A stretch of DNA of 64,000 bases from Acidobacteriaceae bacterium (GTDB lineage: Bacteria; Acidobacteriota; Terriglobia; Terriglobales; Acidobacteriaceae): the NCBI GenBank assembly GCA_003151335.1, contig PLXE01000120.1:1-64000 (forward strand), read 5' to 3'. Position numbers and translations under genes: made by a program. The notes beneath the pieces were generated by a model. It had not been told where the DNA came from. It saw only the letters and a program-made list of their open reading frames with translations, and did no database searches. Below are positions 1 to 64,000 of the stretch, piece after piece (the first letter of the stretch is position 1; each line of letters begins with the position of its first letter).

Positions 1-338
<338 letters not shown>

Positions 339-379
339 TGGAGCTCCGTATCTCTTGTAAATCGAACAGCAGATCCCTC

Positions 380-441
380 GCAGGCTAAAGCCTGCTCGTG
401 ATGACAATAATTAAGACTCGTTACGGCGCAGCTAAAGCTGC
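380..441. repeat. Two short related palindromes in the fusA-tuf spacer
   Basis: The palindromes gcaggctaaagcctgc (380-395) and gcagctaaagctgc (428-441) share the core gctaaagc. The same core recurs inside the larger palindromic element at 49313-49440, so these may be minimal members of one dispersed repeat family. They could fold in the fusA-tuf mRNA spacer. Confidence 0.5.
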
Positions 442-454
442 ACCCCTTCCAAAC

Positions 455-2560
<2,106 letters not shown>

Positions 2561-2599
2561 AGTCTTTTCCGTTTCCTGCTATGCGAAGCCTTGGCTGCT

Positions 2600-3452
<853 letters not shown>

Positions 3453-3553
3453 TCTTTGCCGCTCCTTAAACTGTCTTCACGCCAACTGACTAGCCTTACG
3501 GCTTAACGCCGCAGCCAAACTCTCCGCAGCAACCCGGCCGCACTTTTGCGTTC

Positions 3554-3590
3554 GTGCCGTCAGCAGCCTATTAGGCGCTCATTACGGCAC
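3554..3590 (-). promoter_or_regulatory. Stable hairpin in the rpsL leader
   Basis: On the minus strand gtgccgt (3590-3584) pairs with acggcac (3560-3554), and inside it agc-gcct-aat-aggc-t-gct forms a second nearly perfect stem. There is no U-tract after it, so it is not a simple intrinsic terminator. Its place about 100 bases before the rpsL start suggests a leader or attenuation role, which is an inference. Confidence 0.5.
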
Positions 3591-3593
3591 AAG

Positions 3594-3870
3594 ATTCATC
3601 CCAGCGATTGGGACTGGGCAGCCTTTACGCGTGGCCTTTGCGGACCGCTCTGCCCATGCTTCCCCTCACACAACAACGGGGGACATTGGTTTCCGATCAG
3701 GTTAGGCGTACGACGGTGGCGCCGTGGTCGTTGCGCAAACCAGCCCAAAAGCTGGTGCGGAGAGAACGAGGGCACTCCGTTTCGTTGCCTCGGTCTGCAT
3801 ACCCACTGGAAAGCTCCAGCGGAAGCGCAGACACGTTTCAGCGAGGACACCCTGCAACCTAAATTCTACA
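3594..3870 (-). ncRNA. Candidate structured RNA or folded leader upstream of rpsL
   Basis: Read on the minus strand, this stretch is a chain of strong hairpins. They include CCTCG..TCTGC..CTGGA / TCCAG..GCAGA..CGAGG (nested, about 3790-3845), ACCAGC/GCTGGT, ACGAC/GTCGT, CCCC/GGGG, GGGCAG/CTGCCC and CCCA/TGGG. No open frame here looks like a protein. I looked for tmRNA, RNase P, SRP RNA and 6S signatures and could not match any. It could be an independent small RNA or part of the str operon leader. The rest of 3453-4220 holds only the promoter and the 3554-3590 hairpin listed separately. Confidence 0.35.
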
Positions 3871-3938
3871 GGATGGAGATCGATGCAGCACAGCCAGACA
3901 CTACAGGCAGGCCAAAGTATGACTCGCAGAACCCACTT

Positions 3939-3967
3939 AATATATCAAGTCGCGCACCCTCCGTCAA
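3939..3967 (-). promoter_or_regulatory. Sigma-70 promoter for the str operon leader
   Basis: On the minus strand TTGACG (3967-3962), a 17-base spacer, then TATATT (3944-3939): five of six matches to consensus at both boxes. Predicted transcription start is near 3932, which gives a leader of about 480 bases before rpsL. Confidence 0.65.
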
Positions 3968-4220
3968 CCAAACCGGGACAAAATTGGGACAAAATTTCGC
4001 AGATGGCAGATCTCCCACGAACCCCAAGCACAACTCAATCCGGTTGCGCGGGTTTGAGAAATCGTTGCGCCTGCGGTCGACACCACCGGCAGCAAAGACT
4101 GAGGAATCAGAATCGCTTGCCGAAACGGGAAGCAGTCTCTAAACTGGGAGTTTTAGGTTTAGGTTAGAGATTATTTCGCCTTCGCGGGTCCGCCAGGCTT
4201 TGGTTCGGCGGGGAGGATAC

Positions 4221-6857
4221 ATGCAGCAGTTTTCCGTGGTTCGTGTCCTGGCCGCACTCTTAACGGCCATCTGTCTTTCGCTTCTCGCCGCTTGCGGAGG
4301 AGGCAAAGCCACAACCAACCCTGTTCCGGCCCAAATCGTTCTCTCGCCAACGACGGTTTCGTTGAATGAAGGGGACGTGACCACGATTTCGGCGGTCGCG
4401 GAAAACTCGTCTGGCGGTATTATCGCAGCCGATATCACCTTCACCAGCAGCAATCCCAAAATCGCTACGATCTCGACGGGCGGATCGATCTGCGGCGGCG
4501 TGTGGGATTCCAGTTTCATCGTTTGCAACGCCACCATTGGACAGGGAGGGGTCGGCCAGGTCACCATTACCGCCTCTTCTGGCGGCGTGAATGCCACGCT
4601 TACGGTCTATGTACACGAAAAAGTGGACCGTGTGGTCGTCACTCCACCGAGTGGGTGCGTCACCATGGGCCAGGTGGTGACTACATCTGCCTCCGCCTTT
4701 AATACCTCGGACCCGGGGTGCTCGCCGACTGCACCCTGCGACATCACTTCCACAGTGGGGCCGATCGCTATTAGTTCAAACGACCCTACCATCGTTGCCA
4801 ACTCAGCTGGAATAGAGCCGACTTACTCTTCGGCGACTAACACCCCAACCTATACATCGGGCGGGACGATCACTGGTTCATCAGGCCAAACTTGCAATCT
4901 ATCGAACTTTACCGCCGGGAATGCCTCCGGAATCGACCCAACTTACTCGTTGGCCACTAATAGCCCAACCTACACGTCGGGAGGGGCGATCACCGGTAAT
5001 GCAGGCCAAACCTGCAGCTTATCTAACTTCAACGGCGTCACGGGCGCCACGGCAACCGTAGCGCTGACCGGTACGAATACGATTGCCAGCGGAAGCCATC
5101 TGACCATCACGTCGGAGGGGTCCGGTGGCATAACACCACCGACGACGGCCACGCTCGGCAATGGCACAGCCACTTGTAGCGGTACGGCCAATGTCATAAC
5201 CGCGCTAAACACCAATATTGGTCTTGGTTTTTCTGTCGTGGGCGCCGCCGCAAACGTAACTTTGACCGGAGCGAACACGATTGCCGCCGGAACACATCTG
5301 AACGTCACGGCCTCCGGGTACGGCGCAACTACGCCACCCACGACCGCCACGCTAAGCAATGGCACAGCCACCTGCAGCGGTATCGCAAATGTCATAACCG
5401 CGCTAACCAGCGCTGGCGTCTTTACGGCGCAAAATCCAGGCTCGACGACGGTCTTTGGCAGTGTCTCGGGAGTGAACAGCGTTGCCGTTCCGTACCTTAC
5501 CTGCCCGGTTGCATCCATTATGGTGCACGACGCAAACTCCTCTAATACATCCTTTACCCTGACTGTAGGCGGTACGCAGCCGCTCACGGCCGACGTGTTC
5601 GACACCAAAGGTCAATACATCAAACCGTCCATCACCTGGGGCTCGTCCGCTATCGCAAGCGTCAAGGTCGCTACAGGAACTACCGGCGACAATCCGGCAA
5701 CCCTCACGGGCGTCGCCCCGGGAACGGCGTACATTACCGCGAGTTGCAGCGACCCGGATTGCAACAAGAATGTCGGTGCGCAGTACAGTCTGAACGTAGC
5801 CACGGCGGCGGTTTCCGGCGGCACCACGACCACCGTCTATGCTGCCAGCTCAAATTCCCTGAGCCTCGTCCCGATCAGTACTTCCACCAACACGACGGGC
5901 ACCCCGATCACCCTGCCCTTCCCGCCGACCTCGATCGTGGTTGACCCGACCGGCACTACGGTTTATCTGGGGTCTGCCAGCTCGGGGTTGATGGCCGTCA
6001 ACATAAGTACAGGCGTAGTCACCACCTATTCAGTGTTCGGGACAATTGAGGCGATTTCGCCAGACGCGAACTATCTGTTGGTGTCGTACCCACCGTTGAA
6101 TAGCCTCTACTACTTTAACGCCAGTACCCAAACCACCACGTTCACACAGGCTGGCGAGACGACCAACTCGAGCGCTTTCACTCCCGACAGTAAGCTGAAC
6201 GAGTGGCTAAATGGGAGCCAGCTTGGCGTTGTCATTCCCGCCATATCCACTTTTAGCGCGACCCCGCTCGGATATACCGGCAATGCCCTCGACATCAGCG
6301 GGCAGGGCGGACTGACCTATATCACTGCGGCTACTCCCAACGGGATTGACGTGCGCTCCACCTGCGACCGGAGCGAAGTGCTGACCTTCTCCGCCAACAG
6401 TCCGACCTTGATTAAAGCGATTCCCAACGGAACGGGTGCGGTGGCGGCCGATTCACCCGCGATCGATGTGGTTACGACAGGGACAGTTCAGGCGGGCTGT
6501 CCGGCAGCCGCACCGAATTCCGTCGCCAGCTTTGACCTGGGCGCTGGACCATTCAACGCCCGGCAGATTTTCTTTAGCTCCAACAGCACGGGGGCGTGGA
6601 TCGTCAGCGACTTGCCGGAACTGTTACTCTTCGACCTTACGAACTCAACTCCATACACCATCCCGTATGCCGGCGGCGCCACAGCTTACAGCGGGGGCAG
6701 CACGCTTGATGGCGCTCAGGTTTACGTTGGCACCAGCGACGGCACTGTGCACCGCATCGATGTCGCCAGCCACACGGACGCACAGCAGATCATCGTTGGC
6801 CTTAAGGACGGCAACGGCAATCCAGTGACGCCGAATCTGGTGTATGTGGTGCCCTAG
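4221..6857 (+). CDS. Large Ig-like/beta-propeller-type outer lipoprotein
   Basis: An 878-residue secreted lipoprotein of unknown partner. The ATG at 4221 is preferred over an upstream in-frame start because GGGAGGA lies 4 bases before it. The first ~30 residues form a lipoprotein signal with lipobox LLAAC followed by GGG. Next comes a bacterial Ig-like (BIG2-type) domain, opening with IVLSPTTVSLNEGD. A second Ig-like domain is interrupted by about 200 residues of repeats (see the repeat entry). The last ~340 residues have short repeated strands such as SSNSLSLVPI and PTGTTVYLGS, consistent with a YVTN-type beta-propeller. Ser/Thr/Gly-rich composition suggests a cell-surface location. It stands alone between the str leader and nusB. 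Ligand and role cannot be told. Confidence 0.75.
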   Translation: MQQFSVVRVLAALLTAICLSLLAACGGGKATTNPVPAQIVLSPTTVSLNEGDVTTISAVAENSSGGIIAADITFTSSNPKIATISTGGSICGGVWDSSFIVCNATIGQGGVGQVTITASSGGVNATLTVYVHEKVDRVVVTPPSGCVTMGQVVTTSASAFNTSDPGCSPTAPCDITSTVGPIAISSNDPTIVANSAGIEPTYSSATNTPTYTSGGTITGSSGQTCNLSNFTAGNASGIDPTYSLATNSPTYTSGGAITGNAGQTCSLSNFNGVTGATATVALTGTNTIASGSHLTITSEGSGGITPPTTATLGNGTATCSGTANVITALNTNIGLGFSVVGAAANVTLTGANTIAAGTHLNVTASGYGATTPPTTATLSNGTATCSGIANVITALTSAGVFTAQNPGSTTVFGSVSGVNSVAVPYLTCPVASIMVHDANSSNTSFTLTVGGTQPLTADVFDTKGQYIKPSITWGSSAIASVKVATGTTGDNPATLTGVAPGTAYITASCSDPDCNKNVGAQYSLNVATAAVSGGTTTTVYAASSNSLSLVPISTSTNTTGTPITLPFPPTSIVVDPTGTTVYLGSASSGLMAVNISTGVVTTYSVFGTIEAISPDANYLLVSYPPLNSLYYFNASTQTTTFTQAGETTNSSAFTPDSKLNEWLNGSQLGVVIPAISTFSATPLGYTGNALDISGQGGLTYITAATPNGIDVRSTCDRSEVLTFSANSPTLIKAIPNGTGAVAADSPAIDVVTTGTVQAGCPAAAPNSVASFDLGAGPFNARQIFFSSNSTGAWIVSDLPELLLFDLTNSTPYTIPYAGGATAYSGGSTLDGAQVYVGTSDGTVHRIDVASHTDAQQIIVGLKDGNGNPVTPNLVYVVP
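4812..5417 (+). repeat. In-frame repeat cassette inserted in the lipoprotein's second Ig-like domain
   Basis: About 606 bases (202 codons) hold two copies of a ~40-residue unit with the core PTYTSGG.ITG..GQTC.LSNF (starting 4809 and 4929). They are followed by two copies of a ~55-residue unit with the core LTG.NTIA.G..L..T and PPTTATL.NGTATCSG (starting 5043 and 5241). Removing it joins DPTIVANSAG directly to VFTAQNPGSTTV, which reads as an uninterrupted Ig-like domain. The tripeptide SAG is present at both junctions. Confidence 0.65.
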
Positions 6858-6893
6858 CAAGCTGCTGCAAATCGCCGCTGGAACCCGGTTGGA

Positions 6894-6914
6894 CCACGCC
6901 TCACTCGGGCGTGG
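6894..6914. terminator. Hairpin between convergent genes
   Basis: CCACGCC (6894-6900), loop of 7, GGCGTGG (6908-6914), between the lipoprotein stop and the nusB stop. It could end transcription from both sides, although neither side has a strong T-run. Confidence 0.45.
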
Positions 6915-6916
6915 AA

Positions 6917-7354
6917 TCACTCTGCCCGCTTCTTGCCTTCTGCCAGTTCGCGGGCCACGCTGTCGAGTACGCCGTTGATGAAGTGCACGGACTCGGGAGT
7001 GGAAAAACGCCGCGCAATCTCCAAGGCCTCATTGATCACAACCGCAGGCGGAGTTTCCGGAAATCCCAAGAACTCAGCCACTCCAGCGCGCAGAAGATTG
7101 CGATCCACGGCTGCCATGCGATCCATCCGCCAATGCTCCGCATTGCGCTCGATCAACTGGTCAATTTCCGCTCCGCGTTCGGCAGCGATACCGAACAGGT
7201 CGTCGGCAAAGCTTCGCACCTTGTCATCGAGGTCCTGACGTTCACTCCAGAACGATCGCCGCACCTGGTCCGGGTTTTGCTTCCCCATTTCCATTTGAAA
7301 TAACATCTGCAGGGCCAATTCGCGCGACTTCCTGCGTGTGCCGGCCTTGCTCAT
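6917..7354 (-). CDS. nusB: Transcription antitermination factor NusB
   Basis: NusB binds boxA RNA with S10 to prevent premature termination, mainly in rRNA operons. The 145-residue all-helical product begins with the typical basic start TRRKSRELALQMLFQME and ends with the conserved VVINEALEIARRFSTPESVHFINGVLD stretch, the best-kept part of the family. Length is normal. Its start codon overlaps the stop of the lumazine synthase gene by 4 bases, so the two are co-translated. A ribH-nusB pairing is common in bacteria. Confidence 0.96.
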   Translation of the reverse strand: MSKAGTRRKSRELALQMLFQMEMGKQNPDQVRRSFWSERQDLDDKVRSFADDLFGIAAERGAEIDQLIERNAEHWRMDRMAAVDRNLLRAGVAEFLGFPETPPAVVINEALEIARRFSTPESVHFINGVLDSVARELAEGKKRAE

Positions 7355-8211
7355 CGCTTTCCGTCCGCTGCGCTGGCCACATGCTCGGCGACTTGCTGTC
7401 GCAATGACGCCATTTCGACCGCCGCCAGAGCAGCTTCGAATCCCTTGTTGCCCGCCTTCAATCCCGCCCGGTCGATGGCCTGCTCCAGGGTGTCACACGT
7501 TAGCACCCCGAAGGCGTGCGGCACTCCGGTATCCTGCGCCGATTGGCCCACTCCGCGTGTCACTTCGTTGGCAATCACCTCATAGTGCAAGGTGCCGCCC
7601 CGCAAAAGACAGCCGATGCAGACGATTGCATGGTAGCCGCCCGTCTGCGCAAGCTGCCGTGCTGCAGCAGGAATCTCGAAGGCTCCCGGGACGTGAACGA
7701 CGGCGATGTCTTTCGGATTCGCTCCGCACTGCCGCAACGCCAGCAGTGCGCCATCCAGCAGACGCTCGGTGATGAAAGAGTTGAAGCGGCTCACCACAAT
7801 GGCGAATTGCTTGCCCGCCGCGTTCAGGGAAGCTTCCAGCCCGCGATGTTCTCCTGCTTTCTTCGCGTAGGTCAGGAATCCGACGCGAAGCCCACCCACT
7901 TCCACTTCGAAAAGGCGCGCGCCGTAAGGCGTGTCGGCAATCTCACGGCGGATGGTCACACCAAGCTTTTTGGCGATCTGCCAGGCGCCGTCGGCATCGG
8001 AGACCTCCACCATGGCATCGACGCTGGGCGCATCCGCGGCGGCAAGGAACTCGATGCCACCGCTTGGAGCCAGCATCTCGATTCCGTAGTTTCCGCCCTC
8101 ATGCCACTCATTGCCCGGTGCGAAACCCAGGGCGCGGAACAACTCCAGCGCGGGCTGCAACTCCTCCAGCGATTTGCCGGCAACGCGAGGGAAAACAATC
8201 GATCGGATCAT
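7351..8211 (-). CDS. ribH: VOC-domain protein fused to 6,7-dimethyl-8-ribityllumazine synthase
   Basis: The C-terminal part (about residues 130-275) is lumazine synthase, which makes the riboflavin precursor from ribitylaminouracil and butanone phosphate. It shows the SRFN substrate loop, VPGAFEIP, and CIGCLLRGGTLHYEVIANE with the catalytic histidine. The first ~118 residues are extra. IRSIVFPRV..SLEEL..FRALGF.PG, the GIEFLAAAD strand and GARLFEVEVGGLRVGFLTY have the look of a glyoxalase/VOC (beta-alpha-beta-beta-beta) domain. Stand-alone RibH is about 155 residues, so this 286-residue form is a fusion in one continuous frame, not a misplaced start. The ribosome site before 8211 is weak. Function of the VOC part is unknown; no other riboflavin gene is in the window. 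Confidence 0.88.
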   Translation of the reverse strand: MIRSIVFPRVAGKSLEELQPALELFRALGFAPGNEWHEGGNYGIEMLAPSGGIEFLAAADAPSVDAMVEVSDADGAWQIAKKLGVTIRREIADTPYGARLFEVEVGGLRVGFLTYAKKAGEHRGLEASLNAAGKQFAIVVSRFNSFITERLLDGALLALRQCGANPKDIAVVHVPGAFEIPAAARQLAQTGGYHAIVCIGCLLRGGTLHYEVIANEVTRGVGQSAQDTGVPHAFGVLTCDTLEQAIDRAGLKAGNKGFEAALAAVEMASLRQQVAEHVASAADGKR

Positions 8212-8357
8212 AAGCTCAGGTCTCTATTCTAACCGGGAGTGGGGCAGAGGGTTGATTTCCCGAGCGACCGAACCGAAGCTGACGTAGTCATACGCGAAAA
8301 AAGTCGGAGTGTCGTCCCGAGTGTCAAATGGCATACGGCCCTCCATAGAAATGAAAA

Positions 8358-8460
8358 TTAACCACGGAGGCACGGCGATCACGGAGGAAACTCTATGAAA
8401 ATCAAAACTCCGTGCCCTCTGTGTCGGAGCCTGCCCTGAGAGAAGCCGAAGCGTGGTAAT
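8358..8460. repeat. Palindromic 'ccacggagg' dispersed repeat, copy 1
   Basis: The 275-base gap between ribH and the permease gene contains ttaaccacggaggcacgg (from 8358) and, about 50 bases on, the inverted form ctccgtgccctctgtgt (8408-8424), ending in gtggtaat. It is related in sequence and layout to the copy at 14932-15068. No gene is seen in the gap. Confidence 0.55.
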
Positions 8461-8486
8461 GATTTTCGACGGAGCGACGAGCTGCC

Positions 8487-9728
8487 CTACTCGTAGCGCA
8501 GCGCTTCGATGGGATCGAGCCGCGACGCTTTGATGGCGGGTAGCATTCCGCTCACCAGACCCACCAGGGCCAAAATAACAGTGGCGATGAGGACGATCTT
8601 GGGATCGATAATCAGCCGGATATCGGCGGCTTCGGCATTCTTGGCAACCGCGCTGTAGAAGGTGAGGCGGCCCACGCCAATGGAAATCGCATAGGCCATG
8701 GCGATGCCGGCAATGCCGCCGGCAAAGGTGATCGCCAGGGCTTCGGCCAGGAACTGAACGAGGATGTCGCGCCGCCGGCCGCCCAGGGCCTTTTCCACGC
8801 CGATCTCGCGCGTGCGCTGGGTCACCGATACCAGCATGATGTTCATCAGTCCGACACCGCCAATGCCCAGGGTCAGCGTCCCGATGAAGGCCAGCAGGAC
8901 TTGCAAGCCCGCGGTGATGATCTGAAACTGCTTCAACTGCTTCATCATGTTGAAGACAAATATGGCGCGCTTGTCGTCGGTCTTGAAGTTGTACTGCTGG
9001 GCGAGAACGGCGCGCACCTGGTGCTCCACCAGTTCGTATTCATTGCCTTCGTAGTCGAGCCAGATGCCGTCCAGGTAGTGCGTGTCCTTGAAATCGCTCA
9101 TGGTGCTGAAAGGGACGTAGATCACCTTGTTGATGCTGTCGTCCCCCTCTTGCATATGCGGCGAGAGAACGCCGACGACCCGGTAACTGATACCGTCGAT
9201 GCGTACGTACTGGCCCAAAGCGGGTTGGCCGGAAAACAGCTTGCTCTTGGCCTCGGAGCCAATGACCGCTGTCCGCGCGCGCGACAACTCGTCGTCCTCG
9301 TCCATCAAGCGGCCCTCGCCCAGGTTCAAAGCTTGGATCTTGAACATGCTGGGATAAACGCCATTGATGGGAAGGGTGTAGGTACGAACATCCTGTTGCA
9401 CGACACAGTCCTTCGCCACCATCGGGGTGATGCGATGCACCAGCGGGGCGGCATTCACAATGCGATCGATGTCATCGAAGGTGAACCTGATCTTGGCACC
9501 GGCCTTTTGCCCGCCGGCTTGCTGGGACGTGCGCCCGGGAAAGACGCCGATAATGCGCGTGCCCCAGTTGGCAAAGATGGTCTCGATGGCGCGGCCGAAT
9601 CCTGCGCCGTAGGCCAGCAGCAGGACCACCGTCGCAATACCCCAAGCCATTCCCAGCATGGTCAGCGCGGTGCGGCGCCGATCGTGGCGCATGGCGCCGT
9701 AAGCCTGCGTCATCAGATCTTTGACCAT
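8487..9728 (-). CDS. MacB/FtsX-type ABC transporter permease (second of a pair)
   Basis: A 413-residue inner-membrane permease. The start at ATG 9728 (MVKDLMTQAYGAMRHDRRRT) is chosen because it follows the upstream gene's stop by 2 bases with a GGAG just before it; the longer upstream in-frame reading is low-complexity shadow. Order: one N-terminal membrane segment, a large periplasmic MacB-like core (about residues 45-250), then three membrane segments of an FtsX domain carrying GVGLMNIMLVSVTQRTREIG. Such permeases work with a MacB ATPase in efflux or envelope mechanotransmission; none is encoded nearby. Substrate unknown. Confidence 0.85.
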   Translation of the reverse strand: MVKDLMTQAYGAMRHDRRRTALTMLGMAWGIATVVLLLAYGAGFGRAIETIFANWGTRIIGVFPGRTSQQAGGQKAGAKIRFTFDDIDRIVNAAPLVHRITPMVAKDCVVQQDVRTYTLPINGVYPSMFKIQALNLGEGRLMDEDDELSRARTAVIGSEAKSKLFSGQPALGQYVRIDGISYRVVGVLSPHMQEGDDSINKVIYVPFSTMSDFKDTHYLDGIWLDYEGNEYELVEHQVRAVLAQQYNFKTDDKRAIFVFNMMKQLKQFQIITAGLQVLLAFIGTLTLGIGGVGLMNIMLVSVTQRTREIGVEKALGGRRRDILVQFLAEALAITFAGGIAGIAMAYAISIGVGRLTFYSAVAKNAEAADIRLIIDPKIVLIATVILALVGLVSGMLPAIKASRLDPIEALRYE

Positions 9729-9730
9729 GA

Positions 9731-10978
9731 CTACTCCTGCCTCAGTGCGTCTACCGGCTGCAACAGCGCGGCCTTGCGCGCGGGATAGAGGCCGGCAAAA
9801 ATTCCGGCCAGTGCCAGCGTTCCAATGGCGACCGTCGCCGACATGTACGACATAGTCGGTGGATCGAAACCTGGCACCTGTCCCATGCCGCTCATCAGGT
9901 GCATGAGCAGCGCAGCGCCACCCATGCCGATGACTCCGCTCATCAGGGTGAGGAAGGCGCCTTCCAGAAAGAACTGCAACAGGATGCTGTGGTTGGTTGC
10001 ACCCAGCGCTTTGCGCAAGCCGATCTCGCGGGTACGCTCGCTCACCGCCACCAGCATGATGTTGACGATGCCAATCGCGCCCAGAGTCAACGTGACCAGT
10101 CCAACTCCGCCCAGGAAAATATCCATCACGTCGAAGATCTTGCCCACCGTCTCCGCATTCTTGACCGTGTCCCAATCTTCGAAGGCATCGTCGTTACGCC
10201 AATCGAAGCCATGATTGCGGGCGACGATCTTTCGCACTTCCTGATGGGCGATATCGTGCTCGTCGCGCACCCGCGGACGATAATTCAAGAACGAGACGGC
10301 GTCCTGCTGCTGTTCCCCGGCCAAGGGAAAGAACTGGTGCATCATCGTGTAGGTAAGGAAAACGCGGTTGTTAGTGGAGTTGTCATCGCCGTGGCCTACC
10401 CGCTGTACCACTCCCACGACCTCGAAGCGAATGCCATTCAGCAGGATCGCGCTGCCCACTGCAGTTCTGCCGCCGGGAAACAGGTTCTTCACCATCTCGT
10501 CCCCAACCACGCACACGAACCGCTTTTGGGTATCGTCGGCGTCATTAATCCAGCGGCCGCTGTCAAGCGGCAAGTAACGAATGGTGTTGAAGTGCGGAGG
10601 AACTCCGACAACCTCGCCGTTGGTGTTGCCGTAGTCACTGACTTCGCGAATGTCCTGCCTTCGCAACACGGGCGCAATCGCACGCACGTGCGGGGCTTCG
10701 CGCTGAACGTCAAGATAGTCCTTAAATGTGAGGCGATACTCGCGACCGGAGCTCATGTTGCCCGCGACCGCCGGGGCCCGTCCGGGAAACATGAACATGA
10801 TGTCTTCGCCGAGCGAGTTCAGCTCGCGCCGGTTGCCCGAGCGAAATCCCTCTCCCAGTCCCACCAGCAGCAAAAGAGAGCCCACTCCCCAGGCGATGCC
10901 AAACATCGTGAGGAACGAGCGTAGCTTGTGCGCCCACAAGGTTCGCAACATCTGTCGCAGGATCTCGAAAAATAGCAT
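9731..10978 (-). CDS. MacB/FtsX-type ABC transporter permease (first of a pair)
   Basis: A 415-residue paralogue of the next gene with the same plan: N-terminal membrane segment (SFLTMFGIAWGVGSLLLLVG), periplasmic MacB core, and an FtsX domain with IVNIMLVAVSERTREIGLRKALGA. The two genes are 2 bases apart and surely co-transcribed. Two different permeases suggest a heterodimer, which is an inference. No ATPase or membrane-fusion protein gene lies within reach. Confidence 0.87.
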   Translation of the reverse strand: MLFFEILRQMLRTLWAHKLRSFLTMFGIAWGVGSLLLLVGLGEGFRSGNRRELNSLGEDIMFMFPGRAPAVAGNMSSGREYRLTFKDYLDVQREAPHVRAIAPVLRRQDIREVSDYGNTNGEVVGVPPHFNTIRYLPLDSGRWINDADDTQKRFVCVVGDEMVKNLFPGGRTAVGSAILLNGIRFEVVGVVQRVGHGDDNSTNNRVFLTYTMMHQFFPLAGEQQQDAVSFLNYRPRVRDEHDIAHQEVRKIVARNHGFDWRNDDAFEDWDTVKNAETVGKIFDVMDIFLGGVGLVTLTLGAIGIVNIMLVAVSERTREIGLRKALGATNHSILLQFFLEGAFLTLMSGVIGMGGAALLMHLMSGMGQVPGFDPPTMSYMSATVAIGTLALAGIFAGLYPARKAALLQPVDALRQE

Positions 10979-11268
10979 CGCGGTGAACCGGGACTCCGCC
11001 CTACTTTAGTTATACGCAAGCCCAGGAGGCTTGGTTCCTGAATCGTCGAGCTGCCAACTTCATATTGGACAACAAAGGACCTTGCAACGATAGCAATCTG
11101 TGATCAGTAACAGAATGTTCATCGTGAGTTGCACAAAGTTGTGGAAAAAGGTACCTGGGCTCTCCTCAAGGCTGCGGATTCGTTTATAGTTGAAGCTGTA
11201 GTGATCGGCCGCGACTGTTCGTAGAGCGCGGACCGGCTGCAAATTTCATGGTCCAGGAGTCAAGTACG
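10979..11268. other. Divergent intergenic region, nothing firm
   Basis: Lies between the leftward permease operon and the rightward DUF2934 gene and must carry both promoters. I see an AT-richer stretch near 11060-11190 containing ttgtggaaaa, but no box pair I would trust and no RNA gene. Confidence 0.4.
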
Positions 11269-11565
11269 ATGCCGAAAGCAACACGAGCCAATGATGGCAC
11301 CACGCCGAAAAAACGGAGCCGCAAACCTACTCCCGAGGTTGGGAATGGTAATCAGCCTGAGAACAGAACTGCTGCTCAGGCAGCGCAGCCGGTGACGACG
11401 AAGCCCGAATTCGCTCACGCGTCTCAAGCCTCGCCGGTTGTAGAGGAGAAGATCCGCACACGCGCCTATGAGCTGTACTTGCAGCGCGGAGGTGTGGGCG
11501 GCTCGCCCGAGCAGGACTGGTTGCGAGCCAAGGAAGAGGTTTGCGGTCAGCAGCGTACCGCTTAG
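11269..11565 (+). CDS. DUF2934 domain protein
   Basis: A 98-residue protein of unknown function. I take ATG 11269 (MPKATRAND) because GGAG lies 11 bases upstream; the ATG at 11248 is possible. The first ~55 residues are polar and low-complexity (KKRSRKPTPE, AAQAAQPVTT). The last ~40 carry the DUF2934 signature IRTRAYELYLQRGG....DWLRAKEE. The family is small and frequent in Acidobacteria and some proteobacteria. It stands 77 bases upstream of a receiver-domain gene on the same strand and may share a transcript. Confidence 0.75.
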   Translation: MPKATRANDGTTPKKRSRKPTPEVGNGNQPENRTAAQAAQPVTTKPEFAHASQASPVVEEKIRTRAYELYLQRGGVGGSPEQDWLRAKEEVCGQQRTA

Positions 11566-11642
11566 CGCCTTGAGGTGGTCGGCAGTCATTCTTGGGTTTT
11601 TGGTGAGCCAGATCTCCGGGAAGAGTTTCGGGAGATGGATTC

Positions 11643-12023
11643 TTGAACCAAGTCCTCCTCGTTGACGACAATCCTGTGCAACTGAGTGTCCGCGAAGCAG
11701 TCCTGCGGAAGGCTGGTTTCCAGGTGTCCATCGCTAATACCGCCGAAAGTGCCTTGGCCACGCTCCGCATCTTTCCCAATCGCATCGGAGTGATTGTCAC
11801 CGATCACCTGATGCCGGGCTGTAGTGGGCCGGAATTGGTCCGCCGAATCCGCGCGGAAAACGATTGGATTGCGGTCGTCGTGCTCAGTGGCCTGCCCGAC
11901 GCCAACTCCGAGTACGCGGGGCTGGAGGTCGTCTTCCGGGTCAAACCCTTGCCGCCGCCCGAACTGATCGAACTGGTTCACTCAAGCCTGGCCGAGGCGA
12001 ATCGCCATCGCGGCGCGGCTTAA
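11643..12023 (+). CDS. Single-domain response regulator (receiver only)
   Basis: A 126-residue CheY-like receiver with no output domain. The start is TTG 11643, placed by GGGAGA about 8 bases before it; no ATG fits. Receiver landmarks are present: acidic pair DD in LLVDDNP, phospho-acceptor Asp in VIVTDHLMPG, Ser in place of the switch Thr in VVVLSGLP, and Lys in FRVKPLPPPE. Such proteins act through partner kinases or binding proteins. No kinase gene is adjacent. Confidence 0.88.
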   Translation: MNQVLLVDDNPVQLSVREAVLRKAGFQVSIANTAESALATLRIFPNRIGVIVTDHLMPGCSGPELVRRIRAENDWIAVVVLSGLPDANSEYAGLEVVFRVKPLPPPELIELVHSSLAEANRHRGAA

Positions 12024-12083
12024 GCGTCCCCCGCAAACCAGTGCCGGCTTTGTCTTCGCGCCTTATGGCAAAGTCAACGGACG

Positions 12084-12101
12084 ATGTGATCTGAATCACA
12101 T
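12084..12101 (+). promoter_or_regulatory. Crp/Fnr-family operator upstream of the ccm operon
   Basis: ATGTGAT-CTGA-ATCACAT has perfect 7-base arms and fits the Crp consensus TGTGA-N6-TCACA. A plausible -10 (TATCCT, 12124-12129) places the operator about 42 bases upstream of the predicted start, the class II activator position. ccmE begins 107 bases after the site. Confidence 0.65.
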
Positions 12102-12208
12102 GGCGCTGTGCGCTCAAAAGCGTTATCCTTAAGCACATCGGGAAGGAAACCCTACGGATGCCATGACGCTTCCACCGTCAGGCGTTCAACACTCAGAGGA
12201 TTTAGTTA

Positions 12209-12694
12209 ATGTCAGATCAGGGACGCAGGTACGCGCGCTTCGGCGCAGTGATCGTCATAATCATCGTGGCGCTCGGCTATCTCGCCTACACCGGCGTGCA
12301 GGACAGCAAGAGCTACTACGTCACCATCAAGGAACTGAACGGCATGGGCAACGGCGCCTACAGCAAACGGCTGCGCGTGGCCGGTAACGTTCAGCCCGGG
12401 TCGATCAAGCGCCAGGGGACCCATCTGGAATTTCTGCTGGTCGAGCAGGACCGTACCCTGCCGGTGGTTTACAACGGCAGCGAAGCGCCGCCTGACACCT
12501 TCAAAGATAACGCACAGGCCCTGGCGGAAGGAAAGTTTGGACGCGATGGCGTCTTCCGCGCCACCAACATTCAAGCCAAGTGCGCCTCGAAGTACGCTCC
12601 CAAACAGCCAGGGCAACCGGGCGCGGCTCCGGCCGCCAACGGAAATGCGCAGAAAGCCGATCTAGCGGGACAGCCGGGCACGCCGGGCCAGTAA
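12209..12694 (+). CDS. ccmE: Cytochrome c maturation haem chaperone CcmE, CxxxY variant
   Basis: CcmE carries haem covalently from CcmC to the cytochrome c ligation step in the periplasm. The 161-residue protein has an N-terminal membrane anchor (FGAVIVIIIVALGYLAYTGV). It then has the OB-fold core with RLRVAGNVQPGS, LEFLLVEQDRTLPVVYNG and a GKFGRDGVFRATNI strand. The haem-binding motif is CASKY (Cys-x-x-x-Tyr) instead of the common His-x-x-x-Tyr. A Pro/Ala/Gly-rich tail ends the protein. The CxxxY form is known from the variant System I of archaea and some bacteria. First gene of ccmEABCD; a GAGGA ribosome site precedes the ATG. Confidence 0.9.
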   Translation: MSDQGRRYARFGAVIVIIIVALGYLAYTGVQDSKSYYVTIKELNGMGNGAYSKRLRVAGNVQPGSIKRQGTHLEFLLVEQDRTLPVVYNGSEAPPDTFKDNAQALAEGKFGRDGVFRATNIQAKCASKYAPKQPGQPGAAPAANGNAQKADLAGQPGTPGQ

Positions 12695-12731
12695 TTCCCG
12701 GCTGGAAGCGAGAGTCACGGAAACGCACAGC

Positions 12732-13439
12732 ATGACGGGCACCAGCGATCTCTCTTCTCCGCCTGTCATTGTTCTCGATAATCTGGTGAAATTTTTTGGC
12801 CGGTTTGCCGCCATCCGCGGTATCTCGGCCAGCTTTGCGCCTGGGCGCCTGTATGTGGTGCTGGGTGATAACGGCGCCGGCAAGAGCACTCTGCTGCGCA
12901 TGGTCGCCGGACTGATGGAGCCCAGCCAGGGCAACTTCACGCTGCTGGGAACAAGAGATCATCGCGAGGTCGCGCATCGCGTGGGATACATGGGACATGC
13001 CCCGCTGCTCTATGACGAGTTAAGCGGAATGGAAAACCTGCGCTACTTCGCCGGCTTGTACGGTCTCGACGACGACGCTGTTTGTCGCAAGGCGATGCAG
13101 ATGGTCGGGCTCGACCCGGAACTGTCTCGCCGCATCGGCCAGTATTCGCAAGGTATGCGCCAGCGGCTGTCTTTGGCTCGCGCCATGTTCCACGATCCGG
13201 ACTTGATTCTACTCGACGAGCCGTTCTCCAACGTCGATGTGCATTCGGCGCGCGAGATGGCCGCCGTGCTGGGAAGGGTCCGCGACAAGGGCAAGACCGT
13301 CTTCGTGGTGACGCACCAGGCTGCACTGATGGAAGGTGTGGCCGACGAATTCGTGCACATGGCTGCCGGACAAATCGTGGCTCGCGAAGAAGCAGTCCGC
13401 AACGCAGCGATCCCGAATGCGGAGTGGACACCGCGATGA
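12732..13439 (+). CDS. ccmA: Haem exporter ATPase CcmA
   Basis: ATPase of the CcmABC(D) complex that releases holo-CcmE. 235 residues. Walker A GDNGAGKST, signature YSQGMRQRLSLARA, Walker B LILLDEPFSNVD and switch His in VVTHQA are all intact. Its stop overlaps the ccmB start (ATGA), so translation is coupled. Similar ATPases serve other transporters, but the flanking ccmE and ccmB settle the assignment. Confidence 0.93.
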   Translation: MTGTSDLSSPPVIVLDNLVKFFGRFAAIRGISASFAPGRLYVVLGDNGAGKSTLLRMVAGLMEPSQGNFTLLGTRDHREVAHRVGYMGHAPLLYDELSGMENLRYFAGLYGLDDDAVCRKAMQMVGLDPELSRRIGQYSQGMRQRLSLARAMFHDPDLILLDEPFSNVDVHSAREMAAVLGRVRDKGKTVFVVTHQAALMEGVADEFVHMAAGQIVAREEAVRNAAIPNAEWTPR

Positions 13440-14110
13440 CCACCATTGGCGTGACGCGCACGACCCTGTTGAAAGATCTGCGCATGGAGTGGCGCTCCAA
13501 GGACGCAATCAACTCCATGCTGTTTTTCGCGTTGCTGGTGGTGGTGATCTTCAGCTTCGCCTTCAATCCCACGGCGGAGGAATCGCGCCGCATCGCGGGC
13601 GGCCTGATCTGGGTGGCTTTCCTGTTCGCGGCAGTGGTGGCACTGAACCAGACTTGGGCGCGCGAGCTGCGCAATCAAGTACTCGATGCCTACCGGGTGT
13701 CACCAGCGCCGCCGAATGCGTTGTTCCTGGCCAAAGCGATCGGCAATTTTTTCTTCGTGGTGGTGCTGGAAGCGCTGATGGCTCCGCTGTTTGTGGTTTT
13801 CTACGACTTGCGCTCGGTCGGGCCCGTCTGGCAGTTAATCGTGGTGGCGCTGCTGGGGACCTGGGCGCTGGTCGTCAATGGCACTTTTTTTGCGGCGCTT
13901 TCGATTCGAACGCGCAGCCGCGAGATCATGCTGCCCCTCATTCTGTTCCCAATCTCGATACCAGCGTTGCTCGCCATGGTGGATGCGACCACTTCCATCC
14001 TGACGGGGGAAGCTTCACCGGATTTCTGGATCAAGATGCTGGCGGTTTACGATGTGGTATTCACGGCCGTCTGTCTTCTTCTGTTCGAAAGTGTGTTAAA
14101 CGCGGAATGA
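13436..14110 (+). CDS. ccmB: Haem exporter membrane subunit CcmB
   Basis: A 224-residue polytopic protein with about six membrane segments, for example MLFFALLVVVIFSFAF, GLIWVAFLFAAVVALNQTW and LPLILFPISIPALLA. The opening TLLKDLRMEWRSKDAINSM and the segment RELRNQVLDAYRVSPAPPNALFLAK are typical of CcmB. The start ATG at 13436 overlaps the ccmA stop, and its own stop overlaps the ccmC start. Confidence 0.92.
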   Translation: MTTIGVTRTTLLKDLRMEWRSKDAINSMLFFALLVVVIFSFAFNPTAEESRRIAGGLIWVAFLFAAVVALNQTWARELRNQVLDAYRVSPAPPNALFLAKAIGNFFFVVVLEALMAPLFVVFYDLRSVGPVWQLIVVALLGTWALVVNGTFFAALSIRTRSREIMLPLILFPISIPALLAMVDATTSILTGEASPDFWIKMLAVYDVVFTAVCLLLFESVLNAE

Positions 14111-14796
14111 AAAATCTATTCATCGCCTTCGTTGTGTTCACCCTCGCGCTGCTGGCCTTCAGCACCTACCAGGCATTGTTCGTTGCTCCCACCGAGCAGA
14201 CCATGGGCGAGGTTCAGCGGATCTTCTACTATCACGTCCCCTCGGCATGGACGGCTGGAGTGTGCTTCTTCGTCAACTTTCTGGCGTCAGTGGCGTACCT
14301 GTGGAAACGCAATCTTGCCAGCGACGGTGTAGCCGCGGCTTCCGCTGAGGTTGGGGTGACGTTCTGCACCATTGTCCTGATTACGGGTCCGATCTGGGCG
14401 CGCCCGGTGTGGGGCATCTGGTGGACTTGGGATGCGCGGCTCACGACCACGCTGGTGCTGTGGCTGATCTATGTAAGCTATCTGGTGCTGCGACGTTTTT
14501 CGGCAGGAGGACAGACACAAGTCCTGGCGGCGGCGCTGGCCATCTTCGGATTCGTGGATGTGCCGATCGTTTACATGTCGATACGCTGGTTTCGTACCCA
14601 GCATCCTTCCCCCGTGATGGGAGGCGGTGAAAATTCGGGCCTCGATCCGGCCATGCTGCACGCCTTCTTCTGGAACCTGGCGGCGTTTACCTGCGTGGGA
14701 ATTGTGCTGATGGTGGTCCGTTACCGCTTGCAGATGCTGGAAGAAAAAGTGGAAGCCACGCACGCCGCGGCGGCCCTACAAGGAGGCTCGCGATGA
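14107..14796 (+). CDS. ccmC: Haem-handling protein CcmC
   Basis: CcmC attaches haem to CcmE. The 229-residue protein has six membrane segments. It also has the tryptophan-rich haem-handling loop WGIWWTWDARLT and flanking histidine ligands in YYHVPSAW and LHAFFWN. The start ATG at 14107 overlaps the ccmB stop. CcmC and CcmF share the WWD loop; the short length and the position after ccmB favour CcmC. No ccmF or ccmH is in this window. Confidence 0.93.
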   Translation: MKNLFIAFVVFTLALLAFSTYQALFVAPTEQTMGEVQRIFYYHVPSAWTAGVCFFVNFLASVAYLWKRNLASDGVAAASAEVGVTFCTIVLITGPIWARPVWGIWWTWDARLTTTLVLWLIYVSYLVLRRFSAGGQTQVLAAALAIFGFVDVPIVYMSIRWFRTQHPSPVMGGGENSGLDPAMLHAFFWNLAAFTCVGIVLMVVRYRLQMLEEKVEATHAAAALQGGSR

Positions 14797-14924
14797 CCGG
14801 CCCAGTCGCACTGAAAACCGCCTATATCGTTACCTGGGTGATACTGCTCGGCTATCTGGGATCACTGCTCCGACGCTTCCGCCGCGTCCGCGAAGAGATG
14901 AAGGACTTCAAGCGCGGGGGATGA
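14793..14924 (+). CDS. ccmD: CcmD-like small membrane protein
   Basis: A 43-residue ORF whose ATG overlaps the ccmC stop (ATGA), with AGGAGG 9 bases upstream. One membrane segment (TAYIVTWVILLGYLGSLL) is followed by a basic tail (RRFRRVREEMKDFKRGG). Size, topology, charge and position match CcmD, which stabilises the CcmABC-CcmE complex; sequence alone is too short for certainty. Confidence 0.75.
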   Translation: MTGPVALKTAYIVTWVILLGYLGSLLRRFRRVREEMKDFKRGG

Positions 14925-14931
14925 GACGAAG

Positions 14932-15068
14932 CACCACGGAGACACAGAGGGACAGAGAAACTACTTCAAGAAATAGTTGAAGGCTTACTGAGGAACTAAT
15001 TCCTTGGTTGAAACTGGAATTGTTCAGACTTTGGTTTTAGTTATGCATTCCTCTGTGTCTCTGTGGTG
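14932..15068. repeat. Palindromic 'ccacggagacacagagg' element, copy 2
   Basis: Left arm caccacggagacacagagg (14932-14950) and right arm cctctgtgtctctgtggtg (15050-15068) are inverted repeats matching at 18 of 19 positions around an AT-rich core of about 100 bases. It fills the gap between ccmD and the DUF3592 gene. It has no coding capacity and looks like a non-autonomous mobile or structural repeat. Confidence 0.65.
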
Positions 15069-15085
15069 AACATGATTTTCATGGT

Positions 15086-15607
15086 GTGCGCTTGAACAGC
15101 GAAAAACACGGCCTTCTGGTGTTTCTCGGAGTTGCCAATCTCATCCTGTGCACCCTGTCCGTTATTTTGAGCCTCCCTTTTTTCTGGCGGCAGTATCAAG
15201 TGTTGCAAACCTGGCCCGAGACCAAAGCTCAAGTCCTTCGCAGCGAGGTGGTGACGCAGCCGGCGCCCCCGCACGAGCAGCTTTACGCCGCCAAGTTGCA
15301 GGTGCTCTACACCGTTGACGGCGGACCGATCACAGCAGAGCTGATCAGCTTCCAGAGCCAGAACTATCAGCAAACCGCCGAGCGGGCGGCACAGTTCCCT
15401 GTTGGCAGCCGTCATCCTATCCGTTACGATCCGCGGGCGCCCACGCAAGCGCGAATCGGCGCCGGATGGAATCTGCGCTTTTTCCTGGTGCCTCTGGTGA
15501 TGTTTGGAATGGGCGCGATCTTCGGCGCAATTGCAGCCGTCTTGCTGATATCGGCAGAGTTTCTTCGATCGCGAAAGATGCGCGCTAGCGGCTCAGCGTC
15601 CGCGTAG
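15086..15607 (+). CDS. DUF3592-type membrane protein
   Basis: A protein of about 173 residues with two membrane segments (LVFLGVANLILCTLSVILSL and FFLVPLVMFGMGAIFGAIAA). They flank an extracytoplasmic domain with KAQVLRSEVV, LYTVDGGPITAE and FPVGSRHPIRYDPRAP, the layout of DUF3592. The start is uncertain: GTG 15086 or TTG 15092, neither with a good ribosome site. Function unknown. Confidence 0.65.
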   Translation: MRLNSEKHGLLVFLGVANLILCTLSVILSLPFFWRQYQVLQTWPETKAQVLRSEVVTQPAPPHEQLYAAKLQVLYTVDGGPITAELISFQSQNYQQTAERAAQFPVGSRHPIRYDPRAPTQARIGAGWNLRFFLVPLVMFGMGAIFGAIAAVLLISAEFLRSRKMRASGSASA

Positions 15608-15689
15608 ACGGTGCGTGTGACGAACCAGTGTTAGACTCTGGGACTGCGTAACGCCAGCCAAGCCGGCATCAGGTGAGAGGAGTAGAGAT

Positions 15690-16703
15690 ATGTTTCGTTC
15701 AAGGCGCGAATTTCTGGCAGGTGCGGCAGGAACGGCAGCGGCAATTGGGATAACGCCAATGGGACTCCCCGCGATGGCCGAAGGAAAAGAGCAGGCCTCT
15801 CCGCAAGTAATTTTGTCACTCTTCAAATCGCTGCCGGGAGATGTGGCCATCAAGATTCACGCGCCCGCGAGCAACGGCAAACCAGAGTTTCTGGTGGAAT
15901 CCAACTCCTCGAAACAGATGTTTGTGGGGAGCGCCATCAAGACTTTTGTCCTCTGCGAAGCCTTGCGCCAGGCCGACTCACCTCAGGTGGTTAAGACCAT
16001 AACGGCACAGCAACTGGCGCTCGACGCCAGCGTCTGGTCACTGGATAGCGCGACGTTTAATCCCCCTAATCTGATCGGCAAGGTCTCGGAGCGTACCGCG
16101 CTGGAAGCCATGATCCTGCACAGCGACAACACTGGAACAGATATGTGCCTAAAGCACGTTGGCCCAGACAAGGTGCGCGAGTTCATCGCTTCGGCGGGAT
16201 TGAGGAGCGTCATGGTCCCCGAAAGCACGCGCGTGTTCTTCGGCTATCTCTTGGGTGCAAAGAATTACAAGGCATTCACGTGGGATGAAATAGGAGCGGC
16301 GGCCAACCTGCCGATTGTCAATTCGCCCATGAACAGAGTCGAGTCCCTGGCGGCTTCGGCAGACGATTTCGTGTCCTACTATGCGCGGGCCTTGCAGGGC
16401 CAATTCTTCCACAACCAAGAGACGCTGTATGAGTTCAGACGGATCCTGTCGATGGGCGACGCCATCTGGCTGGTGCCTCTACCGCTGGGTGTGAGCGCGT
16501 TCGTGAAAGGCGGGAGTATCGACGTGCCTGGCTATCATGCTTTGTGCGTGCCTGGAGCGATGCTCTTCGACGACCGCTGGGTCTATTTTTGCCTGACCAT
16601 CAATTGGTATGCGGCGGCGGAAACCGATCCGAAGACGGTCGGCGCCTTTGCCGCAGCCGCGAGTCGCGCACTTGCGCTGGTGAAGGACGCGCTCTCCGCC
16701 TAG
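15690..16703 (+). CDS. Tat-exported class A beta-lactamase-like serine hydrolase
   Basis: 337 residues. GAGGAG lies before the ATG. The N-terminus SRREFLAG plus a hydrophobic stretch is a twin-arginine signal. Penicillin-recognising folds need SxxK, SDN and KTG/KSG. Here these are GSAIK (Ser-x-x-Lys), HSDNTGTD, and FVKGGS (KGG in place of KTG), with a PES segment near the omega-loop position. This supports a class A beta-lactamase-like periplasmic enzyme, but the unusual third motif and length leave open a non-beta-lactamase serine hydrolase. It stands alone, convergent with vapC. Confidence 0.75.
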   Translation: MFRSRREFLAGAAGTAAAIGITPMGLPAMAEGKEQASPQVILSLFKSLPGDVAIKIHAPASNGKPEFLVESNSSKQMFVGSAIKTFVLCEALRQADSPQVVKTITAQQLALDASVWSLDSATFNPPNLIGKVSERTALEAMILHSDNTGTDMCLKHVGPDKVREFIASAGLRSVMVPESTRVFFGYLLGAKNYKAFTWDEIGAAANLPIVNSPMNRVESLAASADDFVSYYARALQGQFFHNQETLYEFRRILSMGDAIWLVPLPLGVSAFVKGGSIDVPGYHALCVPGAMLFDDRWVYFCLTINWYAAAETDPKTVGAFAAAASRALALVKDALSA

Positions 16704-16725
16704 TGATCGGCGCCTGAAGCAGATC

Positions 16726-17139
16726 CTACTTGAACGGGTTTACGATGCGTATCCCGTCGATCTCTCGCGCTTCCTGCAAGTCTTCCGACAAAAGTACGCT
16801 ACATCCAGCCTGTTTGGCAGCGCGAACGACCAAAGCATCCCAGAAAGAAAACCCGTGAAGCCGATGGAGGTCGATGGCGGCAAGGATGTCGGCAACTTCG
16901 GGAGTGGCAACATCGAACTCGGCGAGCAATTCGACTTTCCTGCGGGCAATGTACGCATCAACGCGCAGTTTTCGCGTGATAGTGACGAAATACTCTTGCA
17001 GTACTTGGAGCGAAACCACGCCGGTTCCGCTACGTCGGTGTTCCGCCAAGAGATCGAGGGCGCGTCGCTGCTTCGCCGGTGACGCCTTGTCGTCCGAGTA
17101 AACGAGTACATTAGTGTCGAAGAAGCTACGGGCGCTCAT
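16726..17139 (-). CDS. vapC: PIN-domain toxin, VapC-like
   Basis: A 137-residue PIN endoribonuclease, the toxin of a type II pair. Acidic active-site residues are seen in FFDTNVLVYS, the Glu of LQEYF, and the Asp residues of FWDALVV and SEDLQ. The start ATG at 17139 overlaps the antitoxin gene by 14 bases, so expression is coupled. Longer upstream readings of this frame run over the antitoxin and are rejected. Target RNA cannot be predicted. Confidence 0.87.
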   Translation of the reverse strand: MSARSFFDTNVLVYSDDKASPAKQRRALDLLAEHRRSGTGVVSLQVLQEYFVTITRKLRVDAYIARRKVELLAEFDVATPEVADILAAIDLHRLHGFSFWDALVVRAAKQAGCSVLLSEDLQEAREIDGIRIVNPFK

Positions 17140-17347
17140 GAATCTCGTTTCGATCGAAGCGCCAACCTCGAGAATGACCCCTACCTGAGAGATGTTGGAA
17201 CTCCTGGATGCTCTGCTCGGGATCATCGCCACCGGCCAGTTTTTGAAGGTAATCACGGATAAGCTGATTGAGGCTCTTGCCGAGGGCGTCAGCCTTCTTT
17301 CGAGCGCGTGCGACAAGCTGCTCATCAATAGACAAAGTCACGTTCAT
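17126..17347 (-). CDS. vapB: Ribbon-helix-helix antitoxin, VapB-like
   Basis: A 73-residue antitoxin. MNVTLSIDEQLVARARKKAD followed by ALGKSLNQLIRDYL is a ribbon-helix-helix DNA-binding domain. The C-terminal ~35 residues would wrap the toxin. The ATG at 17347 is chosen over one at 17368 because the latter lies within the promoter. That promoter predicts transcription starting on or next to this ATG, making the mRNA leaderless. Confidence 0.85.
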   Translation of the reverse strand: MNVTLSIDEQLVARARKKADALGKSLNQLIRDYLQKLAGGDDPEQSIQEFQHLSGRGHSRGWRFDRNEIHERP

Positions 17348-17348
17348 G

Positions 17349-17382
17349 GACACAGTATATGTGCGCATGTATCATGTGTCAA
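17349..17382 (-). promoter_or_regulatory. vapBC promoter embedded in a 32-base palindromic operator
   Basis: Minus-strand TTGACA (17382-17377), a spacer of exactly 17, and TATACT (17359-17354). The interval 17349-17380 is a palindrome with outer arms gacaca/tgtgtc and 12 of 16 pairs matching, so a VapB-type repressor bound here would cover the whole promoter. Confidence 0.75.
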
Positions 17383-17552
17383 ATTGGAGATGATCACTTC
17401 GGGTACGCCCTCTCCCCTGCTACACTGTCTTCCCGTGTACGTAGCCAGCCATCCTTCGAACGTGCGCCTCATCGGCTTCACTTGAACTCCTTCCCTCTAA
17501 TCGCGGGCCGATTTCCCATTCGAAATTAACCATCGAGAGCAGGAGATTCGTT

Positions 17553-18617
17553 ATGAAGCCACGCCTTTTGTCGTCGCTGCTACTGGCCTGCATTGCAGTG
17601 TCGCTTGCATGTGCGCAATCCGCGGCAGAGAAGCCGAAATTCAGCCAACCCGTACGCAAGTTTCGCTTTGCGTATTCCTTCACCGTCAAAGATATCCCGC
17701 CGGGAACAAAAGTGGTGCGCGTGTGGGCTCCGGTGGCGCACACCGATAAGCACCAAACCGTGCGCCTGGTGAATGTCAAGGCCCCGGTGCGAACGAAGAT
17801 GACGCAGGAAGCGGAGTACGGCAACCGCATGATGTACGCGGAGGTGCGCAATCCGGTGCAGAGTACGGCCGAGTTCACACTGGAGTACGAAGTGACCCGC
17901 CGCGAGTACTCGCTGGGCGACTTTGCGCAACTCGAGCGCAAGGATAGCAAGCCCGGTGTCGTGCCGGCGTCGATGACCCGATTGGTCGAGCCTGACAAGC
18001 TTATTCCTGTCGATGGCAAGATCAAGACCCTGGCCCAAGAGGTGGCGGGCAACCAGGTTGGGACCGTTGCCAAAGCCAAAGCGGTCTACGACTACCTGTT
18101 CACGACCATGCGCTACGACAAAACCGGAACCGGCTGGGGCCGCGGAGATGCGCTGTGGGCCTGCGACGCCAAGCACGGCAATTGCACCGATTTCCATTCG
18201 CCGTTCATCGGGATGCTGCGCGCCGTAGATATTCCTGCGAAGTTCGACATCGGGTTTCCTCTGCCTGAGAACAAAGACAACGGAGACATTGCCGGCTATC
18301 ACTGCTGGGCGGAGTTCTACGCCTCCAAGATCGGCTGGATTCCGGTTGATATCTCCGAGGCATGGAAAGCCAAAGAGAAAAAGGACTATTTCTTCGGCAG
18401 CCTCGACGCCAACCGGGTCCGGTTCTCCAGCGGCCGCGACATAACCCTTTCGCCCAAGCAGGACGGCCCTCCGTTGAACTATTTCGTCTATCCTTACGTC
18501 GAGGTTGACGGCAAGCCGTATGAGGCTGTGGGCAAGCAATTCAGCTTTGAAGAACTGAAGGCCGGCGAGCGAAAGGCGTCCGGGTCGCAAACCGCGGCGG
18601 CTTCATCGGGGAAGTAA
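17553..18617 (+). CDS. Secreted transglutaminase-like cysteine protease-fold protein
   Basis: 354 residues with a signal peptide (LLSSLLLACIAVSLACAQ); AGGAG precedes the ATG. The central transglutaminase-like domain has the catalytic triad Cys in HGNCTDFHS, His in GYHCWAEFY and Asp in WIPVDISEAW. Bacterial members usually act as peptidases or amide-bond enzymes in the envelope. The N-terminal ~130 residues look like a beta-rich domain (VRVWAPVAHTDKHQTV). The gene stands alone; substrate unknown. Confidence 0.85.
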   Translation: MKPRLLSSLLLACIAVSLACAQSAAEKPKFSQPVRKFRFAYSFTVKDIPPGTKVVRVWAPVAHTDKHQTVRLVNVKAPVRTKMTQEAEYGNRMMYAEVRNPVQSTAEFTLEYEVTRREYSLGDFAQLERKDSKPGVVPASMTRLVEPDKLIPVDGKIKTLAQEVAGNQVGTVAKAKAVYDYLFTTMRYDKTGTGWGRGDALWACDAKHGNCTDFHSPFIGMLRAVDIPAKFDIGFPLPENKDNGDIAGYHCWAEFYASKIGWIPVDISEAWKAKEKKDYFFGSLDANRVRFSSGRDITLSPKQDGPPLNYFVYPYVEVDGKPYEAVGKQFSFEELKAGERKASGSQTAAASSGK

Positions 18618-18661
18618 CTTTGTAGCAACGACGGAGTTGGGCGGTTGTCTGGAGGTGGTCC

Positions 18662-18952
18662 TTGGAGTTATTCATATTCGCCCGTTTTCACGCCAGCGCG
18701 GGCAATGAGAGTGCTGTCGCGGTGGCGTTGGATGCTGTGGTACGTCCTACCCGTGAGGAACCCGGCTGCCTGAGCATTCACGCTTTTCGCTCGATCCGAG
18801 ATCCGGGACTGTTCTACATTCACTCCCGCTGGACAAACGAAGAGGCATTCGATTATCACGCCAGTTTGCCGCATACGGTGCGATTCATCGAACGCGTGGC
18901 GCCATTGATCGATCATCCTCTGGATGTGACGCGAGCGGAGCTGATTAGCTGA
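18662..18952 (+). CDS. ABM-family (antibiotic biosynthesis monooxygenase-like) protein
   Basis: A 96-residue ferredoxin-like alpha-beta protein. The start is TTG 18662 with GGAGG about 8 bases upstream. It shows the ABM pattern: an opening strand (ELFIFARFHA), REEPGCLSIHAFRS, then LFYIHSRWTNEEAFDYHASLPH. Members are heme-degrading or quinol monooxygenases, or uncharacterised. No pathway neighbours help. Confidence 0.75.
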   Translation: MELFIFARFHASAGNESAVAVALDAVVRPTREEPGCLSIHAFRSIRDPGLFYIHSRWTNEEAFDYHASLPHTVRFIERVAPLIDHPLDVTRAELIS

Positions 18953-19152
18953 GTATCTCGCTTCACTTCCGACCTGCGGAAGAGTCGTCGCACGGAGGGA
19001 AATCGCTGACTAATAGCGCCTTTTTCCCCTTCACGGTGTTTCTGTATTGGTAAGCCCGCCAGGGCATACGATAAAGAATCCTAACTTTTCGGAACTTTCC
19101 GTTTCGGCCAGGGGAAATACTGACGGAAACGATATCGGGTTCACCCCTCGAG

Positions 19153-19761
19153 GTGGAGTTGCTGACCGAGCGAACCGACGAACAGCTGCTTGCGCAAGCG
19201 CTGGCCGGAAACGAAGATGCCTTCACCGCGCTCTACCGCCGGCGGCAGGCTCCCATCTTTCGCTTCGCCTTGCACATGAGCGGCTCGCGACTGATCGCCG
19301 AAGAGGTAACCCAGGACGTTTTTGTGTTCCTGATCCAGCGGGGCCGCGATTTCGATCCGTCCCGCGCCGCCCTGGGAGCTTACCTGTTCGGGGTGGCCCG
19401 CAACTACGTGCGGCGGGCGCTGGAACGTAATTATTCGGAGACGGGGTTAAGCAGTCCGCTGGATGACGAAGCGCAGTCTTTGACCGTCAGCAGCGATCCC
19501 GGTGAAGGAATCGCCCGGCAACAGACTTCGACAGCGGTGTGGAAGGCTGTACTTTCACTGCCGGAACATTATCGCGAGGCGGTGGTGCTCTGCGATCTCC
19601 AGGAGTTGACTTATGCAGATGCGGCGGAAGCGCTTGGCTGTGCGCTGGGCACCATCCGTTCGCGGCTGCACCGGGCGCACGACATGCTCAGCCGGAAGCT
19701 GCAACATTCGGCTGCCGCTGTACCCGGGATATCGGGCATTACGGCGAGGTGCGTGTCATGA
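19153..19761 (+). CDS. ECF-type RNA polymerase sigma factor
   Basis: 202 residues starting at GTG 19153. Region 2 spans EDAFTALYRRRQAPIFRFAL through EEVTQDVFVFLIQRG; region 4 is SLPEHYREAVVLCDLQELTY followed by ADAAEALGCALGTIRSRLHRA. Region 3 is absent, as in ECF factors. A GGAACTTT sequence at 19091 resembles an ECF -35 box and hints at autoregulation. Its stop overlaps the start of a zinc-finger anti-sigma gene. Confidence 0.93.
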   Translation: MELLTERTDEQLLAQALAGNEDAFTALYRRRQAPIFRFALHMSGSRLIAEEVTQDVFVFLIQRGRDFDPSRAALGAYLFGVARNYVRRALERNYSETGLSSPLDDEAQSLTVSSDPGEGIARQQTSTAVWKAVLSLPEHYREAVVLCDLQELTYADAAEALGCALGTIRSRLHRAHDMLSRKLQHSAAAVPGISGITARCVS

Positions 19762-20504
19762 CATGCCGTGAATTCGAACATCGTACTATCGCTATGACTT
19801 TGTGGGAGATGGCGCAGGCGCAGGACCAGCAGATCCTGGACCATGCGGGCGGGTGCCAGAAATGCGCAGCCTGGTTGCAACAGCAGCGAATGCTGGCAGC
19901 TACGATGCAAACCTTGCAGGCGCGAACCGCCGCCTGCGCCGCGGGCCCCGATGTGGAACGGGCGCTGCTCCGGGTATTCCGGCAAGGCAGCTCCCAGCCT
20001 GTGCAGCCGGAGATGGCGCACCGTTTCACTCCAATCGCCATGCGGCTCAGCCGGTTCTTCGAAGTCGGAGCGTATGTGGCGATCGCAGCAGCCATCGTGG
20101 TGGCACTTTTCCTGGGGGTGCGGCTCTTGGAGCAGCGCTCCATAAACGTGCCGGTAAAGAGCCAAGTGGAACAGCCAAGCGTCATTGTGCCAAGCGTTAT
20201 TGCCGACAAATCTGAGTCCCAGCCGCATCCGCAGCAACCCGCAGTGTCGCGGAGCAAAGTTAATCGGCCCCCAACACGGCGCGTTCAGTCTGCAAGCAAG
20301 TCGAGTCCGGATACGACTGAGCCATCGCAGGCCAACATCGACGCAGACTATGTTGCGCTCATGTTCTGCGACCCGCTGAGCTGCTCTGGCGATGCCCAGG
20401 TCGTGCGAATGGAGTTGCCTGCACAAAGCAATGCGCAGCCGCAGATGGCTGACGTGGTAGTAGGGTTCGACGGGGTGGTACGGGCCGTGCGGATCGTGAA
20501 TTGA
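19758..20504 (+). CDS. Zinc-finger anti-sigma factor, membrane-anchored
   Basis: 248 residues. ATG 19758 overlaps the sigma stop (ATGA). The N-terminal cytosolic domain has the ZAS pattern HAGGCQKC (His-x3-Cys-x2-Cys) with Cys 3 before it. One membrane segment (YVAIAAAIVVALFLGVRLL) follows near residue 100, then a Pro/Ser/Gln-rich periplasmic stretch and a small C-terminal domain with two cysteines (FCDPLSCSG). The layout fits an anchored anti-sigma that holds the ECF factor until an envelope signal. The signal is unknown. Confidence 0.85.
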   Translation: MTCREFEHRTIAMTLWEMAQAQDQQILDHAGGCQKCAAWLQQQRMLAATMQTLQARTAACAAGPDVERALLRVFRQGSSQPVQPEMAHRFTPIAMRLSRFFEVGAYVAIAAAIVVALFLGVRLLEQRSINVPVKSQVEQPSVIVPSVIADKSESQPHPQQPAVSRSKVNRPPTRRVQSASKSSPDTTEPSQANIDADYVALMFCDPLSCSGDAQVVRMELPAQSNAQPQMADVVVGFDGVVRAVRIVN

Positions 20505-20546
20505 AGTTACAACCGTAGCCACGAATTCAAGGATGAGGATGAAGCT

Positions 20547-21407
20547 ATGACTCTCAAGAAGGCTGTACAAGCTCATGCCCTTTCCATGGGCCTGTTGATT
20601 GGGTGGCTGCTCACCGGACTTTCCACGCTGGCGGCCGCCCAGGAAGGACCCATGCCTCCACCTCCGCCGCCAGTTGGGGGGATGGTAACCATGCAAGTAG
20701 GGCCCGGCTTCGCCGGTGGATCTTTCCACGAGGAGGTGGGCGAAGGCAGGGTGGTCAAGGGCGCACCGATGACCGCGAACGTAACCATGACCCGCGACAC
20801 TACGCTAGCGGATGGCAACAGCATCCACACGGAAAATCAGACTACGATTTATCGCGATTCGCAAGGCCGCGTCCGCCGCGAAATCGGATTCGAACTGAAC
20901 ACCCCCACCACCGGCGCCACCAAAGGCACCATGATCGCGATCCTCGATCCGGTTTCCGGTAATCGCTATATGCTCAATCCACGAAATAAGACGGCACATC
21001 AGATGTCATTCCCTCCTCCCATGCGGGCAAGGGTCTCCGGGGGCGACGGCGAGGATCCGTCCTGGATCTCCTCGAAGGCTAACCAAGAGAACGTCAGCAC
21101 CGAGCAGTTGGGCACCAAGACCATCCTGGGGCTGTCAGCGATGGGCACGCGCGTGACCCGCACCATTGCCGCCGGCGAGATCGGCAACGCCAAGCCCATC
21201 GAGGTGGTCACCGAGCGTTGGTTCTCTACCGACTTGCAGATTCCCCTGATGACGACCCACAAAGACCCCCTGATAGGTACTATGACGAGCAAGGTCACCA
21301 ATGTCAGCCGCGGTGAGCCCGATGCCTCCCTGTTCCAGATTCCCTCCGATTACAAGCTGGAAACTGGGAAGGGGAGAAATTCCTTCTATATGCGTACGAA
21401 TCCCTAG
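20547..21407 (+). CDS. Secreted protein of unknown function in the ECF operon
   Basis: 286 residues, signal peptide ending LAAAQEG, then a proline run (PPPPPP). The mature part is beta-rich and polar, with DGNSIHTENQTTIYRDSQGR, then GTMIAILDPVSGNRYMLNP and TERWFSTDLQIPLM. I know no function for it; similar secreted proteins seem common in Acidobacteria. It starts 42 bases after the anti-sigma gene on the same strand, so it is probably part of the operon and may be a target or sensor of the sigma system. Confidence 0.65.
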   Translation: MTLKKAVQAHALSMGLLIGWLLTGLSTLAAAQEGPMPPPPPPVGGMVTMQVGPGFAGGSFHEEVGEGRVVKGAPMTANVTMTRDTTLADGNSIHTENQTTIYRDSQGRVRREIGFELNTPTTGATKGTMIAILDPVSGNRYMLNPRNKTAHQMSFPPPMRARVSGGDGEDPSWISSKANQENVSTEQLGTKTILGLSAMGTRVTRTIAAGEIGNAKPIEVVTERWFSTDLQIPLMTTHKDPLIGTMTSKVTNVSRGEPDASLFQIPSDYKLETGKGRNSFYMRTNP

Positions 21408-21583
21408 GCAAAACCCTCGATACTCGGCGGACGTCCGGAACGGGCCTCCGCCTTTTTCCTTCCTGGCTGAGTCGCGCCTTTCTGCCTGCGCTGACGCAGC
21501 CTATTCTCCACAAAACTTTGACATTGTTCTTGTGCGAATTGCGCCACAATCCATCCCACTTACCCCGGAGTTAAGGAGGCAGT

Positions 21584-22830
21584 ATGGTCCGGTCGAAATC
21601 AGCGCTTCGGGTTCTATGGTTTTGGTTGTTTGTCGCCTTGGTCGCATTCGCCCAACGCGGATCACGGTCGCTACCGAATCAAGTTGAGACCCAAGTCCAG
21701 GTCACTTACCTCAATGAACGGCCCGCGCCCCAACTGTTGCGAGTCGAATTGCTGAACTCCTCCGGCGTGTCGGCGATGGAGACTCTCACCAACGATTTAG
21801 GACAGGCGCATTTTCGCATCACGGGGCAGGGCAATTTTCGAGTGAAGGTCTCAGGAATGGGCATCGAGGACGCGGTTTCCGACGACGTGCAGATCGCCGA
21901 GGATGACCGCAACCCTACGGGTTTACCGCGACGGACAGCGAATTTCCCAGTATCGTGGAAGCGGCTGAGAAACCCAGCCTCGACGACATCGCCTGGGCCA
22001 TGGTCTATCCCGACCTGTCGCGCATCCTTTTGCCCTACCTCAAAACCGAAAAGGACAAACTCATTGATCGCGGATGGGCGCTGGAGGAAGGGTAGTGCAG
22101 CCGGGGACCGATCACCGCCAACTTGAACGAATGGCGCCAGGGAGTTCAACAAGGATGGCGACCGGCAGTCATCTTCAATGCTACCTTGGTGGAAAGCGGA
22201 GAACCGTTACTGCTGGCCACCACCAACCTCCTTCAGAAAAACCAGATTGAGGGCCCGCAGCGAAAAACCTTTGCCCAGTTGTTTCCCAACAACGACATTC
22301 CGGTGGTCACCGCGGTGCGGCTGGCGGCTACATTTCCTTTTGCAACGCCCGCAGCCAGGGCCGTCGCAGACGGCCCTCAGTACCACGTCGTGGATGGTGG
22401 ATACTACGACAACTACGGTGTTAATAGCCTTTTGGAATGGCTGAACGAGGCCTTTTCCTCCACTCCTCCGGAAAAAAGACCGGACATACTGATTATTCAG
22501 ATTCGGTCATTTCCGGCGGGCGCCAGCAACCCGAGTGCCGGCAACAAAGGCTGGTTTTACCAAGCTGAGGCGCCAGTGTCGGCTTTGCGGCACGTCCGGA
22601 ATACCGGGCAGTTGGTTCGCGACCGCGAAGCCGTTTCAAGTTTTGCGGCTCAATGGTCAGACAAGAGCACACCGATCCGTCTGGCCACCTTTGAATTTCA
22701 AGGCAACGATCCTCCCTTGTCCTGGCAGATGAATCCCGCCCAGATCAAGGCCATTCAAGACCAATGGCATGATCGGATCTCTGGACCAAACAATCAGGAT
22801 TGGCTGGAAGTTAATTGTTTCCACAACCGG
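21584..22830 (+). pseudogene. Decayed patatin-like phospholipase gene
   Basis: Three pieces read on. (a) From 21584, a signal-like segment (LWFWLFVALVAFAQ) and an Ig-like stretch (VQVTYLNERPAPQLLRVELL). (b) After a frame change between about 21905 and 21945, a patatin-type segment EFPSIVEAAEKPSLDDIAW and VYPDLSRILLPYLK, running to an in-frame TAG at 22093-22095. (c) Past that stop, still in the same frame, ITANLNEWRQGVQQGWRPAV, then VRLAATFPFATPA and the patatin Asp motif HVVDGGYYDNYG. The nucleophile motif GxSxG is missing, so an internal deletion is likely too. The reading frame after about 22830 runs into the antisense of the next gene and is not meaningful. Confidence 0.7.
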
Positions 22831-22956
22831 GGAAGAAAGGCCCCTGGTAGAAGCCCCTGGGCGCGCAGAGACCGGGCGAATCCTCCCAATGCAAAGCGCC
22901 ACGCCCCTTTGGCTAAGAGAGAACGTGGCGCTTGTTGGTTTTGCGGCAGACTTTCT

Positions 22957-24423
22957 CTACCTTACCCCAATGTTGTATCTGGGCGACGCAATGCCATTGG
23001 CAACTACCTCCAGGTAGGTCTGTCCGGTTTCCATGTTGGACGGTATATCAACATGGGTGTAGGCAGGTCCGGGATAGGCAACCGCCATGGTGCTGTGGTC
23101 GTGCGTGCGGCAGTAGAAAACGTGCCCCGTGCTCGCATTGGTGAGGCGCACAATCGGATAGTTCGTCGCGGCCTGCGCATCATCTCCGTAGGCAACCGCC
23201 TGCGAATAACCGTTGAACTTCCTACCGCTGAGCATGATGGTGCTGCCCCGGCTAATGATGGGCGAGCTTATGCTGAGGACCGCCGAGGGCGCCCAGTTAG
23301 GATTGGCAGTTCCGGCCGGGGTGTAGATTTCGACATCACGGCTGCCATCGGTGTAGAGGACTTGACCGGTCGGAAGCACCAGCATCCGTCCGTACCAAGA
23401 CGAATTGCCTGGGGAGTTGGGTGTAGCCGGAACCGAATTCAGGTTTGAGCCGTCCCACTCGAAGAAGACCGTGCCATTTTGGAATATCCCCGGGCTCGCA
23501 CTCACCAACACGTTGCCGTCGGGCAGCAATGCCGCCGGACCATCAGCAATGTCCAAATTGCCTGGGAAATCGGGACCAGGCGTCCAGGTTCCCGTGCTGG
23601 AGTTGTAAATGGAGGTGTGACCTGCGCCGGCGCCGTTCGCACCGGTCGCAAAGACAGTGCCGTCGGGCCGCAACATCGCAGGACCAACTTCATAGGAGCC
23701 GTGGGAATCCCAGAGTTGCACGATCGTGCTGCCCGCGCTCGTCCATGAGCCCGTTGTGGGATTATAGATTTCCGAGTTCTTGCCATTGGGGTCCCCGATA
23801 TTAACGTAGGCATCCACCGTCAGCACCTTCCCGCCGGGGAACAAGGTCCATCCTTCCTCGTCGTTCTCGTCGAACTTGCCGGAACCGGTGGCGGTCCACG
23901 TCAGGGTCGATGCGTTCAGCAGGGCCGCCTGAGCACTGCAGCAATTGGCTACCATGAATGTCCCGTTGCTCAGGACCACGCTCTGGGCATCGCCAATGCT
24001 GCTCCAGCCGCTGGGCGGATTCATCGGCGTCCATACATTGTGTGTCGGGTCATAGATTGCGCCCTTGTTAGTCCAAACATATTGCGCAAAATTCTGTTCT
24101 CCGCCCTCCACGATGACTCGGCCGTCGGGCAGCACCGCTGAAGCAAAAAATAGCGGACCATAGTCCGACGCCAGGGAGGCAAGCTGGGTCCACGTTCCGT
24201 TCACGTAGCTGCCGTTAATGTCTGGAGTTAACTTCCACCAATCCGAAAAGCCGTCGTTCGGGTCTTCGTGATGCACCATAACGGTGCCATCGGTGAGCAG
24301 AAGAACGTGACCAGCGGTAAAACTGGGTTGGTGCGCTAAGGGCTGCCACGATTGTGCGCTGGCCATGCCTGCGGCAGCCAAAAGCACTCCTGTAGCGAAT
24401 CCGAGCATTCGCAAAAGCTTCAT
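22957..24423 (-). CDS. Secreted kelch/galactose-oxidase-like protein
   Basis: 488 residues from ATG 24423 (MKLLRMLGFATG), chosen because GGGGAG lies just upstream; the TTG four codons earlier is unlikely. The signal peptide ends at MASAQ. The body is a seven-bladed-propeller-type repeat with blades ending in forms such as VLPDGRVIVEGGEQ, MLRPDGTVFATGANG, LLPDGNVLVSASPG and VLPTGQVLYTDGS. The last ~100 residues fit the galactose-oxidase C-terminal Ig-like domain (FNGYSQAVAYGDDAQAATNY). The Cys-Tyr copper chemistry of true galactose oxidase is not evident, so activity is uncertain. Confidence 0.75.
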   Translation of the reverse strand: MKLLRMLGFATGVLLAAAGMASAQSWQPLAHQPSFTAGHVLLLTDGTVMVHHEDPNDGFSDWWKLTPDINGSYVNGTWTQLASLASDYGPLFFASAVLPDGRVIVEGGEQNFAQYVWTNKGAIYDPTHNVWTPMNPPSGWSSIGDAQSVVLSNGTFMVANCCSAQAALLNASTLTWTATGSGKFDENDEEGWTLFPGGKVLTVDAYVNIGDPNGKNSEIYNPTTGSWTSAGSTIVQLWDSHGSYEVGPAMLRPDGTVFATGANGAGAGHTSIYNSSTGTWTPGPDFPGNLDIADGPAALLPDGNVLVSASPGIFQNGTVFFEWDGSNLNSVPATPNSPGNSSWYGRMLVLPTGQVLYTDGSRDVEIYTPAGTANPNWAPSAVLSISSPIISRGSTIMLSGRKFNGYSQAVAYGDDAQAATNYPIVRLTNASTGHVFYCRTHDHSTMAVAYPGPAYTHVDIPSNMETGQTYLEVVANGIASPRYNIGVR

Positions 24424-24852
24424 TTTTCTCCCCAAGTGTTTTTCGATGGAATGGGCGGGTTCCGATGCGGACCTCTGACATCTCGAATGTGCAGGTGGTC
24501 AACTACATCTCGACTCAAGTAAGGGCGTTGAAAATGTATCCTGAACTGCCGGAGATGTCAATCCGCCAAAGCGATGGCGGCAACCGGCAGCGAACAACGA
24601 CCCAAGGCCGCATGGACCCTGCTCTCGGGACCTTTCTGGGAAGTTGATGGCCTGAAGAAAGCAGGGATTCTCCACAAGGCTGCAAGAAGTTGCGCACCCT
24701 GTTGTCCCCAATTGAAACGACTCCCGCGCAGCACGATTCCATCAGCACTCCCATCTAGGGAAAGCCTTGTCCAGCAAGGGTTTTAGAGGCACATGGAGGA
24801 TCATTCACCAGGGTAGGTGTGCCTTCTGCCAATGGCTGCAAGTCGCCATCTG
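24424..24852. other. Intergenic stretch, nothing recognised
   Basis: About 430 bases between divergent secreted-protein genes. Short open frames here lack ribosome sites and family resemblance. The promoter of the leftward propeller gene must lie near 24430-24500. Confidence 0.4.
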
Positions 24853-24868
24853 TGGCAACCGGAATGCA
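24853..24868 (+). promoter_or_regulatory. Sigma-54-type -24/-12 promoter before a PEP-CTERM gene
   Basis: TGGCAACCGGAATGCA matches the -24/-12 consensus TGGCACG-N4-TTGCW at 9 of 12 fixed positions with exact GG-to-GC spacing. It is 69 bases upstream of the ATG at 24937. Sigma-54 control of PEP-CTERM genes is known in exosortase-bearing bacteria. Confidence 0.5.
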
Positions 24869-24936
24869 CTATAACAGGGCTTCCTGAGTTTCCCCCGTCA
24901 ACGAAAGAGGCGCAGAGCGAGGCGGGAGAAACTCGC

Positions 24937-25737
24937 ATGCGGGTTACCCTGGTCAAGCAACATCGCCGTTCGCACAGGCTGCTCCGGAAGGCCCTGAAAA
25001 CCGTCCTACTAATTGCCTTCTCTGGGTTGCCACTGGCTGCGCTCCTGTTCGGCATTCGGAACTCCTCAAGTCAATCATTGATTGCTGAAATGGCGAGGCA
25101 CGGCTTTCGGGCGGCGATGAATGGACTTGAGCTGACCCCGGACTATCGAAGTAGACGCCAGATGTTTCCCTACTCGGTAGTGCCGGGCGGATTGCGGAAT
25201 CTGCGGGATGCCGAGGACTCAATCGATTCCGACCCGGTGGTGGCGCTGCACTACCGCGATCTCCACATCGAGAATCTAGTGCTGCGACGAACTGCGGCAG
25301 CCATGGATGTGTTCCTTTCCTACCGCGTGCAGAATGCAGTCTATTGGACGAACCACAGGATCCACATGGCCAAGGGAGAGCTGGTATTGGTGGACGGCAC
25401 GAACGTGATCCGTGCCCGTTGCGGTAACCGCATTGCGTTCGAACTTCCTCCCGAGGCGCCAAAGGCGCCTCCCCTTGAGCCGCCGCCGGAGGTCTTCGAA
25501 TACGGACTGCCACCGTCGTTCAGCCCCGGCAGGCCAGCGCTTACGCCCGGCCAAGCGCCGCCAGAACCGGTGCCCGACTCCTGGCCTCCGGTATTTGCGC
25601 CTGTGCCATGTTGTGCAGGGTACGTTGGTACGCCCATCAATCCAATCGTCTCTACTCCCGAACCATCCACGCTCTTGCTTGTGGGGGCGGGGATTTCGGT
25701 GTTGGCGATGCGCATGAAGTTCAGGAAGAGACAATGA
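24937..25737 (+). CDS. PEP-CTERM sorting-domain protein
   Basis: 266 residues from ATG 24937 (GGGAGA about 9 bases upstream). A basic N-terminus and membrane segment (VLLIAFSGLPLAALLFGI) is followed by an extracytoplasmic domain of unknown fold (VVALHYRDLHIENLVLRRTA, MAKGELVLVDGTNVIRARCG) and a proline-rich linker. It ends in the exosortase signal TPEPSTLLLVGAGISVLAMR with basic tail KFRKRQ. Exosortase would cleave at PEP and anchor or export it. No exosortase gene is in the window. Confidence 0.75.
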   Translation: MRVTLVKQHRRSHRLLRKALKTVLLIAFSGLPLAALLFGIRNSSSQSLIAEMARHGFRAAMNGLELTPDYRSRRQMFPYSVVPGGLRNLRDAEDSIDSDPVVALHYRDLHIENLVLRRTAAAMDVFLSYRVQNAVYWTNHRIHMAKGELVLVDGTNVIRARCGNRIAFELPPEAPKAPPLEPPPEVFEYGLPPSFSPGRPALTPGQAPPEPVPDSWPPVFAPVPCCAGYVGTPINPIVSTPEPSTLLLVGAGISVLAMRMKFRKRQ

Positions 25738-25758
25738 TGCTGAATCCGGTGATTTTTC

Positions 25759-25785
25759 TTGGCATCCCCGATTTGAACTCGTGCC
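25759..25785 (-). pseudogene. tRNA-Glu 3'-end-like remnant (possible att site)
   Basis: The plus-strand sequence from 25759 (ttggcatccccga, then tttgaactcgtg) parallels the 3' half of the tRNA-Glu gene at 26814-26845 (ttggcgtccccga, cggga, tttgaacccgtg), but lacks 5 bases of the T-stem. It cannot fold as a tRNA. It has the same orientation as the intact gene and lies about 1.05 kb from its 3' end, the expected spot for the far junction of a small tRNA-integrated element. Confidence 0.45.
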
Positions 25786-26139
25786 ACCCTCCCGGGAGTC
25801 CCGCAACGACTTGATGACAGGAATAACCCACCGCGCGGGCGAAAGTAATAATATATCTAATGCAGCGGTCGGCACGTCATTGCCGAGGCGACGATCGGGA
25901 GCAGGCGGAAACGGCAAAGAGCACAGTCCGCGGTGGTGAGGTGCGACCTGAGACTCATCAGGAGATCATCGCGCAGTTCTGGAGGGAAGATTCCGGCTCC
26001 TGACTGGTTGTCGCGGAGTAGGATGCGGGTTCTTGCTCTTAGTGTCGTAACTTGTATGGTGGGACGGGTTGTTCAGGGCCACACAAGGTCCTAGTTTTGA
26101 TTTCTTGGGTTTCAGCGAAAGAGGGGATGGGCAGGCCTT
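25786..26139. other. Intergenic stretch, nothing firm
   Basis: Locally AT-rich (aagtaataatatatctaa near 25844) and without a recognisable gene. It lies inside the interval bounded by the tRNA-like remnant and tRNA-Glu. Confidence 0.35.
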
Positions 26140-26574
26140 ATGAGCGACTGGTCGGATTACGCGATGGCTAGGTTGCAGCAGAAGCGCGAAGATCAACGAA
26201 AGAAAGACGAAAAGTTGCTTGAGCAGCAGCGCATCAAAAAGGCTTTTGGCTTGGGTTTATGGCGCGAAGTCAGGCAAATGGCGATCCAAAACTGCAGGGC
26301 TTTTAACACTAAAGTAAACAAGGAAATGCTGGTATTTGACCCGACGGAAGACATTGAATTGAGCATTCGCTCGAACGTTGACGGCGAGGTTCGGCGGCTA
26401 CATGCCTCATTCGATGATGCCATCAGCAGGATGTCGTGGGAATGCGCCACCAAGAGTGGACAGTGGGATGTCGCCGCCACCGATGAGGGCGGCGTTCGCT
26501 TCGAGTGGGGATCGACCGCTACCACTCCAGCATCCATCGCTGAGCAGATGTTGGATGCGCTGCTTTTTGGGTGA
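26140..26574 (+). CDS. Hypothetical protein in the tRNA-Glu-flanked interval
   Basis: 144 residues, not recognised. The first 40 residues are charged and probably helical or coiled (ARLQQKREDQRKKDEKLLEQ). The rest is mixed alpha-beta, with DPTEDIELSIRSNVDGEVRR and WDVAATDEGGVRFEWGST. It has no signal peptide or membrane segment, so it is probably cytosolic. It is the only sizeable gene between the tRNA-like remnant and tRNA-Glu, which makes it a candidate cargo gene. Its purine-rich start region differs from the neighbours. Confidence 0.5.
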   Translation: MSDWSDYAMARLQQKREDQRKKDEKLLEQQRIKKAFGLGLWREVRQMAIQNCRAFNTKVNKEMLVFDPTEDIELSIRSNVDGEVRRLHASFDDAISRMSWECATKSGQWDVAATDEGGVRFEWGSTATTPASIAEQMLDALLFG

Positions 26575-26814
26575 ATGTGGGCCCTCACGAAGTACATCGA
26601 AGGGGCGCGTCCTCACTGCGAGGGGACGGTCTCTCGTGGCGGTCCTCAACCACCCAGCCAAGGTCCCCACGCGCGTAGACGGGAACGCCGAAATCGTGAT
26701 CGGTTGCTGTCCGCGCGCAATCGGCTTACTTAGGTTGACTTCAGGATCGCTGAACGCTAAGCCACCGGAATATCTTCACTGCCGGAAGCAAGCTCTGTAA
26801 CTCACTGAAAGATT

Positions 26815-26892
26815 TGGCGTCCCCGACGGGATTTGAACCCGTGTTACCGCCGTGAAAGGGCGATGTCCTAGGCCGGGCTAGACGACGGGGAC
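26815..26892 (-). tRNA. tRNA-Glu (anticodon TTC), CCA encoded
   Basis: The minus strand starts GTCCCCG and ends CGGGGACGCCA with a 7-base acceptor stem. The anticodon arm CGCCCTTTCACGGCG has anticodon TTC in loop CTTTCAC (close to the E. coli tRNA-Glu arm). The T-arm CGGGTTCAAATCCCG is intact. The D-arm contains TCGTCTAG...CTAGGA. Encoded CCA is at 26817-26815. Confidence 0.95.
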
Positions 26893-26992
26893 GCTTGCGT
26901 GGAGGGAACTTTGCGTCTGAACAGGTCGATACTAGCAGCCGCTTAGAAGCAGTGTCAAAACGAGCCCCGCAGCATTTCGCTGCCAATCTCCA

Positions 26993-27328
26993 TTGCGGAT
27001 AGACTTCCATAGGAGCCGACATGCGCTCTGTGATGCCGGTGCGCAGGTCACGCCCTGTTGCATCCGCTACGAACTGGATGATGGCGCCGTCGAGCGGGAA
27101 GTCTGCTGGTGGGGCGATATGGCATTGCTTCCCCACGTTCTCAATCTGCTGGCCAAGAAGACGATTCGCGCAACCATCGTGTTCGGTGATCCCATGCCTG
27201 CAACCGGCGATCGCCAGCAGCTCAGCCAGACTCTGCATCGCGAGGTACTTCGCTTGCACCAACAGCTTCACTCCAGCGGGAAAACCGGCTTGGTCGATTC
27301 CGCAGCGGTTCCGCCGCATTCAGAATAA
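26993..27328 (+). pseudogene. C-terminal fragment of a PlsC-type acyltransferase
   Basis: The frame from 26993 reads VTPCCIRYELDDG, then REVCWWGDMALLPHVLNLLA and RATIVFGDPM. These are the C-terminal blocks of 1-acylglycerol-3-phosphate acyltransferases, which make phosphatidate. The catalytic HX4D half is absent; upstream lies only the tRNA-Glu gene, and no proper start or ribosome site exists. It is best read as a truncated remnant. Confidence 0.6.
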
Positions 27329-27347
27329 TTTAGGGAATGCTGAGGGC

Positions 27348-28760
27348 TCACACCTTTGCGCTGCTCGCCGCCTCGTCGCTCGTAACCGGCAGCCCGGACT
27401 CTTCTTCCTCGCCATCGTGCCAATCCGGCGCTTGCAGCTCGAAGGGAATTTTGTCCAGCTGTTCGATCTCCGGCAACAACTGCGCCGGCAGCGAATGATC
27501 GAGTTCAGGAAATTTTCGCGCAACAGGAAACACGCGGCGCTCCATGGAACGCACCATCTCGTCGTAGGATTTCACGGCGCCACCCAGCTTCTTGCCCATC
27601 TCGTGCATGTGCCCCGTCATGGTGCAGAGCCGCTTGTAGAGGTCTTTTCCCGCTTCGCTAATTTTGCGCGCGCTCTCCGCCAGGTTCTTCTGGTTCCAGC
27701 CGTAAGCGACAGCTTTCAAGAGTGCAATCAGTGTCGTTGGTGAAGCCACGATGACTTTCCGGCTGACGCCGTACTCGATCAACTCCGCATCCGAATCCAT
27801 GGCCGCCCGGAAGAACACCTCGCCGGGCAGAAACAGGACGACGAACTCCGGCGTACAGGTCAGTTGCGCCCAGTAGGATTTGCCGCCCAGGGCATCGATA
27901 TGCTGCCTGATCTGGCGCGCGTGGTCGGCAAGGCGGGCGGTACGAGTGGCTTCGTCGGGCGCTTCGAGCGCCGCCAGGTAAGCCGCTAAAGGGGCCTTGG
28001 AATCCACTACGATTTGCTTGTCGCCCGGCAAGTTAACAATTACGTCAGGACGGAATCGCCGCTCATCATTGCTGATGGACTCCTGCTCCTTGAAGTCGCA
28101 ATGCTCCAGCATCCCAGCCAATTCAAGAACGCGGCGTAGTTGCAACTCGCCCCAACGTCCACGCGCCTGCGGCTCGCGCAGCGCTTTCACCAGATTGCCG
28201 GTCTCCGCTTGCAGAGCTTTCTGGGTGTCGAGCAGCGACGCCACCTGCGTCGTGAGAGTGCCGTACGCCTGGCTGCGCGCCTGCTCTAACCCATGTATCT
28301 GCTGACTCATCTCCGCCAGCGATTGCGCAATAGGATCGACCAGGTTCTTGACCGCCTGCTCCTTTTGGGCCAATTCGCCGGCGGCGTGGGTCTGGTAATT
28401 TTGCAGCGTCGTCGTCGCGAGCTGAAGGAAATTCGAGTTGTTGCTTTCCAGGGCCGCAGCCGCCAGCACCTTAAACTGCGTCTTCAACTCTTCGCTGGCT
28501 TCGGCAAGAAGGCGCAGCTTTTCTTCCGCGTTGCGGCGTTCGCTCTCTAAAGTGGCGTTCAAAGCCGCCCTGGCTTCGGAAAGCAACTTGATATCGGCGG
28601 TCTGCTGCTCGACAGTGTTCCTGGTGTTCGAGAGTTCTTGCTCAAGGGTGTTTCGCCGTTCGGCCAGAGCGGCGACCTTGGAGCGCGCCAGCAGCGCGGC
28701 GAATGCGCCACCCAACAATGCACCGGCGATAACGGCCAGAATCACGGCAAGATTAGTCAT
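27348..28760 (-). CDS. rmuC: DNA recombination protein RmuC
   Basis: About 470 residues. ATG 28760 (MTNLAVILAVIAGALLGGAF) gives a normal N-terminal membrane anchor; an upstream in-frame ATG at 28805 is less likely. A long coiled coil follows to about residue 190. The RmuC nuclease-like core then begins REPQARGRWGELQLRRVLE, with DKQIVVDSKAPLAAYL and CTPEFVVLFLPGEVFFRAA. RmuC limits inversion and rearrangement between short repeats in E. coli; biochemistry is little known. Monocistronic. Confidence 0.92.
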   Translation of the reverse strand: MTNLAVILAVIAGALLGGAFAALLARSKVAALAERRNTLEQELSNTRNTVEQQTADIKLLSEARAALNATLESERRNAEEKLRLLAEASEELKTQFKVLAAAALESNNSNFLQLATTTLQNYQTHAAGELAQKEQAVKNLVDPIAQSLAEMSQQIHGLEQARSQAYGTLTTQVASLLDTQKALQAETGNLVKALREPQARGRWGELQLRRVLELAGMLEHCDFKEQESISNDERRFRPDVIVNLPGDKQIVVDSKAPLAAYLAALEAPDEATRTARLADHARQIRQHIDALGGKSYWAQLTCTPEFVVLFLPGEVFFRAAMDSDAELIEYGVSRKVIVASPTTLIALLKAVAYGWNQKNLAESARKISEAGKDLYKRLCTMTGHMHEMGKKLGGAVKSYDEMVRSMERRVFPVARKFPELDHSLPAQLLPEIEQLDKIPFELQAPDWHDGEEEESGLPVTSDEAASSAKV

Positions 28761-28926
28761 AAACAGGTCCCAAAGAAGCGATGCCGTATTGTATGTTGAC
28801 GGCAACAGGAACGGAAATCGGGGTTACCTATTAGTGTAACTGGATTGACAGCGAGGGCAGGTCGAGATAAGTTTCTCAGACTCAGGAATCCAAGAAGTCA
28901 CTTTCGATGCTCTCAAGGAGGAAGCC

Positions 28927-29682
28927 GTGGCAATCGCCATGCTACTGCTACAAGGGTCCGATCTGATGCCAAAGGATTGGACCGGCATTATCCAAGCTGC
29001 CTCAAAGAGCCCTTTGGGCATTCTCGCGCTCATGATTCTGTTCCTTGGTGTTCTTGGATATGTCTTCTTCAAGGATGCCGACGCGAAGATCAAAGCTGTG
29101 ATGTACCTTGCCATGCTGGGTGGCGTCATCGGCTACGGGGCGGCAATCTCGAAGGCCACGTCGAACGTGAGCAGCGAGTCGTACCGCGTCAGGGTCATCG
29201 TGGTGGACGGGCATCAGACGCCGGTGAGCGACGCCAAAGTCTGGTCTTCGATTGGCGGGGAGCCCATGAAGGTCGAAGGCGGCTGGCTGTTTGTCATCGC
29301 CAAGGACACCAAGCCCCTCGACGGCAAGGTGACCTTCTACGCCTCGAAGGATGCGGCGTTTCTGAAGGGCCAGATGCCGCTTCAGTTGACCGAAGACCAC
29401 AATCCTAGTGTGACGGTACCGCTGCAGAACGACCGCGCAGCCAAAGTCTTCGGCATCATTGAAGATGACAAGCAAAACGCTATTACGGGCGCCACCGTGA
29501 GCGTGATCGGGTACGATTCCGAGGCCCAGGTGACCAAGGCGTCTGGTAATTTTTCCCTGCCGGCGCATGCGACCGACGGACAGCAAGTGCAGTTGCATGC
29601 CGAAAAAGCCGGATACCACGCGGCCAATTCATGGTGTCCGGCGGGAGACCCGCCGTGCACAATTTTGTTGCAACGCGACTAA
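28927..29682 (+). CDS. Membrane protein with regulatory Ig-like (CarboxypepD-type) domains
   Basis: 251 residues from GTG 28927, fixed by a perfect AAGGAGG 6 bases upstream. Two membrane segments (SPLGILALMILFLGVLGYVF and VMYLAMLGGVIGYGAAI) are followed by two beta-sandwich domains. The first is YRVRVIVVDGHQTPVSDAKV; the second is AKVFGIIEDDKQNAITGATV, typical of carboxypeptidase-regulatory-like folds. Two cysteines at the end (WCPAGDPPC) could form a disulfide. It precedes by 42 bases a secreted protein that also opens with such a domain, so the two are likely one operon. Role unknown. Confidence 0.6.
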   Translation: MAIAMLLLQGSDLMPKDWTGIIQAASKSPLGILALMILFLGVLGYVFFKDADAKIKAVMYLAMLGGVIGYGAAISKATSNVSSESYRVRVIVVDGHQTPVSDAKVWSSIGGEPMKVEGGWLFVIAKDTKPLDGKVTFYASKDAAFLKGQMPLQLTEDHNPSVTVPLQNDRAAKVFGIIEDDKQNAITGATVSVIGYDSEAQVTKASGNFSLPAHATDGQQVQLHAEKAGYHAANSWCPAGDPPCTILLQRD

Positions 29683-29724
29683 CTTCGTCTGGAAAGAATT
29701 AGGGCGAAAGAGAAAGAAGCCCCA

Positions 29725-31680
29725 ATGCACGTCGATGGATTCGCCTATCGCTGGCGGGCTGGCTTGCTGCTTATTGTTTTCTTGCTCGTGACCTGCACCA
29801 TGCTGGCCGAAGAAGGTGTCCTGGTGCTGGTGGTGATGGACACCGAGCAACATCCTTTTGCCAATGTCCGAATCGGGGCGGCAGGAGATGGCGGGTCTCC
29901 ACAGTTCACCGACCAGAACGGCAAGGCCAGGCTTAAGCTCACGCCCAACACCAAGCCGGCCGCCTGGGTCACGCTGCAGCTGATGGGCGCGCCGAATGGC
30001 CTCGACCTGGCGTTCATCTCTCCTTACGACGGGCGCATCCGGGTCCCGCCCTTCGATAATGAGCAAGACAACTACGATCCCGTCGTGCTAGCGAAACACG
30101 GCGACAAGGCCATGCTGGAGAGTGGCTCCGGCATGCTGGCCATACACGCCAACGTCAATCATTCCGTGGCGGCCCAGAAAAAAAAGGCGTCTCCGCCCAC
30201 ATCCCGAAATCGCTGGGATTACCCTTCCCCTCTCGATTACGGAAGTCCGCGCCTGCTGACCGTTGCATGGAACATCGTTAGTCCACCAGCGCATTCCCCC
30301 GCTGCGTCACCGACCAATGAGGAATTGCAAAGGGCCGCTTTAGCCGCTGCCGCGCAGAAGTTTGGATTATCCGTTGCGGAAGTCAAGGCAGCCATTGCGA
30401 GCTGGGGAGGCGACCCTCTGGTATGGAAGTTGATCCTGCTTACTGCCACCCTCGAGGCCGGAGGGACCGACCCATTCCCGGCCATTCACGCGACCTCCAA
30501 CGACATGTATTTTGGCGCCGGGGGTTGGAGTCTAAGCGAATGCAGCCTGCAGCCGCTACTGTTGAAATTTCAAAAGCGCGACCAGAAACGTTTTGCCGAA
30601 ATTTTCGGCGCTGACACGCCGTGGCTGAGCAAGACCATCAGCGGGCCGTGTGAGGTATCTTCCCCAGCCATTCTGAAGCGCATACTTGACGACTCCGGAC
30701 ACCTGCAACCAACCTGGAGAGACCGCTTCCGGAAGCTGGGATACGAGCACTCGTTTCAGCGGGTGCAGGTCGACCAGATGATGCCGTGGATGGCCTCGGC
30801 GCAAAACGCGGCCAATGAGCTCGGACTGCAGTCAGAACAGGCGCTGGCATTTTGCTACGACGTGGCCGAAGCCCACGGAGCCAACACCATCATCCGCCAG
30901 CGGCAGAATTTATTGATGGACGTTGCGGCCTTTCAACAGCGGATCGGACGCCAGCCTGACGAGCAGGAAAAATTGCTGATGCTGGCGAACCGCTTTATTC
31001 AACGAGATAAAGAGAGCGGCCGCAATCCGATGTCCACGGCTTCGTCCATTGCACGGACGACCCTGCTTTCCCAGGGCCAGGGTGTGGTCTTTGGAACCCA
31101 CTACGACGTCGAGGACTTCGGTATTGGAATGCAAGACACGCAAACCGGCGCCGACTTGCCGCTCAATAACGATCCCACCGTTCTGCAGCAGCTTCAGGAT
31201 GGCTGGATTCCGAGCGAAGGACCGCCTCCAGCGCCTCGTGCTTCTCAGGCGAGACCACCTTATACCTCCATTGGGGAACCCCCGGGGCCGTTTGATCCCG
31301 CCGGTGAGAAACAAGTCGTGGAGCTGATCAATCAGGAACGAACCAAACAAAGACTTCAGCCGCTGGCCGTGGATCCGCGTCTGACCCACGCCGCCTGCAA
31401 ACATACGGGGCTACTGGCCGCACATAAGACTGTCTCCCACCAGTTCGAGGGAGAACCCCCTGTCGACATTCGCTTCGCCAATGAGAACCTGGCTGTCGAC
31501 CAAGGAGGGGAGAACACTGCCGTCGGCAAGGATGTGCCCTCGGCTCATAAAGGGCTCATGGATGATCGTGATCATCATGACAACATCCTGAATCCCAATT
31601 ACAACGCGGTCGGAGTGTGTGTTATCAGAAGCGGCGGTCAATTGTACGTGACCGAGGATTTCGCCCACCTGTCAAACTGA
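29725..31680 (+). CDS. Secreted multidomain protein: Ig-like, lysozyme/chitosanase-like, CAP
   Basis: 651 residues. Signal or anchor segment AGLLLIVFLLVTCTMLA. (1) About residues 30-110 form an Ig-like regulatory domain (VLVLVVMDTEQHPFANVRIG). (2) A middle helical region, about 195-440, has KLILLTATLEAGGTD with a candidate catalytic Glu, then GWSLSECSLQPLLLKFQKRD and FAEIFG, the pattern of lysozyme- or chitosanase-like muramidase domains. (3) A proline-rich linker. (4) About 530-651 is a CAP/SCP domain: VELINQERTKQRLQPLAVD, GENTA and HHDNILNPNYNAVGVCV. The likely setting is the envelope, with peptidoglycan as substrate; this is inferred from domains only. Confidence 0.65.
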   Translation: MHVDGFAYRWRAGLLLIVFLLVTCTMLAEEGVLVLVVMDTEQHPFANVRIGAAGDGGSPQFTDQNGKARLKLTPNTKPAAWVTLQLMGAPNGLDLAFISPYDGRIRVPPFDNEQDNYDPVVLAKHGDKAMLESGSGMLAIHANVNHSVAAQKKKASPPTSRNRWDYPSPLDYGSPRLLTVAWNIVSPPAHSPAASPTNEELQRAALAAAAQKFGLSVAEVKAAIASWGGDPLVWKLILLTATLEAGGTDPFPAIHATSNDMYFGAGGWSLSECSLQPLLLKFQKRDQKRFAEIFGADTPWLSKTISGPCEVSSPAILKRILDDSGHLQPTWRDRFRKLGYEHSFQRVQVDQMMPWMASAQNAANELGLQSEQALAFCYDVAEAHGANTIIRQRQNLLMDVAAFQQRIGRQPDEQEKLLMLANRFIQRDKESGRNPMSTASSIARTTLLSQGQGVVFGTHYDVEDFGIGMQDTQTGADLPLNNDPTVLQQLQDGWIPSEGPPPAPRASQARPPYTSIGEPPGPFDPAGEKQVVELINQERTKQRLQPLAVDPRLTHAACKHTGLLAAHKTVSHQFEGEPPVDIRFANENLAVDQGGENTAVGKDVPSAHKGLMDDRDHHDNILNPNYNAVGVCVIRSGGQLYVTEDFAHLSN

Positions 31681-31741
31681 GTGATGGCTTCTTGCACAGG
31701 AGTAGCTTTTGTAGGAAGCGAGTTTTGCATCGCAGAAGTAG

Positions 31742-32599
31742 CTAGCGCTGTCCCCACTTTAATTTGGCGCGCAGCGCCTCGAAGAAGGTCTTCCGCATGC
31801 GCAGCAGCTTTACGCTGTGACCGGCGCGGGCGCAAATCAGCCGATCACCGCGCTGTACCGGCAAGCCGACTTGTCCATCAATGCTGAGGAATGCGTCCTC
31901 TTCATCCCCGGTCTCAACTCGCAACTCGATCTGGGCTTTGTCGGTTACGACCAGCGGACGATGGGTGAGGGAATGGGGACAAACCGGCGTCACCACGAAC
32001 GACTCGACCGACGGCATCAGGATGGGACCGCCCGCCGCCAGGGAATAGGCGGTGGAACCGGTGGGAGTGGCGATGATCACGCCATCGGCCTTGTAGTTGA
32101 ACACGAATTCCCCATCAATAAGCAGATCGAAGTCAATCAGGCGGGAGATCGCGCTCTTGTTCACCACCGCGTCGTTCAAGGCGAAGTGGTGAGCCAGACA
32201 CGCTCCACCGCGAAACAGGCTGCAATCGAGCACCGAGCGCTCTTCCCTGGGGCAGAGGCCCGAGTCCACGGCCTCGAGCGTGAGGTACATCTCGCTCAGT
32301 GGGACTTCGGTGAGAAATCCCAGCGAGCCCAGATTGACCGCCAGGATGGGTACTCCCTCGTGCGCGACGGAACGCGCCGCCGAGAGCAAAGTGCCATCCC
32401 CGCCCAGCACCAGGACAAAATTGGGATGCTTCGCGCCGATTTGCTCACGCGGAACAATCTCTTCGCCGTTGGTGTACTGTGCGGTTTCCTGGTCAAAGTA
32501 CAGTTGATAACCATGGCTGCGAAACCAACCCAGTAGCTCTGGCAGAATGCCGGCCAACTCGGTCTTGGACGGCTTCGAGATGATGGCGGCGGACTTCAT
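31742..32599 (-). CDS. nadK: NAD kinase
   Basis: Phosphorylates NAD to NADP. 285 residues, normal. Visible motifs: the GGDGT loop in VLVLGGDGTLLSAAR, LNDAVV in place of the usual LNE, YKADGVIIATPTGSTAYSLA, and the C-terminal SIDGQ segment. It lies 19 bases after the tlyA stop, so co-transcription is likely. Confidence 0.95.
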   Translation of the reverse strand: MKSAAIISKPSKTELAGILPELLGWFRSHGYQLYFDQETAQYTNGEEIVPREQIGAKHPNFVLVLGGDGTLLSAARSVAHEGVPILAVNLGSLGFLTEVPLSEMYLTLEAVDSGLCPREERSVLDCSLFRGGACLAHHFALNDAVVNKSAISRLIDFDLLIDGEFVFNYKADGVIIATPTGSTAYSLAAGGPILMPSVESFVVTPVCPHSLTHRPLVVTDKAQIELRVETGDEEDAFLSIDGQVGLPVQRGDRLICARAGHSVKLLRMRKTFFEALRAKLKWGQR

Positions 32600-32618
32600 G
32601 TCTTCGGTGTCAACAGCG

Positions 32619-33416
32619 TCAGTGTAGCGCGGCAGGCCATTTTGCTGGAAGGGGGAGGAAGCAGGCGTGCAGCAGGAATTCGCGGTTTCCTTCGGCCCCG
32701 AGAATCGGGGAGTCGATCACCTCGATGTCCGTCCCGCCCAGTTCTTCCACCGCGCCCGTGACCCTGGTGACCGCCGTCTGCTGTGCCTGGGGATCGCGCA
32801 CGATTCCACCTTTGCCGACTTGACCCCGGCCAACTTCAAACTGCGGCTTCACCAGCAGGACCAACTCGAATGCGTTGCCCAATGCACTGGCGCGTGCACA
32901 GCGCACTACGACCGGGAGAACGAGTGTAGCAGAGATGAAGGAAACATCCATGGCGATGAAGCTGATGGGTTCCCGCTTATCGGCGCCATCCCAGATCTGC
33001 TCCGGCGTGAGATAGCGCGCGTTGGTCTTCTCCAGCAAATGCACCCGGGGATCACTGCGCAGCTTCAGATCCATCTGCCCGTATCCGGTATCCACCGCGA
33101 TCACCCGCGATGCCCCATTTTGCAGCAGACAATCGGTGAAGCCCCCGGTGGATGCGCCAATATCCATGCAGCACTGGTTTCGCACGTCAACGCGCCAGTG
33201 TTCCAGCGCCCGCGCCAGTTTCAATCCGCCACGACTGACAAACGGCTGGTCGTCGCCAAGAATGCGGATGGTCGCGTCCTCTTCGACGTTCGCCCCTGCC
33301 TTCTCAACCTTCTGCTCGTTGACCAACACTCGGCCGGCAAGGATGAGCGCCTGGCCGCGCTCCCGCGAGGGCGCGAGCCCGCGTTGCAAGAGCAGTTTGT
33401 CGAGCCGCGATTTCAC
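32619..33416 (-). CDS. tlyA: TlyA-family rRNA 2'-O-methyltransferase
   Basis: 265 residues. An N-terminal S4 RNA-binding domain (RLDKLLLQRGLAPSRERGQA) is followed by FVSRGGLKLARALE and an FtsJ/RrmJ-like methyltransferase with SAM motif MDIGASTGGFTDCLL. The catalytic K-D-K-E candidates are Lys in GGLKL, Asp in AMDVSFIS, Lys in LLVKPQFEVG and a later Glu. The mycobacterial homologue modifies 16S and 23S rRNA cytidines, which sets capreomycin sensitivity. First gene of a tlyA-nadK pair. Confidence 0.92.
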   Translation of the reverse strand: MKSRLDKLLLQRGLAPSRERGQALILAGRVLVNEQKVEKAGANVEEDATIRILGDDQPFVSRGGLKLARALEHWRVDVRNQCCMDIGASTGGFTDCLLQNGASRVIAVDTGYGQMDLKLRSDPRVHLLEKTNARYLTPEQIWDGADKREPISFIAMDVSFISATLVLPVVVRCARASALGNAFELVLLVKPQFEVGRGQVGKGGIVRDPQAQQTAVTRVTGAVEELGGTDIEVIDSPILGAEGNREFLLHACFLPLPAKWPAALH

Positions 33417-33758
33417 CGCGCCAGACTAGCACGATGGCAACCTCAGATCGAAACGGTGGTCACGACGATCATCGACCGCGCGAAAGTTGGAACGCAGTTT
33501 CCTGACCGTGACGTTCCTTTATTCCGCACTTCGTTCGGTGCATTGTGGTGAAGATTTCGGAATTGAGACAACTTAGCTGCGAGGCCATCGTTGTTTTCCA
33601 CAGCGTTATGCACACTGGTGTTGAAAACTTTCACACTGCGTTCATCAAACCGAAGCGAGTATTGCGATTTTCACCACCGCAGATAAGTTAAGACGTACTC
33701 CGCACGTCCATGCCGAAACTATCTGCGCTACAATGGCGCAACCTCGGAAACTAATCAA
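33417..33758. other. Divergent intergenic region with DnaA-box-like pair
   Basis: Holds the promoters of leftward tlyA and rightward E1-alpha. The only notable items are ttttccaca (33594-33602) and ttatgcaca (33606-33614), both close to the DnaA-box consensus TTATCCACA. No RNA gene seen. Confidence 0.35.
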
Positions 33759-34694
33759 ATGGTAACGAAGAGAAAGAACCGATCTAAAGCGTCCAGCCGT
33801 GGCAAGACAACGGCGAAAAGGCCGCTGCCATCCCCTTCAGCTCTGCCTGCTAGTGGCAATGGATCTTCTCCATCGAACCTCGACATGCTGCGCCGGATGT
33901 ACTCTGCGATGTTGAAGTGCCGCATGATGGAAGAGCGAGTACGCAATGGCAACGCTGTGCTTGTCTGCGATCTCGCCGCAGGCCATGAAGCCATTGTGAT
34001 CGGCGCGTCTGTCGACCTGAAGCCGGAAGATACCATTGCCGCTTCCCATCGCAACTTCGCTGCTCATGTCGCCTTGGGAACACCGCTGAAGTATCTGTTG
34101 AAGAAGAGTGGCGCAAATATTTCCAATGAAAGCGGAGCGTCGCTCTTTTCCTGCCGATGTGCTCTGCCCGGCCCAATCTCTTCCGCGGCTTTCCTCGCCG
34201 ACCCATTCAATCTGGCAACCGGTCTTGCTCTGTCTCATAAGCTGGAGAAAAAAACTAACGTGGTGGTCGCCTTCTGGGACGAAGATGCGGCTGCGCTCGT
34301 GGCCAGCCACGAAGCCTTGAAGTTCGCCGGCATTCACAAGCTGCCGATCATCTATGTGACTAGGAGCGCCGGACTGGACGATCCCGGGCTCAGAAAACAT
34401 AGTGCGCTTGAGGAATTCAGCTTTCTGGCAAAGGATTATGGATTTCCCAGCATCCTGGTGGACGGGAAAGACGTGGTCGCGGTGTGGCGCGCGGCGCAAG
34501 AGTCTATCCACCGCGCGCGCAACGGAAGTGGACCGACGCTCATCGAGTGCCAGACCGAGCCGGCAAATTTCAAGGACCCACTGGCGCACATGCAACACTA
34601 CATGACCAGGCGGGGCGCTTGGGATGATGGGTGGAAGCGGCAAATCGTCGATCAGATCAACGCCGAGACCAAGCAAGCGATGCGGCTGCGTTGA
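33759..34694 (+). CDS. Divergent 2-oxoacid dehydrogenase E1-alpha-like protein
   Basis: 311 residues. After a basic, Ser/Pro-rich N-terminus (~40 residues), the fold matches thiamine-pyrophosphate E1-alpha subunits: LRRMYSAMLKCRMMEERV, then ASHRNFAAHVALG, KLEKKTNVVVAFWDEDAAAL and KLPIIYVTRSAG. The ThDP/Mg motif, normally GDG-x(~28)-N, reads WDED with Lys at the EALN asparagine position, so cofactor binding is doubtful. No E1-beta, E2 or E3 gene is adjacent. It may be a non-catalytic or repurposed paralogue; a distant partner cannot be excluded. Confidence 0.75.
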   Translation: MVTKRKNRSKASSRGKTTAKRPLPSPSALPASGNGSSPSNLDMLRRMYSAMLKCRMMEERVRNGNAVLVCDLAAGHEAIVIGASVDLKPEDTIAASHRNFAAHVALGTPLKYLLKKSGANISNESGASLFSCRCALPGPISSAAFLADPFNLATGLALSHKLEKKTNVVVAFWDEDAAALVASHEALKFAGIHKLPIIYVTRSAGLDDPGLRKHSALEEFSFLAKDYGFPSILVDGKDVVAVWRAAQESIHRARNGSGPTLIECQTEPANFKDPLAHMQHYMTRRGAWDDGWKRQIVDQINAETKQAMRLR

Positions 34695-34732
34695 AACGTC
34701 TTCCTTGGCAGCATCCATCAACGGTCGGTGTT

Positions 34733-34912
34733 CTACAGCTTCTCGTAAAACTCGCAGACCGAGCATGCGATGTACATGCCGCCCGGAATGTCTTTCTCGC
34801 GATCTTTGACGCGCTTGACCACCCGGGTGGGCTTGCCGCACTGCGGGCAGTCCGTGCTCTTGGTGGTGTCCATGATCTTCTTACGGTCCGCAGTCTTTGC
34901 GATCTTCGCCAT
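34733..34912 (-). CDS. Small zinc-ribbon protein
   Basis: 59 residues, ATG 34912 with AGGAG about 8 bases upstream. Composition is basic. Two CxxC pairs, DCPQCGKP and ACSVCEFY, form a likely zinc ribbon; the end is FYEKL. No known function. It is convergent with the E1-alpha-like gene (38 bases between stops). Confidence 0.75.
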   Translation of the reverse strand: MAKIAKTADRKKIMDTTKSTDCPQCGKPTRVVKRVKDREKDIPGGMYIACSVCEFYEKL

Positions 34913-35377
34913 TCTTTTCTCCTGAAACGTAACCAGATTTTGCCCGCAGACGGCTGCGGCGCCGGTGTCTACTTTTGGCCGGGGTAAAACGCAGATGGGA
35001 AGCGGAGGGGCGCGTCAGCGCCCGCCACGGCGGGCACATGTCATCAGCCCACGCTCCCATACCACATGGAGCGGCTTCGACTGCAGGCGGGCGCCCGTGG
35101 GCGCCACTCTCTACTCGCCGGGTAGCAAAGCTATTTTACATGAGCGAGAGCGCGGTGTCCTTCGCCGAGCAGGGAGTAGCCGCAGCGATCGTGCCTGCCG
35201 GCAAGCCCGGAAGCAGGGCCCTCGGGAAGCTCAAGTCGATTTCGATCAGCCTGCAAGCGAGAAAAAATGCCGCGCGCCAGGATATGCGCTGTGCCTGTTT
35301 CTCATTTGATGTATCTTGCCAATCAGGAAAACGCGGGATTCCAGCCAACGGGCTACGGCCCAAAATTGAGGATAACC
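34913..35377. other. Intergenic stretch with GC-rich hairpins
   Basis: 465 bases with small palindromes such as gggcgcgtcagcgcccg (about 35007-35024) and ggcgcccgtgggcgcc (about 35090-35105). No coding sequence is supported; a long open frame crossing it is antisense or out-of-frame noise relative to the amidase. Confidence 0.4.
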
Positions 35378-37174
35378 ATGTCGAAATCGCGCAGACAATT
35401 CTTAACCCATGCGCCTCTCGCTTTGTTGGGAGCGGCGGTCGCCTCGTACGGCCAAGATCAGAAGCCCGCAGAGCTGCCTCCCGGAGCCCCACCCGCATTT
35501 GGCACCGCGCCAGCTGTTGGCCCGCAGGTATCACCTGCCACATTTGCCGAGGCGGAGAAGCTGGTGGAGGTGGAGTTCAGCAGCGAGGACCTTGCCGAGG
35601 CAGCCAGCAACTGGCGCAGCGCGATGGCTCCGCTCTACGAGAGAAGGGTAGGACCGCGCAAAGTGGCGATGCCAACGACCCTTGCGCCGTGGTCGCGGTG
35701 GGACCCTGTACTGCCGGGCCAGCAGGAATTGCCGCAGCACAATCAATTTGTCCGCAGCAAGACCGATCCAGGTCCGTTGCCCGCCAGCGACGAAGACATC
35801 GCCTTCGCCCCGGTGACCCAGCTCTCGCGCTGGATCGAAAGCAGAAAACTCACGTCGCAGCGCCTTACGAACATCTACCTAGCGCGCCTGGAGAAGTTCA
35901 ACCCCAAGCTGCGTTGCGTCATCACCCTCACGCGCCAGTTGGCGCTCGAACAAGCGCGGAAGGCCGACCTGGAGACTGCCGCAGGCAAGTATCGTGGGCC
36001 GTTACACGGTATTCCCTGGGGCGCGAAGGACCTCTTGGACACTGCGGGCATTCCAACTACCTACGGCGCCGAGCCCTTCCGCGACCGTCTGCCCACGAAG
36101 GACGCGGTTGTCGTCCAACGACTCAACGATGCCGGAGCGGTGCTGGTCGCCAAGTTAAGTTTGGGTGCGCTGGCGCTGAACGATATCTGGTTTGGCGGAC
36201 AGACGATGAACCCGTGGCTGCTGGAGGAGGGATCGTCAGGCTCAAGCGCCGGGCCAGGCGCCGCTACAGCGGCGGGACTGGTGGGATTCGCCATCGGCAG
36301 CGAGACCGACGGCAGTATTGTCAGTCCCTCCATGCGATGTGGCGTGACCGGGTTGCGGCCAACCTACGGTCGCGTAGCGCGCACCGGGGCCATGACCCTG
36401 TGCTGGTCGCTCGACAAGCTGGGTCCCATGGCCCGCAGTGTCGAAGACACCATGCTGGTGCTGAACGTCATTTCCGGTCCTGACGCTGGTGACGGGAACA
36501 GCAGGCCCAGTAAGCTTGATTTCAACGCCCGCGTCGGCGTTCCGAAGCTGCGTGTCGGCTACTTCCCTGCTTGGATGAAGGAGAACCCGGCCACCGCCGT
36601 GGATCGCGCGGCGCTGCAAGCTGTCAAGAAGGTGGGGATGGTTGCGGTGGAGGTGGCCATTCCGGATTGGCCTTATGATGCGCTCGATCTGATCCTGTTC
36701 GCCGAAGCCGCTGCCGCGTTCGAGGAGTTGACGCTCAGCGGCGGCTTGAACCAGCTCAAGATGCAGGTGCCCGACGCGTGGCCCAACACCTTCCGCCAGT
36801 CGCGCTTTCTCTCCGCCGTGGACTTTGTGCAGTCCGATCGTTTCCGGCGCAAAGTAGCCGACGAAATGGGCCGCATCTTCTCCCAGGTGGACCTGCTCCT
36901 CGTGCCTTCGCTGCGCGACGAAATGCTGACCATTACCAACTTCACCGGTCATCCCTCGCTTACGTTGCGGGCGGGCTTTGTCGAGGTGTCCGAGGCCCGC
37001 AGCGACTGGGCGCCTGATCCCGCCCATCCGCTGCCCAAGTTCTCCCCGCCGCGCCGCGTACCCCATGGTGTTACCCTGATCGGGCGGCTCTTTGACGAGG
37101 GAACTTTGGGGGAAGCTGGCCTTGCGCTGGAGCGCATCTTCAACGTGGCCAGCGAGCGGCCGCCAGGATTTTGA
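35378..37174 (+). CDS. Tat-exported amidase-signature hydrolase
   Basis: 598 residues from ATG 35378 (MSKSRRQFLTHAPLALLGAA), a twin-arginine signal; GAGG lies 7 bases upstream. The amidase-signature domain starts near residue 150. It has catalytic Lys in IPWGAKDLLDTAG, cis-Ser in the GSETDGSIV block and nucleophile Ser in EEGSSGSSAGPG. The N-terminal ~110 residues after the signal are Pro/Ala-rich. The family includes GatA-like amidases and aryl-acylamidases; export argues against GatA. Substrate unknown. Confidence 0.88.
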   Translation: MSKSRRQFLTHAPLALLGAAVASYGQDQKPAELPPGAPPAFGTAPAVGPQVSPATFAEAEKLVEVEFSSEDLAEAASNWRSAMAPLYERRVGPRKVAMPTTLAPWSRWDPVLPGQQELPQHNQFVRSKTDPGPLPASDEDIAFAPVTQLSRWIESRKLTSQRLTNIYLARLEKFNPKLRCVITLTRQLALEQARKADLETAAGKYRGPLHGIPWGAKDLLDTAGIPTTYGAEPFRDRLPTKDAVVVQRLNDAGAVLVAKLSLGALALNDIWFGGQTMNPWLLEEGSSGSSAGPGAATAAGLVGFAIGSETDGSIVSPSMRCGVTGLRPTYGRVARTGAMTLCWSLDKLGPMARSVEDTMLVLNVISGPDAGDGNSRPSKLDFNARVGVPKLRVGYFPAWMKENPATAVDRAALQAVKKVGMVAVEVAIPDWPYDALDLILFAEAAAAFEELTLSGGLNQLKMQVPDAWPNTFRQSRFLSAVDFVQSDRFRRKVADEMGRIFSQVDLLLVPSLRDEMLTITNFTGHPSLTLRAGFVEVSEARSDWAPDPAHPLPKFSPPRRVPHGVTLIGRLFDEGTLGEAGLALERIFNVASERPPGF

Positions 37175-37398
37175 CGATCGGCGCACCTCGCGCCCGCGTC
37201 CAAGGTTGCTTTACTGCGGCCGACTTGATGCCGTCTATGCGGCATTTCTGATTGAGCGCGTCGTCGCCAAGACCGAGGGCAATGGCACGTGCAAAACGAA
37301 CAGCAGTGGCGCCCTGGGTGCGTTTGACCCCGCTCTTCGCCGCCTGATACCTTCAACTGTTTGTCCTACCGCGAAATCTTCCACAAGCGGGAGAGTGC

Positions 37399-38577
37399 AT
37401 GGCAATCAAGTTCAAAGGCGTGGATTTCATCGAGTTCGACACGTTGCTCAACGACGACGAACGGCTGGTCCGCGACAACACCCGCAAGTTCATCGAAGAG
37501 AACCTCATCCCCATCATCGAGCTGTGCAACCGCGAAGGCCGTTTTCCCAAGGAGCTGATCAAGCCCATGGGCGAGCTGGGCTTCTACGGCGCCAGCCTCA
37601 AAGGGTATGGCTGCGCCGGTATGTCGGCCGTCGAGTACGGCCTGATGACCCAGGAACTGGAGCGCGGCGACAGCGGGGTGCGCTCGTTCGTCAGCGTGCA
37701 GTCGGCGCTGTGCATGTATCCCATCCACACTTTTGGCAGCCAGGAACAGAAGCAGAAGTATCTGCCCAGGATGGCGCTTGGCGAAACCCTGGGATGCTTC
37801 GGTTTAACCGAGCCCGACGCCGGCTCCAACCCGGGCGCCATGCGCACGCGCGCGCGCAAGGATGGCGACAGCTACGTGCTGAACGGCGAGAAGATGTGGA
37901 TTACCTCCGGATCGATCGCCGACATCGCCATCATTTGGGCCAAGGTTGAAAATGAAGGCAACCTCATTCGTGGTTTCATCGTGGAAACCTACCGCCCGGG
38001 ATTCAAGGCGACTGACGTTCATGGGAAGCTTTCCCTGCGGGCCTCGGTTACTTCAAGTCTTTCTTTACAGGATGTCCGTATCCCATCGGAAAATTTACTG
38101 CCTGAATCGAAAGGCCTAAAATCGCCGTTAAGCTGCCTGGACCAGGCCCGCTACGGTATCGCTTGGGGAGCCATTGGGGCGGCGATGGCCTGCTATGACT
38201 GCGCGCTGCAGTACGCTCAGTTCCGCAAACAGTTCCGCGACCAGCCCATCGCCTCGCATCAACTGGTGCAGGAGAAGCTGGTGTGGATGATCAGCGAGAT
38301 CACCAAGGCGCAACTGCTGGCATTGCAGGTGGGCCGCCTGAAGGACCGGGGCAAGGCCAAGCCGTGGCATATCTCGATGGCCAAGCGCAACAACGTCTGG
38401 ATGGCCCTGGAGTGTGCGCGCATGGCCCGCGACATCCTCGGCGCCAATGGAATTGCCGATGAGTACCCCATCTTCCGCCACATGGCGAATTTGGAGTCGG
38501 TGAAAACCTACGAGGGAACCCACGACATTCATGCGCTGATCATCGGGGAGCACATCACGGGACTGGCGGCGTTTTAG
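37399..38577 (+). CDS. gcdH: Acyl-CoA dehydrogenase, probable glutaryl-CoA dehydrogenase
   Basis: 392 residues, normal; GGGAGAG precedes the ATG. FAD acyl-CoA dehydrogenase blocks CFGLTEPDAGSNPGAM and MWITSGSIADIAI are intact. The catalytic Glu lies in KTYEGTHDIHALIIGEHITG. Arg in GVRSFVSVQSAL matches the glutaryl-binding arginine of GCDH, which oxidatively decarboxylates glutaryl-CoA to crotonyl-CoA in Lys/Trp breakdown. No other pathway genes are near. Confidence 0.88.
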   Translation: MAIKFKGVDFIEFDTLLNDDERLVRDNTRKFIEENLIPIIELCNREGRFPKELIKPMGELGFYGASLKGYGCAGMSAVEYGLMTQELERGDSGVRSFVSVQSALCMYPIHTFGSQEQKQKYLPRMALGETLGCFGLTEPDAGSNPGAMRTRARKDGDSYVLNGEKMWITSGSIADIAIIWAKVENEGNLIRGFIVETYRPGFKATDVHGKLSLRASVTSSLSLQDVRIPSENLLPESKGLKSPLSCLDQARYGIAWGAIGAAMACYDCALQYAQFRKQFRDQPIASHQLVQEKLVWMISEITKAQLLALQVGRLKDRGKAKPWHISMAKRNNVWMALECARMARDILGANGIADEYPIFRHMANLESVKTYEGTHDIHALIIGEHITGLAAF

Positions 38578-38590
38578 AGCATGGGTTAGG

Positions 38591-38640
38591 GCTAGTGGTC
38601 AGGGGCTAGTAGTCAGGGGCTAGGGGGCAGGCGCTAGGGG
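38591..38640. repeat. 14-base tandem repeat, 3.5 copies
   Basis: Units: gctagtggtcaggg (38591), gctagtagtcaggg (38605), gctagggggcaggc (38619) and a partial gctagggg (38633). It lies just after the gcdH stop. The remaining ~190 bases to glpX show no gene. Confidence 0.75.
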
Positions 38641-38828
38641 TTACGTTCCGCTCTGTTCTGAAATTCGATGGCAAGACGCTCGCCGTAGCGGTATGCTTAC
38701 CGTTTGCCGGATACCAGGCCCGCGGAAGCGCGCCTGATTCGTCTTTCTACATATGCAGTATGCCCGCGGACTTGCGCTGAACAGCACTCCTATTCCGGCG
38801 CCGCAAGCCGCGGCATCCCGGAGGCCAT

Positions 38829-39869
38829 ATGGCAACCAAAGTTCAAACTGAAGAACCTATCGTGGAACACTCTCCTACTGCCAACTTGGAAACCGATCTC
38901 GCGCTGGAGTTCCTGCGGGTCGTGGAAGAGGCGGCCATCGCCTGTGGCAAGACCATGGGACAAGGCGACCGCAAACATGCCGATCAAGTGGCCACGGAGT
39001 CTATGCGCGGGGTCATGGACTCAGTACCGATGGATGGGACCATCGTTATCGGCGAGGGCGAACGCGATGAAGCCCCCATGCTTTACATCGGCGAGAAAGT
39101 TGGCAAGCGGGATGGCGGCAGCTATCCCGCAGTGGACATCGCGGTTGACCCGCTGGAAGGTACCAACCTGTGCGCCACTGGGTCGCCCGGCGCCATTACC
39201 GTGCTGGCAGCCTCGGAGCATGGCGGCCTGCTGCATGCGCCCGACTGTTACATGGAGAAGATCGTCGTCGGTCCCTCCTGCAAAGGCGTGGTCGATCTCG
39301 AGGCGCCCGTGTCGCACAACCTGCATGTCATTGCGAAGGTCTTGGACCGGGACGTCGAAGACCTGGTGATCATCATCCTCGACCGCCCACGGCATGAAAG
39401 CTTGATCAACGAGATTCGCAAAGCCGGGGCACGCATTCGGCTCATCTCCGACGGCGATCTTTCGCCCGGCGTGGCGGCCGCAATGTTGGGCTCAGGCGTC
39501 CATGCGGTGATGGGAACCGGCGGGGCGCCCGAGGGAGTGATTACCGCGGCTGCCATTCGCTGCCTGAACGGCTACATGGTCGGACGCCTGGTCGGTTACA
39601 CGCCGGAACAGGGTGAGCGCATGAAGGACATGGGCATCTCCGATCCCAAGCGCATCTATACAGCCGACGATTTGGCGCCCGGCAAGAACATCCTCTTTGC
39701 TGCAACCGGCGTTACCGATGGGCCGCTGCTCAAGGGTGTGCGTTTCTTTGGCGACGGCGTGCGCACCTCGTCGCTGGTGATGAAGCTGAACAAGAGCAAG
39801 GTCAGGTTCATCGAAACCGTGCACGTGGACCGGCGTCCGGACGTGAAGGTCCGTATTCCGGAGAGATAA
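38829..39869 (+). CDS. glpX: Class II fructose-1,6-bisphosphatase GlpX
   Basis: 346 residues; GGAGG 6 bases before the ATG. Hydrolyses fructose-1,6-bisphosphate in gluconeogenesis. Metal and phosphate motifs: [26 protein letters not shown], and [21 protein letters not shown] strong terminator follows 26 bases after the stop. Confidence 0.95.
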
Positions 39870-39894
39870 AACCCGCATACCGGATCGACAGGCC

Positions 39895-39922
39895 AGGCCT
39901 TCCCCGCGGAAGGCCTTTGTCT
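39895..39922 (+). terminator. Rho-independent terminator after glpX
   Basis: Perfect 9-base stem AGGCCTTCC (39895-39903) / GGAAGGCCT (39908-39916) with tetraloop CCGC, then TTGTCTT. It separates glpX from the HPF-sigma module. Confidence 0.85.
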
Positions 39923-40187
39923 TCGATTACGGAGGCCACTTTAGATTACCGCTCGAATGGACCAACTTTTGAACCTGCCTACAAGGTGACTCACCCTCTG
40001 AAGGCCAGCACCGACCCGTCGTCTGTTTCTTGGGCGCCTCTTTTGCTGGTTTAGGGGACATTTCTGTTCATCCCACCCAGGCGATGCAACTTATTATTTT
40101 CCGCTTGCTTCTGTAGGAAGAGGAGTAAAATTGCATTAAAGGAATGTAGCTGCGGATGGGAATCGCTCCCTCCGGAGAGGCCTTTGC

Positions 40188-41228
40188 ATGAACGTGCATT
40201 TCAGCTACAAGATTTCGAAAACTTCCGACCTCGAAAAACTAATCAACCAACAAGTGGAAAAGCTGGGCCGATACCTCCGGGTGTTCCGTCCCGACCTCGT
40301 GCACCTGAAAGGGCTTATCGAAGACAGCTCTGCACGCGAAGGCGTGGTGGTGTCGCTCAACCTGCGACTGCCGTCGGGCCAGATGGCGGCGCAGGAGCAC
40401 AGCCCAACCGCAACGGCTGCCATCAAAGCCGCCTTCGATTCCCTTGCCGAGCAGGTCAAGAAGCATAAGGAGTTGCTGCGCAACCATCACAAGTTCGGGC
40501 GCCGTCGCGGTCCGGAGCGGGTTGTGGTTCAGACCGTGCCCTTCGCAGACACGCTGGCGGCGATGAAGCCGGAGCGAATTTCCGCCGATGATATCTCCGG
40601 CTATGTCAACGTCAATCTGCCGCGTCTGCAACGCTTCATTCAACGAGAGATCGACTACCGCGAGAGCCAGGGGCAACTCGAGCCCGGCCAGCTTGCGGTG
40701 GAGGATGTGGTGGGGGAAGCGATTGCAAACGCCCTCAGCGAGCAGGGCGAGAGTCCAGAACGCATGAAGCTGGAGCCCTGGGTGCATCGGCTGGCGAAGC
40801 AGGCGATTGACCAGCTGGCGTCGGAGAACCGCGAGGACGGGCACGTCCCGCTGGAACGCTCGCACGGCCAGCAGAACGTGCATGCCAGCGATGAGGACAA
40901 GCTGCAATTCCATCAGCCCGACGAGCAGTTGTCGGAAGAGAATGTCATTCCCGACCCCACCGCCAACAATCCGGAAGAGCTGGCAGCGCGAGACGAACTG
41001 ATGACCCTGGTAGAGACGACCCTGCGCGATGCCGGGCACGACCAGGCCGAAGCTTTCATCCTGTACACGCTCGAAGGCTTCACCCTGGAAGAGATCGCCG
41101 ATATCACCAGCCGCGGTGCGGAGGAGGTGCGCATGTCCATTCGCAAGGCCCGCGAACATTTGCAACGCGCCTTGCCTATCAAAGATCCGCTCAAAGAAAA
41201 GCTCGTGGAGTATTCCAAGAGCGCCTGA
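40188..41228 (+). CDS. Ribosome hibernation factor (HPF/RaiA) fused to sigma-70-like domains
   Basis: 346 residues in one uninterrupted frame; GGAGAGG about 9 bases before the ATG. Residues 1-100 are an HPF/RaiA (S30AE) domain, starting MNVHFSYKISKTSDLEKLIN and passing through VVVSLNLRLPSGQM and ATAAIKAAFDSLAEQVKKHK. Residues ~138-214 resemble sigma region 2 (LAVEDVVGEAIANAL, then LEPWVHRLAKQAIDQLASEN). Residues ~268-328 resemble sigma region 4 with a helix-turn-helix (AEAFILYTLEGFTLEEIADI then VRMSIRKAREHLQ). The joining segment 101-137 is basic. HPF domains bind the 30S decoding channel; sigma domains bind RNA polymerase and DNA. It could be a ribosome-responsive sigma-like regulator or an HPF using the helical part for another contact. 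It lies 68 bases upstream of the baeRF gene and after a terminator. Confidence 0.85.
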   Translation: MNVHFSYKISKTSDLEKLINQQVEKLGRYLRVFRPDLVHLKGLIEDSSAREGVVVSLNLRLPSGQMAAQEHSPTATAAIKAAFDSLAEQVKKHKELLRNHHKFGRRRGPERVVVQTVPFADTLAAMKPERISADDISGYVNVNLPRLQRFIQREIDYRESQGQLEPGQLAVEDVVGEAIANALSEQGESPERMKLEPWVHRLAKQAIDQLASENREDGHVPLERSHGQQNVHASDEDKLQFHQPDEQLSEENVIPDPTANNPEELAARDELMTLVETTLRDAGHDQAEAFILYTLEGFTLEEIADITSRGAEEVRMSIRKAREHLQRALPIKDPLKEKLVEYSKSA

Positions 41229-41296
41229 CAATCATGGGACTGCCCGGCAGTTCCCCGCTTTTATGATGCAAGAGATCATCCATGAGGAGAAGCGGA

Positions 41297-42463
41297 ATGA
41301 TCACACGAGATGACATCCGAGAACTGGCTAATTTTCACTCGCCGGAAACTTGCGCGGTTACTTTTTACTACCAGCCCACGACACCCCTGAATAAGTCGCA
41401 CCGCGAAGAATCGATCCTGGTCAAGGACCTGGTTCGCAATGCGCTGCGCGACGCGGAGAAGCACGGCAGAAATGGCTGTGCCCGCCCCGATCTGGATCGC
41501 ATCCAGGGCATGGCCGAAGGTCTGCGCGGAAATGGCGGCAAAGCCAAGGCAATTTTTGCCTGCAGCAAACAAGGTCTGTGGCGCGAGTTTGACATTCCCG
41601 CGCAATTACTCAAGACCAACCTTTTCGTGAGCCACCGCTTTCATCTGAAGCCCCTGGCCGCGGTGCTGGACGGGGTGCAACATGCCTGCGTGGTACTGGT
41701 GGACCGCACCAAGGCCCGCATCTTTGAACTGGTAAACGACGAAATCGTGGAGAAGCAGGACTTCGTCAATGAACTCACCCGGCGCGGCAAGAGCGATGGC
41801 TGGCGCGGCTATGATGCCGGCCATGTCGAGCGCAAGCAGATGAACGAAGCTCTGCAGCACTTCAAGACGGTGGCGGATTGCATTGAGCCCTATTTCGAGC
41901 GCAAGAGTTGCGATCGATTGCTGATCGGCTGCCATGATGACGTTTGGCCCGAGATCCATCGCGAACTACACTCGAACTCCAAGCAGCGCTTGGTGGGACA
42001 TTTCCGCATTGACCCAAAGGTCGCGACCCCCGACCAGACCAAGCAGATGGCGACAGAGCAGCTCACGCAATACAACTCCCGCTTACAACAGGGCCTGATC
42101 CACGAGGTGATCGGCGAAGCCCATCGCAATGGCCGCGGCGCGATTGGTTTGCGACGGGTTTTACGTTCGTTGGAGACCGGCGAAGTGCAAACCCTTCTGC
42201 TGGGATCGAACTTCCAGGCGTCGGGAGTGAAGTGCCACCACTGCGGTCACATGGACCTGCATGATGCGCCGGTGTGCGCGGTTTGCGGGAAAGAGAACAC
42301 GCAACTGGAAGACATCGGCGATGCCATCGTAGGATATGCGATTCGGAATGGCATCGATATTGTGTACATCGCCGACGACGAGCAGTTCGATCAGATCGGA
42401 CGAATCGCGGCCCTGCTGCGCTTCCGCGCCGACCAGAACACCTCGGTGAAAGCGGCCAGCTAA
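41297..42463 (+). CDS. Bacterial archaeo-eukaryotic release factor-like (baeRF) protein
   Basis: 388 residues from ATG 41297 (MITRDDIRELANF), placed by GAGGAG about 8 bases upstream; an ATG at 41282 overlaps that site. Layout follows the eRF1/Dom34-like families: an N-terminal domain, then a middle domain VVLVDRTKARIFELVNDEIV and CDRLLIGCHDDVWPEIHREL. The C-terminal L7Ae-like part reads GEVQTLLLGSNFQASGVK with an inserted zinc ribbon (CHHCGH...CAVCG) and ends DIVYIADDEQFDQIGRIAAL. The eRF1 GGQ loop is not seen. Bacterial members are predicted to act in ribosome rescue or peptide release. Co-orientation with the HPF-sigma gene supports a translation-stress role. Confidence 0.8.
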   Translation: MITRDDIRELANFHSPETCAVTFYYQPTTPLNKSHREESILVKDLVRNALRDAEKHGRNGCARPDLDRIQGMAEGLRGNGGKAKAIFACSKQGLWREFDIPAQLLKTNLFVSHRFHLKPLAAVLDGVQHACVVLVDRTKARIFELVNDEIVEKQDFVNELTRRGKSDGWRGYDAGHVERKQMNEALQHFKTVADCIEPYFERKSCDRLLIGCHDDVWPEIHRELHSNSKQRLVGHFRIDPKVATPDQTKQMATEQLTQYNSRLQQGLIHEVIGEAHRNGRGAIGLRRVLRSLETGEVQTLLLGSNFQASGVKCHHCGHMDLHDAPVCAVCGKENTQLEDIGDAIVGYAIRNGIDIVYIADDEQFDQIGRIAALLRFRADQNTSVKAAS

Positions 42464-42599
42464 GCCGCAATCGGCTACCACTGTCCAAGGCACAGCCACG
42501 CGCTGTGCCTTATTCATTGCGGGCGACGTTGCTCGCCCCCGCTGATGTGTTCGCCATGCTATTCTGCTTCACCGTCATGAATTCACAGGGAGAGCTCTT

Positions 42600-43829
42600 A
42601 TGAAATTTTCGCGCCGCGATTTTATTGCCACGACGGCTATCGGCTCCGCATCGCTCGCGCTCGATCTGCAGGGACAAACCAAGCCAGCCGCAAGTGCTGC
42701 GCCATCGGTCCATCCACCCAAGAAACCAGTCATCATCTGCGCCGCCAACGGCTACAACTACCTCGAACGCGGCTACGGGGTGTTGAGCGGCGGAGGCGAC
42801 ACGCTCGACGCAGTGATGCAGGTCATCACCGGGCCCGAGGACGATCCCAACGACGACAGCGTCGGTCTCGGCGGACTTCCTAACGAGGACTGCGTGGTGG
42901 AGCTCGACGCCTGCTGCATGCATGGACCAACGCGTATGGCAGGTTCCGTTGCCGGCGTGCGCGACATCAAGAACGTCTCCTTGCTGGCGAAGACCGTCAT
43001 GGAGCATACCGGCCACGTGATGCTGGTAGGCGAGGGCGCCCAGAAGTTCGGATTCATGATGGGCTTCCCCAAGGAGAACCTGTTGACCGAGCGCTCGCGC
43101 AAGACCTGGCAACTTTGGCGCGAGAGCATGTCTAACGACGATTGGTGGGGGCCGGGGCTGGCCAGTCCTAAATTCAAGTTTCCCGATACTGCCGGCAATG
43201 TTTCCGAGTACTACGACGAGCGCATCAAGCGCATGGAAAAGCTGGCGGAGAGGATTGGCATCGAGCCGGAATTTCGCATGGCTGCCATCGAACGCGTTCT
43301 GAATCCGCCGTCCGGCACGATTCACTGCTCCGCGGTAAACGAGAAGGGCGAGATGTCCGGCGCGACCACCACCAGCGGGCTGGCGTGGAAACTTGCCGGG
43401 CGCGCGGGTGATTCGCCGATTATCGGCGCTGGCAGTTACACCGACCAGGATGTTGGTTCGGCTGGGGCCACAGGCAACGGCGAGGAGAACATCAAGGTCT
43501 GCGGCGCGCACACCATCGTGGAGAACATGCGGCGCGGCATGTCTCCGCAGGAAGCGGGCATGGATGTGTTGAAGCGCATCGCGCGCAACTATGAAGGCCA
43601 TCCGGAAAAGCTGCAATATGTGGACATGAGCTATTACATTCTGCGCAAAGATGGGGCCTACGCGGGAGTCTGCATGTGGAGCGGACCGCCCGAGCATCTG
43701 CGGCGCTTTGCGGTAAACGACGGCAACGGCAAGCGCTATGAGAACGCAGTGGCGCTGTACCAGGGACAGTCGCTGGGCTGGCCGCCGATGCCGGGCAGGA
43801 AACACTTGGCGCCGGAGCAGAAGAAATAG
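42600..43829 (+). CDS. Tat-exported N4-(beta-N-acetylglucosaminyl)-L-asparaginase family protein
   Basis: 409 residues; GGGAGAG before the ATG. Twin-arginine signal SRRDFIATTAIG. The Ntn-hydrolase body shows GDTLDAVMQV and LGGLPNEDCVVELDA. The autocleavage/nucleophile threonine lies in PPSGTIHCSAVNEKG, followed by GATTTSGLAWKLAGRAGDSP. Family members cut the GlcNAc-Asn bond or act as isoaspartyl peptidases; export suggests glycopeptide scavenging. Stands alone. Confidence 0.88.
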   Translation: MKFSRRDFIATTAIGSASLALDLQGQTKPAASAAPSVHPPKKPVIICAANGYNYLERGYGVLSGGGDTLDAVMQVITGPEDDPNDDSVGLGGLPNEDCVVELDACCMHGPTRMAGSVAGVRDIKNVSLLAKTVMEHTGHVMLVGEGAQKFGFMMGFPKENLLTERSRKTWQLWRESMSNDDWWGPGLASPKFKFPDTAGNVSEYYDERIKRMEKLAERIGIEPEFRMAAIERVLNPPSGTIHCSAVNEKGEMSGATTTSGLAWKLAGRAGDSPIIGAGSYTDQDVGSAGATGNGEENIKVCGAHTIVENMRRGMSPQEAGMDVLKRIARNYEGHPEKLQYVDMSYYILRKDGAYAGVCMWSGPPEHLRRFAVNDGNGKRYENAVALYQGQSLGWPPMPGRKHLAPEQKK

Positions 43830-43841
43830 GGCGTTTCGATA

Positions 43842-44999
43842 TCACACCGCGACCGTCACCGTCGTCTCCGTGCGCGTCACTGGCCGGTAGAGCGTGTCGC
43901 GCTCGAAGGGGACGCGGCCGGCTTCCGTGATAAGGCGAATCAAATCCTGGCGGCGTAGCATTTGCGGCGTCGTGGCTCCGGCGTCATGATAGATCTTCTC
44001 CTCCACCACAGTTCCGTCAATGTCGTCGGCGCCGAAGCGCAGCGTGATCTGCGCCATCTTGGGCGTCACCATCTGCCAGTACGACTTGATGTGCGGGAAG
44101 TTGTCGAGCACCAGCCGCGACACCGCGATCTGTTTCAGGTCGAGCATGCCGGTGGTTTTGGGCAGATGCTGCAGCGGTGTGTTGTCGGGATGAAACGCCA
44201 GCGGGATGAATGTCTGGAAGCCATGCGTGTCGTCCTGTAGCGCGCGCAGCTTCAGCAGATGATCGACGCAATCCTCATCGTTCTCGACGTGCCCGTAGAG
44301 CATGGTCGCGTTTGACTTCAGGCCGACTTCATGCGCGGTACGCGCCAGTTGAAGCCAGTCGTAGCCATCGATCTTGTGGTCGCAGATGATGTGCCGGATG
44401 CGGTCGGAAAAAATCTCGGCGCCGCCGCCGGGCATGGAGTCGAGCCCCGCTTCTTTAAATTTGACCAGCACCTGGCGCGGCGTCATCTTGCCAATCTTCG
44501 AAAAGAATGCGATCTCGACCATGGTGAACGCCTTGAGATGCACCTGCGGAAATCGCTCCTTCAAGCCCGCGATCAGATCGACGTAGTACTGGAATGGCAG
44601 GTCGGCGTGCAGGCCGCCGACAATGTGAAACTCCGTAATCGCTTCGCTGTAGCCGGAAGCAGCGGTGTTCCAGACTTCTTCCAGTGCCATGGTGTAGGCA
44701 CCGGGGGAGTCCTTCTTGCGGCCAAATGCGCACAGGCGGCAGGCGGCCACGCAGACATTGGTGTAGTTAATGTGGCGGTTGACGTTGAAATAGGCGATGT
44801 CACCGTGCATCCGTTCGCGAACGTGATTCGCCAGCCAGCCGATCGCCAGGATGTCACCGGAGCGGTAGAGCGCCAGCGCGTCGTCGGCCGACAGGCGTTC
44901 CTGTGCCATCACTTTGTCGTGAATTGGCGCCAGGCAAGGGTCGTCGGTCTGAAAGGGATGGAGCTTCTTGGCGCTAGTCATCTGCGAGGCGGTGGACAT
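43842..44999 (-). CDS. mqnE: Aminodeoxyfutalosine synthase (radical SAM)
   Basis: 385 residues from ATG 44999; an ATG 12 codons upstream (45035) is possible, and neither has a strong ribosome site. The radical SAM cluster motif CVAACRLCAF (Cys-x3-Cys-x2-Cys) lies in the segment YTNVCVAACRLCAFGRKKDS. Later come TEFHIVGGLHADLPF and SMPGGGAEIFSDRIR, characteristic of MqnE. It builds aminodeoxyfutalosine in the futalosine menaquinone route. It lies downstream of the UbiA-type prenyltransferase gene on the same strand. Confidence 0.93.
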   Translation of the reverse strand: MSTASQMTSAKKLHPFQTDDPCLAPIHDKVMAQERLSADDALALYRSGDILAIGWLANHVRERMHGDIAYFNVNRHINYTNVCVAACRLCAFGRKKDSPGAYTMALEEVWNTAASGYSEAITEFHIVGGLHADLPFQYYVDLIAGLKERFPQVHLKAFTMVEIAFFSKIGKMTPRQVLVKFKEAGLDSMPGGGAEIFSDRIRHIICDHKIDGYDWLQLARTAHEVGLKSNATMLYGHVENDEDCVDHLLKLRALQDDTHGFQTFIPLAFHPDNTPLQHLPKTTGMLDLKQIAVSRLVLDNFPHIKSYWQMVTPKMAQITLRFGADDIDGTVVEEKIYHDAGATTPQMLRRQDLIRLITEAGRVPFERDTLYRPVTRTETTVTVAV

Positions 45000-45029
45000 C
45001 TTCTTAATGATATCGCAGGGAGCCGTTGA

Positions 45030-45049
45030 AATCACAGAGCGATGTGATT
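45030..45049. promoter_or_regulatory. Inverted repeat in the mqnP-mqnE spacer
   Basis: AATCACA (45030-45036), 6 bases, TGTGATT (45043-45049). It is a perfect 7-base inverted repeat, but its half-sites point opposite to a Crp site. It could be an operator or a short mRNA hairpin before mqnE. Confidence 0.3.
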
Positions 45050-45068
45050 GACCTCCGACGCACCTACC

Positions 45069-45932
45069 TCACCGTGCCAGCATCCGGTCTCCGGCAATGA
45101 AGAACAGGAATGCCATCGATACCAGGCCGTTCATGGTGAAGAAGGCGGCGTTCACCCCGCTGAGGTCGTCGTGCTTTACCAACGAGTGCTCATAGATCAA
45201 CAGCAGAACGACGAACACCACGCCAGCCGACGCAATCTTCCCCAACCCAAACGCCACCACCATCCACGTCAGCAGCAGAACAGTGATTACGTGGAAGAGC
45301 CTGGCGATGTTCAGAGAAGTACGAATACCGAAGGCCTTGGGAACTGAGTAGACGTCGGCGGAGCGGTCGAAGTCGAAATCCTGGCAGCTATAGAGGATGT
45401 CGAAGCCGGCGCCCCAAAACACCACGGCGGCGGCCAGGATCAGGATGCGGGGATCGAGCGAACCGCGGACCGCGATCCAGGCAGCGGCCGGAGCGGTGCC
45501 CATCGCGAGTCCAAGCACAATGTGCGCCCAGCGCGTGAATCGTTTACTGAAGGAGTACAGCAAGATGATGGCGAGTGCGACCGGAGAAAGGTAAAACGCC
45601 AGCGGATTCAGTTGATAGGCAGCGAAGATCAGGATGGCCGATGCGACTACGACGAACCAGCTCACAAACGACTTGCTCAACTTGCCGGACGGAAGCGCGC
45701 GAACGCGAGTGCGTGGATTGGCCGCATCGATGCTTGCATCTACCAGCCGATTGAAGGCCATGGCCGCCGAGCGCCCCGCCACCAACGCGACAATGATCCA
45801 AATCGACGTGTGCAGGCTGGGAATGCCACGTGCCGCCAGCACGGCGCCGGTCAAACCAAACGGGAGCGTGAGCACGGAGTGCTCCCACTTGATCATCTCC
45901 AGGGTGGTGCCAACGCTGCGCAACAGGGCCAC
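45069..45932 (-). CDS. mqnP: UbiA-family prenyltransferase of menaquinone synthesis
   Basis: 287 residues, about eight membrane segments. The two Asp-rich prenyl-diphosphate motifs are NRLVDASID and DFDFDRSADVYSVP. UbiA relatives make many products; adjacency to mqnE indicates the futalosine-pathway enzyme that attaches the polyprenyl tail. About 70 bases separate it from mqnE. Confidence 0.88.
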   Translation of the reverse strand: MALLRSVGTTLEMIKWEHSVLTLPFGLTGAVLAARGIPSLHTSIWIIVALVAGRSAAMAFNRLVDASIDAANPRTRVRALPSGKLSKSFVSWFVVVASAILIFAAYQLNPLAFYLSPVALAIILLYSFSKRFTRWAHIVLGLAMGTAPAAAWIAVRGSLDPRILILAAAVVFWGAGFDILYSCQDFDFDRSADVYSVPKAFGIRTSLNIARLFHVITVLLLTWMVVAFGLGKIASAGVVFVVLLLIYEHSLVKHDDLSGVNAAFFTMNGLVSMAFLFFIAGDRMLAR

Positions 45933-45960
45933 GGTTCGATTTTAACTTGCAGACAAGGTT

Positions 45961-46791
45961 TCAGTGCAGGTCAGGCTGGCTCATGCTCATGCCCTGCGGC
46001 AATGGACGACGCGACCACTGGCGCTCCCAGGCGGGCACGGTGACGCGCTCAGCGACCAATGCGGGCTTACGCGCCCAGCAAACCACGCGCGTGCCGAAGG
46101 GCAGGTTGATATAGCGAATCAGATGGCGTTCGCAATCGAGTAGCATGACCATGGCGGCATTGGCGAACCGGGAGCCGCCTTCGGACGGGCGTCGAGGCAT
46201 TACCGATTTCCGGAACAGGTCCTTGAAGGTGCGTTCCGCGACTGACGGCAGGAAACCCGTTGCTACCAGGTAGGAGACGCGCGAAATCTCGAAGCCACAG
46301 TTGTTGAGTTTGCGCCGCAACTCGGTGGCGGTATAACGCCGCTGATGCTCGCGCGCTTCGTCCTCCTCGCCCCAGAGGAACGGATAGGCGGGCACAGTAA
46401 GGCACAGCAGGCCGCCATCCTTCAACACGCGACGCAACTCGCGCAGCGCCAGCCGGTCGTCGGGAACCAACTGCAGGAAGTCACCGGCCACGATCGCGTC
46501 AAACGAGTTCGAGACGAATCCCAAATCCTCAGGACGGGTACAAACCAGGTTTTGCGAACCTTCGATCTGGCGAAACGCCAGCGCGGGCAGCGAACTGTGA
46601 GCATTAAGAACGCGAAGGGAACTATCTTGGGCGCAATCCAATTGCGCCGCACAGCCGAGGTCCAGAACGCGGGCGTCGCGTTTGCCATGCACAGCCTGGG
46701 CGACGGCCTCGCGCAACAACTTGCGCCGCGCCGTATGCCACCATGAGGAACTTTCGTGGCGGAGCGCCTCGAATTCCGGTTGAGCGTCCAT
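45961..46791 (-). CDS. Class I SAM-dependent methyltransferase with altered motif I
   Basis: 276 residues from ATG 46791. Methyltransferase_11-like: VLDLGC at motif I, SFDAIVAGDFLQLVPDDRLA, RELRRVLKDGGLLCLTVPA and a FLWGEEDEAREHQRRY block. The usual GxGxG loop after VLDLGC is missing (VLDLGCAAQLDCAQ) and the next strand is short, so SAM binding may be altered or lost. It ends 28 bases upstream of mqnP and could be co-transcribed; it does not look like MenG/UbiE. Substrate unknown. Confidence 0.7.
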   Translation of the reverse strand: MDAQPEFEALRHESSSWWHTARRKLLREAVAQAVHGKRDARVLDLGCAAQLDCAQDSSLRVLNAHSSLPALAFRQIEGSQNLVCTRPEDLGFVSNSFDAIVAGDFLQLVPDDRLALRELRRVLKDGGLLCLTVPAYPFLWGEEDEAREHQRRYTATELRRKLNNCGFEISRVSYLVATGFLPSVAERTFKDLFRKSVMPRRPSEGGSRFANAAMVMLLDCERHLIRYINLPFGTRVVCWARKPALVAERVTVPAWERQWSRRPLPQGMSMSQPDLH

Positions 46792-46936
46792 CAAGCTGAC
46801 CTGTTCGCTTCCCTGCCCTACATTTTACGGGATATCGGCGCTGTGGCCTCGACTTTCCGGCTACCTACGAAAAGTCTTGGAATTCTTTAGAATCTGGGTT
46901 ATAGCTTCTAGTGTTTGAATTTGAGGTTCTCCTGCG

Positions 46937-47530
46937 GTGGAGGCCGACTGGGGATCTGCATTGGCGGAACCTGACCTAAAAGATCTTACATCAACCTCGT
47001 TCGGTTACGTGATTGCGTTTCTCTTGCCGGGACTGGTGTTCTTCTATGGATTGGGCTTATGGTATCCAACCGTGTTTCCGTTCTTGCGGTCAAATGGTAA
47101 TACCGAGGTGACCATTGGTCCATCAGTCATCTTTCTCCTGGCGTGTCTTGCTGCAGGACTCCTCATAGCTGCAATCCGATGGTTCATTTACGAGCGTATT
47201 GTCTGCCGTCGCCAGAAATTCGGTGACAACCATTTCATGCGGCTGAGCCAATCCGATAAATTGCCGTTATTCAAAGCCGTTGTCGACGAACACTACCGAT
47301 ATCACCAGTTCTACGGGAGTATGAGCATCGCGCTAATACCAGTTTTCGTTTATTTGATTCTCTCAGCGGCTCGGTCTCAATCGTACGTGAGGGTTTGGAT
47401 CACTGCGCTCGCCATTCTGCTTGCCGAAGGTTTTTTGGGGTTCACCGCGAGGGATTGTTATTGCAAATACATTGACCGGGGGAACAAGATTATTAGCGGA
47501 GTGCCGGAGGATACACCTCAAAATGTCTAA
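46937..47530 (+). CDS. Four-helix membrane protein of unknown function
   Basis: 197 residues from GTG 46937. Membrane segments: FGYVIAFLLPGLVFFYGLGL, VIFLLACLAAGLLIAAIRW, MSIALIPVFVYLILSAA and VWITALAILLAEGFLGFTA. A promoter candidate lies upstream: TTGGAA (46877-46882), 17 bases, TATAGC (46900-46905). Base composition is visibly less GC-rich than the flanks. Its stop overlaps the ATG of the next small gene, so the three genes to 47792 form one unit. Not recognised. Confidence 0.7.
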   Translation: MEADWGSALAEPDLKDLTSTSFGYVIAFLLPGLVFFYGLGLWYPTVFPFLRSNGNTEVTIGPSVIFLLACLAAGLLIAAIRWFIYERIVCRRQKFGDNHFMRLSQSDKLPLFKAVVDEHYRYHQFYGSMSIALIPVFVYLILSAARSQSYVRVWITALAILLAEGFLGFTARDCYCKYIDRGNKIISGVPEDTPQNV

Positions 47531-47672
47531 CGGGTGGAAGGGCAGGGGTATAAAGAAAACAAGAGCATCTGGTAGCTCTTATCGCGTAGCGAAGAAGTCC
47601 GGAATCAAGGTAACCAAAAAACACGCTAAGAAGACGACGAAGAAGACCGCCAAGAAATCAAAAAAGAGGTGA
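47523..47672 (+). CDS. 49-residue lysine-rich peptide, NGWK start
   Basis: MSNGWKGRG is followed by a basic tail with KKSGIKVTKKHAKKTTKKTA and KKSKKR, similar in composition to histone H1-like tails. The ATG overlaps the stop of the membrane-protein gene (8-base overlap). The tail suggests nucleic acid or anionic-surface binding. It shares its first residues with the next gene. Function unknown. Confidence 0.65.
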   Translation: MSNGWKGRGIKKTRASGSSYRVAKKSGIKVTKKHAKKTTKKTAKKSKKR

Positions 47673-47678
47673 CGAACC

Positions 47679-47792
47679 ATGACAAACGGCTGGAAAGATA
47701 GTCCTTCACCCGATCCTTTTCGCAAGAGTGGACCTCCGCCACCGCCAAAACCGAAACCAAATCCACCCCCACCTCCGCCGAAGAAGAAGTGA
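47679..47792 (+). CDS. 37-residue proline-rich peptide, NGWK start
   Basis: MTNGWKDSPSPDPFRKSG is followed by PPPPPKPKPNPPPPPPKKK. It starts 6 bases after the preceding peptide gene; AGAGGTGACG supplies a ribosome site. The N-terminal M-S/T-NGWK is shared with the lysine-rich peptide, while the tails are wholly different. Function unknown. Confidence 0.6.
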   Translation: MTNGWKDSPSPDPFRKSGPPPPPKPKPNPPPPPPKKK

Positions 47793-47881
47793 GGCCCGCA
47801 GCCGCTTTCAAGAGATCAATTCCAGGAAGTCCCCAAGGACCAGGACGTTATTTGGAAAGCCTCAGACACTTGCCGAGAGGA

Positions 47882-47903
47882 AGGGCGGCATCGCTGCCGC
47901 CCT
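47882..47903. terminator. Hairpin between the peptide cassette and ahcY
   Basis: AGGGCGGCA (47882-47890), loop TCGC, TGCCGCCCT (47895-47903): a perfect 9-base stem between convergent transcription units. There is no strong T-run on either side. Confidence 0.55.
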
Positions 47904-47930
47904 CTGACAACTGGCTACTGACAACTGGTT

Positions 47931-49283
<1,353 letters not shown>

Positions 49284-49312
49284 CTAGTGCCCACAAATCA
49301 TAAGCTGCGACT

Positions 49313-49440
49313 TGTATCAGGGCACGGCTTTCAGCCGTGCCGAAAAGTCAGCTTTTCACGTGGGCTTTAGCCCTTGCAGCGGCTAAAGCCGTGGTTGTGC
49401 ACCGCATCTGCGGCACGACTCGAAGTCGTGCCCTGATACA
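49313..49440. repeat. 128-base compound palindromic (REPIN-like) element
   Basis: Perfect 14-base terminal inverted repeats TGTATCAGGGCACG (49313-49326) and CGTGCCCTGATACA (49427-49440) enclose further hairpins: ggcacggct/agccgtgcc, gggctttagccc, cggctaaagccg and ggcacgac/gtcgtgcc. It has no coding capacity. It lies in the metK-ahcY spacer and shares the gctaaagc core with 380-441. Confidence 0.75.
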
Positions 49441-49445
49441 CAACT

Positions 49446-50642
49446 CTATTTCGTCACTGCTGCCGTCTTCTGATGATGCGCGGTCTTTGCCGTCAAGCCG
49501 GCCTGCTCGCGCAGCGCCGCGGCTTTGTCCGTCGCTTCCCAGGTAAAGTCGGGGTCCTGACGGCCGAAATGTCCGTAGGCCGCCGTTTTCCGGTAAATCG
49601 GACGACGCAAATTCAGCGACTCGATAATGCCTTTCGGGGTCAACTTGAAATTGGCGCGCACCAGATCGGCAATCTTGCCTTCGTCAATCTTCGCGGTGCC
49701 GAATGTATCGACCAAGACGCTAACCGGCTCCGCAACGCCAATCGCATAGGCAAGCTGTACCTCGCAGCGATCGGCCAATCCAGCAGCAACAATGTTCTTG
49801 GCGATGTGGCGCGCCATGTAACAGGCCGAGCGATCCACCTTGGTCGGGTCTTTGCCGCTGAACGCGCCACCGCCGTGACGCCCCATGCCGCCGTAGGTGT
49901 CCACGATGATCTTGCGGCCAGTCAGTCCGGTATCGCCCATCGGTCCGCCGATTACGAAGCGCCCCGTGGGGTTGATGTGATACTTGGTGTTCTCGTCCAG
50001 CATCTGCTCGGGCAGCGCCGCCTGAATCACGTACTTCAGGATGTCAGCGCGCAACTCCTCGGTCGAAATCGTCTCCGAGTGCTGGCTGGAGATGACCACC
50101 GCATCAATCCGGACTGGCTTGTGGTTTTCGTCGTACTCGACTGTGACCTGGGATTTGCCGTCGGGCCGAAGGTAAGGAAGGGTGCCATTCTTGCGGACTG
50201 CGGTGAGCTGCTGGCACAGCTTGTGGGCCAGCGAAATTGCCGTCGGCATGTAATCGGCGTTTTCGTTGGTCGCGTAGCCAAACATCATGCCCTGGTCGCC
50301 AGCGCCGCCGGTGTCCACGCCCATAGCGATGTCACCCGACTGCTTGTTGATGCTGGAGATGACCGCGCAGGTGTTGGAATCGAAGCCGTAAAGGGCATTG
50401 TCATAGCCGATGGAGGCGACCACGCCGCGCACCAGCGACTGGAAATCCACATAAGCTTTGGTGGTGATTTCGCCGGCGATGACTACCAGGCCGGTGGCCG
50501 TCAGGGTCTCGCAAGCCACGCGGCTGTAAGGGTCTTCCTTGATGCAGGCATCGAGAATGGCGTCAGAAATTTGATCGGCCATCTTGTCCGGGTGCCCTTC
50601 GGTCACCGACTCGGACGTAAACAGATAGGTCTTCTTGGACAA
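49446..50642 (-). CDS. metK: S-adenosylmethionine synthetase
   Basis: 398 residues from TTG 50642, where the product begins (M)[23 protein letters not shown] sits about 10 bases upstream. A longer reading to 50702 adds a low-complexity, unlike-family extension and is rejected. Motifs: [32 protein letters not shown] and [16 protein letters not shown]. Makes SAM from Met and ATP. I found no SAM-riboswitch pattern in the upstream 200 bases. Confidence 0.96.
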
Positions 50643-50871
50643 AGCGAAACTCCTTCTCCTGCCCCGCAATGGCGGGCCACTCAGAGTACTTCGATTGGGC
50701 AAACTTGTGCCGGGGGTCTCTGCGGTCTATCTGTAAGGATAGCAACCAGCCGGGCTACTCTCAATATTTTAAAGCCGAAGGGCTGCTTTCGGCCAGTTAA
50801 AGGTACAAATATGCATTGAATAACGGCAACGTAGCGAGGAGCCAGCCTGTGAGAAAAGGACTTGCTCGGAG

Positions 50872-51696
50872 CTACCGAGATGCGGTGAGCTCTGGGTTCG
50901 ACACCGCGTCCGGTGTTACCAATCCAGCATCAACCGCCGAAATCACATCCCCCGCCTTTAGAACGTTCGTAGCGACCTGGCGGTATATGTGTTTCATTGC
51001 AGTGAGGAACTCGTCAAAAGCCGATCCGGAGATTTCCATTATCTCACGTGCGCGAACACGACGAGGCCTACTCTTCAAGACAAGTTGCCCCCGACGTCCG
51101 ATTTTCAAATCGTGACTCGATTGATCGTGAACTAGCTTGTTACGCAGTTCAAAGGTGCGCCGAAGAGAATCTATAGTTACTTTAGATAATGCGATGCCAG
51201 CTTTGAAATGCCGGTTCAGGAATTCCAGTTGGTTCGCCAGTGACTCAAACCCAAGTTCTCTAACCCTACGCTGGATTACCTGTGCGATCACCTCTTCTCG
51301 CGAGGTCGAATGTAACAGCATTTCAAACGGGACTTTTGAATCCCGCCCCATGGTTTCCGGGAAGCGAAGTAATAATAATGTTAGCGTATCCGCAATGAAG
51401 GTATCGAAGATGGCGCAGCCGAACACAAGGGCGGAGCTTGCTTGGATAGTTCGGACTTGGCTTGACGACGAGGTTGCCGCCTTTGCCGACTGCAGGAAGT
51501 ATTCCTGAAGCTTCGTCGGCAAACGGTTCAGCAAGTCTTTTCGCTTACGGACCTGTTGATGCAATACCCAAGCCATCTCATTATGGATTGAAGAGTGGTT
51601 TAGCGCCAGCAAACGTTCGAGCGACCCAATATACAGCTCAGAGTATTGGCGAGCTCCCAGGTACGATCTGGCTTCATTTGTCTTTAAAGTAGCCAT
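50872..51696 (-). CDS. HEPN-like protein of unknown function
   Basis: 274 residues, mostly helical. The stretch FELRNKLVHDQ is the R-N-x3-H signature of HEPN ribonuclease or nucleotide-binding domains; a preceding helix region IQASSALVFGCAIFDTFIAD resembles the first HEPN helices. A basic C-terminal part follows (KIGRRGQLVLKSRPRRVRA). Base composition is less GC-rich than its neighbours. It starts 4 bases after the kdsA stop and ends about 230 bases before metK, so it sits inside a housekeeping transcript. HEPN proteins are often toxins or defence RNases; here that is inference. Confidence 0.55.
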   Translation of the reverse strand: MATLKTNEARSYLGARQYSELYIGSLERLLALNHSSIHNEMAWVLHQQVRKRKDLLNRLPTKLQEYFLQSAKAATSSSSQVRTIQASSALVFGCAIFDTFIADTLTLLLLRFPETMGRDSKVPFEMLLHSTSREEVIAQVIQRRVRELGFESLANQLEFLNRHFKAGIALSKVTIDSLRRTFELRNKLVHDQSSHDLKIGRRGQLVLKSRPRRVRAREIMEISGSAFDEFLTAMKHIYRQVATNVLKAGDVISAVDAGLVTPDAVSNPELTASR

Positions 51697-51700
51697 AGAG

Positions 51701-52558
51701 TTAAGTCTGACCTCTCTGAGGTCTAAATGCTAAGGCTTGGTGAACAGCAATCAGCTCGTCAAGCGCTTCCGGCAGCAACTTCAGATCGAGCGCGTTGGGG
51801 CCGTCGGACTTGGCCTCTGCCGGATTGTCGTGTACCTCGACGAAGACGCCGTCCACGCCTGCGGCCACAGCCGCGCGCGCCAGCAGCGGGATGAACTCGG
51901 GCTGGCCGCCGCTCACCGCAACTGATTCGTCGCCGTTGGCTGCAGCCGCCGAGGGAAGTTGCACAGAGTGGGTCGCGTCGAAGACCACGGGCGCGAACTT
52001 GCGCATAATTGCCAGCGACCGCATATCCACCACCAGGTTGTTGTAGCCGAACGATGCGCCGCGCTCCGTAAGAAAGACGCGCTCCCCGCCGGCCTCGCGC
52101 ACCTTCTCCACCGCGTGCCGCATGTCCCACGGCGAAACAAACTGCCCCTTCTTGATATTCACCGCGCAGCCGCTCTTCCCGGCGGCAATCAGCAGGTCAG
52201 TTTGCCGACACAGAAATGCTGGGATCTGCAGCACATCCACGGCTTCGGCCACTCGCGGCACGTCGGCGGCTTGGTGAACGTCGGTCAGCACAGGAACCTT
52301 CACGGTCTCGCCTATCTTGCGCAGAATGCGCAGGCCTTCCTCCAGTCCGGGGCCGCGAAAGCTGCGAATCGAGGTGCGATTGGCCTTGTCGTAGGAGGCC
52401 TTGAAGATGTAGGGCAGTTTCTTCGTGCGCGCGATTGACGCGATGGCTTCCGCCATCCTGAGCGCATGTTTTTCGCTCTCGATGACGCATGGCCCGGCAA
52501 TCAGGAACAGTTGTCCTCCGCCGATGGTCACGTCGCCGACTTGGAAGGTATGGTTCAC
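51701..52558 (-). CDS. kdsA: 3-deoxy-8-phosphooctulonate (KDO-8-P) synthase
   Basis: 285 residues from GTG 52558. Condenses arabinose-5-phosphate and phosphoenolpyruvate for LPS inner core, so the cell is Gram-negative. Motifs: [14 protein letters not shown], where the Cys marks the metal-dependent class; [30 protein letters not shown]. It lies 8 bases after pyrG, an association common in many Gram-negative bacteria. Confidence 0.95.
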
Positions 52559-52566
52559 TCCCGCTT

Positions 52567-54258
<1,692 letters not shown>

Positions 54259-54442
54259 TTATGCACCCGGTGAGACCGCTTCCCTTTCTCCCCCGTTTTA
54301 AGGGGAGCCCTGTCCGCCAGCGTACGAGCGCGGTCAGGGTGGAGCGCGTAGGGGTGCACGATCAATTATGGCTGGAATTGTCCCCGGTGGCAAGACGAAG
54401 TTATCGGATAAACGGCGCAATGTTGCTGTTGCCGTAGCAATG

Positions 54443-54471
54443 AAAAAAGGGCCGCTCATCCGAACGGCCCT
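54443..54471 (-). terminator. Rho-independent terminator after the second PEP-CTERM gene
   Basis: Minus strand: AGGGCCG (54471-54465), 10-base loop, CGGCCCT (54454-54448), then a run of T from 54448 to 54443. It lies about 50 bases beyond the stop of the leftward PEP-CTERM gene. Confidence 0.85.
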
Positions 54472-54522
54472 GTGAATTTGAAACTGAAGGAGGAGGTCCT
54501 AACGCTTTCCTGATGCTGCAGC

Positions 54523-55188
54523 CTAACTCAATAGCTTGCGCCTCCACAGCCCAACCAGTCCTGTACCCAGCAGCAACAACGTGCCGGGCTCGGGAGTACT
54601 ACTCTGCAATCTCGGATCGATGGTCAAAAACTCCTGCGGATGGTTGAGATTGGGGTCGTACTGGTCAAGAGGAGTAATGATGAAGACGTCATTGAAAGGC
54701 ACCCCGGGGAAGCCCTTTGCCATTTCAGTTTGAGCCGCGTTCAACCAAGCTTGAGCACCCGGATCAAGCGGTACGGCAGGGTCGAAGATATGCCACACCG
54801 CGTAGTTCATGTCCTGATACGCGCTCGACGGCGTGACCAGTGTCTGCAACAAGATCCATCCCGCTTCTCGGTAGAAAGCCAAGCCCAAGGCGGCCTCTTC
54901 GTGGCCGAAACGGGTCAGGGTCAAGTTGTTGCTTCCCAGGTTCGTAATATTGGCTTGCCACGATTCTCCAATTGAACCGCCGTGCGTATAGTCATCGCAC
55001 ATTGCATCGATCGGGTTCGTAATTCCGGACATGCCAAGGGTGTAAGGGTAGCCGTTCTGCCACAGGCCTCCGGGGAAGCTTAGGAGGGTGACCGATATAG
55101 GATTGGTGGAACCCAAGCCAGGGATTGGACTTGCATAAGTGCACGCAGCGGCAAGCAACATCCCGATAAGTACGGCGAACCTTTTCAT
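54523..55188 (-). CDS. PEP-CTERM protein
   Basis: 221 residues from ATG 55188 (MKRFAVLIGMLLAAACTYAS), fixed by GGAGG about 5 bases upstream. The signal peptide is followed by a domain of unknown function with SVTLLSFPGGLWQNGYPYTL and NYAVWHIFDPAVPLDPGAQA, similar in style to other exported PEP-CTERM proteins. The sorting tail is TPEPGTLLLLGTGLVGLWRR. The terminator is listed separately. Confidence 0.82.
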   Translation of the reverse strand: MKRFAVLIGMLLAAACTYASPIPGLGSTNPISVTLLSFPGGLWQNGYPYTLGMSGITNPIDAMCDDYTHGGSIGESWQANITNLGSNNLTLTRFGHEEAALGLAFYREAGWILLQTLVTPSSAYQDMNYAVWHIFDPAVPLDPGAQAWLNAAQTEMAKGFPGVPFNDVFIITPLDQYDPNLNHPQEFLTIDPRLQSSTPEPGTLLLLGTGLVGLWRRKLLS

Positions 55189-55294
55189 ACGTCCTCCACC
55201 TGGCCCTGCCTGCGAGCCCAAACTGCGGCAAGCGCCATCACGCGTCCTGCCACCCCAACCAAGAACGGCTCACGCTAGTCGGGCCTCCCTGAGG

Positions 55295-55429
55295 TGCAAA
55301 TCCGAAGCCCACCGCTACGGGGAGGAAACGCCGTGCAACATGTCGAGGGAAACCTCTCCGCCGCAGCGGGAACGTGTACCCTCCGGCCAGACACTCGTAA
55401 GCTATTGATAACCTGCAATCGGAGTTCCG
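55295..55429 (-). promoter_or_regulatory. Two sigma-54-type promoter candidates for the PEP-CTERM gene
   Basis: Minus-strand CGGAACTCCGATTGCA (55429-55414) matches 9 of 12 fixed -24/-12 positions; GGGCTTCGGATTTGCA (55310-55295) matches 8 of 12. Both keep exact GG/GC spacing. The rest of 55189-55665 shows no gene. Confidence 0.4.
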
Positions 55430-55665
55430 TGAGTTTCCGTTGCAAATCACTACTTTTTCATATGGTAAGTGCAAAACTTTGCGACAATGTCCTTAGAATT
55501 TTCCACTCTGAAACCTTTCGCGTACCCGCCGGATGCCTCTTCCGACGCGGCCGTGGGGAACTCAAACGCCAAAGGGAAATGGGCAGAATCGCCGCTGCCA
55601 CCATCCCTCCAGAATGCATTTACCAAGGCGGGCTAATCTCCGAGATTGGGTTTGACGGACGCTCC

Positions 55666-56157
55666 TCATCTCCTGTCGTAAACCGACGTGAATTGCGATT
55701 CTCCCTGAGGCGTCTTCGTGGTCCCCTTCAAAGTCAGGGTACGACCGTCCGGTGAAACGCTACTCGACCCCGTTTCTATAATTGCTCCTGTCTCATCCTT
55801 GACCACCCAGCTCGTTACAGAATTGGCTCTGATGTAGGCCACAGTGCTGGGATTCCGAGCACCCTTTATGGGGTGATAGGCTCCGTCGGTGGGTCCATCG
55901 TACTCCTGGTGATAGCCCTTGCCGTCCGCGTCCGCGCCGGTCAAGCTCCATTTCAGGCCGGTCTCATCATCCTTCGAGACTCGCAACCTCTCCATCTTCG
56001 GTGCGGGCATATTCTGAAAATGCGACTTCGTTGGATTCAGCATCCAGCTGCCCACCGCGGACTTGCCCGAGTTTGCATCGGCAGCGAACGTGCTCGCAGC
56101 CATTACTAGCAGCAGACACACAGCCACGCGTGCCACCGCGGCAATTCTCCTTTGCAT
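55666..56157 (-). CDS. Small secreted protein of unknown function
   Basis: 163 residues from ATG 56157 (GGAGG about 8 bases upstream; the longer frame to 56223 lacks a ribosome site). The signal peptide ends at AASTFAADA. The mature part is beta-rich: VGSWMLNPTKSHFQNMPAPK, LKWSLTGADADGKGYHQEYD and GTTKTPQGESQFTSVYDRR. It resembles the general lipocalin-like or stress-linked secreted proteins common in soil bacteria, but I cannot name it. Confidence 0.65.
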   Translation of the reverse strand: MQRRIAAVARVAVCLLLVMAASTFAADANSGKSAVGSWMLNPTKSHFQNMPAPKMERLRVSKDDETGLKWSLTGADADGKGYHQEYDGPTDGAYHPIKGARNPSTVAYIRANSVTSWVVKDETGAIIETGSSSVSPDGRTLTLKGTTKTPQGESQFTSVYDRR

Positions 56158-56253
56158 CGTCGTTTCCTCCATAATTTGAAAAGTACCGAACCGGTGGATG
56201 ACAGGGAATCGTGACGCAGCCATCCATCATGTTGTCAATGGTACAAGAACCGA

Positions 56254-56955
56254 TTAAGGGCCGCTGACCGCGCTCTTCTTGGCTTCGCGAAACACCGCCT
56301 CGAACATTGCAGCGCTCAGCTTTCCCGTTGCGGTGTTCTGGTTAGAAGGGTGGTACGACGCCAGCAGCGTTATGCCATTCGGCACAGAATACCGTGCGGC
56401 ATGCGCGAAGGCATATCCCGCCTTGCTCCGCAAGATGTCGTTCCGCTTCAGGTAATTGAGATAGGCATCGAAGCCAATCTTGCCCAGCGCAACCACAACT
56501 TTGACGTTCTTCAGTATGCGCAGTTCGCGATCGAGGAAAGGCGCGCAGTTGGCGAGTTCCGAGGGCAGCGGCTTGTTGTCGGGCGGCGCACAGCGAACGG
56601 CCGCGGTGATGTAGCAGTCCACCAACTTCAATCCGTCGTCGCGACACTCGGCATTGGCCTGCGATGCGAAGCCAACCTTGTGCAGAATGGGATACATGAA
56701 TTTCCCCGACGCATCCCCGGTAAACGGCCGGCCGGTACGGTTGGAACCGTGGGCCCCGGGCGCCAGTCCCAACACCAGTACGCGGGCCTGGGGATCGCCG
56801 AAACCCGGTACTGGCCGCGCCCAATACTCGCACTCGCGATAGGCACGGCGCCTCTCACGGCCAACCTGCTCGCGATAGGCCACCAGACGCGGACATTGGG
56901 TGCAGATCACAACTTCTTTGTTCAGCACGGCGAGAGCGGAAGCCATTCTTCTCAT
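56254..56955 (-). CDS. Uracil-DNA glycosylase, family 5 (UdgB)
   Basis: 233 residues (the start may be 3 codons later, at 56946). Removes uracil or deaminated purines from DNA. The N-terminal CTQCPRLVAYREQVG supplies two of the four Fe-S cysteines. Motif A GLAPGAHGSNRTGRPFTGD has Ala where family 4 has Glu or Asp, the family 5 mark. Motif B is HPSNQNTATGKLS. Monocistronic. Confidence 0.9.
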   Translation of the reverse strand: MRRMASALAVLNKEVVICTQCPRLVAYREQVGRERRRAYRECEYWARPVPGFGDPQARVLVLGLAPGAHGSNRTGRPFTGDASGKFMYPILHKVGFASQANAECRDDGLKLVDCYITAAVRCAPPDNKPLPSELANCAPFLDRELRILKNVKVVVALGKIGFDAYLNYLKRNDILRSKAGYAFAHAARYSVPNGITLLASYHPSNQNTATGKLSAAMFEAVFREAKKSAVSGP

Positions 56956-57260
56956 TGTAGTGCTCGAGAAGCGGACGACCGTCTCCAGGAAAACGCGGCG
57001 CCATTAACCGCCTGCTTGCTTGCGTAGATCTCGGCGAGCATCGAACCGCCAGGCTGAATCTATACTGCCAGCTCTTGTGGCGTTTGACCCCCTTGCGCGG
57101 CTCTCATACACTTAGGCTTAGTAGCAATTAGCGAAAAAGCGCTGGTTGCGGCCCGGGCGGAAGGTACTCGCACTGCGGGCACGGATCGCGTTCCGCGCAC
57201 CCATCGCCGGTTGCATTCCCGGGCCGGACCCGGCCACATTCACTGCTGAAGGCAATCCCT
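56956..57260. other. Intergenic stretch upstream of tig, nothing firm
   Basis: About 305 bases between divergent udgB and tig. No RNA gene or clear promoter box pair was found. Confidence 0.35.
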
Positions 57261-58589
57261 TTGACGATTGAATCGAATACGAGCGAAACAAACACGGCGG
57301 ACGCCGCCTCTTCCGAACCGTCGAATCCCTGCAAGCGCGAAATCACTGTCGAGATTCCAGCCGACTTGGTCAAAGCTGAATCCGAGACCGTTGTGAATCG
57401 CTACCAGAAGCTGGCGCGAATCCCCGGTTTCCGCAAGGGCAAGGTCCCGGCTTCCATTGTTCGCCAGCGTTTTGCCGAAGAGATCAAGAACGAAATCGTT
57501 GAGGCCCTGGTGCCGCGTTATTTCCGCCAGGAAACCCAGAAGCAAAACCTGTTGCCGGTTTCGCAGCCACGAGTCACTGACCTTAACCTGCACGACGGCG
57601 AGCCGCTAAAGTTTACGGCGTCCTTCGAGGTGCTGCCCGATTTCAAGATCGCCGCCTACGAGGACCTTCAAATTTCAAGGCTCGACACCAACGTAAGCGA
57701 GGAGGACGTGGAAAACGCTCTCCACAATTTGCAGGAACAGCACGCCACCTACAGCGCGGTGGACGGAGAGCGTCCGCTGATGGAGGGTGATTTTGCCGTC
57801 ATCGGCTTTAAGGGCACGCCTAAGGAAAGCGAACAGAACGCCGATTCCAAGCCTGTCGAGGTGGACGAGGTCATGGTGGAGATCGGCGGAGAGAATACGA
57901 TTCCGGAGTTCACTGAGAACCTGCGTGGCGCCAAGTCGGGCGAGCAGCGCAGCTTCGAAGTGAAGTATGCCGATGATTTTTCCGACAAGCGACTCGCCGG
58001 CAAGAGCATGACCTACGAAGTGGACGTGAAAGGCATCAAGACCCGAACCATTCCCGAACTGAATGACGAATTTGCCAAAGAGCTAAGTGCTGATTTCAAT
58101 TCGCTGGATGAGCTTCGTAACCGGCTTCGGGAAAGCATGAAGACGGAGAAGCTGCATGAGGCCGAACACCAGGGCAAGGACCAGATTGTCGGGGAACTGG
58201 TGAAGCGCAACGATTTCCCGGTTCCCGAAGCCATGTTGGACCAGCAGATCGATCTCCGGTTGGAGCGCGGCTTGCGCGCCCTGGCGGCACAAGGCCTGCG
58301 CACGGAAGACATGAAGCGCATGGACTTCCCCCGCCTCCGCGCCGGCCAGCGCGAGGGCGCACTGCGTGAGGTAAAGGCCTCTTTGATCCTGGAGCAGATT
58401 GCCGACGAGCAAAAGATCGAAGTCAGTGACGAAGAGTTCGACCACGAATTGGAAGCGCTGGCGACCCAGTCGAAGCAGACCCTCGAACAGGTCCGCGCGC
58501 GTTTGACGCAGGATGGCGGGCTGGATAGAATCCGGCATCGCATCCGCAACGAGAAGACCCTGGATTCTTTGTACCGCAGGTCCGCATAG
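57261..58589 (+). CDS. tig: Trigger factor
   Basis: Ribosome-bound chaperone and prolyl isomerase, 442 residues, starting at TTG 57261 with GAAGG upstream. The ribosome-binding loop GFRKGKVPASIVRQRF is intact. The FKBP-like domain is present but divergent (MEGDFAVIGFKGT, ENTIPEFTENLRG). A helical C-terminal arm completes it. First gene of the tig-clpP-clpX-lon order seen in many bacteria. Confidence 0.95.
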   Translation: MTIESNTSETNTADAASSEPSNPCKREITVEIPADLVKAESETVVNRYQKLARIPGFRKGKVPASIVRQRFAEEIKNEIVEALVPRYFRQETQKQNLLPVSQPRVTDLNLHDGEPLKFTASFEVLPDFKIAAYEDLQISRLDTNVSEEDVENALHNLQEQHATYSAVDGERPLMEGDFAVIGFKGTPKESEQNADSKPVEVDEVMVEIGGENTIPEFTENLRGAKSGEQRSFEVKYADDFSDKRLAGKSMTYEVDVKGIKTRTIPELNDEFAKELSADFNSLDELRNRLRESMKTEKLHEAEHQGKDQIVGELVKRNDFPVPEAMLDQQIDLRLERGLRALAAQGLRTEDMKRMDFPRLRAGQREGALREVKASLILEQIADEQKIEVSDEEFDHELEALATQSKQTLEQVRARLTQDGGLDRIRHRIRNEKTLDSLYRRSA

Positions 58590-58664
58590 GGCGGGCTGCG
58601 TTCCACCCCCACCTTCGACCCTCGGGAAGAAGTGTGGCCGGTAGCGTGAAGGGAGCCGCAAACA

Positions 58665-59249
58665 ATGCTTGTGCCCATGGTGATTGAGCAGACCAGCAGG
58701 GGCGAGCGGGCGTACGACATTTATTCCCGCCTGTTGCGGGACAATATTGTTTTCCTCGGCACTCCTATCGATGACAATGTGGCCAACTTGATCATCGCCC
58801 AAATGCTGTTTCTCGAGGCCGAAGATCCGGAAAAAGACATTTCGCTGTACGTGAACTCGCCGGGCGGTTCGATCACGGCGGGCATGGCGATCTACGACAC
58901 CATGCAATTCATCCGTCCCGACGTGACCACCATCTGCATTGGCCAGGCGGCCAGCATGGCGGCTTTGCTGCTGGCTGCGGGCGCGCCCAAGAAACGCTTT
59001 GCCCTGCCCACTTCGCGCATTCTGATTCACCAGCCGCTGATGTCGGGCCTGTCGGGTCAGGCCACCGATATTGACATTCACGCGCGAGAAATCCTGCGCA
59101 TGCGCGAGATCACCAGCCAATTGCTGTCGAAGCACACCGGTCAGCGCCTGGAAAAAGTGGAGCGTGACGTGGAGCGCGACTTTATCATGAACGCGCAGCA
59201 GTCGAAGGAGTATGGCTTAATCGACGACATCATTTTCAAGCACAAGTAA
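58665..59249 (+). CDS. clpP: ClpP protease subunit
   Basis: 194 residues. Self-compartmented serine protease. The catalytic Ser lies in [16 protein letters not shown], the His in [11 protein letters not shown] and the Asp in the segment [12 protein letters not shown]...VERDVERD. The N-terminus [20 protein letters not shown] is typical. AAGGGAG lies before the ATG. Partner of ClpX, encoded next. Confidence 0.97.
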
Positions 59250-59531
59250 GGTGCAAAACTTGACCCTTGCTTAGTGCGAAGAATTTGCCCGGTACTGCTT
59301 CAAAAGTTGTATCCGATTTGGCACCAGCGGTGCCTTGTAGCGCGACGAAGTGTGGTTGAATAGGCGTAGGTGCAGTAGCACCGAATGGGATCACAAGAGG
59401 CTGCCCATGGCCGATAGGGGTGGACTTCTTGCAGGGGCGACACGGCTCCTGCCCGTTTCGAAGGAACGGGAAATGTAGCACGGAAACGCAGAGTTCCGGC
59501 TGACAGTGTGCGAGGTAAAGGAGTTTTTTAC

Positions 59532-60803
59532 GTGAGAACCAGGACTGGTTCCGACGAAGTGTTGCGCTGTTCGTTTTGCCACAAGTCGCAAGACGCTGTT
59601 GCCAAGCTGATCTCGTCTCCCACCGACTACCCGCGAGCCTACATTTGCGATGAGTGCGTTGCCGTCTGCAACTCCATTCTGGAGGACGACCGCTCGGAAA
59701 CTCAGCCCGCACCCACGCCGAATCAGCTTCCCAAGCCAGTCGAGGTGAAGGCGTTCCTCGACGAGTACGTCATCGGCCAACAACAAACCAAGAAGAAGCT
59801 CGCCGTGGCGGTTTACAACCACTACAAGCGGGTTTACATGAACCGGCAGCGCGGTACGGAAGTCGAGCTGGCCAAGTCGAACATCATGTTGATTGGCCCC
59901 ACCGGGACCGGCAAGACATTGCTGGCGCAAACCCTGGCCAAGATGCTCGACGTTCCTTTCGCCATCGTGGATGCCACTACTCTGACCGAAGCCGGTTACG
60001 TCGGCGAGGATGTGGAGAACATCATCCTGAAGCTGCTCCAGGCGGCCGACGGAGACGTGGCGCGCGCGCAGACTGGCATCATCTACATTGACGAGGTCGA
60101 CAAGATCGGCCGCAAAGACGAAAACCCTTCCATCACCCGCGACGTTTCGGGCGAAGGCGTGCAGCAGGCATTGCTGAAGATTCTGGAAGGCACCGTAGCC
60201 AACGTTCCTCCCCAGGGCGGGCGCAAGCACCCACACCAGGAATTCACGCCCGTGGACACCACCAACATCTTGTTTATCTGCGGTGGAGCATTCGTCGGAC
60301 TGGAGCGCACCATCGGCAGACGGCTGGGCAAGCGGTCCATGGGATTCCGTACCGACGAGGCCAAGGAAGCCGCGTTCACCGAGAGCAACAAGCGCGATAC
60401 CGAATTACTGGCGCAAGTCCAACCCCAGGACCTGATCAAGTTCGGCCTGATACCCGAGTTCGTCGGCCGCCTGCCGGTGGTTGGCATATTGGGCGACCTC
60501 GACGAAGATGCCCTCGTCGAAATCCTTACCAAGCCGAAGAATGCCATCGTGAAGCAGTACCAGCGACTGTTCGAGTTCGAGAACGTCAAGCTGCGCTTCA
60601 CCGACGAGGCCCTGCGCTACATCTCCAAAGAAGCCATGCTGCGCAAGGTGGGCGCTCGCGGCCTGCGCATGATCCTGGAAGAACTGATGCTCGACCTGAT
60701 GTACAACCTGCCCGGCCAGAAACGCGTTAAAGACTTCGAAGTCACGGGCGAGATGGTTCTGAAGCGCAACGTGAACCTGCCCATCATGGAGAAGGCGGGA
60801 TAG
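59532..60803 (+). CDS. clpX: ATP-dependent Clp protease ATPase subunit ClpX
   Basis: 423 residues from GTG 59532, placed by AGGAG about 10 bases upstream. The N-terminal zinc domain has [11 protein letters not shown] and [11 protein letters not shown]; Walker [16 protein letters not shown], Walker [13 protein letters not shown], and sensor/arginine-finger region [14 protein letters not shown]. Unfolds substrates for ClpP. The 282-base gap after clpP contains hairpins (ggcacc-agc-ggtgcc near 59320) but no gene. Confidence 0.97.
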
Positions 60804-61164
60804 AAGCAGTCGCCAGCAGCCAGCGGTCAGTTTCACACCGTCCGATGGCAAGGCTAAACCAGTTCTCGCGAAACTTGGCGCGGCTGCGGTCGCGCCATTC
60901 AGCATGAATCCGGCCAGCCCGACGGGCATCCAAATACATATCAGTCTCTGTAATCCTTAATCCCCTGCACAACCTGGCTCCGGACCAAAGGGAGAGCCCG
61001 CGAAGCTACTGATGACAGAGGATTTTGTTCGCTTCTGTCCTCTTGTTTCGCGTGTTATCCTTGACTGAAGTTGGCGGCAACCGGCGCGCAATGTGGCGCG
61101 AAACGATTAGCTCTTCTTTTTCTCAGAGCGGCACGGGCCCCTCTGAACGACAAGGCGGTTTTTA
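60804..61164. other. Intergenic stretch upstream of lon, nothing firm
   Basis: 361 bases. It must hold the lon promoter; no CIRCE or other heat-shock operator was recognised. Confidence 0.35.
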
Positions 61165-63570
61165 GTGACCCAGCGCGAGAAATTCGAAACCAAGAAACTC
61201 CCTATGATGCCGATCCGCGATGTCGTCATCTTTCCTTACATGATGACGCCGTTCGTGGTTGGCCGGGAGTCGAGCGTGCGCGCATTGGAAGAGGCGCTGG
61301 CCGGCGACAAGAAGATATTTCTGGCGACGCAGCACGATGCCAGCATCGACGAGCCCAAGCCCAACGAGATCTTCCAGGTCGGCACGCTGGTCAACATCGT
61401 CCAGAGTCTGAAGCTTCCTGACGGCAATATCAAGGTCCTGGTGGAAGGCTTGGAGCGCGGCAAGATCCTCCAGGTGGTCGATACCGACGGCTATTTTGAG
61501 GCCACGGTACGCACCGCGAAGTATTCGACTGAACCCTCACCGCAGATTGAAACCAGCATGACGCGCGTGACCGGCCTGTTCGAGCAGTACGTCAAGCTCT
61601 GTCAGTCGCTGAACTACGAAACTATGATCGCCGCCGTCCGCAACGACGACCCGGCGAAGCTGACGGACACCATCGCCGCCAACTTGCAACTCTCGATCGA
61701 AGAGAAACAGGAGCTGCTGGAAATTTTTGATCCCGCCGAACGCTTGAACCGCATTGGGGACGTGCTCGACGTCGAGATCGAAAAGCTCAACATGGACCGC
61801 ACCATCCAGTCGCGCGTAAAGCGCCAGATGGAGCGGGCCCAGAAAGAGTACTACCTCAACGAAAAGATCAAGGCCATCCAGAAAGAACTGGGCCGCGGCG
61901 AGAAGAGCGAGTTCGACGAGCTGAAAAAGAAGATTGACACCGCCGGCATGCCGCGCGACACCCACGAGAAGGCGCTGCAAGAACTGAAGAAGCTGGAAGC
62001 CATGCCGCCTATGTCGGCCGAGTCCACCGTGTCGCGCAATTACCTCGATTGGCTGCTGGCTGTGCCGTGGAAGAAGCGCTCCAAAGAGATCCGCAATATC
62101 GATATCGCCGAGAAGACGCTCAACGAAGATCATTATGGTCTGGAGAAAATCAAGGAGCGCATTCTTGAATTTCTCGCCGTCCGGCAATTGGTCAAGAATC
62201 CGAAGGGTTCGATCCTTTGCTTCGTCGGGCCTCCGGGCGTGGGCAAAACTTCGCTTGGTATGAGTATCGCCAAAGCCACGGGCCGCAAGTTCGTCCGCCT
62301 GTCGCTGGGCGGCGTGCGCGATGAAGCCGAAGTGCGCGGTCACCGCCGCACCTATATCGGCGCGCTGCCGGGCCAGATCATCCAGATGATGAAAAAGGCC
62401 GGCACCAAGAATCCGGTGTTCATGCTGGATGAAGTGGACAAGATGTCGATGGACTTCCGCGGCGATCCCTCGGCGGCGTTGCTCGAAGTACTCGATCCCG
62501 AGCAGAACTTCATGTTCGTCGATCATTACCTCGACGTGGAGTACGACCTGTCGCAGGTGTTCTTCATCGCCACGGCGAACGTGCTGCACACCATTCCTCC
62601 GGCACTGCAGGACCGCATGGAAGTGCTGCGGCTGCATGGCTATACCGAGCCGGAAAAAGTCGAGATTGCCAAACAGTATCTGGTGCGCAAGCAGCGCCTG
62701 CAGACGGGATTGACCGAACAGAACATCATCTTCACCGACGAAGCGCTCACCACCATCATTCGCAATTACACCCGCGAAGCCGGAGTCCGCAATCTGGAGC
62801 GCGAGATCGGCAATATTTGCCGCAAGGTCGCGCGCAAGGTGGTTAAGGAAGGCGATAAGTACGCGGTAGAACTCACCGCAGAAAATGCTTCGGAATACCT
62901 GGGCGTGATGAAGTTCCGCGACAGCGAGAGACACGAGCACAGCGAAGTCGGCATTGTCACCGGTCTGGCGTGGACCGAGGTAGGCGGATCGATTCTTACT
63001 ACCGAAGTCTCGGCCGTGGAAGGCAAGGGTGGAAAGCCGATTCTGACGGGAAAATTGGGCGACGTGATGCAGGAGTCGGCACAGGCGGCTGTGACCTATG
63101 TGCGGTCACGCTGGAAACAGTTGGGGCTGGCTCGGGATTTCTACCGCAATGTGGACATTCACGTACATGTACCCGAAGGCGCAATTCCGAAGGATGGCCC
63201 TTCGGCGGGCATCACGATGGCAACGGCAATTGCCAGCGCGTTGAGCCGGATTCCCGTGCGGCGCGACCTCGCCATGACTGGCGAGATCACGCTGCGCGGC
63301 AAGGTGCTGCCCATCGGCGGGCTGAAGGAAAAGCTGCTGGCCGCTCATCGCGCGGGCATCATGGAGGTCCTGCTTCCGGCTGACAATGAGAAGGACCTGG
63401 CCGACGTGCCGGAGAACTTGCGCAATGTAATGAAGCTGCGCTTCGTCAATACCATGGATGATGTGCTGGCGTATGCGCTGGAGCGTCCGCTGCCGGAAGT
63501 TCCTGACGATGCCTCTCCGGGAATCACGGCGCTGCTGCCGAACACGGAACCAGCACCGGCACACCAGTAA
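61165..63570 (+). CDS. lon: ATP-dependent protease Lon
   Basis: 801 residues from GTG 61165. N-terminal LON domain ([20 protein letters not shown]), coiled coil, AAA+ module with [20 protein letters not shown] and a [11 protein letters not shown] Walker B. The C-terminal protease has Ser in [14 protein letters not shown] and the partner Lys in [14 protein letters not shown]. Degrades misfolded proteins. It belongs to the proteostasis cluster with tig, clpP and clpX. Confidence 0.97.
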
Positions 63571-63674
63571 GCGCGCGGCTGACCACCACTTCGAGTGAAC
63601 AAGCCCGCCGAGTGCGGGTCCTGTTTCCTTTCTCGCTTCGCGTGCCCTGCGTCCAGGATGGCGGTACTGCTTGC

Positions 63675-64000
63675 ATGAAGGTGTTGACCCGCTTTGTGAC
63701 CTCCGCCGCTGCCCCACTGCAGTTCCCGCCTGCGGGTGCGCCAGAGATCGCGTTTCTCGGCCGCTCCAATGTTGGCAAGTCCAGCTTGATCAACTCGCTG
63801 GTCGGCAGCAAGATCGCCAAGACCAGCAACACGCCCGGTCGTACCCAGACCATCAACTTCTTTCAGGTGCGCCGCCCCGGCAAGCCGCGCCCCGACTTCG
63901 TCTTTGCCGACCTGCCCGGTTACGGTTACGCCCGCGCGCCTAAGGAAATCACCGCACAGTGGGCGCAGTTCATCAATCCATACCTGGAAGAACGCGAGTC
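63675..64000 (+). CDS. engB: Ribosome-biogenesis GTPase EngB/YsxC, N-terminal part (cut by window edge)
   Basis: The first ~108 residues. G1 GRSNVGKSSLINSL, switch segment TSNTPGRTQTINFF and G3 DLPGYGYARAPKE are present. Involved in 50S assembly. The start ATG 63675 gives the usual short N-terminal helix (TRFVTSAAAPLQFPP). The gene follows lon by about 100 bases, a frequent arrangement. Confidence 0.95.
   Translation, partial: MKVLTRFVTSAAAPLQFPPAGAPEIAFLGRSNVGKSSLINSLVGSKIAKTSNTPGRTQTINFFQVRRPGKPRPDFVFADLPGYGYARAPKEITAQWAQFINPYLEERE

Follow-up and report, generated by a model that had tools for sequence, protein, structure and literature searches.

Long hibernation-promoting factors (HPFs) of the Lactococcus, Bacillus and Staphylococcus type carry an N-terminal S30AE domain, a linker and a C-terminal module, Ribosom_S30AE_C. 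Resemblance to sigma factors is found in PhyR, whose sigma2/sigma4-like domain functions as a protein mimic. Sigma mimics are already known, as are HPFs joined to other modules, among them HibA, an archaeal HPF-CBS fusion (as outlined in the part of PMC13324472 drawn on here). Gene neighborhoods that unite baeRF/Balon with HPF/RaiA are known as well (PMC6514570, PMC10901736, both in excerpt), and the legend of Fig. 2 in the latter paper names alternative sigma70 factors, Hsp20, DnaK and HdeD as operon neighbors of Balon; the portions of these two papers used here do not mention an HPF-sigma fusion. Heat-resistance islands (LHR/tLST) carry a gene called orf11 (PMC8290217, PMC8407380, PMC5383660, each in part).

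Here, we describe a protein with an HPF/RaiA domain followed in the same frame by a sigma2-linker-sigma4 part, encoded in a 64,000-nucleotide stretch of Acidobacteriaceae DNA (the window; GenBank assembly GCA_003151335.1, contig PLXE01000120.1). It shares the layout of long HPFs, but its C-terminal module is sigma-like and the HPF domains of the two kinds group apart. Known HPF tails dimerize in bacteria or form a CBS module in archaea, as in HibA (PMC13324472, in excerpt), and a sigma-like tail in bacteria follows a different logic. Compared with PhyR, the fusion lacks a receiver domain and has an HPF domain and a QPDE linker motif. With ECF and group 3 sigma factors (SigG1, 7qh5; 6pfv) it has region 2 and region 4 sequence and fold in common, but it has lost the region 2.2 glutamine and most DNA-contact positions and is acidic on average. 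The family was followed through Acidobacteriota genomes, plasmids, phages, viral contigs and complete Escherichia coli genomes.

The fusion gene (40188-41228, + strand, as are all features of the gene given below) is a single frame of 346 codons, open from ATG to stop without interruption, which encodes 346 amino acids and has full-length relatives. The HPF/RaiA (S30AE) domain (residues 1-106; 40188-40505; net charge, +7) was recognized by its fold and by Pfam Ribosomal_S30AE at residues 9-96 (E 8e-10; 39.8 bits, above the cut-off of 23.7); NCBIfam yfiA reached 30.7 bits, below its cut-off of 40.9, and PF16321 (Ribosom_S30AE_C) was absent among the Pfam matches of the protein. The acidic sigma2-like helices follow (residues 134-213; 40587-40826; model helices 133-160, 171-183 and 195-213), in which Gly176 takes the place of the region 2.2 glutamine in the sigma alignment. 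A low-pLDDT linker with the motif LQFHQPDEQLSEENVIPD (residues 239-256; 40902-40955) leads to a sigma4-like helix-turn-helix (HTH) domain (residues 262-327; 40971-41168), which was identified with Pfam, NCBIfam, the AlphaFold2 model and fold comparison. The NCBIfam sigma70-ECF model (TIGR02937) matched residues 143-329 with 43.1 bits, barely above its cut-off of 42.9, and the Pfam sigma region 4 models at residues 285-326 fell slightly under theirs (Sigma70_r4_2, 24.7 versus 25.7).

An AlphaFold2 model was built from 12 sequences (the window and named loci; structure alignment A1, which omits L041 as shortened and L038 for an undetermined residue). It was of moderate confidence (mean pLDDT, 69.4; pTM, 0.45), with the relative placement of the domains undefined, and comprised three folded parts (residues 1-100, 133-213 and 262-327) and low-confidence connecting stretches at about 101-129 and about 216-258. 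Residues 1-95 have the HPF fold (4hei_B; Z 15.3; rmsd, 1.4; 89 aligned), and residues 132-332 have the sigma2/sigma4 arrangement (5uxx_C; Z 12.2; rmsd, 5.0; 149 aligned). A Z-score under about 13 is on its own weak for helical folds, so the sequence match matters for the sigma assignment. In profile comparisons of the Acidobacteriota halves, the HPF half matched 30 long HPFs with 94.7% and the sigma half 17 sigma factors encoded in the window's genome with 98.8%, against at most 1.4% in crossed controls. The sequence-only reading of this DNA had proposed the continuous 346-residue frame, the HPF/RaiA domain and the resemblance to sigma regions 2 and 4 with an HTH, and all three are confirmed, the last two also by the predicted structure. 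It had also known of no characterized protein like this one, and our search of the literature (open-licence papers) likewise found no description of an HPF-sigma fusion.

The fusion is neither confined to this assembly nor split in all relatives. Of 61 related genomes, 39 carry a full-length copy, distributed as 25/37 in the window's family (f1), 13/14 in a sister family (f2) and 1/10 in the rest of the class; five of the other 22 genomes had a weak sigma match or an HPF-only match, and 17 had nothing. The same one-frame architecture was present in 14 named Acidobacteriota metagenome-assembled genome (MAG) contigs, from 16 loci, several of them probably from the same genomes as in the 61-genome set; the two other loci were an HPF alone (L045) and an unrelated weak match (L046). 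Acidobacteriaceae MAGs are the closest named relatives of the window fusion (95% identity). A draw of 396 Acidobacteriota genomes gave 27 matches at E ≤ 1e-12, three of which were sigma-only (G069, G198 and G336) and 24 the fusion, whole or contig-cut, a number that may be an undercount because at most five candidates were scored per genome; 17 of these 24 genomes lie outside the window's family, across nine other families. Five rows from this draw have stop codons inside the aligned stretch, with open frames that reach about profile position 330. A split gene or an assembly error was ruled out by the full-length one-frame relatives. In one MAG, the fusion is without a stretch of the sigma2-like part (L041:5001-5981), perhaps through an assembly deletion.

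Besides the fusion, the window's genome encodes an ordinary long HPF on contig C23 (G000:C23), with yfiA and PF16321 both above cut-off, which comes after a gene resembling rpoN by eye; this contig is the only place in that genome where PF16321 was found. The sister family (G037-G050; 14 genomes, seven at least 95% complete) differs: every S30AE match lies inside a fusion gene in the 13 genomes that have any, the exception being G046 (82% complete), and none of the 14 genomes had a PF16321 match above cut-off, in a search that was positive for the window's genome. With no other S30AE protein found there, the fusion probably acts as the general HPF of that family. In a tree of the HPF domain, 29 fusions and 30 Acidobacteriota long HPFs formed separate groups (support, 99/100), in an alignment of a short domain with long branches flagged and short stand-alone HPFs left out. 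By this separation, the fusions did not arise recently from the resident long HPF. Short stand-alone S30AE frames occur in several genomes (L045:5001-5366, G059:C684, G055:C2, G001:C76, G003:C206 and G023:C41), and those of L045, G059 and G055 match the HPF half of the fusion; no sigma-like open reading frame (ORF) was found near the L045 frame. They are either ancestors of the fusion or products of tail loss.

Directly 3' of the fusion and on the same strand is a gene for a baeRF family 10/Balon-type hibernation factor (41297-42463, +; alternative start ATG at 41282), a probable operon partner by adjacency, Pfam match and fold. Its product scored 74.8 bits with Pfam baeRF_family10 (cut-off, 27.1). 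Six Balon entries had the six best Z-scores against its structure model (mean pLDDT, 66.8), from 21.8 to 17.4 over 330-339 residues (rmsd, 5.8 to 8.2), led by 8v9l_z (Z 21.8; rmsd, 5.8; 337 aligned); archaeal aRF1 (4af1) was lower at Z 13.7, and the order by Foldseek E value placed aRF1 first (5.2e-16) and Balon second (1.6e-15). The GGQ motif is absent, with GYDAGH or GYDGGH in the corresponding loop (placed by eye) of nine aligned rows, and GYDAGH in the window protein is as would be expected of a predicted noncatalytic Balon. Among loci of the window's family type, 28 of 35 had this gene next to the fusion on the same strand; it was found at 0 of 5 sister-family loci and at 1 of 17 other Acidobacteriota loci that could be assessed. 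These counts may miss distant Balons because the search (jackhmmer or phmmer) started from a close homologue. They omit repeat or near-repeat loci (L002, L003, L031-L036, L077, L078 and L081), and L037-L044 were assigned to the window's family by similarity. Some of the sigma70 factors in the Balon figure legend may be members of the HPF-sigma fusion family.

In sigma factors, the region 2.2 glutamine serves core binding, and basic positions in regions 2.4 and 4.2 contact DNA. We aligned 29 fusions (28 rows of alignment A4 and one orf11) with 17 of the 18 sigma factors of the window's genome, L117 being not alignable. The region 2.2 glutamine is present in 14 of the 17 sigma factors and in 0 of the 29 fusions, 26 of which have aspartate there. 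Arginine at position 212 (region 2.4) is found in 14/17 sigma factors versus 6/29 fusions, and at position 313 in the recognition helix threonine (10/17 sigma factors) is replaced by glutamate (16/29 fusions). The region 2.3 asparagine (12/17 sigma factors) and the recognition-helix arginines at 317 and 320 (11/17 and 14/17) are outside the five commonest letters of the fusions. Mean net charges, in ranges that overlap, were -4.2 for fusions versus +2.9 for sigma factors in sigma2, -4.4 versus +1.1 in sigma4 and -0.1 versus +3.4 in the recognition helix. The recognition helix of the window protein retains the basic residues R315, R319, K320 and R322, so DNA binding is possible for this protein.

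Residues at probably buried positions are retained in most fusions (Val314, 24/29; Ala321 and Leu325, 28/29 each; Trp198, 26/29), and conservation across phyla extends to the region 2.2 aspartate, Trp198 and the hydrophobic core of the sigma part. With buried positions kept and signatures lost, the fold is under selection and promoter reading seems to be lost; going by the alignment, the sigma part is probably no promoter-reading sigma factor. Core binding may be weakened too by loss of the region 2.2 glutamine, though the aspartate is nearly fixed (26/29) and region 2.2 is not drifting freely.

The most conserved stretch of the fusions is the linker motif, of the form [FY]xQPDE; in the 28-row family alignment, conservation over 12 residues peaks at FHQPDEQLSEEN (mean majority fraction, 0.68). 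QP[DG][DE] occurs in 44 of 50 unique fusion rows and in 0 of 17 sigma factors. The six rows without it are L099 and five from the sister family, so the motif is not required everywhere. Its second half aligns with the linker DRLSLMDTLED of 6pfv, which we take to be WhiG. In the model, the motif lies in the low-confidence linker between sigma2 and sigma4, as would fit a docking motif.

Outside Acidobacteriota, tblastn matches were found in 25 plasmid records, 17 of them with at least 80% query coverage, from hosts that include Burkholderia, Paraburkholderia, Cupriavidus, Paracoccus, Shinella, Roseomonas, Sphingomonas, Caulobacter and Methylorubrum. The survey of the architecture that the sequence-only reading had called for extends to further Acidobacteriota families and to plasmids of Pseudomonadota. 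Plasmid members are annotated as sigma-70 family, FliA, sigma-28, sigma factor-like or hypothetical proteins. A scan of 10 other members with Pfam S30AE gave seven scores above the cut-off. A second set of eight, made up of five orf11 proteins and three alphaproteobacterial members (19.2-23.0 bits versus 23.7), gave none. On four plasmid stretches from Alphaproteobacteria, the fusion lies directly after an AAA ATPase gene with HdeD nearby, accompanied by Hsp20, MarR and FtsH genes in three of the four and by a cation:proton antiporter in two; the Paracoccus AAA ATPase scored 1603.8 bits with the ClpK model, below the cut-off of 1900. On Burkholderia and Paraburkholderia plasmids (L130 and L134), the fusion is flanked by Hsp20 genes and groES-groEL-dnaK. 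The phage records searched with the Paracoccus member gave no match, and orf11 was not found in viral contigs; a phage origin of the family has no support in either set.

The Paracoccus protein, used as a query, retrieved 85 plasmid records (32 with at least 80% coverage), among them 30 from Acinetobacter and 24 from Klebsiella. In five such regions examined, hdeD-GI (in one, a DUF308 gene) is immediately followed by the match, a hypothetical protein, and in four of them the next gene is trx-GI. These are copies of orf11 (L142:10001-11146, L143:10001-11146, L144:8001-9146, L145:8001-9146 and L146:7253-8398), annotated as hypothetical protein. The five proteins matched the family over 337 columns, colinear over both parts (hhalign; 99.9%; E 1e-36), and matched the Acidobacteriota members alone with 98.6% (5e-16). 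By parts, the N-terminal part matched the HPF part of the family (A4) with 97.4% (1e-11) and the C-terminal part its sigma part (A4) with 99.8% (6e-28), with crossed controls below 1% in both cases. Direct domain matches are absent or weak: Pfam S30AE was not found in four of the five proteins and had E 0.06 in one, NCBIfam gave no match, the N-terminal part reached 1.0% against canonical HPF and 13.7% against the Acidobacteriota HPF part alone, and the C-terminal part reached 12.2% against the sigma factors of the window's genome. The domain labels of orf11 therefore rest on intermediate members of the family. Judged by this full-length profile match, orf11 of LHR/tLST is a divergent member of the HPF-sigma fusion family, with an HPF part so divergent that Pfam alone does not recognize it.

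Among 5,426 complete E. coli genomes, 152 contain a DNA match to orf11, which covers at least 80% of it in 144; among the matches listed, 14 of 15 records annotate it as hypothetical and one as a sigma factor. In LHR2, orf11 is interrupted (PMC5383660, in part). According to the portion of PMC8407380 drawn on here, an orf11 deletion left membrane-lipid oxidation after chlorine unchanged, and a deletion strain in laboratory E. coli K-12 has been published.

Our preferred reading, which we regard as an even call, is that the fusion is a ribosome-hibernation factor with a DNA-blind, partner-docking sigma mimic, most likely acting on RNA polymerase core. By homology, the HPF domain would bind idle 30S and 70S ribosomes; that this half binds ribosomes is very probable. 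The Balon-type product of the next gene probably acts with it on ribosomes, as homology and the operon suggest. The C-terminal module would be a sigma mimic in which the sigma2/sigma4 fold is kept and most promoter contacts are lost, and for that reason we propose that it leaves promoters unread; a role of the tail other than promoter recognition is likely. We propose that the mimic docks to a normal partner of sigma factors by way of the QPDE motif in its linker and of its acidic face at region 2.2; the effect would be to park transcription machinery, or hold it back, beside sleeping ribosomes.

A docking partner present in all bacteria is favored because plasmid-borne members occur in hosts as far apart as E. 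coli, Acinetobacter and Paracoccus. Among the candidates, RNA polymerase core ranks first and is named here tentatively; the ribosome, Balon or the protein itself is a doubtful one, and an anti-sigma factor an improbable one. The picture in full, in which one protein puts to sleep both the ribosomes (with Balon) and the RNA polymerase core (capped by a DNA-blind sigma end) and in which islands carry the family into E. coli, Klebsiella and Acinetobacter as orf11, is speculative and can be considered possible at most.

The alternative that survives best, though still doubtful, is that the tail acts on the ribosome only, by stabilizing the hibernating particle, taking over dimerization from the C-terminal domain of long HPFs, or contacting Balon or EF-Tu, with the sigma fold as a leftover of evolution that is unconnected with transcription. 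Loss of the sigma signature residues would agree with this, as would the Balon-type gene that adjoins the fusion in the window's family type and the sister family, where the lone S30AE protein is the fusion, PF16321 does not exceed its cut-off and the tail may replace the long-HPF C-terminal domain. Against it, a separate long HPF in the window's genome makes replacement unneeded there, and the hydrophobic core, Trp198 and region 2.2 aspartate are conserved across phyla.

The sequence-only reading had also suggested a transcription regulator released when ribosomes wake or stall, that is, a working sigma factor tethered to ribosomes. While its domains stand, a promoter-binding sigma factor set free by ribosomes is weakened, since the residues that grip core and DNA are mostly lost, and we consider it unlikely. 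Its other suggestion, a fusion that brings RNA polymerase and the ribosome together, is the specific version that we favor, at the tentative strength given above for RNA polymerase core. Of six members scanned with the sigma70-ECF model, L131 (48.8 bits) and L084 (64.3 bits) are above the cut-off, as the window protein just is, L104 is at the cut-off (42.9), and several plasmid records annotate members as sigma factors; L130 and L025 are below the cut-off, however, L142 has no match, and the missing region 2.2 glutamine, the lost basic DNA-contact positions and the acidity of the domains on average stand against promoter recognition. Equally unlikely is a PhyR-like anti-anti-sigma role, in which the mimic would sequester a dedicated anti-sigma factor and thereby free a stress sigma factor: the PhyR sigma-like Pfam model is among the matches (cut-off, 27 bits; L087, 33.2, the only one above it in 10 members; L130, 25.6; window, 23.7) and the fold matches of the sigma-like part include NepR-bound sigma RpoE (Z 12.2) and PhyR (9cb6; Z 11.1; rmsd, 3.7), but no response-regulator receiver domain is among the Pfam matches of the window fusion, no anti-sigma gene is annotated in the plasmid stretches examined, and the hosts of the mobile-island members are, to our knowledge, without NepR.

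As a sigma mimic on a hibernation factor, the tail would join the translation and transcription sides of dormancy. Several plasmid genes labeled as sigma factor, FliA or hypothetical protein, orf11 included, are members of this family. Because orf11 of the heat-resistance island belongs to it and a deletion strain has been published (PMC8407380, in part), the question can be tested in E. coli K-12.

A promoter-like element, GGAGTAAAATT (40122-40132, +), precedes the fusion gene; all 25 leaders aligned from relatives contain GGWGTANAAT, 48-65 bases upstream of the start codon. The likely ribosome-binding site is GGAGAGG (40174-40180, +), whose GAGG does not vary among these 25 leaders. The 11-base pattern GGWGTANAATY has 14 copies in the window's genome, against six for the reversed pattern. 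Of the other 13 sites, nine precede an ORF of at least 80 amino acids starting within 300 bases, of kinds that are mixed by eye, and four do not; with such mixed ORFs downstream, a dedicated regulon was rejected and the element taken as a generic promoter. A leader RNA structure was also rejected: single folds hinted at a hairpin upstream of the start codon, which comparison did not support, as RNAalifold found no common base pairs in 25 leaders and the stability of 34 leaders against shuffles (mean z, -0.67) was close to that of an upstream control region (-0.65).

Two near-identical small genes, cytochrome-c-like by eye and with leaders almost alike, lie on two small contigs of the window's genome (L148 and L150; G000:C16 and C39) and are either a recent duplication or an unresolved repeat. 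Elsewhere in the window, the minus strand encodes an aminofutalosine synthase (MqnE, above cut-off; 43842-45002) and a UbiA-type prenyltransferase (45069-45932), a pair indicative of menaquinone synthesis through the futalosine route.
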